From: Candidatus Peregrinibacteria bacterium | Lineage (GTDB): Bacteria; Patescibacteriota; Gracilibacteria; UBA1369; LOWO2-01-FULL-3 | Assembly (NCBI GenBank): GCA_030688025.1 | Contig: JAUYJL010000022.1 | Span: 1-33,429, forward strand | DNA: 33,429 bases | Direction of reading: 5' to 3' | Shown: positions 1 through 33,429 of the stretch, in pieces | How the letters are laid out: each line of letters starts with the position of its first letter | Numbering within the stretch: position 1 is the first letter of the stretch | Translations under genes and position numbers: made by a program | The notes under the pieces: model-generated | The model's database searches: none | What the model was told of the DNA's origin: nothing | Seen by the model: only the letters and a program-made list of their open reading frames with translations

Positions 1-250
1 ATCATAAAAAAATATCAGAAGGGCATCATTATTATTCTGCACTATTAGCCGTATCTAGGAAGTTTTTAAGAGAATTTTTCTATATGGCAAAGCAAAATGC
101 CTTCTTCTCTTGACCGATTCGTTATAACAAGTTTTCTAAAAAGATTTTTTGACTATTTTATTGAATTCTTTTTTGTAGGTGGTATTATTTTGGTAATCAC
201 CACGAGAGGAGGTTCATAAGGGTTAGTCCTTATGTTAATTGCCTCTCATT
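1..250 (+). other. Intergenic region with nested stem-loops and a terminator-like end
   Basis: I see no credible gene here. Three hairpin groups are visible. At 68-111 AAGAGAA pairs with TTCTCTT around an inner GGCA/TGCC pair. At 179-203 GTGGTATTA pairs with TAAT-C-ACCAC with one bulged C. At 204-247 GAGAGG pairs with CCTCTC around an inner perfect 7-bp stem CATAAGG/CCTTATG (215-234). The last structure is followed by a T-run (249-254), so it could be a plus-strand rho-independent terminator for a transcript entering from beyond the left edge, or the 3' end of a small structured RNA. I recognise no known RNA family. Confidence 0.45.
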
Positions 251-257
251 TTTTATT
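204..257 (+). terminator. Putative intrinsic terminator with a two-tier stem
   Basis: The outer stem GAGAGG (204-209)/CCTCTC (242-247) encloses the inner stem CATAAGG (215-221)/CCTTATG (228-234) with a 6-nt loop. A run of six T follows at 249-254. Read on the plus strand this has the form of an intrinsic terminator. The asymmetric internal loop between the two stems is unusual for a plain terminator. Confidence 0.4.
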
Positions 258-753
258 TGTATTCAAGTTTTGATTTAAGGGGATTCATGAAGTCTATTTT
301 GTCCCTTGCACATTTCTTAAGTAAGTCCGAATATTTTTTTGCATTTGGTATTAATAATCTTTCCAACTTGTGATTGTTTTTTAGATATTCAACCAAGCAA
401 TGAAAATCTCCGTCTCCGGTAACAATAATTGCTTTGTTGTAATTTTTGTATTCTATCATGGAGTGCAAGACTAATTCGGCATCTATATTACCTTTTATTT
501 TTCCGTCTGAACTCCTCGAAATAGGTTTAAAGATTATTCTGTAACCGAATTTGTAAAGTCTTTCATATAACGATTTGTTGCTTGGAACATATCCTAAAAA
601 CACAAAGGATTCTGTAACATTGTATTTTTCTTTTAAATATATTTTTAACTTTGCAAAATCCAATTTCCAGCCTTGATCTCGGATTGAGAGGTTTAAATTT
701 TGGCTATCGATAAACGTGTAAATAATTTCTTTTTGTTGCTGTTTTTCACTCAT
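253..753 (-). CDS. NYN-domain (LabA/DUF88-type) PIN-like nuclease
   Basis: A 166-residue protein with the layout of the NYN branch of the PIN-like superfamily, whose members are usually metal-dependent RNases. An N-terminal beta strand ends in FIDSQNL (about residues 14-20) with the first acidic residue. NIDAELVLHSM (about 89-99) supplies the central acidic residue. VTGDGDF (about 111-117) supplies the paired Asp residues. The spacing fits a complete single-domain protein with no RNA-binding extension. The ATG is not preceded by a Shine-Dalgarno sequence; the upstream 130 bp are AT-rich with one small hairpin at 783-796. The gene lies downstream, in the same orientation, of the yqeY/tRNA scar. 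The family call is fairly secure; the RNA target is unknown. Confidence 0.8.
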   Translation of the reverse strand: MSEKQQQKEIIYTFIDSQNLNLSIRDQGWKLDFAKLKIYLKEKYNVTESFVFLGYVPSNKSLYERLYKFGYRIIFKPISRSSDGKIKGNIDAELVLHSMIEYKNYNKAIIVTGDGDFHCLVEYLKNNHKLERLLIPNAKKYSDLLKKCARDKIDFMNPLKSKLEYK

Positions 754-883
754 ATTGAAAAGTTTTAAATATTAAATTTCAATGAGTGTAAACTCACGAC
801 ATTAAATTTTCTTAAAATATTTATAAAATAATCGCCCTAATAACATTGAGAAAGGCTTTTTGTTTTTTTGATTGCTCGTAATC

Positions 884-932
884 TTCACCCCAGCATTTCC
901 TGAACTAATTTATTTACCAAGCCACCGTCGGC
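884..932 (-). pseudogene. Orphan C-terminal tail of a second yqeY copy
   Basis: Read on the minus strand, 932 down to 885 encodes ADGGLVNKLVQEMLG followed by TGA. This matches the last 15 residues of the intact YqeY at 2325-2771 except for one Arg-to-Lys change. At DNA level 887-933 and 2327-2373 agree at 42 of 47 positions, in direct orientation. Four of the five differences are synonymous and the fifth is conservative. Such a pattern points to a tail that diverged while part of a working gene rather than a fresh duplication. Upstream of the tail there is no YqeY sequence; it runs straight into a tRNA 3' half. Confidence 0.7.
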
Positions 933-933
933 T
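887..933. repeat. 47-bp direct repeat, left copy (partner at 2327-2373)
   Basis: Matches 2327-2373 at 42 of 47 positions in the same orientation. The right copy is the 3' end of intact yqeY. The pair brackets the GT2 glycosyltransferase gene and the tRNA half. The left copy ends in CCGTCGGCT, where yqeY-like and tRNA-like sequence coincide, so this 9-mer is the likely recombination junction. Confidence 0.75.
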
Positions 934-974
934 AGTTAACGCCTACGAGAGTTCGAATCCCTCCCTGCCCACCA
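926..974 (+). pseudogene. 3' half of a class II (probably Tyr) tRNA gene
   Basis: The stretch has the parts of a tRNA 3' half in order. A long variable arm pairs CGTCGGC (926-932) with GCCTACG (941-947), with one mismatch. The T arm has the loop TTCGAAT (952-958) between GAGAG and CCCTC, with one A-C mismatch. The acceptor 3' strand CCTGCCC (964-970), discriminator A971 and encoded CCA (972-974) follow. The matching 5' acceptor strand (GGGCAGG), D arm and anticodon arm are missing upstream, where the yqeY tail stands instead. The long variable arm limits it to Tyr, Leu or Ser; its start resembles tRNA-Tyr. It is probably not functional. Confidence 0.65.
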
Positions 975-975
975 T

Positions 976-2232
976 TTATTGTTTAATTAGCTTTTGCTCG
1001 ATTCTTTTTTGTGATGCAATCCACTTTCCGTATTTATCCCTCTTTTTGTATTCTTCTAAAGCTCTTTTTATATTTTGTATGTTGTTTATTGTTATTTTCC
1101 CGTTTGCTATTACATAATCGCTGTTTTTAAATCCAAGTTTGCTCATTATTCCCTTAAATAATTCGAGAGCTCTTTGACTATCCGGTATGCTTCTTAAGAA
1201 ATTACCAATAAAAATATTTAGATAAAATTCAATTATTTTTATGTTGTTTTCGTCTAAGACAAGGCATTCTTTCACCCCTTCCATTATTTGTTCATGACTT
1301 AACTTTCTAATTTCCCTTTCGTGATTTGCTTCGCCAAAATTTTGATAACTTGGCAACATTTGCCCTTGAAAAAGTGATGACACAAATCTTCTTGCTGAAG
1401 ATATTATTATTCCTGAAACCAATTCAATAGTACCTGATCTAATACTTTCAATTTTTACGCTTATGTCTAAATCCTCCGATCTTTTAAGGGATGGATTATA
1501 TCCGCCGATTTCTGCATATGTTGAGGATCTAAACATAGCATTCCCTCCGGCAAGAACTCTTCCATACGGCTTGTTTGAGCCAAAAGTTTCTAAAGGTAGT
1601 GTTTGAAGTAAAATTCTTGTTCTCTCTTTTGCCAGCGTTTTTAAAAGTAATATATCGATTTGAGCTAATAATTCTGGATCTATCAATGTGATTCCTGCTA
1701 TCGCATCGAGTTTGGGATATGACTCCATCATGTTTATATGATTGGAGACCAATCTATTATCTACATGAATTAGGTCTGCGTCCGTGGATTGTATGTAAAA
1801 ATTTTTGTCTTTTTTTGCCCTTGTCTCGTGACGCATTACGGCTAGATCTGTCAGAATTTTTCGTACTGCACCGATAGTTCTTTCGCCCGGAGGAAATTCA
1901 TATTCCAATACGTGAATCTTAATCCCTGAGAATGTTTGCCGGGCTCTCAATGCTTCTTTTAATGTATCGTCTTTTTCTACATCTTTTTCTGTATTAACAA
2001 GAACAATTATTTCCCACTTTGCAGGATTTAGCATAGCTGTTCCTTCTGTGTTGAACTGTTTTGCAAATCCGCGAATTGCATCAAAAACATGCTTCTCTTC
2101 TAAAAAAGCTGGGATGAGCACACTTGCTTGGCACTGTTCATCCATTGCGGGGATCTCAGCATTTAGGTGTTCCAAAATGCTTGCATCTTCACCCCTCAAA
2201 TTTTTTAAGTATTCTGATTCTTTGCTTTCCAT
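976..2232 (-). CDS. GT2-family glycosyltransferase
   Basis: A 418-residue soluble protein with a GT-A-like glycosyltransferase fold. ASVLIPAFLEEKHV (about residues 36-49) is the nucleotide-binding first strand. STDADLIHV (about 149-157) carries the DXD-type metal and sugar-nucleotide motif. GGNAMFRSSTYAEIGGYN (about 229-246) is the acceptor-side motif, and RSEDLDIS (about 252-259) holds an ED pair typical of the GT2 catalytic base region. There are no membrane segments, so it is probably cytoplasmic or peripheral and may build surface glycans. Its stop codon begins one base after the CCA of the tRNA fragment, and the gene sits between two diverged copies of the yqeY tail, suggesting that it arrived as an insertion. 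Donor and acceptor sugars cannot be told. Confidence 0.75.
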   Translation of the reverse strand: MESKESEYLKNLRGEDASILEHLNAEIPAMDEQCQASVLIPAFLEEKHVFDAIRGFAKQFNTEGTAMLNPAKWEIIVLVNTEKDVEKDDTLKEALRARQTFSGIKIHVLEYEFPPGERTIGAVRKILTDLAVMRHETRAKKDKNFYIQSTDADLIHVDNRLVSNHINMMESYPKLDAIAGITLIDPELLAQIDILLLKTLAKERTRILLQTLPLETFGSNKPYGRVLAGGNAMFRSSTYAEIGGYNPSLKRSEDLDISVKIESIRSGTIELVSGIIISSARRFVSSLFQGQMLPSYQNFGEANHEREIRKLSHEQIMEGVKECLVLDENNIKIIEFYLNIFIGNFLRSIPDSQRALELFKGIMSKLGFKNSDYVIANGKITINNIQNIKRALEEYKKRDKYGKWIASQKRIEQKLIKQ

Positions 2233-2249
2233 TCTCTGTAAATCTAAAT

Positions 2250-2273
2250 ATATGGTTTAACACAATACCATAT
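2250..2273. promoter_or_regulatory. Perfect inverted repeat upstream of the glycosyltransferase
   Basis: ATATGGT (2250-2256) and ACCATAT (2267-2273) form a perfect 7-10-7 inverted repeat, 17 bp upstream of the ATG at 2232. It could be an operator or an RNA hairpin in the 5' leader. I could not place a convincing -35/-10 pair with it. Confidence 0.3.
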
Positions 2274-2324
2274 TCCGCAAAAAGGGCAATACGTTGAGGG
2301 TTTCAGGCCAGAAATCTAAAATCT

Positions 2325-2771
2325 CTACCCCAGCATTTCCTGAACTAATCTGTTTACCAGTCCGCCGTCGGCTTTGCCTTTGGTTTGGGGCATAATTGCA
2401 CCCATTAGTTTGCCGATGTCGGCTTTTGAAGAGGCTCCAGTAGAGGCCATTGCTTCTTTGATTATGGCTTTTATGTCGTCTTCGCCGAGTTGAGGTGGTA
2501 GATATTTTTCTAGAACTTTTAGTTCTGCTTTTTCTTTTTCAGCAAGTTCCGGACGTCCTCCTTTTTCGAATTGTTCGATCGAATCTTTACGTTGTTTTAT
2601 TTCTTTTCCGACTAATTGGATTACTTCTTCATCCGTTGCAACTTTTGGTTCACCTGCTGTTTCCAATTTCATGATTGCTGTTTTTAGCAGGCGGATAGCC
2701 GAAAGTGAGGCTTCATCTTTCGCTTTCATTGCTGTCATTAAGTCCTGTTGTAGTTGTTCTTTGAGTGACAT
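2325..2771 (-). CDS. yqeY: GatB/YqeY domain protein
   Basis: A 148-residue all-helical protein matching the YqeY family in length and order. The N-terminus reads LKEQLQQDLMTAMKAKD and LSAIRLLKTAI. A middle section reads EVIQLVGKEIKQRKDSIEQFEKGGRPELAEKE. LEKYLPPQL (about residues 88-96) follows, and the C-terminal half (GKLMGAIMPQ, then KADGGLVNRLVQEML) resembles the tRNA-binding tail domain of GatB. The family is implicated in tRNA-linked functions but its role is not settled. The gene starts 4 bp after the phosphoketolase stop, so the two are probably co-transcribed. Its 3' end is the right copy of the 47-bp direct repeat. Confidence 0.9.
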   Translation of the reverse strand: MSLKEQLQQDLMTAMKAKDEASLSAIRLLKTAIMKLETAGEPKVATDEEVIQLVGKEIKQRKDSIEQFEKGGRPELAEKEKAELKVLEKYLPPQLGEDDIKAIIKEAMASTGASSKADIGKLMGAIMPQTKGKADGGLVNRLVQEMLG

Positions 2772-2775
2772 ATTT

Positions 2776-5139
2776 TTACCAGGTTAAGTTTTTTATTTCG
2801 GCAGGATCATCACCATTTTCAATAATATATTTTTGGTGATCTTCGATTTTTTTATTTAACATTTTTATGATTTTATCTTTCTTTTTTGCAGCTTCTTTAT
2901 TTGATTTTGAGCCTTGTTCAAGCAGTTCTATCGCTAGATGATATCGACTAACTTTGTTTGAAATTTTCAAATCGAATGGCGTTGTTGTTGAACCTTTTTC
3001 TTCGTATCCGCGAATAACAAATCTTTTTGAAGATGCATATGGCCAAAGCAATTGTTCCATATCGTTTACGTATCCGTGATAACTTACAACCACAGGTTTA
3101 TCTTCGGTAAAGTACTGACACAAGCCTTTTTCTGTGTTTGCGGATTTCTTGCTTTTTATGTCATCACCAAGACTCATCGATGTGACTTCGGAAATATTTA
3201 TGTATCTTATTTTCAATTCCGGCATCAATTCTTTGCAGATTTTTACGGCATAAATCGCTTCTTCCGTGATGTAATCTCCGGCTGATGCTAGGACTACGTC
3301 CGGATTTTTCGTCGCTTCTTTTCCACCTACCCATTCCCATGCGCCAATACCGTTTTTGGCTTGCTGCCTCGCTTCTTTTAGGGTCAACCATTGTGGCATC
3401 TCGCGTTTTCCAGCGACTATTACTGAAATTGTGTTTGGTTTCGACATCGCTTCTTCGAAGGCAACGATCACAGAATTTGCATCTGAAGGATAATAAACCT
3501 GAGCAAATGAACTGTGTTTGTGAATTATGTTACTGACAAAACTTGGATTTTGGTGAGAAAATCCATTGTGATCTTGTCTCCATCCAAGGCTTGATAGAAG
3601 GTAAATCGCCCCTGGAACAGGTTTTCTCCATTTTACATTTAATGATTGTCGTAAAAATTTTGCGTATTGATCGACCATGCTACAAATGATTGGAGCGAAG
3701 GCTTCGTAAGTGACAAACATTCCGTGTCGTCCCGTCAAAATATACCCCTGCATCATTCCCTGAAGTGTGTGTTCGCTAAGCATTTCCGTAACACGACCTT
3801 CTTGTGAGATGTATTCTGCATTCTTTGGTATTGGCCACATGTAGCCACGCAATGTCTCTTCAAAAATTTTGTGAAGCTTGTTTGATTCAACTTCGTCAGG
3901 ACAAACAACCCTAAAATTATTTTTATTTAATTTATAAATATCTCGTAAAAATGCTCCGGCATTCACCATACTACTTGCTGTTTTTTCGCCTCTGTTAGCG
4001 AAATATGCCTCGTGCTTTGAAAGATTTGGAAATTTTATTTTCTTGTAAAAATTCCCTCCAATAGTGTGAGGATTTGTTCCCATTCTATTTTTTCCTGTCG
4101 GAACAAACTCTAAAATTTCTTTTTTTGGTCTACCTTTTTCGTCGACTAATTCTTTGATTTTGTAGCTTCTTAGCCATGATTCTACGGCCTTTAATGCGGA
4201 GGGATCTTTTTTCAAATCTTCAATAGGAATTCCATGTGAGTGGAAAGATCCTTCGATTGGAGTTTTTTTGAAATCATGAATTCCGTGCCATCCTTTTGGA
4301 GTGCGAAGTAAAATTACAGGCCATTTTGGTTTTAAAATTTTGTTTTCTTTTCGTGCTTTTTTTTGTACTTCTCTGATTATGTTATAGGCTTTTTCAAGCG
4401 CAGAAATCATTTTCACTTCAGCTTTTGGTTCTTCAACGACAATAGGTTCGTAACCATATCCTGAGAAAAGCTTTTTCAATTCATCATTGCTCATTGTCCC
4501 GTAAATTGTAGGATTTGAAATCTTGTATCCGTTGATGTGAACTATCGGCAAAACCGCTCCGGAAGTTTTTGGATTCAAAAATTTGTTTGCGTGCCATGCC
4601 GCAGAGAGTGGCCCTGATTCCGCCTCTCCGTCTCCAACGACTACAGATACTATTAAATTTGGATTGTCTAAAGCCGCTCCGAAAGCCGTAGAAAGACTGT
4701 ATCCCAATTCTCCTCCTTCAAGGATTGAACCCGGAACAGACGGCGTGACGTGACTTGGAAAATGGCTATGTGGCCAGCTAAAATCGTGTAGTAATTTTCC
4801 CATTCCTTTTTTGTCGCGAGGGAATTCTTTGTAAAAATCTTTGATTGTTTCATCTGCAAAAAGATTTGCTAAAACTGCTGGCGCTCCATGTCCCGGACCA
4901 ACGATAAACATCATTTCACATTTGTGTTTCCAGATGAGGTAATTTAGATTTGCGTAAATAAAATTCAATCCCGGCACGGTGCCCCAGTGGCCTAAGACAC
5001 GCGCTTTTATGTGATCAGGTGATAATTTTTTCTCTAGTAAAAAATTATCTTTTAGGTAAAGCATCGATGCGCCTAAATAGTCGGTGTAGCGTATATATTT
5101 TTCCATCCATTTAATTGCTTTTTGGTCTAAATTATTCAT
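2776..5139 (-). CDS. xfp: Xylulose-5-phosphate/fructose-6-phosphate phosphoketolase
   Basis: Thiamine-diphosphate enzyme that splits xylulose-5-P (or fructose-6-P) with phosphate into acetyl-phosphate and glyceraldehyde-3-P (or erythrose-4-P). Family motifs in order are GHWGTVPGLNF, GPGHGAPA, PSVPGSILEGGELGYSLS, GDGEAESGP (the TPP/Mg motif), NGYKISNPTIYG, and later HQNPSFV and YPSDANS. I place the start at the ATG at 5139 (787 residues) because the conserved region begins just after it. The longer frame begins with TTG at 5211 and adds 24 residues unlike the family; neither start has a Shine-Dalgarno sequence. In a small fermentative genome this gives ATP through acetyl-phosphate and feeds lower glycolysis. 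It lies directly upstream of yqeY. Confidence 0.93.
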   Translation of the reverse strand: MNNLDQKAIKWMEKYIRYTDYLGASMLYLKDNFLLEKKLSPDHIKARVLGHWGTVPGLNFIYANLNYLIWKHKCEMMFIVGPGHGAPAVLANLFADETIKDFYKEFPRDKKGMGKLLHDFSWPHSHFPSHVTPSVPGSILEGGELGYSLSTAFGAALDNPNLIVSVVVGDGEAESGPLSAAWHANKFLNPKTSGAVLPIVHINGYKISNPTIYGTMSNDELKKLFSGYGYEPIVVEEPKAEVKMISALEKAYNIIREVQKKARKENKILKPKWPVILLRTPKGWHGIHDFKKTPIEGSFHSHGIPIEDLKKDPSALKAVESWLRSYKIKELVDEKGRPKKEILEFVPTGKNRMGTNPHTIGGNFYKKIKFPNLSKHEAYFANRGEKTASSMVNAGAFLRDIYKLNKNNFRVVCPDEVESNKLHKIFEETLRGYMWPIPKNAEYISQEGRVTEMLSEHTLQGMMQGYILTGRHGMFVTYEAFAPIICSMVDQYAKFLRQSLNVKWRKPVPGAIYLLSSLGWRQDHNGFSHQNPSFVSNIIHKHSSFAQVYYPSDANSVIVAFEEAMSKPNTISVIVAGKREMPQWLTLKEARQQAKNGIGAWEWVGGKEATKNPDVVLASAGDYITEEAIYAVKICKELMPELKIRYINISEVTSMSLGDDIKSKKSANTEKGLCQYFTEDKPVVVSYHGYVNDMEQLLWPYASSKRFVIRGYEEKGSTTTPFDLKISNKVSRYHLAIELLEQGSKSNKEAAKKKDKIIKMLNKKIEDHQKYIIENGDDPAEIKNLTW

Positions 5140-5248
5140 GTGGAATGAGTAATAAAAATTATTGTAAACGTCCTCACCTAATAATATATAGGAGTTGCGG
5201 ATTGTTTCCAATAACTTTTCTTACTCATTCCTTCACTAAATAATGTGA

Positions 5249-5254
5249 TACAAT
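5249..5254 (+). promoter_or_regulatory. Candidate -10 element for dus (near-leaderless)
   Basis: TACAAT lies 6 bp upstream of the dus ATG at 5261, so transcription would begin at or next to the start codon. No good -35 is visible at the expected distance. The same close spacing is seen at trmB. Confidence 0.3.
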
Positions 5255-5260
5255 TGCGCT

Positions 5261-6328
5261 ATGAGTAATGGATTTTGGGATAATTTGAAAAGGCCAATCA
5301 TAGGTTTGGCGCCAATGGATGGGGTTACCGATCCCGCTTTCAGGTATATGGTTGCGAGTACTTTCAACCCATCCGTAATGTTTACAGAATTTGTGAATGT
5401 CGAGGGATTGGCTCGTGGAGCTACGAAAATGATTTATGGTTTTTTTTATTCGCCAAAAGAACGTCCTATTGTGGCACAACTTTTTGGGACAGAAGTGGAT
5501 TCTTTTTACAAGGCGGCCGTCTTACTTTGCTATCTTGGATTTGACGGCATAGATATAAATATGGGCTGTCCTGTGAGCAAAGTCGCGGGGAAGGGATCCG
5601 GTGCGGCGTTAATAAAAAATCCAAAACTTGCGAAAAAAATCGTAAAAAATGTTCTTAAAGGAATCGATGATTTCGCGAACGGAATCAGTCTTGAAAATGC
5701 CGGAGTTCATGAAAATATTATTAAGTTTATAAAAGAAAATAAAAATAAATTCGGTGGAAAAGATGGAATTGTTTCAAAAAATTCAGACAGAAAAGCTATT
5801 CCTTTATCGGTAAAAACCAGAATAGGCCATAGTGAGATTTGCGCTGAGGCCTGGGCTAAAACATTAATTGATTCCGGAGTAAAAATCCTCACAATGCATG
5901 GCCGAACACTAAAACAGCTTTACAGTGGGGAGGCGAATTGGGAAGTACTTGGAAAAGTTGCGAAAATTTGCAAGAAGGGGGGTGTGGTTTTTTTGGGAAA
6001 CGGAGATGTCCATTCGATTGATGATGCAAAAGAAAAAATTGAAAAATATGGATGTGACGGTGTGCTCATAGGGAGGGCAACAAACGGTAATCCATGGTTT
6101 TTCAAAGGCAAAGAACCTTCTGTGAAAAATAGACTTTCTATCATAAAAAAACACGTAAAATATTTTGAGAAATTATCGTATTTGCCTTTTCAAACTTTGA
6201 AGAAACATTTGGCGTGGTATACGAAAGGATTTGAAGGTGCGAAAGAAATGAGAATGGAGTTTATGCAGGCGCAGAGCGAAAAAGACATATATAGAATTAT
6301 TGAAGAATTTTCACGAAAGATTAGCTAA
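5261..6328 (+). CDS. dus: tRNA-dihydrouridine synthase
   Basis: FMN enzyme that reduces specific uridines in tRNA to dihydrouridine using NADPH. Motifs: IGLAPMDGVTDPAFR (residues 14-28, FMN-binding loop), INMGCPVSKV with catalytic Cys103, GKGSGAALI, SVKTRIG (substrate/FMN loop), LTMHGRT, and GVLIGRATNGNPWFF (phosphate-binding). The TIM barrel carries an extra stretch of about 35 residues (about 140-175) between GKGSGAALI and SVKTRIG that is Lys/Asn-rich. The C-terminal helical tRNA-binding region is present but short. Bacterial DusA/B/C subclass cannot be assigned with confidence. The last 18 bp overlap the 3' end of the convergent DUF763 gene. Confidence 0.92.
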   Translation: MSNGFWDNLKRPIIGLAPMDGVTDPAFRYMVASTFNPSVMFTEFVNVEGLARGATKMIYGFFYSPKERPIVAQLFGTEVDSFYKAAVLLCYLGFDGIDINMGCPVSKVAGKGSGAALIKNPKLAKKIVKNVLKGIDDFANGISLENAGVHENIIKFIKENKNKFGGKDGIVSKNSDRKAIPLSVKTRIGHSEICAEAWAKTLIDSGVKILTMHGRTLKQLYSGEANWEVLGKVAKICKKGGVVFLGNGDVHSIDDAKEKIEKYGCDGVLIGRATNGNPWFFKGKEPSVKNRLSIIKKHVKYFEKLSYLPFQTLKKHLAWYTKGFEGAKEMRMEFMQAQSEKDIYRIIEEFSRKIS

Positions 6329-7468
6329 TCTTTCAATTGCGCCTTTTTTTTCAGTCAAACTTATGTGAGATTTTTCTACTGCTCTTTTCAAAATATCTAT
6401 ACTTTGATCATATGTTTTTTTATCTACCGGATAAGGTGTCGAGTCTTTTCCTCCGTGTGCGAAACTGTATCTTGCCGGATCTGTATATGAGGCCTCTGCC
6501 CCATAAATAACCTCTGAAACAAGCGAAAGTGCGCGTATTGTTTTTGCTCCGACTCCTTTTTGTTGGAGCAGTGTTTCATAATTTTCCGGCTGTCTTTCAC
6601 AAAGTAACCAAAGAATTTTTTCAAGATATTTACTCTGTGAAAAATTTTCGTTAACGACCGGATGTGTCGTAAATTCCGTGTCTTCGAGATTTAAAAGTGT
6701 TAGCTGATTTTCATCTATTTTCATTTTCATCATTTGAGAAAGTGAAGAAGAATGTTTGCGTAAAATCTGAATATCTTTCATCAATGCATTGAAATTGCCA
6801 TTCACAAATTCGACAGACATCGATCTGTTTTTATCGCTTTCCTTCGCAGTCATGTTCAATGTTTTATCTTTACTTAACACCGCCGTCATTATTCCTTTGT
6901 GAGGTTCTTCTATGAGATCTTTTAGATTGTCCGATGACCAGTGATATCGTCGCGCAGTTTGTTTTTCGAGATTCATTCCTTGTTGGACTACTGCCCATGC
7001 GCCATTTTTCGAGAAGAAAAAACTGTGATGATAAAGGCTATATCCGTCTTGTACAAGCGAACTATCAACCTTTGCACTCATTTTTGAGTTGTATATCAAT
7101 CTGTTTGTTTGTCCATCTGGCATGCTTAATTTATAGCCCCAATTTGCAATTTCTTCCGGAGTTCTTCGAGAAGTTTTGCCTTTTCCTCCGCATATAAAAA
7201 GACCTAAATCATTTTCAAATCCGCGAATTGATTCTTTTAATGCAGCCGTTAAGATTGTCGTTAAACCGCTAGCATTCCAGTCAAATGCCAATACTGTGCC
7301 AAGTGATTGAAACCAAACCGGGTCTGAAATTCTTTTTATAAATTCGTCTGGTCCATATTCTGCGACCAATATTTGGATAATTTCTCGGCCAAGCACGACC
7401 ATGCGGTCGTAGAGCCATTTTGGACATTTTCCCGTGTCCAACGTAAATGTAGCAATTCCTCTTCTCAT
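6311..7468 (-). CDS. DUF763 family protein with helix-hairpin-helix motif
   Basis: A 385-residue protein that I match to DUF763, a family known mostly from archaea and thermophiles and of unknown function. It begins MRRGIATFTLDTGKCPKWLYDRM, the typical family opening, so I use the ATG at 7468. A longer frame upstream adds 42 residues unlike the family and would run through the trmB start. FDWNASGLTTILTAALKES and LFICGGKGKTSRRTP are conserved-looking segments. LLQQKGVGAKTIRALSLVSEVIYGA near residue 330 is a helix-hairpin-helix motif of the DNA-binding type. A role in nucleic-acid metabolism is plausible but unproven. It is divergent from trmB with only 16 bp between the start codons, and overlaps dus by 18 bp at the other end. 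Confidence 0.8.
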   Translation of the reverse strand: MRRGIATFTLDTGKCPKWLYDRMVVLGREIIQILVAEYGPDEFIKRISDPVWFQSLGTVLAFDWNASGLTTILTAALKESIRGFENDLGLFICGGKGKTSRRTPEEIANWGYKLSMPDGQTNRLIYNSKMSAKVDSSLVQDGYSLYHHSFFFSKNGAWAVVQQGMNLEKQTARRYHWSSDNLKDLIEEPHKGIMTAVLSKDKTLNMTAKESDKNRSMSVEFVNGNFNALMKDIQILRKHSSSLSQMMKMKIDENQLTLLNLEDTEFTTHPVVNENFSQSKYLEKILWLLCERQPENYETLLQQKGVGAKTIRALSLVSEVIYGAEASYTDPARYSFAHGGKDSTPYPVDKKTYDQSIDILKRAVEKSHISLTEKKGAIERLANLS

Positions 7469-7484
7469 AGGGTAAAATTCTATC
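7469..7484. promoter_or_regulatory. 16-bp divergent start region with a -10 on each strand
   Basis: The whole gap between the DUF763 start (minus) and the trmB start (plus) is 16 bp. It contains TAAAAT (7473-7478) 6 bp from the trmB ATG and, on the minus strand, TAGAAT (7482-7477) 8 bp from the DUF763 ATG. The two overlap by 2 bp. Both transcripts would be leaderless or nearly so, and each -35 region would lie inside the other gene. Confidence 0.4.
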
Positions 7485-8252
7485 ATGCCAAGAAAAAAAT
7501 TAAAACATTTTGCGGAGCTAAAAACTTTTGGGAATACTTTTGAAACACCTGAAGAAAAAGCTAAGATTTCTTGGGGAAAATATTTCGGAAACAAAAATCC
7601 GATAGTCTTGGAATTGGCTTGCGGTAGAGGATATTACACGATTGCTTTGGGAGAAAAATTCCCCGATAAAAATTTTGTTGGCGTAGACATAAAGGGTCAC
7701 AGAATATGGTCCGGAGCAAAAAAAGCGTTTGACGCGAAAATGAAAAATGTAGCTTTTATAAGGCATTATATTGATGAGCTAAAATCGTATTTTAAAAAAG
7801 ATGAAGTTGATGAGATTTGGATAACTTTTCCAGATCCATTTCCTCCTGCGGGGAAGGCAAAAAAAAGACTTACTTCTCCAAAGTTTTTGGAAATTTACAG
7901 AAAAGTTTTGAAACCAAATGGAGTCATTCATTTAAAAACAGATAACGAAAATTTGTTTAAATATTCTAAAAAAACTATGGAAGGGTTTTGCTGTGCGAAC
8001 GGAAAATGTGGTTTTAAAATGGAAGAAGTTTTAAGTGACGTACATTCTGAAAACCCTGTGCCAGAACTTCTTCAAATCACCACTCATTATGAAAGTATTT
8101 TCTTGAAAGAAGGAAAAAAAATAAATTACCTGCGTGCTATCAGTTTAGTTGATAAAACATGTAGTTCAGATAAAACGCTACGCAAAGCCACAAAACGTAC
8201 GGCAAAAACAACAAGGAAGAAACCTTCGAAAACTTCCAAAGGAAAATCATAA
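7485..8252 (+). CDS. trmB: tRNA (guanine-N7-)-methyltransferase
   Basis: SAM-dependent enzyme that makes m7G46 in the tRNA variable loop. Motifs: VLELACGRGYYTIAL (residues 41-55, SAM-binding), FVGVDIKGHRIW (acidic strand-end residue), WITFPDPFPPAGKAKKRLTSPKFL (about 113-136, the family's active-site segment) and GVIHLKTDN. The usual family ends shortly after a segment like INYLRAISL (about 212-220). This protein continues with about 33 residues rich in Lys, Arg, Thr and Ser. That tail is encoded antisense to the conserved C-terminus of TspO. It could help hold tRNA, or simply be read-through coding on the far side of a convergent neighbour. Confidence 0.92.
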   Translation: MPRKKLKHFAELKTFGNTFETPEEKAKISWGKYFGNKNPIVLELACGRGYYTIALGEKFPDKNFVGVDIKGHRIWSGAKKAFDAKMKNVAFIRHYIDELKSYFKKDEVDEIWITFPDPFPPAGKAKKRLTSPKFLEIYRKVLKPNGVIHLKTDNENLFKYSKKTMEGFCCANGKCGFKMEEVLSDVHSENPVPELLQITTHYESIFLKEGKKINYLRAISLVDKTCSSDKTLRKATKRTAKTTRKKPSKTSKGKS

Positions 8253-8622
8253 GCAAAATATTCGTAACTTGAAGAACCACCATTTCAATAAGTGAAGGCA
8301 ACATTAGATGTGCCTGAAAAAAGAGATAACACCATCCAACATTTAAAATTGCATTTAATACTAACAAATAAATGACTGTGTAAGCGCCTTTTGCGAGCTT
8401 TATTTTTCCAAGCATTTTTTTCCATGCGACTATTACTGAAATTGTCACACAAAGAAAAATAAAATTCCACGCCACTCCAAAAGCCCAATTTGGCGGCATG
8501 TATTTTGGCTTGAAAAGTTCCTCCTTTAACCATTCCATTCCGTTAGAAGTGAATGCTCCCCCAATGAGGGCGACAAGGATTACAACGAGAGGAATAAATA
8601 CATACCTGTGTTTGAATTTCAT
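8140..8622 (-). CDS. tspO: TspO/MBR family membrane protein
   Basis: A 160-residue, five-helix membrane protein of the TspO/translocator family, whose members bind porphyrins and other hydrophobic ligands. Recognisable segments are KPKYMPPNWAFGVAWNFIF (about residues 38-56, between helices 1 and 2), LNAILNVGWCYLFF (helix 3), and LPYVLWLCVAFYLNYMFYQLN (helix 5 and C-terminus). Its last 113 bp overlap the 3' end of trmB in antisense. It is divergent from zur; its predicted -35 overlaps the zur -35, so the zinc regulator could affect it too. A link between TspO and zinc or haem is inference only. Confidence 0.88.
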   Translation of the reverse strand: MKFKHRYVFIPLVVILVALIGGAFTSNGMEWLKEELFKPKYMPPNWAFGVAWNFIFLCVTISVIVAWKKMLGKIKLAKGAYTVIYLLVLNAILNVGWCYLFFQAHLMLPSLIEMVVLQVTNILLMIFLWKFSKVSSLLFLPYVLWLCVAFYLNYMFYQLN

Positions 8623-8643
8623 AGGAATTTGGTTATTTTTAAT

Positions 8644-8672
8644 AATATATACTGTGATATTCTCGTTGACAA
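8644..8672 (-). promoter_or_regulatory. Predicted tspO promoter
   Basis: On the minus strand -35 TTGTCA (8672-8667), a 17-bp spacer, then -10 TATATT (8649-8644). The start codon is at 8622, giving a leader of roughly 15 nt. The -35 overlaps the -35 of the opposing zur promoter by 5 bp, and the zur palindrome begins at its upstream end. Confidence 0.5.
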
Positions 8673-8695
8673 ACGCAACTGAGTTGCGTTAGGAT
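8666..8695 (+). promoter_or_regulatory. Predicted zur-znu operon promoter
   Basis: -35 TTGACA (8666-8671) matches consensus exactly. An 18-bp spacer is followed by -10 TAGGAT (8690-8695). The ATG at 8704 is 8 bp downstream, so the transcript should be almost leaderless. The spacer is filled by a perfect palindrome, placing the operator where a bound repressor would block RNA polymerase. Confidence 0.6.
8672..8690. promoter_or_regulatory. Palindromic operator, probable Zur box
   Basis: AACGCAACT-G-AGTTGCGTT is a perfect 9-1-9 palindrome lying between the -35 and -10 of the zur promoter. Its place upstream of a Fur-family gene and a zinc ABC transporter suggests autoregulation. The sequence is not the E. 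coli Zur consensus that I know; assignment to Zur is by context. Confidence 0.6.
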
Positions 8696-8703
8696 GCGAT
8701 TAC

Positions 8704-9135
8704 ATGAATAAATTTGACAAAAAAATAGAGGAACTGCGAGAACAAGGATTTCGCATAACTAAGACCAGAAAAGGAATTTTAAAAATTCTTTTTTCGTCCA
8801 GAAATCCTGTCAGTGTAATGTGCATAAAAAATCTACTGACAAAACAAAAAATTGACGCGAACAAAACGACAATTTATAGAGAACTTAATTTTTTGTTGAA
8901 AAACGGGACGATTGAAAGCATAAAACTGGACGATAAAATGGCGATGTATGAAATCTGTTCTCATCATCACCATCACATAAAATGCGTTGGGTGTAACAAA
9001 ATTTTTGAAATAGAGTTAGATGAGGATATAGAGAAATATGAGAAGAAAATTTTTAAGAAGACAGGTGTGAAAGTTTTAAATCATATTTTTGAGTTTTTTG
9101 GTACGTGTGGGACATGTAACAATCCGAAGACATGA
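8704..9135 (+). CDS. zur: Fur-family metalloregulator, probably Zur
   Basis: A 143-residue Fur-family repressor. The N-terminal winged helix runs from about residue 13 to 80 and includes FRITKTRKGILKILF and KTTIYRELNFLLKNG (recognition helix). The dimer half holds a His cluster (87-91), CVGC (94-97) and CGTC (135-138). The two CxxC pairs form the structural zinc site of Fur/Zur proteins. It directly precedes and overlaps znuA by 4 bp (ATGA), in one operon with znuC and znuB, which makes a zinc sensor far more likely than an iron or peroxide sensor. A palindrome in its own promoter suggests self-repression when zinc is ample. Confidence 0.88.
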   Translation: MNKFDKKIEELREQGFRITKTRKGILKILFSSRNPVSVMCIKNLLTKQKIDANKTTIYRELNFLLKNGTIESIKLDDKMAMYEICSHHHHHIKCVGCNKIFEIELDEDIEKYEKKIFKKTGVKVLNHIFEFFGTCGTCNNPKT

Positions 9136-10025
9136 AAAAATTTATAGCAATATCGGTGTTGTTTTTATCCTTAGCGGGATGCGGAAATTCTGCGCCGGAG
9201 TTAATTGATGCTGAGAAATCCGACAAAAAATTAACTATCGTTACCACGCTTTTTCCTGTTTATGATTTTGCGAAAAGCGTTGGAGGGGATATAGCTGAGG
9301 TTACGCTTCTTGTCCCTCCCGGGACTGAACCGCATGAATATGAGCCTACTGCTTCAGATATAATCAATATAAATAATGCTGATGTTTTTGCTTATACTGG
9401 AGATTTTATGGAGAAATGGGTTTTCGGAATTTTAAGCAGTGTGACAAATAAAAATTTGGAAGTTGTTGACATGAGCGAAGGAACTGAAATTGTGGAAGGA
9501 GATCCGCATATATGGCTTGATTTTGAGCACGACAGGATTATGGTGAAAAATATTGCGGATGCGATTATAAAAAAAGATCCTAAAAATAAAACTTATTATG
9601 AGAAAAATTTGGGAGATTTGTTGTTAAAAATTGATAAGATTGATTATGATTATAAAATGACTATTTCTTCATGTAAGTCCAAAGAAATTGTTTATGGTGG
9701 ACATTATGCTTTTGGCTATTTGGTGAGGAGATTTGGACTTGGATATATTGCCGCACAAGGGCTTTCACCCGATAGCGAACCTACCGTGAAAGATTTGATT
9801 GAGCTTACGAATCAGGTTAAAAAAAATGGTGTGGAATATATATTTTATGAAGGACTCGCGTCCCCGAAAGTCGCAGAGACAATATCAAATGAGACCGGCG
9901 CGAAAATGCTTCTTTTAAATAATTTGGAGAGTTTACCGAGAGATGAAATAGAGAATGGTAAAACTTTTATAGATGCCATGTATGAAAATTTGGATAATAT
10001 AAAAATAGGACTTGATTGCAAATAA
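9132..10025 (+). CDS. znuA: Zinc ABC transporter substrate-binding lipoprotein
   Basis: Cluster A-I solute-binding protein that captures Zn2+ outside the membrane and hands it to ZnuB. The signal peptide ends in the lipobox LAGC, with lipid-modified Cys17. Expected metal-ligand His residues are seen at H68 (PGTEPHEYEPT), H126 (GDPHIWLD) and H191 (GGHYAFGYL). The usual fourth ligand, an Asp near the C-terminus, is not obvious; that region reads LLLNNLESL. The His-rich loop that many ZnuA proteins carry is missing, so Mn2+ cannot be excluded from the protein alone; the Zur context favours zinc. The start overlaps the zur stop. Confidence 0.9.
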   Translation: MKKFIAISVLFLSLAGCGNSAPELIDAEKSDKKLTIVTTLFPVYDFAKSVGGDIAEVTLLVPPGTEPHEYEPTASDIININNADVFAYTGDFMEKWVFGILSSVTNKNLEVVDMSEGTEIVEGDPHIWLDFEHDRIMVKNIADAIIKKDPKNKTYYEKNLGDLLLKIDKIDYDYKMTISSCKSKEIVYGGHYAFGYLVRRFGLGYIAAQGLSPDSEPTVKDLIELTNQVKKNGVEYIFYEGLASPKVAETISNETGAKMLLLNNLESLPRDEIENGKTFIDAMYENLDNIKIGLDCK

Positions 10026-10026
10026 T

Positions 10027-10776
10027 ATGGAAAATATCGTTGAGGTAAAAAATTTGAATTTTAATTACGGCGTCGCGGAAGTGCTTAAGGATGTCACTTT
10101 TTCGATTGAGAAGGGGGATTATGTCGGCCTCGGCGGACATAATGGTTCCGGGAAAACCACTCTTGTGAAAATTATTCTTGGAGTTTTATCTTCAAATTCC
10201 GGAGATGTTTTTGTATTTGGACAAAATGTAAATAAGTTTAAAAAATGGCATAAGATAGGGTATCTACCTCAAAACATTTCTCTTTTTAATCCTATTTTTC
10301 CTGCAACTGTTTATGAAGTTGTGTCGCTTGGTTTGATTTCTAGAAAAAAATTCCCGCGTAAAATAACTGAAGAAGACGAAAAGATTGTTGACAATGCGCT
10401 CGAAGAACTTGAGATCTTTAACCTCAAAGATAGGCTTATTTCAGACCTTTCCGGCGGACAGCAACAAAGAGTTTTCCTCGCGAAAGCGCTTGTAAATGAA
10501 CCTGAACTTTTGATTTTGGATGAGCCGAGCAATACGCTTGATGCAAGAACCAGAAATAAATTTTTCAATTTGCTGAATGATTTAAATAAGAAAAAAGGCA
10601 CGACTATTATTTTGATAACTCATGATATAGGGCATATAGGAGAGCACGCCAATAAATTGCTTTATCTTGAAAAGAGTGTCGTTTTTTATGGAAAACTTTC
10701 TGAGTTTTGTGGTTCTGAAAAAATGGAAGGAGTTTTTGGACACGAATCTCAACATTTAATATGCCACCAACATTGA
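10027..10776 (+). CDS. znuC: Zinc ABC transporter ATP-binding protein
   Basis: A 249-residue ABC ATPase that powers zinc import with ZnuB. It has Walker A GGHNGSGKTT (about residues 37-46), Q-loop GYLPQ, signature LSGGQQQR, Walker B LLILDEP and the switch-His ITHD. I use the ATG at 10027, 1 bp after the znuA stop. An in-frame TTG 15 bp upstream, inside znuA, is less likely. Spacing to znuB is a single base. The C-terminal end CHQH and HESQH contain several His residues that might sense or carry metal, which is speculative. Confidence 0.92.
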   Translation: MENIVEVKNLNFNYGVAEVLKDVTFSIEKGDYVGLGGHNGSGKTTLVKIILGVLSSNSGDVFVFGQNVNKFKKWHKIGYLPQNISLFNPIFPATVYEVVSLGLISRKKFPRKITEEDEKIVDNALEELEIFNLKDRLISDLSGGQQQRVFLAKALVNEPELLILDEPSNTLDARTRNKFFNLLNDLNKKKGTTIILITHDIGHIGEHANKLLYLEKSVVFYGKLSEFCGSEKMEGVFGHESQHLICHQH

Positions 10777-10777
10777 C

Positions 10778-11590
10778 ATGAATATAAGTTTTTTTGAATT
10801 TATCAGTTATGGTTTCGTACAAAGGGCATTTATTTCCGGAATATTTGTTGGGGTTTTGTGCTCTATTTTGGGGCTATTTTTAGTTTTGAGAAAACTGTCT
10901 TTGATCGGTGACGGACTTTCTCATGTGAGTTTTGGTGCAATTGCGATGGGATTGTTTTTCGGCATTTATCCAATATATTTTGCGATTCCTGTTGTTATTA
11001 TAGCTTCGATTTTTATTGTTAAATTGACCAAAAAAGCTAAAATTTATGGAGACACTGCGATAGGAATCGTATCTTCCGTCGGACTTGCCGGTGGAGTACT
11101 TTTGGCTAGCGCATCCCATGGATTCAATGTTTCGCTTTTGAGCTATCTTTTTGGAAATATTTTGGCGATCAGTGCTTCCGAAACTTATTTATCTATAGCT
11201 CTTTCTTTGATTGTTCTTGCGACTGTTTATCTTTTGTACTATGAGCTTTTCGCTGTGACTTTTAATGAAGAGCAAGCGAGTGTTTCGGGGATTAATAGCG
11301 AAAAAATAAATCTTTTATTGGTTGTTTTGACGGCAATAACTGTCGTGCTTTCCATAAGAGTGGTGGGAATCATGCTGATTTCTTCGTTTTTTATATTGCC
11401 GGCCGTTACCGCTTTGCAAATATCAAAAGGATTTAAATCTGCGATTTTCGTTTCCGCCATTACCGCGATTTTGTCTGTAATTACAGGGATTTGCATCTCT
11501 TTCTATCTTGACCTTCCGGCCGGAGCTTCTATAGTAATTGTGAATTTTATTTTATTTTTGATTTCGTTTTTATGGAAAAAACGCATGTAA
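10778..11590 (+). CDS. znuB: Zinc ABC transporter permease
   Basis: A 270-residue ABC-3 family permease with about eight or nine hydrophobic helices. Family features include LVLRKLSLIGDGLSHVSFGAIAMG (about residues 35-58) and VRVVGIMLISSFFILPAVTALQ (about 186-207), the latter typical of ZnuB/MntB/TroC proteins. It is the last gene of the zur-znuA-znuC-znuB operon. It is followed by a 125-bp region that holds the csoR promoter and no clear terminator. Confidence 0.92.
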   Translation: MNISFFEFISYGFVQRAFISGIFVGVLCSILGLFLVLRKLSLIGDGLSHVSFGAIAMGLFFGIYPIYFAIPVVIIASIFIVKLTKKAKIYGDTAIGIVSSVGLAGGVLLASASHGFNVSLLSYLFGNILAISASETYLSIALSLIVLATVYLLYYELFAVTFNEEQASVSGINSEKINLLLVVLTAITVVLSIRVVGIMLISSFFILPAVTALQISKGFKSAIFVSAITAILSVITGICISFYLDLPAGASIVIVNFILFLISFLWKKRM

Positions 11591-11638
11591 AAATTCATAT
11601 TTGTGTATAGGTGTGATTAATGTATTAAGGTTTTTCTA

Positions 11639-11667
11639 TTGACTCTATTCATCTGTGGCGTTATTAT
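11639..11667 (+). promoter_or_regulatory. Predicted csoR promoter
   Basis: -35 TTGACT (11639-11644), 17-bp spacer, -10 TATTAT (11662-11667). It is one of the best matches to a housekeeping promoter in the window. Transcription should begin near 11674, within the proposed copper operator, about 40 nt before the csoR ATG. Confidence 0.7.
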
Positions 11668-11668
11668 G

Positions 11669-11692
11669 TACCTATACCCTAGGTAGGGGTGT
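11669..11692. promoter_or_regulatory. Putative CsoR operator
   Basis: Just after the -10 lie overlapping inverted repeats: TACCTA-5-TAGGTA (11669-11685), and an imperfect pair ATACCC (11674-11679) with GGGGTGT (11686-11692). The form, ACCC and GGGT blocks around an AT-containing centre, resembles CsoR boxes of known copper regulons. The position over the transcription start suits repression. Confidence 0.6.
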
Positions 11693-11715
11693 TATTAACT
11701 TAACATTTACTCAAA

Positions 11716-11982
11716 ATGTCTAAAGAAAAAATCATCATAAATTTTAAGAAAGCTCATTCTCTCACTGCAAAAATTATTAAAATGATGGAGGAGGGGCACT
11801 ACTGTATAGACATTATGCATCAAAATATGGCTGCGGTTGGCCTCCTTAAGTCTGCACATCAAATGCTTATGGAGAATCACTTAAATACGTGTTTCAAGAC
11901 TGCGATGTCCTCAAGAAATGAAAAGAAAAAACAAGAAATGATTAATGAAATTTTAAAAGTAACAAACCTTTTTAACAAATAA
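11716..11982 (+). CDS. csoR: CsoR-family copper-sensing repressor
   Basis: An 88-residue all-helical repressor. The Cu(I) ligand set of CsoR is present with exact spacing: Cys30 (EEGHYCIDI), His55 and Cys59 (ENHLNTCF), the C-x24-H-x3-C pattern. This separates it from the nickel and formaldehyde members of the family. The usual RIEGQV motif of helix 1 is replaced by KKAHSLTAKI. Copper binding should release the operator at 11669-11692 and switch on the downstream HMA-SafE-cupredoxin, CopZ-like and CopA genes, which follow at gaps of 6, 26 and 18 bp. Confidence 0.9.
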   Translation: MSKEKIIINFKKAHSLTAKIIKMMEEGHYCIDIMHQNMAAVGLLKSAHQMLMENHLNTCFKTAMSSRNEKKKQEMINEILKVTNLFNK

Positions 11983-11988
11983 ATTCCT

Positions 11989-13329
11989 ATGAGTGAGAAA
12001 AAATACTATGTACGCGGTATGCATTGTAAGTCTTGCGAGATACTGATTGAAAAGAAATTATCAGAGTTAAGTCATGTAAAATCGGTTCAAGCGTCTGCGG
12101 TAAAGGATACTGTTGATGTGGAGTTTCTGCATGGTTCTCTTTCTGTTGATAAACTAGATTCCATGTTTGATGAAGAGGAATACACTTTTAGCGAAGAGCC
12201 TTTTGATGAGTCCACGGCATTTGAAGACTCTTTAATTGCGATTTCTATAATTCTTTTTTTGTTTGGAATATTTATATTTATAAAATTTGTTTTCGGAGAT
12301 GTTGCCGAGGTGACCGCTGATTCGCCTTGGTATGCATTCTTTATTTTTGGCTTAATCGCGGGAGTTTCTAGCTGTGCGGCCCTAGTCGGAGGAATCATTC
12401 TTTCGATGTCTAAGCAATGGAATGAACTACACAGCACAAATGATTCTTTTTTGAATAAACTGAAGCCTCACCTCATGTTTAACACGGGTAGACTTATTTC
12501 TTATGCGGTTTTGGGTTTCTTGCTCGGACTTATCGGGCTTCAATTTAAATTTTCCCTTACGTTTACTTCCGTCCTTGTTATTGGAGTTTCCGTATTGATG
12601 GTTTTTCTTTCTCTTCAAATGATGGGAGTAAAAGCTTTCAAAAAGTTTCAGCTAACATTGCCGAGATTTATGAGTAGGCATATTGCAAATGAACAAAATT
12701 TTCAGGGGAAATATATGCCGTTTTTGCTTGGAGCCCTGACGTTCTTTTTGCCTTGCGGATTTACTTTGACGGTTCAAAGTGTTTCGCTTATTTCAGGCAA
12801 TCCCACGAAGGCGGCCTTTATGTTATTTTTCTTTGCGCTCGGTACTTTGCCGACACTTTTAGTGATCGGAATGATGAGTGTGAAATTTGGGCAAAACAAA
12901 AAACTTTCAAAGACATTTTCTTTAATTGCCGGAGTTCTTGTCCTGTTTTTCGCTTTCTATAATATAAATTCTCAACTTAAGATTTTGGGCTTTGGAAATA
13001 TCATTTCTTCGTCTTCGACGTCTTCCAGTAATGCCGATCTTCCTGAGATTGTTGACGGCAAACAGATTGTAAAAATGGATGCAACTTCTTTTAGATATTC
13101 TCCGGATTATATAAAAGTTAAAAAAGGTATTCCTGTAAAATGGGAGATTACTAATAAGGGCGCGCAAGGCTGTACTAACGCAATAATCTCGCCTGATCTT
13201 TTTGAAGGAGATATTCCTTTGCCACTCAATCAAACTACCATGAAAGAATTTACGCCTGCAAAAGCCGGCACATTCTGGTTTAGTTGTTGGATGGGAATGG
13301 TTAGTGGAACAATTGAAGTAATTGAATAA
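11989..13329 (+). CDS. HMA - SafE/DsbD-like membrane - cupredoxin fusion
   Basis: A 446-residue three-part protein. Residues 1-70 form a heavy-metal-associated domain with MHCKSC (Cys13, Cys16). About 75-340 form a six- or seven-helix membrane domain of the TauE/SafE (DsbD_2/UreH-like) type, with GVSSCAALVGG and FFLPCGFT, each with a Cys in a helix. After a Ser-rich linker, about 355-446 form a cupredoxin-like domain. It has a Cys in GCTNAIIS and a C-terminal FSCWMGM that resembles a copper site lying on the outer face. The layout suggests that Cu(I) is picked up inside, moved through the membrane part and bound or oxidised outside. Such fusions are known by annotation; mechanism is not established. 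Confidence 0.88.
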   Translation: MSEKKYYVRGMHCKSCEILIEKKLSELSHVKSVQASAVKDTVDVEFLHGSLSVDKLDSMFDEEEYTFSEEPFDESTAFEDSLIAISIILFLFGIFIFIKFVFGDVAEVTADSPWYAFFIFGLIAGVSSCAALVGGIILSMSKQWNELHSTNDSFLNKLKPHLMFNTGRLISYAVLGFLLGLIGLQFKFSLTFTSVLVIGVSVLMVFLSLQMMGVKAFKKFQLTLPRFMSRHIANEQNFQGKYMPFLLGALTFFLPCGFTLTVQSVSLISGNPTKAAFMLFFFALGTLPTLLVIGMMSVKFGQNKKLSKTFSLIAGVLVLFFAFYNINSQLKILGFGNIISSSSTSSSNADLPEIVDGKQIVKMDATSFRYSPDYIKVKKGIPVKWEITNKGAQGCTNAIISPDLFEGDIPLPLNQTTMKEFTPAKAGTFWFSCWMGMVSGTIEVIE

Positions 13330-13355
13330 ATAATTATATTTTAATTTTAAAAATT

Positions 13356-13556
13356 ATGTTTTCTTATCAATATAAATTAGGGAAGTTGAACTGTGAAGCT
13401 TGCATCAAACTTGTAAAAATGGATCTTGGAACCGTAAAAGGTATTACAAATATTGATTTGGATATTGATGGAGCTCTCGAGCTAAAAGCCGACAGAGAAA
13501 TCGATAAATCTGAAATTGTTTCTGCATTGAAAGATAGTGAATATAAAATTTTATAA
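13356..13556 (+). CDS. Small HMA-domain copper chaperone (CopZ-like)
   Basis: A 66-residue single HMA domain. The metal loop is LNCEAC, with both Cys residues but without the Gly-Met-x opening of typical CopZ/Atx1 (usually GMxCxxC). Beta-alpha-beta-beta-alpha-beta order fits. It lies between the HMA-SafE-cupredoxin gene and copA, so a soluble Cu(I) carrier that hands metal to CopA is the natural role. The weakened loop means that affinity may differ. Confidence 0.82.
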   Translation: MFSYQYKLGKLNCEACIKLVKMDLGTVKGITNIDLDIDGALELKADREIDKSEIVSALKDSEYKIL

Positions 13557-13574
13557 TATATAATTTCTGTTTTT

Positions 13575-16256
13575 ATGACTAAACAATTAGATTTAAAAAT
13601 TAGCGGGATGCATTGTTCTTCTTGTGAGAAATTAATTTCTCACGCACTACACGAAATCCCAGGAGTTAAAGACGTTGTTATTAGTCATAAAGACGGGACT
13701 GGACAGGTGACTTATGATTCATCGTTACTTACTGATACAGATGCCATTGTTGATGCTGTACGAAAAGATGGATATAGTGCAAAAATTACTGCTGACAAAG
13801 CATTGAAAGTTGCTGATGTCAAAAAAACTGAGATAGAAAGTGTTTCGAGTTCGTCTGCGATGAGTCCTTCAATGCATATGGAAAAAATGAAAAACGATCT
13901 TGATCCTAATAAAAGAGTTCATTTATCTGTTGGCGGGATGCATTGTGCTTCTTGTGCTGCGATTATTGAAAGGTCACTTAAACAAGTTTCAGGAGTAAAA
14001 TCTGCAAATGTAAATTTTGCCGCGGAGAAAGCTTCTGTCGTTTTTGATGAGACGAAAAGTTCTGAAAAAGATTTGATTGAGGCTGTGAAAAAGGCCGGAT
14101 ATACAGCTGATTTAGCTACCGATTTGAGTCCTGAAATGGAAAGAATGCAAAGAGAAAAAGTTATTTCAGGATATTTTAATAAATTTTTGTTCTCTTTGAT
14201 TTTGAGCGTGCCAATGCTGTATTTCATGTTCTTTGATTTTTTCAAATGGGTTCCTGGACGTGAATTATTACTTTCGTATGTTGGAATTGTTTCTCTTATT
14301 TTGACTATCCCTGTGCAATTTTATGCAGGTGCTGGATTTTATAAAGGAATGTGGGCAAGTCTAAAAATGAAGACTTTTAATATGGATAGTTTGATTGCAA
14401 TTGGTACGAGCACTGCATTTTTTTATAGCATTATAAATTATTCTATTTATGCTATTACCAACAAAACTTTCATCGGTCTTGATGGAATGAAAATTCCGGA
14501 ATTGTATTTTGAAACTGCGGCATTTTTGATCACTTTTGTTTTACTTGGCAAGTGGTTGGAGGCCAAGGCTAAGGGCAGAACGTCCGATGCGATCAGGAAA
14601 TTGATGGGACTTCAGGCTAAGACTGCGAGAGTTATAAGAAGTGGAATTACGAAAGATATTCCTATCGAAGAAGTTGCACATGGAGATATTATTTTGGTTC
14701 GTCCCGGTGAAAAAGTTCCTGTTGATGGAAATATCACGAAAGGATCTTCTTCTCTTGATGAATCCATGGTTACCGGAGAAAGTATTCCTATCGAAAAAAA
14801 TGTTGGAGATGGCGTTATTGGCTCAACAATAAATAAAACAGGTACGTTTGAATTTGAAGCGACTAGAGTCGGATCTGAGACGACTTTGGCTCAAATCATA
14901 AGACTTATTGAAGAGGCGCAAGGATCAAAAGCGCCTATTCAGGCTTTTGCAGATCGTATTTCTGCATGGTTTGTTCCTGCGGTTATTGGAATCGCAATTT
15001 TGACATTTTTGGTTTGGTTTTTTGTACTAGGAGCGACTTTATCATTCTCATTACTAGCATTTACTGCGGTCATCGTAATCGCTTGTCCATGCGCTTTGGG
15101 ACTCGCGACTCCTACTGCGATAATGGTTGGAACGGGGAAAGGTGCGGAGAATGGAATACTGATAAAGGGTGGAGAACCGCTTGAGTCTGCGGAAAAAATA
15201 AAGGCAATTATTTTTGATAAAACAGGTACTCTGACAAATGGTAAACCTGAAGTTACGGATGTTATTAGTCTTGGTAATTTCGATGAAGATGATGTTCTTA
15301 GAATTTCTGCATCGATGGAAAAACTTTCTGAACATTCATTGGCTGAGGCGATTTATGCGCATGCACAAGAGGAAGATATTGAACTTGATGAGGTTTTAGA
15401 TTTTGCTGCTATTCCTGGACTTGGAGTTTCCGGCTCTATTGATGGTAAAAATTATTTCTTTGGAAATAGAAAATTGATTTCTGATTTTGCGGATTTGGAT
15501 TATTCAAAGATTGAGAAAAAAATTGCTAAACTGGAAGAGAAAGGAAAAACCGTTATGATTCTTGCTTCCAAAGAAGAAATCATTGGATTTATTGCTGTTG
15601 CTGATAGAGTAAAGGCAACGTCAAAAGAGGCCGTAGATAGGCTTAAAAACATGGGAATTGAAATCTATATGGTCACCGGTGACAATGCGCGAACTGCAAA
15701 GGCAATTGCCGCTGAAATTGGTATAACAAATGTACTAGCTGAGGTTCTACCCGAGGATAAGGCTATTGAAGTGAAAAAATTGCAGGAGAAGGGCCTTCGT
15801 GTAGCCATGGTGGGTGATGGAATAAACGATGCTCCGGCTTTAGCGCAGGCAGATTTGGGAATTGCTATGGGGTCTGGAACAGATGTTGCAATGGAAACAG
15901 GTGGAATCGTAATTATAAAAAATGATTTAAGAGATGTGTGTGTCGCTATTCAATTGGCACGTCAAACAATGAGTAAAGTCAGACAAAATATGTTCTTTGC
16001 TCTGTTTTATAATGTTGTTGGAATTCCAATTGCTGCCCGTGTATTCATAAGTTTTGGACTTGTTCTTAAACCTGAATTGGCCGGTCTAGCTATGGCAATG
16101 AGTTCTGTTTCTGTCGTCACAAATTCGCTTTTGCTGAAATATTTTAAACCAGGAAAACTTAATATTATTTCAAAAGTTGCACCTATAATAATGACGATAT
16201 TGTTTGTTACTCTATTCTGGCAATTCGCTGTAATAAGCTCAAGGATGGCGGAATAG
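13575..16256 (+). CDS. copA: Copper-exporting P1B-type ATPase
   Basis: An 893-residue Cu(I) efflux ATPase. Two N-terminal HMA domains carry GMHCSSC (Cys14, Cys17) and GMHCASC (Cys124, Cys127), joined by a Ser/Met-rich linker of about 40 residues. The core has TGES (400-403, actuator), membrane ion site CPC (504-506), DKTGT with phosphorylated Asp548, and [20 protein letters not shown] (hinge). The C-terminal helices hold YN and [13 protein letters not shown], which are Cu(I)-ATPase features. Length and order match full CopA. It is the last gene of the csoR-led operon; arsR behind it has its own promoter. Confidence 0.95.
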
Positions 16257-16257
16257 C

Positions 16258-16286
16258 TTGACAAAACCACTGCGATAAAATAACAT
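16258..16286 (+). promoter_or_regulatory. Predicted arsR promoter
   Basis: -35 TTGACA (16258-16263), 17-bp spacer, -10 TAACAT (16281-16286). The -35 begins right after the copA stop codon at 16256. The -10 lies inside the left arm of the ArsR inverted repeat. Confidence 0.6.
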
Positions 16287-16312
16287 ATCAACGAAATTTG
16301 ATATGTTATTTT
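16277..16312. promoter_or_regulatory. ArsR operator: 15-bp perfect inverted repeat
   Basis: Perfect 15-bp arms (16277-16291 and 16298-16312) are separated by 6 bp. The core ATATCAA-6-TTGATAT has the form of ArsR/SmtB operators. It covers the -10 and ends 3 bp before the arsR ATG. A further half-site-like TTTTGATATG runs into the start codon. Confidence 0.8.
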
Positions 16313-16315
16313 GAT

Positions 16316-16618
16316 ATGAGAGGCAAGCAATATAAAATTTTTCTGGAATTATTAAAGTCTTTAGGAGATAGTACGAGACTTGATGTTGTTATTTTTATTT
16401 CTTCAGGAGAGAAATGTGTCTGTGAAATATTTAAACATTTGAAGTTATCTCAAAATTTAGTTTCTCATCATTTGGGGATTCTAAGGAAAAATAAATTAAT
16501 TATTGCAAGGAAAGATGGGAAAAGAGTTTATTATTCTCTTAATAAAGAGAAAATCGATGAATTCCAAAAGTATTTAGATTCTGTTACTGAAACGAAAGAA
16601 ATAAAATCAAAATGTTAG
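16316..16618 (+). CDS. arsR: ArsR-family repressor with CVC arsenite motif
   Basis: A 100-residue winged-helix repressor. LGDSTRLDVVIFISSGEKCVCEIF carries CVC (Cys34, Cys36), the As(III)-binding pair of classical ArsR. LSQNLVSHHLGILRKNKLI is the recognition helix and wing entrance, and KDGKRVYYSL is the wing. The protein ends KSKC, offering a possible third thiol. I start at the ATG at 16316; an in-frame TTG at 16298 lies within the operator and is unlikely. The large inverted repeat just upstream indicates self-regulation together with the FmdB-like and ArsP genes. Confidence 0.9.
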   Translation: MRGKQYKIFLELLKSLGDSTRLDVVIFISSGEKCVCEIFKHLKLSQNLVSHHLGILRKNKLIIARKDGKRVYYSLNKEKIDEFQKYLDSVTETKEIKSKC

Positions 16619-16636
16619 ATCTTAATAAATAAAATT

Positions 16637-16873
16637 ATGCCGATATATTCATATAAATGTTTGGATTGCGAAAATGTTTTTAATGTCCAAGCCACGATGC
16701 AAGAGAAGGAAGAGGAAGAAAAGAGAAAATTCGCCTGTCCAAAATGTGAATCTAAGAATGTTAAGCAAGAATTTTCTGCATCTCACTTTTTAAAAAATAT
16801 TTTTAGGGGCAACAATAATTCTGGAAGCTGCTGTGGTGGCGGGAAGGATGATGGCGGATGCGGTTGTAGTTAA
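16637..16873 (+). CDS. FmdB-type zinc-ribbon protein with Cys/Gly-rich tail
   Basis: A 78-residue protein. MPIYSYKCLDCENVF starts a zinc ribbon of the FmdB/CxxC_CxxC_SSSS family, with ligands Cys8/Cys11 and Cys34/Cys37. The end is a short Cys/Gly-rich tail, SCCGGG then GGCGCS, that adds four more Cys and looks like a soft-metal or metalloid site. It stands between arsR and the ArsP-type permease, so a role in binding arsenite or passing it on is attractive, but no function is shown for the family. Confidence 0.72.
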   Translation: MPIYSYKCLDCENVFNVQATMQEKEEEEKRKFACPKCESKNVKQEFSASHFLKNIFRGNNNSGSCCGGGKDDGGCGCS

Positions 16874-16892
16874 AAATCTATAAAATTCAAAC

Positions 16893-17849
16893 ATGATTCA
16901 GGCGTTTTCTAATTTTCTATGTTATTCAGTTTTTGGCTTAAATCCAGCCTCTAAATTCGGTGAGACTGTAAATTATTTTATTTATGACACTGTAAAAATA
17001 TATCTTTTAATTATAGCTGTAATTGCAGTTATTTCTTTCATAAGAACTTTTCTTCCTCCTCATAAAATTAAGGAAACTCTATCGAAGCAACGATTTGGAA
17101 TAGGAAATTTATCGGCATCAATACTTGGGGCCGTCACTCCATTTTGTTCTTGTTCTTCTATTCCAATTTTTATAGGGTTTTTGAAAGCTGAAGTGCCACT
17201 TGGAATCGCTTTTTCTTTTATCATCACTTCTCCTCTTGTAAATGAAGTTGTTTTTGTTTTGATGGGAAGCACTTTTGGATGGACCATAGCTCTACTTTAC
17301 GCCATAGCTGGAATTACTTTGGGAGTTATTGCAGGATTGATTCTCGGAAAAATGAAACTTGAAAAAGAAATAATATTAAAATTTGATGATAATTCTGGAA
17401 AGAAATTGGACCCAGAATATCTTCCAAAAAGTTTTGAAGGTAAAATTCAATATTCACTTAGCGAAAGTTTTTCTACATTAAAAAAACTTTGGTTCGTTAT
17501 TGCTCTCGGAGTGGCGATAGGAGCTGCAATACATGGCTATGTCCCTGCAGATTTCTTCAAAGAATATCTTAATATAAATTCACTTTTGGCTGTTCCTTTA
17601 GCCACTTTGGCTGGAATACCGATTTATGCAGGTTGTTCTGCGCTTGTCCCTGTAGTATTTTCTTTAACGGCCCAAGGCATCCCTTTGGGCACGGCATTGG
17701 CGTTTATGATGGCTATCGCGGGATTATCTTTGCCAGAGGCCATAATGCTCAAGAAAGTTATGTCGATCAAACTATTGGCCATATTTTTCGGGACAGTGGC
17801 CGTTGGGATTATTTTAATCGGATATTTGTTTAATTTTATTTCGGCGTAA
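16893..17849 (+). CDS. arsP: ArsP/SO_0444-type permease (DUF318)
   Basis: A 318-residue membrane protein with about eight helices, of the permease family that includes the trivalent organoarsenical exporter ArsP and the SO_0444 Cu/Zn efflux group. VTPFCSCSSIPIF (Cys85, Cys87) is the family's metal-thiol motif. SFIITSPLVNEVVFVLMG and GIPIYAGCSALVPV are the matching repeats in the two halves. Neighbouring ArsR with an arsenite CVC motif makes arsenic the likely substrate; a soft metal is the alternative. It ends 4 bp from the convergent rimO stop. Confidence 0.82.
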   Translation: MIQAFSNFLCYSVFGLNPASKFGETVNYFIYDTVKIYLLIIAVIAVISFIRTFLPPHKIKETLSKQRFGIGNLSASILGAVTPFCSCSSIPIFIGFLKAEVPLGIAFSFIITSPLVNEVVFVLMGSTFGWTIALLYAIAGITLGVIAGLILGKMKLEKEIILKFDDNSGKKLDPEYLPKSFEGKIQYSLSESFSTLKKLWFVIALGVAIGAAIHGYVPADFFKEYLNINSLLAVPLATLAGIPIYAGCSALVPVVFSLTAQGIPLGTALAFMMAIAGLSLPEAIMLKKVMSIKLLAIFFGTVAVGIILIGYLFNFISA

Positions 17850-17853
17850 ATAC

Positions 17854-19158
17854 TTAGACCATGCCGAAAAGATCATACGTGTTCGCCTTTGTAATTTTTA
17901 CTTTTACGAATTCGTTTATCTTTAGAGGAGTTCTAGACTTTATCAAAATTTGTCCGTCCACTTCCGGAGTATGATGCTGAGAATGTCCTGTATAAATTTT
18001 CTTTATTGGATCATATTTTTCTATGAGAACTTGCATCGTTTTTCCTACAAATTTTTTATTATTTGCGAGTGAAATTTTTTGTTGGAGAAGCATAGCTTTT
18101 TCTTTTCTTTCTTTTTTTAATTTGTCCGACAATTGATTTTTCATGTAGAACGCCGTGGTATGTGGCTCACGTGAATATTCAAAAATGCCAACATTATTGA
18201 ATTTTATTTTCTTTATAAATTCTAATAAATTTTTATAGGCTGTAGTTGTTTCACCAGGAAATCCGACGATGAAACTTGTTCTTAGCGTCACTTCCGGAAT
18301 TAGTTTTCTTATCGTTTTTATTTTTTCTAGTGTTTTCTCTATATTGTTCGGACGGCGCATCTGTTCAAGGATATTTGAGTCTCCGTGTTGAAGTGGAATG
18401 TCCAAATATTTACAAATTTTGTCCGATGATTTTATTGTTTTCAAAAGTTCCTCGTCTATCATTTCAGGATAAATATAGAGAGTGCGAATCCAGAAATCAC
18501 CTTTAATCTCAGCCAATTTCTTGAGCAATGTTGCTAATGATTTTTTGCCGTAAAGATCCGATCCGTAGTATCCACAATCCTGTGCAACTAGAATAATTTC
18601 TTTTATTCCAAGAGCAATCAGGCTTTTTGCTTCTTCTATTATTTCTTCCATTTCTCGGCTTCTGTATGCACCTTTTAGGTATGGAATCATGCAATAACTA
18701 CACTTATTCCAACATCCTTCTGCGATTTTTATATATGCGTACGCATTTGCAGACAGCAATGATTTTCCTAAAAATTTTCCAAAAGTTTTTGGTTCTTTTT
18801 TTACTGCAAAAATTTTTTCTCCCGCATAAACTTTATCAAATATTTTTTGAATATCTTGATAGTTTGCACTTGAAACTATCGCATGTATCTGCGGATATTT
18901 CTTGACTTCTTCTTTTGGAAAATCGCTCGCCAAGCATCCTAATATTATTACTTTTTTGCCGTGTAATTTTTTGAGATTTTCAAAAACTTCATCTCTTGCC
19001 GCTTTCAAAAATCCGCAAGTATTTAAAAAAACTATTTCAGCTTCTTCTATGTTTACGAGTTTTGCATTCTCCACTTCTGAAAAAACGGCTTCCATGTCCG
19101 CAAGATTTTTTGGACAACCGAGTGAAATAATTCCTGTGTTTATTGTTTTATCTTTCAC
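17854..19158 (-). CDS. rimO: Ribosomal protein S12 methylthiotransferase
   Basis: A 434-residue radical-SAM methylthiotransferase. The N-terminal UPF0004 domain holds Cys15 (SLGCPKN), Cys48 (NTCGF) and Cys75 (LGCLA) for the auxiliary 4Fe-4S cluster. CWNKCSYC (149-156) is the radical-SAM CxxxCxxC. LDIPLQHG, ILEQMRR and FIVGFPGET follow, and a TRAM domain closes the protein. SLGCPKN with the YLKGAYRSR context favours RimO over MiaB. The start is GTG at 19158. It has a clear Shine-Dalgarno AGAGGA 7 bp upstream, overlapping the antiporter stop, and is the only clear one I found in the window. It is the last gene of the rnj-antiporter-rimO cluster. Confidence 0.88.
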   Translation of the reverse strand: MKDKTINTGIISLGCPKNLADMEAVFSEVENAKLVNIEEAEIVFLNTCGFLKAARDEVFENLKKLHGKKVIILGCLASDFPKEEVKKYPQIHAIVSSANYQDIQKIFDKVYAGEKIFAVKKEPKTFGKFLGKSLLSANAYAYIKIAEGCWNKCSYCMIPYLKGAYRSREMEEIIEEAKSLIALGIKEIILVAQDCGYYGSDLYGKKSLATLLKKLAEIKGDFWIRTLYIYPEMIDEELLKTIKSSDKICKYLDIPLQHGDSNILEQMRRPNNIEKTLEKIKTIRKLIPEVTLRTSFIVGFPGETTTAYKNLLEFIKKIKFNNVGIFEYSREPHTTAFYMKNQLSDKLKKERKEKAMLLQQKISLANNKKFVGKTMQVLIEKYDPIKKIYTGHSQHHTPEVDGQILIKSRTPLKINEFVKVKITKANTYDLFGMV

Positions 19159-19162
19159 TGTA

Positions 19163-20128
19163 TTATCCTCTGAATGCTATAAATACTACGTAAGTTATAT
19201 ATAAAACTAAGAATATTATTCCTGTTTTCCTAGCAACCATGTGATTTTTTGCCTTTATTGCCACTAAAAATGTGAATAATCCTATGGCCGTCATTATTCC
19301 GATGTCTTGCATTATTTCCGGCTTAAGGGCTATTGGGCGTATTATTGCGCTTATACCGAGTATACCGAAAATATTAAAGATGTTTGATCCTATGATATTG
19401 CCCACCGCCAAATCCGTTTTTCCCTTATATCCTGCGACAATGCTCGTAAATAATTCCGGCAAAGATGTCCCGACTGCAACGATTGTCAGACCTATTAAGG
19501 TTTCACTTAATCCGAGTAAAGTTGCGATTGCTACGGCATTTTCCACAACCAATTTTCCCCCAAAAGTAAGGCCGATTAGCCCACCTATTATTAAGAGAAT
19601 TGATGTTATCGGTTTGAAGTGCGTAGGATACACCTTGTCGTATTCCTTGTAGTCTTTGTGTTCTTTGCTTTTTTTGTAGGCTCTGTGCAGAAAGACAAAA
19701 AGTAATACTAGTAAGATAAAACCATCTATTTGAGTTAATGACATTTGGCCCCCTGTAAGCAGTTTTGAAAGGCCAAATATTGCGATTAAAATGCCTGCAA
19801 ATATTGAGAGAGGTATCTGTTCTTTTAAAATATCTTTGTCGATTTTGATTTTTGAAATCAATAGGGCGGCTCCAAGTATCAACAATATATTTGAGATATT
19901 GCTTCCCACAACGTTGGCTATTGAGATGTCTGTATTTCCTTTTATGGCGGAAGAGACTCCAACCGCCAGCTCCGGCATTGATGTGCCGAATGCGACGACC
20001 GTAAGCCCTATTATGCTTTGGGGGACGTGCAATCTTTCTGCTATTGAGGACGCCCCCTCAATCAAATATTCAGCGCCCTTTACGAGGAGAACAAATCCTA
20101 ATATCAGCCAAAGTATATTTAATATCAT
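19163..20128 (-). CDS. CaCA-family Na+/Ca2+ (cation) antiporter
   Basis: A 321-residue membrane protein with about ten helices. The two inverted alpha repeats are plain: GTSMPELAVGVSSAIKGNTD with GSNISNILLILG in the first half, and GTSLPELFTSIVAGYKGKTD with GSNIFNIFGILG in the second. These hold the acidic and Ser/Thr/Asn ion ligands of the YrbG/NCX_Mj group. A charged cytoplasmic loop (about residues 150-172, KKSKEHKDYKEYDK) separates the halves. It starts 12 bp after the RNase J stop and ends 4 bp before the rimO start, so all three are probably one transcript. It is likely a Ca2+ exporter; ion choice is not provable here. Confidence 0.88.
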   Translation of the reverse strand: MILNILWLILGFVLLVKGAEYLIEGASSIAERLHVPQSIIGLTVVAFGTSMPELAVGVSSAIKGNTDISIANVVGSNISNILLILGAALLISKIKIDKDILKEQIPLSIFAGILIAIFGLSKLLTGGQMSLTQIDGFILLVLLFVFLHRAYKKSKEHKDYKEYDKVYPTHFKPITSILLIIGGLIGLTFGGKLVVENAVAIATLLGLSETLIGLTIVAVGTSLPELFTSIVAGYKGKTDLAVGNIIGSNIFNIFGILGISAIIRPIALKPEIMQDIGIMTAIGLFTFLVAIKAKNHMVARKTGIIFLVLYITYVVFIAFRG

Positions 20129-20140
20129 ATTTTGTTAGAC

Positions 20141-22339
20141 TTATTGTTCTATAATTAACGGAACAATCAGCGGACGGCGGTCGAGACGTTTTGTAATAGA
20201 CTTTTCGACTGCGCGCTTTATCTGATTCTTTATTTCTTTTCTATCAACTTTTTGCTTCTTTGCACTGATTGCAGTATAAGCTGTTGCCGCGATTTTTGAA
20301 ATTTCTTTTGTTATTTCGCTCAATTCATGAGGATAAACAAGTCCTCTCGAAACGACATCCGGCTCTTTGGTTAATTTTCCGTCTTTCGCGGAGACATAAA
20401 CTAAAACAAGCAATGCTCCGTTTTCCGACATTATTTGTCGATCTATTATTACTTGTGAATCGATTTGTCCTTCTCCGGAACCATCGATCAAGATGTAATT
20501 TGTTTCAACTTTTTCTTTTGTCTTCTTTATCTTTCCGGCATCTGTCGCAAGAACATCTCCATTTTGGAGCATTATTACGGCTTGTTCCGGAATTCCACAA
20601 TCTTTGATTGCGAGATTCGCCAATGCCTGTCTCATGAAAAATTCTCCATGAATCGGAATTAAATATTTCGGTTTTATAAGATTTATCATTTGCTTAAGCT
20701 CTTCCTGCTTCGCGTGTCCCGATGTATGGACTTCCATGATTTGGGTGTGAATTACTTCGGCGCCAAGCATGCAAAGTTTGTTTATAACATTTGAAATAGA
20801 TCTTTCATTTCCTATAATCGGTGATGCAGAAACAATGATCAAATCTCCTTTTTTCACTTTATATTGTGAATGTTCGCCTCCCGCCATACGGCTTAGGGAA
20901 GCCGTTGCTTCACCTTGAGCTCCTGTCGTTAGTATCAATGCTTCTTCGTCGCGAACTTCTTTTTCTTTATATTTTTTTATGTCGGTGACTAAACCTTTCG
21001 GCATACTTAAATACCCGAGTTTCTCTGAAATTTCTATATTGGTCTTCATGCTTCTTCCTGAAACAAAAACTTTTCTTTTGTTTTTTACCGCACTGTCCAG
21101 GATTTGTTGAACCCTTCCAATTTGGCTTGAGAATGAAGCAACAATGACTCTGCCTTTCGCTTTCGCAACGATTCCGTCCAATACTTCTCCGACATCTTTT
21201 TCGGAAATAGTGTGGCCCGGTTTTGTCGCATTTGTGGATTCACATAAAAGCGCGAGGACGTTTTGTTTTCCTAGCTCAGCTATTTTATGAACTTCCGCCA
21301 TTTGCATATTTCGTGGAGGAGTTTCGTCAAATTTGAAATCTCCGGTTGTCACAATTTTCCCCGCAGGAGTATCTATAATGATACCCATTGCGTCCGGAAT
21401 CGAATGCGCAACTCTGAAAAAACTAACTGAAAAATTTCCAAGTTTTATTTTTTCATCCGACTTTATCGTATGTAATTTTGTGAATTTTTGAATTTTGAAT
21501 TCTTTTATTCTTTCTTCAATAAGTCCAATTGTCAGAGGCAGTGAATATATCGGTGGAAAATCGAGTTTTGGCAGTATATAAGGTATTCCGCCTGTGTGAT
21601 CCAGATGTCCGTGAGTTATAAAAACTCCTCTGATTTTCTTTTTGTTTTTTTCCAAATATTTCACATCCGGAATTACGTAATCTACTCCAAGCAATTCTTC
21701 GCCCGGAAATTCAAGTCCCATATCTACAATAATGATGTCATTTTCGTATTCGAAAATTGTCATATTTTTCCCGACCTCGTCGAGTCCTCCTATTGGGATT
21801 ATCTTTAATTCACCTTTTAGCGCAGGGTAAGCTTGTCGTTCGTTTTGCGCTTGAGGCTGAGGTCTTTGTGGCTGTAGTTTCTGAAACTGTGGTCGTGGGT
21901 TGCCCACTTGTGGTCGTTGATTTTGGACCTGTGGTTTTTGTGCGTTGGGCTGATGCCTTGGTGCATTAAAACGTTGTTGAGGATTTCTTCCTTGAACCTG
22001 CGGTCGCTGGTTCGTAACTTGTGGCTTTGATGCGCTAGGCTGATGCCTTGGTGCATTGAAACGCTGTTGAGGATTTCTTCCTTGAACCTGCGGTCGCTGG
22101 TTGCCCACTTGTGGTTTTTGGTTTTGGACCTGTGGTTTTTGTGCGTTAGGATTAGGCTTTGGGGCCGGTCTCTGGCTAAAACTTCTTTGTCCTTCTTTTC
22201 TTTGTTGAGCTTTTTGCGGATGATTCGGGTTTTGGTGGGTTTGCGATAAGTTAATCGCAGGTGAATCTTTTGGATGCACCTCTTTATTTCCCTCCATACC
22301 GAAAGCTCTCTTCATCCATTCGTCAATTCTATCGTCCAT
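20141..22339 (-). CDS. rnj: Ribonuclease J with a long disordered N-terminus
   Basis: A 732-residue protein: residues about 177-732 are a complete RNase J (endo/5'-3' exoribonuclease of the metallo-beta-lactamase/beta-CASP type). Signs are IPIGGLDEVGKN, the metal motif HGHLDHTGG (243-251), VAHSIPDAMGI, TGDFKFDETP, CESTNATKPGHT and, in beta-CASP, SGHAKQEELKQMI and PIHGE. Residues about 25-172 are Gln/Pro/Asn/Arg-rich and surely disordered. They include two 30-residue tandem repeats (81-110 and 111-140), absent from textbook RNase J of about 555 residues. A basic, low-complexity arm could bind RNA or partners. A good promoter stands upstream. Confidence 0.93.
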   Translation of the reverse strand: MDDRIDEWMKRAFGMEGNKEVHPKDSPAINLSQTHQNPNHPQKAQQRKEGQRSFSQRPAPKPNPNAQKPQVQNQKPQVGNQRPQVQGRNPQQRFNAPRHQPSASKPQVTNQRPQVQGRNPQQRFNAPRHQPNAQKPQVQNQRPQVGNPRPQFQKLQPQRPQPQAQNERQAYPALKGELKIIPIGGLDEVGKNMTIFEYENDIIIVDMGLEFPGEELLGVDYVIPDVKYLEKNKKKIRGVFITHGHLDHTGGIPYILPKLDFPPIYSLPLTIGLIEERIKEFKIQKFTKLHTIKSDEKIKLGNFSVSFFRVAHSIPDAMGIIIDTPAGKIVTTGDFKFDETPPRNMQMAEVHKIAELGKQNVLALLCESTNATKPGHTISEKDVGEVLDGIVAKAKGRVIVASFSSQIGRVQQILDSAVKNKRKVFVSGRSMKTNIEISEKLGYLSMPKGLVTDIKKYKEKEVRDEEALILTTGAQGEATASLSRMAGGEHSQYKVKKGDLIIVSASPIIGNERSISNVINKLCMLGAEVIHTQIMEVHTSGHAKQEELKQMINLIKPKYLIPIHGEFFMRQALANLAIKDCGIPEQAVIMLQNGDVLATDAGKIKKTKEKVETNYILIDGSGEGQIDSQVIIDRQIMSENGALLVLVYVSAKDGKLTKEPDVVSRGLVYPHELSEITKEISKIAATAYTAISAKKQKVDRKEIKNQIKRAVEKSITKRLDRRPLIVPLIIEQ
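21920..22099. repeat. Two 90-bp tandem repeats inside rnj
   Basis: Units 22010-22099 and 21920-22009 encode QRPQVQGRNP-QQRFNAPRHQ-P plus a variable end, each 30 residues. The first 65 bp or so differ at only two positions, so the duplication is recent or kept alike by recombination. The frame is kept. Confidence 0.85.
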
Positions 22340-22385
22340 TTTTTTCTTTTACTAAATAATTCGTTGTTGACCGCTTACCATCTAT

Positions 22386-22415
22386 ATTATAGCATTGTTT
22401 AGGGTAATATATCAA
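22386..22415 (-). promoter_or_regulatory. Predicted rnj promoter
   Basis: On the minus strand -35 TTGATA (22415-22410), 18-bp spacer, -10 TATAAT (22391-22386, consensus). The leader to the ATG at 22339 would be about 40 nt. The same 83-bp gap must also hold the murD promoter on the other strand, for which I see only a weak TAATAT (22405-22410). Confidence 0.65.
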
Positions 22416-22422
22416 CAAGTTC

Positions 22423-23787
22423 ATGGATCAACGTAGTAAAATCGCAGTGTTGGGATACGGAATAGAAGGAAAAGCAATGGTCAAATATCTGCTTGCACAT
22501 GCCTATTTTGACGTTACGATTTGCGATAGGAATGTGGATTTGGGGGATGAAATTCCGGATGGAGTGAGTACAATTTTGGGGGCGAATTATTTGGAGAATT
22601 TGACGGATTTTGATGTAATTTTCAGAAGTCCGGGGATAAAATATTTGGAGCCTGCCATACAATTTGCGAAAGAAAATGGAGCGGAAATTAGCAGTCCTAT
22701 GGCGTTTTTTGTAGACATATGTCCGTGTCGAATGGTTGGGATCACCGGAACAAAAGGGAAGGGGACGACGGCGACGCTGATTTATGAAATGTTGAAAAAT
22801 GAGGGAGTTAGCGCTTATCTTGGCGGGAATATTGGTGAATCTCCGATGGATTTTTTGGATAACCTTACAAAAGATAGCGTTGTGGTTTTGGAATTGTCGA
22901 GTTTTCAATTGCAAGATATGATTAAAAGTCCGCACGTTGCTGTGATTTTGAATACCACTATCGATCACTTGGATTATCATGCCGACAAAGATGAATATTT
23001 GCGCGCGAAGGAGTCGATTTTGGCGCATCAGAATAAGGATTGCTTGGCTATTTTGAATAAAGATTATGAGTATGTGAAATATTATAATGAGCTCGTGAAA
23101 GGTGAGGTAAAATTTGTAAGTGTACATAAAAAAGTTGAGGATGGGGCTTTCGTGAAAGACGGGGAGATTTTTTATGCGGAATATGGAGACGTAGAAAAAG
23201 TTTGTGATTTGTCTGACATTGCGCTCGTCGGAAAACATAATTTTGAAAATGTTTTGCCTGCAATTTGTGCGGCGAAAGAATTTGGAGTGCCTTTTGAGGT
23301 GATGAAAGAGACAATAAAGAGCTTTACAGGACTTCCTCACAGGCTTGAGTTTGTGAAAGAAGTGGATAGTGTCAAATATTATAATGATTCGTTTTCTACC
23401 ACTCCTGAGACGTCTATGGCGGCTGTGGATAGCTTTGATGTCCCGACTGTTTTGATTGCCGGTGGATTTGATAAAGGACTTCATTACAAGGACTGGGCGC
23501 TGAAAGTTTTGCTTAAACCAAACCTCGAAGTTGTGATTTTATTGGGACATACGGCGGACAGAATGGAACAGGATTTGAGTGAGGCGGAAGAAAAATTGGG
23601 AGAGGCGCAGGGAAGTCCTACAAAAATTTTGAGAGTTAATAATATTCACGAGGCGGTTGTTTTAGCGAGCAAGGAAGCCAAAAAAGGCGGTATCGTCGTG
23701 ATGTCTCCCGGCAGTAGTAGTTTCGACCTTTACGCAAACTACAAAGAAAGAGGGAAGAAATTCATGGAGGAAGTGAAGGGGTTGTGA
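22423..23787 (+). CDS. murD: UDP-N-acetylmuramoylalanine-D-glutamate ligase
   Basis: A 454-residue Mur ligase adding D-Glu to UDP-MurNAc-L-Ala in peptidoglycan synthesis. The N-terminal Rossmann part starts IAVLGYGIEGKAMVKYL. The ATP loop GITGTKGKGTTATL lies near residues 106-119. LELSSFQLQ, NTTIDHLDYH, RAKESIL (candidate carbamylated Lys), HNFENVLPA and LPHRLEFV follow. The C-terminal motif is YYNDSFSTTPETS, in place of the NDSKATN of model MurD proteins. LELSSFQLQ and the short N-terminal domain favour MurD over MurC/E/F. It shows that the organism makes its own cell wall precursors. It is followed by a lipoprotein gene 35 bp on. Confidence 0.9.
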   Translation: MDQRSKIAVLGYGIEGKAMVKYLLAHAYFDVTICDRNVDLGDEIPDGVSTILGANYLENLTDFDVIFRSPGIKYLEPAIQFAKENGAEISSPMAFFVDICPCRMVGITGTKGKGTTATLIYEMLKNEGVSAYLGGNIGESPMDFLDNLTKDSVVVLELSSFQLQDMIKSPHVAVILNTTIDHLDYHADKDEYLRAKESILAHQNKDCLAILNKDYEYVKYYNELVKGEVKFVSVHKKVEDGAFVKDGEIFYAEYGDVEKVCDLSDIALVGKHNFENVLPAICAAKEFGVPFEVMKETIKSFTGLPHRLEFVKEVDSVKYYNDSFSTTPETSMAAVDSFDVPTVLIAGGFDKGLHYKDWALKVLLKPNLEVVILLGHTADRMEQDLSEAEEKLGEAQGSPTKILRVNNIHEAVVLASKEAKKGGIVVMSPGSSSFDLYANYKERGKKFMEEVKGL

Positions 23788-23822
23788 TAAGGTGTTATCG
23801 TTTTAATATTAATTTTTATATT

Positions 23823-24530
23823 ATGAAATTTCGCATATCTGCAATTATTCTTTTGTGTGTTTTTCTTGTCGGATGTTCCAGTAAAGTGGCTGAGGAAAGC
23901 CCTGCAGAACAGGTTGATGTTACTAAAGAGAAAAGTGCTACCGTAGAAGAGGAGAAAAGTGTGCCTACAGAAAAACAGGAGCCAAAGAAAATCACCGTTA
24001 CTGAAGATAACTCCGATGGACCAAATTTCATTAAGCGAATATATAAAGATGCTGATGGCAAAATTATCATGGATGCTCCGTTAAACAACTCAATGAGAAA
24101 TGCCATAAGTCCTGACGGTAGATTTTTAGCTTACGTAGAGTTTCCTAATATTATGCTTTTCGATTTGGAATCCGGCAAAAAGACACAATTGATGTCTGTG
24201 CTAGACAATACAGATGGTGTTGATTTTTATTGGAATCCGAATAGCCGTGCTGTGGCAATGACTGTGGTAAATCAGCAAGATTCTACTTATGCTTCGAGTT
24301 TTAACACAAAGCTGTATTTACTATCCTTAGACGAGAAAGGAGGATTAATAGCGAAAGACAGACATTTACTTAAAATGAGGTATGAGTGTAGCGATTCAGG
24401 ATGCAATGTTGATTCTGAAGATTTTTATTTTGATGGTCCTGATACTATTGTTTATCGAACATGGGAAAGTGACACGCCTTATGAAGACAAGGGAAAAGAT
24501 TCTTTGTTAAGAAGGTTTTCGGTGAAATAA
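23823..24530 (+). CDS. Lipoprotein with TolB/propeller-like segment
   Basis: A 235-residue exported protein. MKFRISAIILLCVFLVGC is a lipoprotein signal peptide with the lipobox LVGC. I start at the ATG at 23823, since a longer frame adds 13 residues before the signal. A charged Glu/Lys/Thr linker follows (about 20-60). ISPDGRFLAYVEF, IMLFDLESGKK and WNPNSRAVAMTVV look like blades of a TolB/WD40-type beta propeller, but only about two or three blades fit, so it may be a partial or different fold. Function unknown. It is convergent with the flippase gene, with 3 bp between stops. Confidence 0.75.
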   Translation: MKFRISAIILLCVFLVGCSSKVAEESPAEQVDVTKEKSATVEEEKSVPTEKQEPKKITVTEDNSDGPNFIKRIYKDADGKIIMDAPLNNSMRNAISPDGRFLAYVEFPNIMLFDLESGKKTQLMSVLDNTDGVDFYWNPNSRAVAMTVVNQQDSTYASSFNTKLYLLSLDEKGGLIAKDRHLLKMRYECSDSGCNVDSEDFYFDGPDTIVYRTWESDTPYEDKGKDSLLRRFSVK

Positions 24531-24533
24531 ATT

Positions 24534-26057
24534 CTAAGATATTTGTCCCTGTCCTTGGATTTCTTCGGCGACAGGTTTGCCGCGGAGCATGGCGAGGATG
24601 TTTTTGTCGACCACTTTTGTTGCGAAAAGCATGGCGACATAAATGGCTCCACCAAAAGGAACTAGGGCTATCAAGTTCCAATTTTGAAGGAATGAATATG
24701 AGAATTTTTGACCAAAATAAACTGCGACGCCCATCACTAATGCGGAGAAAATTATTTTGAAAAGATTTGTGAAATTTAATGAAAATGGCAAAGATTTTTT
24801 TGCATAAGTGTAGTTTAAAATCAGAATGAAAAATTCACTGATAACACTCATTATCGCGCAACTGCGAAAGCCTAATTGTGGGATCAGGATGATATTTCCG
24901 GTGATATTTAAAAGTACGCATGATGCGTTGATGTATAGAAGTCTGTACTGTTTATTTACGGCAATCATTATGAATGCGAAAAGTACATTTATGAATTGGA
25001 ATAAAAGTGCGAAAATCAAAATTTGGAATGCGATGTCGGATCCAAAATACCCTTCTGAAAGTCTGCTCAAGAAATCTGGAGTGGAAATTGCGAAGACTAT
25101 TGGATAAGCCAAAATCACACCTCCTACAACTAATGGAATCGACATTGCGCAAAGAAAATCGAAAGCATATTTTATGATTTCTTTGTATTTTTCTGAATTT
25201 TCTTTTATCGCTTTTGTTAGGACAGGGAGGACGGAATTCATAAAATATAAAGGCAAAATCGAAAATTGTTCGAGCATTTTTGTTGCAACTCCGTAGATTC
25301 CAACTTGTTCCTGTGTGCCCATGATTGAGAGCATAATCGGACCAATGTTTAAATAAACTGTGTTTAAAATTAGCGCTAAACCATACGGAATAGACCTGCT
25401 AAGAATTTGTTTCCAGAATCCAAAATCAAATCTATATTTTAATGAAGTGTATTTTTTTACATAATATCTTGTCGTTAATTCCATAATTAATGCGCCGACA
25501 TTTCCTGCGACAAGTAGCATGTAGAAGCCCACTTCTTTATCATTTGGGAATCCCCAGAAAACGATATAAAGCATGAAGGCAACCGTGATTATTTTTCCCG
25601 TTACTGTCGCTATCGATGCTTTGTGCATTTTTAATTTTGCCTGCAAAACACTCGTCGTCGTGCCATTCATTATCGTGAGAATTACTGTAATGGATGCGAC
25701 TGCGACTCCGAGGGAAATTTTTGTGCCTTCATACGCGGGGATCAAAAAAGCTGAGACTATTGCCACGCCCATTATCAATACGACTAGAATTGTTCTGATT
25801 GAAAGGATATTTCCGATTATTTTTGGGATATCATCTTCGTTTTCGGACATTTCGCGAACTGCTATCGTGAAAAGACCTAAATCTGCGGCAATTCCGAAAA
25901 ATGCTAAGAAGCTGTAAATAGCGGTGTATTCTCCGTATCCAGCAACTGACAAATAACTTGTTGCGATTTTAACTGATACAAGCCCCAAAATCGCGACTGT
26001 AAATTTTCCAATTATTTGAGCTACTGTGTTTGATAATATTTTTAGAGCTGTTGACAT
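24534..26057 (-). CDS. Wzx-like oligosaccharide flippase
   Basis: A 507-residue membrane protein with about 13-14 helices of the MOP (MATE/Wzx/MurJ) superfamily. The start, LKILSNTVAQIIGKFTVAILGLVSVKIATSYL followed by GYGEYTAIYSFLAFFGIAADLG, is the usual opening of the polysaccharide biosynthesis (RfbX/PF01943) group. It probably flips lipid-linked sugars outward for surface glycan assembly. It is not the MurJ type by its opening. No polymerase gene is nearby; the only glycosyltransferase in the window is the GT2 gene at the left end. It is divergent from prfB across 76 bp. Confidence 0.85.
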   Translation of the reverse strand: MSTALKILSNTVAQIIGKFTVAILGLVSVKIATSYLSVAGYGEYTAIYSFLAFFGIAADLGLFTIAVREMSENEDDIPKIIGNILSIRTILVVLIMGVAIVSAFLIPAYEGTKISLGVAVASITVILTIMNGTTTSVLQAKLKMHKASIATVTGKIITVAFMLYIVFWGFPNDKEVGFYMLLVAGNVGALIMELTTRYYVKKYTSLKYRFDFGFWKQILSRSIPYGLALILNTVYLNIGPIMLSIMGTQEQVGIYGVATKMLEQFSILPLYFMNSVLPVLTKAIKENSEKYKEIIKYAFDFLCAMSIPLVVGGVILAYPIVFAISTPDFLSRLSEGYFGSDIAFQILIFALLFQFINVLFAFIMIAVNKQYRLLYINASCVLLNITGNIILIPQLGFRSCAIMSVISEFFILILNYTYAKKSLPFSLNFTNLFKIIFSALVMGVAVYFGQKFSYSFLQNWNLIALVPFGGAIYVAMLFATKVVDKNILAMLRGKPVAEEIQGQGQIS

Positions 26058-26097
26058 ATTTTATTGCCTATTTCGGCTGTATATAGCTGCTGATTTT

Positions 26098-26106
26098 TGC
26101 TATACT
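26098..26106 (+). promoter_or_regulatory. Extended -10 promoter for prfB
   Basis: TGC followed by TATACT (26101-26106) forms an extended -10. The -35 region is poor, as usual for this class. Transcription would start near 26113, about 20 nt before the prfB ATG, with a T-rich leader and no Shine-Dalgarno sequence. Confidence 0.45.
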
Positions 26107-26133
26107 ATCACTTGTATTACTTTAATTTTTTTT

Positions 26134-27222
26134 ATGCATCAAGTAAAGGCGGAACTAGAAGATATTCAGGCTCTTATAAAGCAAGGACTTGCAAATGTTG
26201 ACCTTCCTTCAAAAAAGAAGGAACTCGAAAAATTGAATTATGAAATTGGACAACCTGATTTCTGGAATGACTCTCAAAAGGCGGCGGAAGTAAGCCAACA
26301 AGCGAGCGTCGTTGGAAAAACTATTGAGACTTGGGAGAAAACTTCGAAAGATATAGATGAACTTTTGGCGATGGCCGAAGAAATTTCTGACGATAGTGAT
26401 CCAAAAGAGGCTCAAGAATTTTTGGATATGGTTGAGGCTTTTAAGAAAAGCTGGAGACTCCTAGAGATTTCCACTTTTTTAGGAGGAAAATATGACGGCA
26501 ATAATGCGATACTTTCTATTCATGCTGGAACGGGCGGAACTGATGCTCAAGATTTTGGCTCAATGCTGATGAGAATGTATTTGAGATATGCGGAGAGAAG
26601 TGGATTTTCCGCTGAGGTTTTGGATAAATCCGACGGAGATGAAGCGGGGATAAAAAGCTGTACAATTTTGATTAAGGGACAATTTACTTATGGCTATCTT
26701 AAGGGCGAAAGTGGAGTTCACAGATTGGTGCGGCTTTCTCCATTTAATTCTAAAAATACGCGTGAAACTTCTTTTGTTTTGGTGGAAGTTTTGCCTGAGA
26801 TTACATCTTCACAGGAAATCAAAATTAATCCGGATGACTTAAGAATTGATGTTTACAGATCGAGCGGAGCGGGAGGACAGAACGTACAAAAAACGTCTAC
26901 TGCGGTGAGAATCACTCATTTACCGACGAATATTGTCGTTGCATGTCAAAACGAGAGAAGCCAATTGCAAAATAAAGAACAGGCGATGAAAATTTTGACG
27001 GCGAAATTGGTGGATTTGATGGAACAACAACAGGCAAAGGAGCTTGGAGATATCAAAGGGGAAAAGGTTGAAATGTCATGGGGACATCAGATAAGATCTT
27101 ATGTGTTGCATCCATACAAGATGGTGAAAGATCATCGAACTGATTATGAAGAAAGCAATCCTGAAGCGGTTTTGGATGGGGAGATTAGCGGTTTCATTGA
27201 AGCTGAACTTAAGAAGAAATAA
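26134..27222 (+). CDS. prfB: Peptide chain release factor 2
   Basis: A 362-residue class I release factor reading UAA and UGA. The stop-codon tripeptide SPF is at 202-204 (HRLVRLSPFNSKNTRETSF) and the hydrolysis motif GGQ at 247-249 (SSGAGGQNVQKT). The opening of the conserved region, KKKELEKLNYEIGQPDFWND, matches RF2. I use the ATG at 26134; the open frame reaches further back into the promoter. The gene reads straight through the place where most bacteria have an in-frame UGA and a programmed +1 frameshift. RF2 presence fits the use of TGA as a stop in this window. Confidence 0.95.
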   Translation: MHQVKAELEDIQALIKQGLANVDLPSKKKELEKLNYEIGQPDFWNDSQKAAEVSQQASVVGKTIETWEKTSKDIDELLAMAEEISDDSDPKEAQEFLDMVEAFKKSWRLLEISTFLGGKYDGNNAILSIHAGTGGTDAQDFGSMLMRMYLRYAERSGFSAEVLDKSDGDEAGIKSCTILIKGQFTYGYLKGESGVHRLVRLSPFNSKNTRETSFVLVEVLPEITSSQEIKINPDDLRIDVYRSSGAGGQNVQKTSTAVRITHLPTNIVVACQNERSQLQNKEQAMKILTAKLVDLMEQQQAKELGDIKGEKVEMSWGHQIRSYVLHPYKMVKDHRTDYEESNPEAVLDGEISGFIEAELKKK

Positions 27223-27225
27223 GAA

Positions 27226-27333
27226 GGAAAGTTGGGATAAATATATCCTTGAGCTTATGCTTCTTTTGATGAGTTCCCGTCTTTGGAATAAATAAACACA
27301 ATGCGCTCAAGAATATATTTATCCCAACTTTCC
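27226..27333. repeat. 108-bp element with 29-bp inverted arms
   Basis: Arms 27226-27254 and 27305-27333 are inverted repeats of 29 bp with one mismatch, around a 50-bp centre. The left arm starts 4 bp after the prfB stop. No target-site duplication is seen at the ends. As RNA it would form a very stable hairpin and could end or protect the prfB message. As DNA it has the form of a MITE-like miniature element. No T-run follows the right arm directly. Confidence 0.8.
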
Positions 27334-27485
27334 CCACTTTTATTACTTTTTAATTTCCTTTCTTTAGAAGAGAATAAACATATAACTTCTCCCTTTTCAC
27401 TCGCTTCTTTTTCAATTCCGCCTCAATATTTTATAAAAATTTTAAGTTTTTTTAACGAAAATTTAATATCAGAGTGGTATACAGC
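27334..27485. other. AT-rich spacer before the toxin-antitoxin operon
   Basis: About 150 bp of AT-rich sequence with no credible gene, leading to the promoter at 27486-27514. A short plus-strand frame across the right arm of the inverted repeat has no start signal or recognisable product. Confidence 0.5.
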
Positions 27486-27524
27486 TTGTATATTTACTTT
27501 TTAAATGATATGATTATGTCATAT
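27486..27524 (+). promoter_or_regulatory. Promoter and operator of the toxin-antitoxin operon
   Basis: -35 TTGTAT (27486-27491), 17-bp spacer, -10 TATGAT (27509-27514). A perfect ATATGA-5-TCATAT inverted repeat (27508-27524) covers the -10, as expected for autoregulation by a ribbon-helix-helix antitoxin. Confidence 0.6.
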
Positions 27525-27545
27525 GATATCTTAATATTAAATTAT

Positions 27546-27764
27546 ATGAGCATGTTGTCCGTGCCTTTGACTCCTGAGCTTGAAGAGAAAATCAACAGAC
27601 TTGTAGAGGATGGGGTTGCTCCAAATAAAGCTGAACTGGCGAGAAAGGCTATTGAATTTTTTGCCGAACAGCAAGCGATTGAGGATGTTTTGAGGGCGGA
27701 AAAAGAGCTTGCCGATGGCAAACTTCTTAGCGGGGATCTTGATGAATTAGCAAAACGCATATGA
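27546..27764 (+). CDS. Ribbon-helix-helix type II antitoxin (ParD/RelB-like)
   Basis: A 72-residue protein with a short beta strand (MLSVPLTPELEEKINRLVEDG) and two helices (NKAELARKAIEFFAEQQA), the pattern of ribbon-helix-helix DNA-binding antitoxins. An acidic C-terminal tail (about 45-72) should wrap around the toxin. I take the ATG at 27546; the ATG at 27552 is also possible, and a longer frame from 27474 crosses the operator. It overlaps the toxin start by 4 bp (ATGA), the normal order of antitoxin first. Confidence 0.75.
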   Translation: MSMLSVPLTPELEEKINRLVEDGVAPNKAELARKAIEFFAEQQAIEDVLRAEKELADGKLLSGDLDELAKRI

Positions 27765-28018
27765 AAATCTTTTACTTACCAGCTTTTGTAAAAAGTTATA
27801 GAAAGTTACCTGCGGACTTACGTGCTGAGGCTAAAGAAAAGATTGAACTGTTCAAAAAAGAGCCTAATCATCCATTTTTAAAAACTCATAAATTGAAAGG
27901 TACTCTTTCCGGAAGATTTGGTTTTTCGGTAAATTATTCTCACAGAATTGTGTTTCAGTATTTATCAAAAACTGAAGTTGCTTTGCTTGCGATTGGGACT
28001 CATGAGATATATAAATAG
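27761..28018 (+). CDS. RelE/YafQ-family toxin
   Basis: An 85-residue RelE/ParE-superfamily protein. FVKSYRKLPADLRAEAKEKIELF is the opening helix pair. HKLKGTLSGRFGFSVNYSHRIVFQY holds the central strands with the Arg residues usual in the active site. LLAIGTHEIYK is the C-terminal strand, with His and Tyr at the places used by YafQ-type mRNA interferases. It probably cleaves mRNA on the ribosome and is held in check by the antitoxin translated just before it. ParE-like action on gyrase is less likely given the THEIY ending. Confidence 0.82.
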   Translation: MKIFYLPAFVKSYRKLPADLRAEAKEKIELFKKEPNHPFLKTHKLKGTLSGRFGFSVNYSHRIVFQYLSKTEVALLAIGTHEIYK

Positions 28019-28029
28019 CTTCGAATATG

Positions 28030-28058
28030 TGGACAATAAGCCTAAACTTAAGTATACT
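28030..28058 (+). promoter_or_regulatory. Predicted def promoter
   Basis: -35 TGGACA (28030-28035), 17-bp spacer, -10 TATACT (28053-28058), about 67 bp before the def ATG. It separates def from the toxin-antitoxin operon. The leader has no Shine-Dalgarno sequence. Confidence 0.55.
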
Positions 28059-28125
28059 GTTTGCGATTTTTGAGTGAGAGTCGGATGAATCGATTTCAGT
28101 TACAAAGAAAAAATAAATTATTTTT

Positions 28126-28653
28126 ATGACAAAGTTGGAAATACAAACAGGGGTGAAAAATCCGATTCTTAGAGCGAAATCTAAGCCTGTGAAAAAATTT
28201 GACGCAGTGCTTAGGAAATTCGTGAAGGACATGAAAGAAGCTATGATGAAGGAAGAGGGGCTTGGAATAGCGGCTCCGCAAGTTGGAATGAATATTCGAG
28301 CGTTTATTGTGGTGATGGATTATAATAAAAAATCCGAGAGAATTTTGGCGATGATAAATCCTGAAATTCTTGAAAAAAGTGAAGAGATGGAAGAGGGAGA
28401 AGAGGGATGCCTTAGCCTTCCCGGCAAATTTGCGAAAGTTATGAGACACAAAGAAATTACAGTAGAATTTTTTGATTTGGAATGCGTGAGGCAAGTTTTA
28501 AATCTTCGAAATTTGAATGCACGTGTGGTTCAACATGAGAATGATCATATTGACGGAATTCTTTTTGTGGATAGACTTGCGGCTGGCGCTGTCATTGAAG
28601 AAGTTGATGTGAAAAGAAAAAAAGGCGATAAGGACGGGGAGAAAAGAATTTAG
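28126..28653 (+). CDS. def: Peptide deformylase
   Basis: A 175-residue metallo-enzyme that removes the formyl group from new proteins. Motif 1 GLGIAAPQVG (45-54) and motif 2 EEGCLSLPG with metal ligand Cys95 are present. Motif 3 is QHENDH, with His137 and His141 as ligands and Glu138 as base. Motif 3 differs from the common HEIDH/HEYDH/HELDH by having Asn at the variable position; all catalytic residues are kept. The C-terminal extension is Lys-rich and basic. The stop TAG overlaps the stop of the convergent gene in the tetramer TTAG. Confidence 0.93.
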   Translation: MTKLEIQTGVKNPILRAKSKPVKKFDAVLRKFVKDMKEAMMKEEGLGIAAPQVGMNIRAFIVVMDYNKKSERILAMINPEILEKSEEMEEGEEGCLSLPGKFAKVMRHKEITVEFFDLECVRQVLNLRNLNARVVQHENDHIDGILFVDRLAAGAVIEEVDVKRKKGDKDGEKRI

Positions 28654-30623
28654 TTTTGAGGATATTCTCCAAAAATCGGAGTTGCTGTCATGTTGTGGAA
28701 AGCTGAGTTTTCTTCGAGTGCCATTAGTTCTCCGTTTTCCTGATGGTCAACTAATATTTGTCTGAGCATATCAACGAATTTAGTACTCCATTCTGTTCCA
28801 CCTTGTGGATTTATCACTCTTGTTTTCGTAATATCAAAGGTATTTCCAAATTGGTGAGTCGAAATTCCAGTTGTTGCTACCGAGTTTTTTCGGACAATTT
28901 TTGTTATTTTTTTACCTCTTTTGTTTTTCGTAACGACTTTAACCGGAGCGTTTAAGGCTCGCTGATCCGCCTCTGTTCTGTATAAATCAGAGATCACCAA
29001 TTTGTATCCACCTGATTTTTTGTAAAAATCTTCCGCTACCGACTTTAGTAAATATAGTGCATTCGGCGTGAGATACGGTCTTTTTGCAAGGTTTCCGGCT
29101 ATGGCAAAATGTTCATTTGCGTCCACTTTTACCAACTTCCCGGCTTTCACTAACGCATCGATGTCGTCTCCCAAAACTTCTGCTCCTTCCGCTTTTGCTT
29201 GCGCCAAAAGCGCGCTCTGGGCCATGCGATATGGAACTTTGTGTTTGAATTTATCGGCGAACAAAAGTGGTCTTTGAGCAGGGGCATCTTCTTGGACTGA
29301 AGGTTTAAGTACCGGTTTTATTAGCTTGGCATGTGCAAAGATTTTTAAAGCGTATTGAATAGAATCTTTTCCAAAAGCTTTTTGGCCTTCGGCGCTTTGG
29401 TCATAGGTATAAAACCATTTTATTACTTCCCATGCGAAATTATCTTCATTAAAATTTTGGACAGCATTTTCTCCTTGTTCCTTCAAGAATGCAGTTAGAA
29501 GTCTATTCACTCCGCCGCCTCCGGATATGTATGAGCAATATAGCATCGGGATCACGAATTTTCTTTGGAATGAAGCTTTTGATTCGAAAGGAAATTTTTC
29601 TTTGAATTTTCCCAGAGTGGCTTTTATTCTTCCCAAATAAGCATCGTAATTGAATGGAGCCATTGTGCTCGAGGCTTCCGGAGAATGAAGCAGAGGGAGT
29701 AAGTGTGATTGATCTTTTCGTCCGGCCAGCCTGAATGCGAAATCACTTTCCAGTGTGGCTCTATTTCCAGACAACAGGTCTACTGAACTTCCCGAAAATT
29801 TCCCGTTCTTTTTCTTTGCTTGCATCTGCCATAAACCGTAGCATTCAGCCGAACTTGCCGCGCCTTCCTTCCATCCTGATTCGACCGTCGCTTGGCCGTA
29901 AAGACATGTGTCTAAAAATTCTTTTCTTATTTGATTGTCTACGAAATATTTTGAAGTTTGCGTTTTCGCAAATGCGTCTCTGTAATTTGGATAGACTCTG
30001 TTTATTAGTGAAGAAGCCTTTGTTTTTATTCTGTCTGCAAACCCCCGTTCGTGGCTTACTTGTGTGCTGGGTTTATCGTTGGCTAAGTCTACGGTGATTC
30101 CTTTTGCCGCAAGTTTTTTTCGATTTTCCGTGTGCCATTTGTTTAATGCTATTTTTACTCTTGCCCTGTACGCTTTCTTGCTTTCTTTTTTACCCTGCGG
30201 TGGTTGTTTAAAATCATACGGAAATTTTCCTATAATTCTAAAATTATCATCCAAGTAGTAGGCTGTTTTTTGCGCTGAAGAAAGTATTTTTACTTGGTCA
30301 TCTATGGCTCCTTGAAAGGAGGAAAGGACTGGGGCTTCTTCTGTTTCCTCTGTGGTTTCAGTGGGTTCTACTCCTGATGATATTGTCGAGACAGGTTTGC
30401 CCATCATTCCATCGATTACCTTGCCGGCTTTTTGTGCTCCTGAAAAACCTATCACTATTCCCGTAATAGCGGCGGCGACTTGGCCAGCTTTTGTTTCCGA
30501 TATTCTTTGAATTTTTTTCAAAACTCCTCTTCCTTCAGCGTTTTCGGTCGGTGTTTGCGGAGGTTGTTGTGGTTGAGGTGGTTGCGCCTCATGTCCATCT
30601 GGTTGTTGATCTTCCGTGGACAT
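28650..30623 (-). CDS. Membrane-anchored transglycosylase - M15-type peptidase fusion
   Basis: A 657-residue wall-active protein. Residues 1-30 are Pro/Gln-rich and about 46-62 form a weak membrane helix (AGQVAAAITGIVIGF). An acidic Thr/Glu linker follows. Around 235-400 is a lysozyme-like lytic transglycosylase domain, with catalytic Glu248 in ATVESGW followed by CYGLWQM. Around 510-650 is a D,D-carboxypeptidase-like (DUF5715/M15) domain: SDLYRTEADQRAL, THQFGNTFD with the His and Asp zinc ligands, and a late His in SAFHNM. Together they could cut both glycan strands and peptide stems. Uses might be growth, surface attachment or attack on a neighbour or host wall. The gene is 12 bp downstream of the Pro/Ala-rich protein gene. 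Confidence 0.82.
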   Translation of the reverse strand: MSTEDQQPDGHEAQPPQPQQPPQTPTENAEGRGVLKKIQRISETKAGQVAAAITGIVIGFSGAQKAGKVIDGMMGKPVSTISSGVEPTETTEETEEAPVLSSFQGAIDDQVKILSSAQKTAYYLDDNFRIIGKFPYDFKQPPQGKKESKKAYRARVKIALNKWHTENRKKLAAKGITVDLANDKPSTQVSHERGFADRIKTKASSLINRVYPNYRDAFAKTQTSKYFVDNQIRKEFLDTCLYGQATVESGWKEGAASSAECYGLWQMQAKKKNGKFSGSSVDLLSGNRATLESDFAFRLAGRKDQSHLLPLLHSPEASSTMAPFNYDAYLGRIKATLGKFKEKFPFESKASFQRKFVIPMLYCSYISGGGGVNRLLTAFLKEQGENAVQNFNEDNFAWEVIKWFYTYDQSAEGQKAFGKDSIQYALKIFAHAKLIKPVLKPSVQEDAPAQRPLLFADKFKHKVPYRMAQSALLAQAKAEGAEVLGDDIDALVKAGKLVKVDANEHFAIAGNLAKRPYLTPNALYLLKSVAEDFYKKSGGYKLVISDLYRTEADQRALNAPVKVVTKNKRGKKITKIVRKNSVATTGISTHQFGNTFDITKTRVINPQGGTEWSTKFVDMLRQILVDHQENGELMALEENSAFHNMTATPIFGEYPQN

Positions 30624-30635
30624 GAGAATTTGGAA

Positions 30636-31304
30636 TTATTTTTTCGTGATAGAGAATCTTTCCATGCTGTCTTCTGGAAAACCTGAAACGTTTAGGTGTG
30701 TCCATTTCCAGCCTGAAACAGGTTTTCTTTTTCCTTCTGCTGTAATCATGATTTGGCCGTTCTTTATGGCTTCGTCTATTGATTTTGGCACGATTACCGT
30801 TCCTGCTGGTGCTTCTGCTGGTGCTGGTTTCGCTGGGGCTTTTGCTGGAACTTCTGCTGGAGTTGGAGTTGGAGTTGGTGCTGGAGTTGGCTGGGTTTGG
30901 GCTGGAACATTTGATGATCCATTTATGGCAGGAATTTTGTTTGCTCCATAGATCGCTCCCCCCATTGCTCCACCAACCAATGTTCCCCATACAAGTAATC
31001 TTGCTGCTTTATTACGCATAATGCGGCTAATTCCTTTAGGGGATTTTGGGGTTGGAGCACGCGTAGGTGCTGGTTTATGTTCAACTGGTAAGACAGATGG
31101 GACCTGAGGTTCAACTGCGGGTGCATCTGGTTCATCATCCATGAAGATTATATCGTCGTCTGCAGGCTCAACTGCTGGTCCGACAGAAGCTTTCGCTCCT
31201 ACCTGAGAGACGTCGGTATTCGTTGGACCTTGGACTTGATTCGGCTCATCATCATCCAATCTTATGGAATCGTCATCTGCCGGTGGTGGGCTTCCTATCG
31301 CCAT
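30636..31304 (-). CDS. Pro/Ala-rich single-pass membrane protein
   Basis: A 222-residue protein of unknown function. The N-terminal 95 residues are acidic and Pro-rich, with repeated DDD/DDEP clusters (DDDSIRLDDDEP and DDDIIFMDDEP). One membrane helix (LLVWGTLVGGAMGGAIYGA) lies near 103-121, preceded by Arg/Lys, so the N-terminus faces inward. A long Pro/Thr/Ala stalk (about 133-167) follows, coded by GCTGGW-type DNA repeats. A small C-terminal domain of about 55 residues contains ISGWKWTHL-like and GFPEDSMERF segments. It has a strong promoter of its own and is followed by the transglycosylase fusion. It may be an envelope scaffold or anchor. Confidence 0.6.
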   Translation of the reverse strand: MAIGSPPPADDDSIRLDDDEPNQVQGPTNTDVSQVGAKASVGPAVEPADDDIIFMDDEPDAPAVEPQVPSVLPVEHKPAPTRAPTPKSPKGISRIMRNKAARLLVWGTLVGGAMGGAIYGANKIPAINGSSNVPAQTQPTPAPTPTPTPAEVPAKAPAKPAPAEAPAGTVIVPKSIDEAIKNGQIMITAEGKRKPVSGWKWTHLNVSGFPEDSMERFSITKK

Positions 31305-31327
31305 TGTGTTTAATTTAAGAGTAGGGT

Positions 31328-31356
31328 ATTTTAGGTTATTTTGAGTGGAATGTCAA
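31328..31356 (-). promoter_or_regulatory. Predicted promoter of the Pro/Ala-rich and transglycosylase genes
   Basis: On the minus strand -35 TTGACA (31356-31351, consensus), 17-bp spacer, -10 TAAAAT (31333-31328), 23 bp before the start codon at 31304. It lies just after the WG-repeat gene's stop. A small GAGCG/CGCTC hairpin (31357-31374) sits there without a T-run. Confidence 0.7.
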
Positions 31357-31365
31357 GAGCGGGAA

Positions 31366-33429
31366 TTATCGCTCCTCTTGTTCCTTTTGGTCCTTGTACA
31401 ACTTAATTGCGCCTTTTATTACTTCTTCAAGTTCGCCTGCTTTAGCCCAATATTTTATATTGATTTGGTTTGTCTCGAATGCCAGGCCTTGCCTTTCAAT
31501 CCAAGAAGCTTTGATCTCTGCCAAAAGGTATATTTTTAATGTTCCTTTAAGCAAAGTTTGATCCTCAACACTAAGTTTTGACGTGACGGCTTGTATTTTT
31601 GAAAGCGCACTATTTAGTTCCGCGGGGTTGTAGTCTCCGTCGCTAAGGTTGTCCGAAAAAGTGTATAGAGTGATGCCATTATCTAATTCGTAAGAAGGTT
31701 GTGCTTTGGTTTCTCTAGCTTTTTCTAGGACTGCTTTGGCTGCTGCGGCTTTGGCTGTGGCGGCTTGCTCTGCGGCGGCTTGCTCTGCGGCGGCCGCAGT
31801 AAGTGGAGCTTCTTCAAGTGTTCCTGCAGCTGTGACATGGTACCATTTGGTGCCGGATTTTAGTTGATGTTCGCCGTCTTGATCTCTGTACTCAGAGAAT
31901 GCATTAGGAAATGCTTTGTCGCCGGATCTTCTTAGGTAATACCATTTGTCGCCTATTTGAACTGGAGCAAAGCCCTTTCTGAATTCCCAGACGTCATCAA
32001 ATTCTTTTCCTCCAAATGCTTTTTTGCCAGATCTGTCTATGAACGACCATTTTCCGTCTGCTTTTTCTTGGACATAGGCAAGTCCTTCAGAAAAAGAACC
32101 TACGGAATTAAATTTTCTTCCGTTAAATGCTTTTCCGCCGATTTCCTTTACGAAATAGTATGGGCCATCTTTCTTTTCTTGAACCCATTTAAATCCTTCA
32201 CGGTATCCTCCTTCTCTATAAGGTTTTTTCTTTGGTACTCTTTCTTTTACGTTCGGATCTCTGAATGAAGCGACCGGTTTGCCGTTTTCGGTTAGGAGTA
32301 GGCCGGATTTTCTGTCGGCGAGAGTTTTAACTTTCGCACCAAGTTCTATGCGGATGATGTCAGTTGTGTCTAGTTCGACATTGGGGTCTCCGAGTATTCG
32401 CGCTTTTACGTCTCTCGCTCTCTCGACGGCAAGTGCTATATTGAAGATGCCTTGAGCGTCAAGGAAAACGCTTTGATTATCATTTATCAGGGCTTTTGCT
32501 TGGTTTAATGCCTCTGGTGTAGCTGTTGCTACTTTTGCTATATAGTCTGCAATTAATGCTTTGGTTTCCTCGCCTGGGGCTTTGTCCTCCGGAATGAATA
32601 ACACTCTTCCGGCTGAATTCAATTCAAGAAGTTTGGCGAGTGCGTCCGCTTTTTTCTGATGCCACTTCGGTGTCTGTTTTTCCACTTTTTTGAGCGAATA
32701 GCGTGTACCGTCAACACTTCCTAAGTACGAGAGTTGCTCTTTGTTTAGACTTTGTGTTGTTAGTAATGCTTTTGTTCCATTTAAAATTTCTTTTGTTTTT
32801 TGCGAGGCGTCCCCTTTAATTGATCCGTCAAGCTTGTAGTAGTACAGGAATGCTTTCTTGATGTCTTCGGGGGAGGCTTCGACTTTTACGGTTTTTAGAA
32901 GTTCTTGCAGTTTTGATATGTCCAGTTTTGATGTGAAGTCTAAGGCTTCGGGTGCGGCTTCGGCGGTAACTTTTTTGATTTCGAAATTGCCATCTTCGAG
33001 TGGGGAAACCTCGTATGCTTTTCCGTCTGCAGATTTTAATTTGTCTGAGCCCACAACGCTGAATTTGTCTTCTTTATGCTCATAAACAACCCATTGTGTT
33101 ATTTCACCCATTTTAATATGAATGCATTTGGCGCCATGCTCATCTACGGAAGCTGGGGTTACGCCACCCAAGATTAAGGTAACTTTATCTTTTAGTTCCT
33201 CCGGGACTTTGATCTTTGTTGCTTTTTTTGTGTCATCCGGAAGCGTGACCGTAAAGACATTGTCCTTGAATTCGTAGTCTTTTGGTGGTTGTTTTTCTGG
33301 CGCGGCTGGGGCGTCGGCGGGTGCGTCTTTGTCGCCAGCTGGTGCAGCTTTGTCGTCGGCGCTTATGTCTCCTAGTAGCGACTCACTTGATAAATTTGGC
33401 GCAGGCTCTCCATATGGATCGTCTGCTGG
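31366..33429 (-). CDS. WG-repeat protein, 5' end beyond the window
   Basis: The frame is open to the right edge (687 residues visible), so the gene is partial; the first possible start inside the window (TTG at 33171) is not the true start. The visible N-terminus is Asp/Ala/Pro-rich (about 1-50). Mixed segments follow, then three or four WG/KWG-type repeats of about 35 residues near 330-470. Their pattern is YREGFKWVQEKKDGPYYFV, FSEGLAYVQEKADGKWSFID, FRKGFAPVQIGDKWYYL. An Ala/Glu/Lys-rich coiled-coil stretch (AAAEQAAAEQAATAKAAAAK) precedes the C-terminal alpha/beta region. WG repeats form beta structures likely used for binding. Function unknown; it shares the acidic Asp/Pro style of the gene downstream. 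Confidence 0.75.
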   Translation of the reverse strand, partial: PADDPYGEPAPNLSSESLLGDISADDKAAPAGDKDAPADAPAAPEKQPPKDYEFKDNVFTVTLPDDTKKATKIKVPEELKDKVTLILGGVTPASVDEHGAKCIHIKMGEITQWVVYEHKEDKFSVVGSDKLKSADGKAYEVSPLEDGNFEIKKVTAEAAPEALDFTSKLDISKLQELLKTVKVEASPEDIKKAFLYYYKLDGSIKGDASQKTKEILNGTKALLTTQSLNKEQLSYLGSVDGTRYSLKKVEKQTPKWHQKKADALAKLLELNSAGRVLFIPEDKAPGEETKALIADYIAKVATATPEALNQAKALINDNQSVFLDAQGIFNIALAVERARDVKARILGDPNVELDTTDIIRIELGAKVKTLADRKSGLLLTENGKPVASFRDPNVKERVPKKKPYREGGYREGFKWVQEKKDGPYYFVKEIGGKAFNGRKFNSVGSFSEGLAYVQEKADGKWSFIDRSGKKAFGGKEFDDVWEFRKGFAPVQIGDKWYYLRRSGDKAFPNAFSEYRDQDGEHQLKSGTKWYHVTAAGTLEEAPLTAAAAEQAAAEQAATAKAAAAKAVLEKARETKAQPSYELDNGITLYTFSDNLSDGDYNPAELNSALSKIQAVTSKLSVEDQTLLKGTLKIYLLAEIKASWIERQGLAFETNQINIKYWAKAGELEEVIKGAIKLYKDQKEQEER

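What the first reader, a model, noticed from the sequence alone, without database searches (positions are those of the whole stretch)
884..974. Chimeric scar: diverged yqeY tail joined to a tRNA 3' half
The last 15 codons of a yqeY copy (minus strand) run directly into the 3' half of a class II tRNA gene (plus strand). They share the 9-mer CCGTCGGCT at the junction (925-933). The 5' half of the tRNA and the rest of that yqeY are gone. tRNA 3' ends are classic integration targets, and the shared 9-mer offers a crossover point. This looks like a past integration or excision event in a genome that otherwise shows no mobile genes here.
Basis: partly seen in the sequence, partly recalled or inferred. 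Interest (0 to 1): 0.65.

Follow-up and report, generated by a model that had tools for sequence, protein, structure and literature searches.

The report
Recombination scar at a tRNA-Tyr gene
A fragment of a tyrosine tRNA gene fused to the end of a second yqeY copy marks where two versions of the same small chromosomal interval were joined head to tail by an old recombination event; it is a real but mechanistically ordinary genome scar in an uncultivated Peregrinibacteria-type bacterium.

Summary
Window 880-933 is an 87% copy of the yqeY 3' end at 2320-2373, and it runs into a tRNA 3' half (928-974). The intact tRNA is the genome's tRNA-Tyr(GTA) on contig C16, matching 54 of 57 bases and 10 bp beyond its CCA. 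C16 and this window share an exact 141-base end, the tail of an IS110 element. In three same-genus genomes asnS, tRNA-Tyr, a cargo slot, yqeY and xfp lie in a row, so the two contigs form one locus: asnS, intact tRNA-Tyr, IS110, NYN gene, [yqeY tail + tRNA-Tyr 3' half], glycosyltransferase-like gene, yqeY. The scar is therefore the junction of two head-to-tail copies of the tRNA-Tyr-to-yqeY slot with different cargo. The yqeY tail differs from the resident gene almost only synonymously, so it probably came from a working yqeY of a sister lineage. I favour homology-anchored illegitimate recombination with imported DNA; a tRNA-targeted circle or plain tandem duplication are less likely. It was wrong that the 9-mer is shared with the tRNA, and wrong that no mobile gene is present. 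Known kind of event; modest interest.

The parts
1..141 (+). 3' end of an IS110-family transposase (stop codon 111-113) and the element's right end; identical to revcomp of G000:C16:1-141 and to C26:1-141
   Evidence: NF033542 IS110 RNA-guided transposase, 160.7 bits, above cut-off
253..753 (-). NYN-domain protein gene (cargo of the first slot copy); one of six matches of this family in the genome
   Evidence: (PF01936)
880..933 (-). Second copy of the yqeY 3' end: 15 codons 888-932, TGA stop 885-887; 87% identical to 2320-2373, differences nearly all synonymous
928..933 (+). Junction: TCGGCT in scar and yqeY versus TCTGCT in tRNA-Tyr; the only microhomology common to both parents
928..974 (+). 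tRNA-Tyr(GTA) 3' half from the anticodon stem to the encoded CCA
975..984 (+). TTTATTGTTT, shared with the 10 bases after the intact tRNA-Tyr; includes the stop codon of the glycosyltransferase-like gene
976..2232 (-). Glycosyltransferase-like gene (cargo of the second slot copy), without a homologue at E 1e-10 in 29 other genomes of the family
2325..2771 (-). Intact resident yqeY, right border of the slot
   Evidence: (PF09424)

Best explanation
The scar is the seam between two head-to-tail copies of one chromosomal slot, the interval from the 3' half of tRNA-Tyr to the 3' end of yqeY. The first copy carries the NYN gene and an IS110; the second carries a glycosyltransferase-like gene. The two alleles come from sister lineages. 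The mechanism I think most likely is inferred: imported DNA holding tRNA 3' half - glycosyltransferase - yqeY was anchored by homologous recombination in yqeY/xfp, and its other end joined illegitimately, at the short match TC.GCT, to the end of the recipient's yqeY (homology-facilitated illegitimate recombination). The recipient's yqeY body was replaced and only its last 15 codons were left. Whether IS110 landed before or after is not shown. Shown: the seam, the two duplicated borders, the intact tRNA, the conserved slot in relatives, and the synonymous pattern. Inferred: foreign origin, order of events, and transformation as the route.
For: Both duplicated pieces are exactly the two borders of the interval that lies between tRNA-Tyr and yqeY in all three other genomes of the genus. 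Contig linkage: C16 and C25 share an exact 141-base end, and the other IS110 copy's flanks, C13 and C26, are directly adjacent in all three relatives, which leaves C16 and C25 as partners. The yqeY tail differs from resident yqeY by 5 of 45 coding bases with one R-to-K change (K also in G003) and a kept stop; it is closer to resident yqeY than to any relative (9-13 differences), and the chance of at most one amino-acid change after 5 random changes is 0.017-0.036. The cargo differs between the two copies apart from a few bases at each border. ComEC is present (a ComEC family is reported in 86% of CPR genomes, PMC6744442). Such events are described in transformable bacteria as RecA-dependent and involving 3-10 bp segments (PMC6382021).
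Against: No donor genome with the glycosyltransferase next to tRNA-Tyr or yqeY was found. The microhomology is only GCT, or TC.GCT with one mismatch. The synonymous argument rests on five substitutions. The tRNA fragment mixes own-type (GAGAG) and relatives'-type (CCCTCCC) sequence, which this model does not explain. A shift in divergence along yqeY/xfp is weak (xfp 3' half 91.1% versus 5' half 86.7% to G002) and not a clean import signal. Natural transformation has not been demonstrated in this organism.
Confidence: 0.5

Rival explanations
1. Integration into tRNA-Tyr of a small circular element whose attachment site was the tRNA 3' half: the intact tRNA marks one end, the displaced fragment the other, and NYN (plus a later IS110) is the cargo, as in tRNA-borne genomic islands.
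For: Intact tRNA and displaced 3' fragment in the same orientation, 57-bp repeat extending 10 bp past CCA. This is the end-point pattern that Islander uses (abstract of PMC4383910). The cargo slot varies among relatives.
Against: No integrase gene between the repeats; the genome's only two PF00589 matches are Xer-like and lie on C6 and C23. The interval is only about 2.1 kb, or about 0.9 kb without IS110. The yqeY tail next to the fragment is not predicted unless the circle itself formed by joining yqeY to the tRNA.
Confidence: 0.2
2. Plain tandem duplication of the slot inside one genome by illegitimate recombination between yqeY and tRNA-Tyr, followed by replacement of the cargo and divergence.
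For: One event of this kind duplicates precisely both borders and gives this order.
Against: The two cargos are unrelated (NYN versus glycosyltransferase). The duplicated yqeY tail should have drifted freely, but its changes are nearly all synonymous.
Confidence: 0.2
3. Assembly chimera.
For: The genome is a metagenome-type assembly in 34 contigs, and this contig begins in a repeat.
Against: The shared stretches are 54 and 57 bp, shorter than the 141-base overlap at which contigs end, so they should not cause a misjoin. Synteny with relatives holds on both sides. The divergent yqeY tail and tRNA 3' end exist nowhere else in the genome.
Confidence: 0.05
4. The fused piece has a function of its own, for example as an RNA structure at the 3' end of the glycosyltransferase message.
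For: It lies at the gene's stop codon and keeps a T-arm-like hairpin.
Against: No terminator-like site there. No Rfam match above threshold. No copy spanning the junction was listed in 59 related genomes.
Confidence: 0.05

Closest known systems
tRNA-borne genomic islands (Islander type: regenerated tRNA plus displaced 3' fragment)
   Same: Intact tRNA and displaced 3' fragment as a direct repeat around variable cargo
   Different: No integrase between the repeats, very short interval, and a duplicated yqeY 3' end abuts the fragment
Homology-facilitated illegitimate recombination in natural transformation
   Same: One side explained by homology in yqeY/xfp, the other by a microhomology join; acquired cargo
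   Different: Seen here only as an old scar; donor and transformation not observed
IS110 family insertion
   Same: Adjacent copy with DEDD and Transposase_20 domains and a non-coding upstream region
   Different: The seam itself is not an IS end; IS110 lies 0.7 kb away and is not needed for it

Membership tests
tRNA-borne genomic island | Intact tRNA at one end and its 3' fragment in the same orientation at the other | tested here: met
   C16:1264-1349 and window 928-974, joined through the 141-base overlap
tRNA-borne genomic island | Integrase gene inside the island | tested here: not met
   Between the repeats lie only the IS110 transposase and NYN; PF00589 matches are on C6 and C23
tRNA-borne genomic island | Empty site in relatives with one tRNA and no fragment | tested here: inconclusive
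   Three same-genus genomes have one intact tRNA-Tyr and no 47-base fragment, but each has a 20-base copy of the tRNA 3' end 80-82 bases downstream
Homology-facilitated illegitimate recombination | Microhomology at the illegitimate join | tested here: met
   GCT exact, TC.GCT with one mismatch; short enough to be weak evidence
Homology-facilitated illegitimate recombination | Imported segment with homologous anchor on the other side | tested here: inconclusive
   Synonymous divergence of the left-over tail fits; no clean divergence step in yqeY/xfp
IS110 family | DEDD_Tnp_IS110 plus Transposase_20 domains | tested here: met
   (C16:29-988)
IS110 family | Guide (bridge) RNA in the non-coding end | not tested
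   About 240 non-coding bases upstream of the transposase, C16:989-1229, not analysed for a bridge RNA

The most novel reading that the evidence does not exclude
The tRNA-Tyr 3' end in this genus is a recurrent recombination site that lets the slot between tRNA-Tyr and yqeY swap and stack cargo alleles without a dedicated integrase. The covarying 20-base second copies of the tRNA 3' end in all three relatives would be another trace of it.
Probability: 0.15. Interest if true: 0.5.

Novelty: new member of a known kind. Interest (0 to 1): 0.25.

Why it matters
It shows how an uncultivated, small-genome bacterium gains genes next to a tRNA by joining two alleles of one slot, and leaves a readable seam that orients the event. 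The class of event is known, so the value is mainly as a well-resolved example and as a correction of the view that this stretch has no mobile DNA.

Tried and rejected
A split or intron-containing tRNA was rejected: an intact tRNA-Tyr without intron lies just upstream on C16. The 9-mer as a homologous crossover was rejected: the tRNA lacks it. A nearby integrase was looked for and not found. An origin of the glycosyltransferase within the family was looked for and not found; in the order there are only 28-32% matches in two genomes. A divergence step in yqeY/xfp as proof of import was looked for and only weak mosaicism was seen.

Full report
Observation. The window is a whole contig (C25) of a 1.18 Mb genome in 34 contigs, 98% complete. 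Bases 880-933 repeat the 3' end of yqeY (2320-2373) at 47/54 identity. They code for ADGGLVNKLVQEMLG and a stop on the minus strand. From 928 on, the sequence is the 3' half of a tRNA ending in an encoded CCA at 974. A search of the genome finds the source: tRNA-Tyr(GTA) on contig C16:1264-1349(-), matching window 928-984, so the match runs 10 bases past the CCA. Both matches are far beyond chance (E about 1e-10 and 1e-18). The nine-base word at the seam is shared with yqeY only; tRNA-Tyr has ATCTGCTGG there, so the parents share only TC.GCT.

Locus. The first 141 bases of C16 are the exact reverse complement of the first 141 bases of the window, as expected for two assembly-graph neighbours. 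The shared piece is the end of an IS110 element whose transposase fills C16:29-988. A second copy of the element is broken across C13 and C26. In three same-genus genomes the C13 and C26 flanks are adjacent, and asnS, tRNA-Tyr, a cargo slot, yqeY and xfp lie in a row, with dus next in the two whose listed ORFs show it. So C16 and C25 belong together: asnS(-), tRNA-Tyr(+), IS110, NYN(-), yqeY tail, tRNA-Tyr 3' half, glycosyltransferase-like gene(-), yqeY(-), xfp(-), dus(+). The public records of these relatives are named Candidatus Peribacteria or Peregrinibacteria.

Slot. In G001 and G003 the slot holds a homocysteine S-methyltransferase-like gene, and in G002 only what looks like its last codons. 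In the window's genome it holds IS110 and NYN and, after the seam, a glycosyltransferase-like gene that no other genome of the family has at E 1e-10. The two duplicated pieces at the seam are exactly the right and left borders of this slot. The simplest description is two slot copies head to tail.

Mechanism. The left-over yqeY tail does not look like a decaying copy of the resident gene. Its five coding differences include only one conservative amino-acid change, and the stop is kept although spelled differently. With five random changes, at most one amino-acid change is expected in 1.7-3.6% of cases. It is closer to the resident yqeY than to the three relatives (5 versus 9-13 differences in 45), so it probably stems from a working yqeY of a near sister lineage. 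This, and the unlike cargos, favours joining of two alleles over a duplication within one genome. Homology-facilitated illegitimate recombination explains all pieces in one event: homologous anchor in yqeY/xfp, microhomology join at the yqeY end. It is described for transformable bacteria (PMC6382021). The genome has ComEC, which is reported as common in CPR bacteria (PMC6744442). This step is inferred, not shown.

Rivals. A tRNA-targeted element gives the same intact-plus-fragment pattern (abstract of PMC4383910), but there is no integrase in the interval; the only two tyrosine recombinases found are Xer-like and elsewhere. The model also needs an extra step for the yqeY tail. Plain duplication and assembly error are less likely for the reasons listed under rivals.

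Loose ends. The tRNA fragment mixes GAGAG (own and G002 type) with CCCTCCC (G001 and G003 type) in its T-stem. All three relatives carry a 20-base second copy of the tRNA-Tyr 3' end 80-82 bases downstream, with the same variant as that species' own tRNA. This hints at repeated exchange at this tRNA end, but is not explained.

Verdict. Real, old recombination scar; known kind of event; modest interest.

Noticed in passing
L072:4435-4622, L073:8985-9173(-), L074:5820-6009(-): In three same-genus genomes a 20-base copy of the tRNA-Tyr 3' end lies 80-82 bases downstream of the gene and carries the same variant as that species' own tRNA (concerted change).
   Followed up: partly
window 795-832: AT-rich motif of about 31 bases (just upstream of the minus-strand NYN gene) recurs at least 13 times in the genome and in family members; other copies lie upstream of NYN paralogues, of a gene pair that looks like a PIN-type toxin-antitoxin module, and of a Bro-N-like gene. 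Possibly a shared promoter.
   Followed up: partly
L076:1-138 and L075:1-154: Second IS110 copy between a DHH-type gene (C13) and carB (C26); the G002 sequence shows the empty site.
   Followed up: partly
window 253-753: The NYN gene belongs to a family with six matches in this genome, patchy in the family, one copy with an internal stop.
   Followed up: partly
window 21882-22147: Internal repeats of about 65-102 bases at 87-89% identity (self-BLAST).
   Followed up: no
window 27226-27333: Inverted repeat with 29-base arms at 97% identity.
   Followed up: no
L072:4714-4803: G002 slot keeps only what looks like the last codons of the homocysteine S-methyltransferase-like gene, an apparent deletion in the same slot.
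   Followed up: partly
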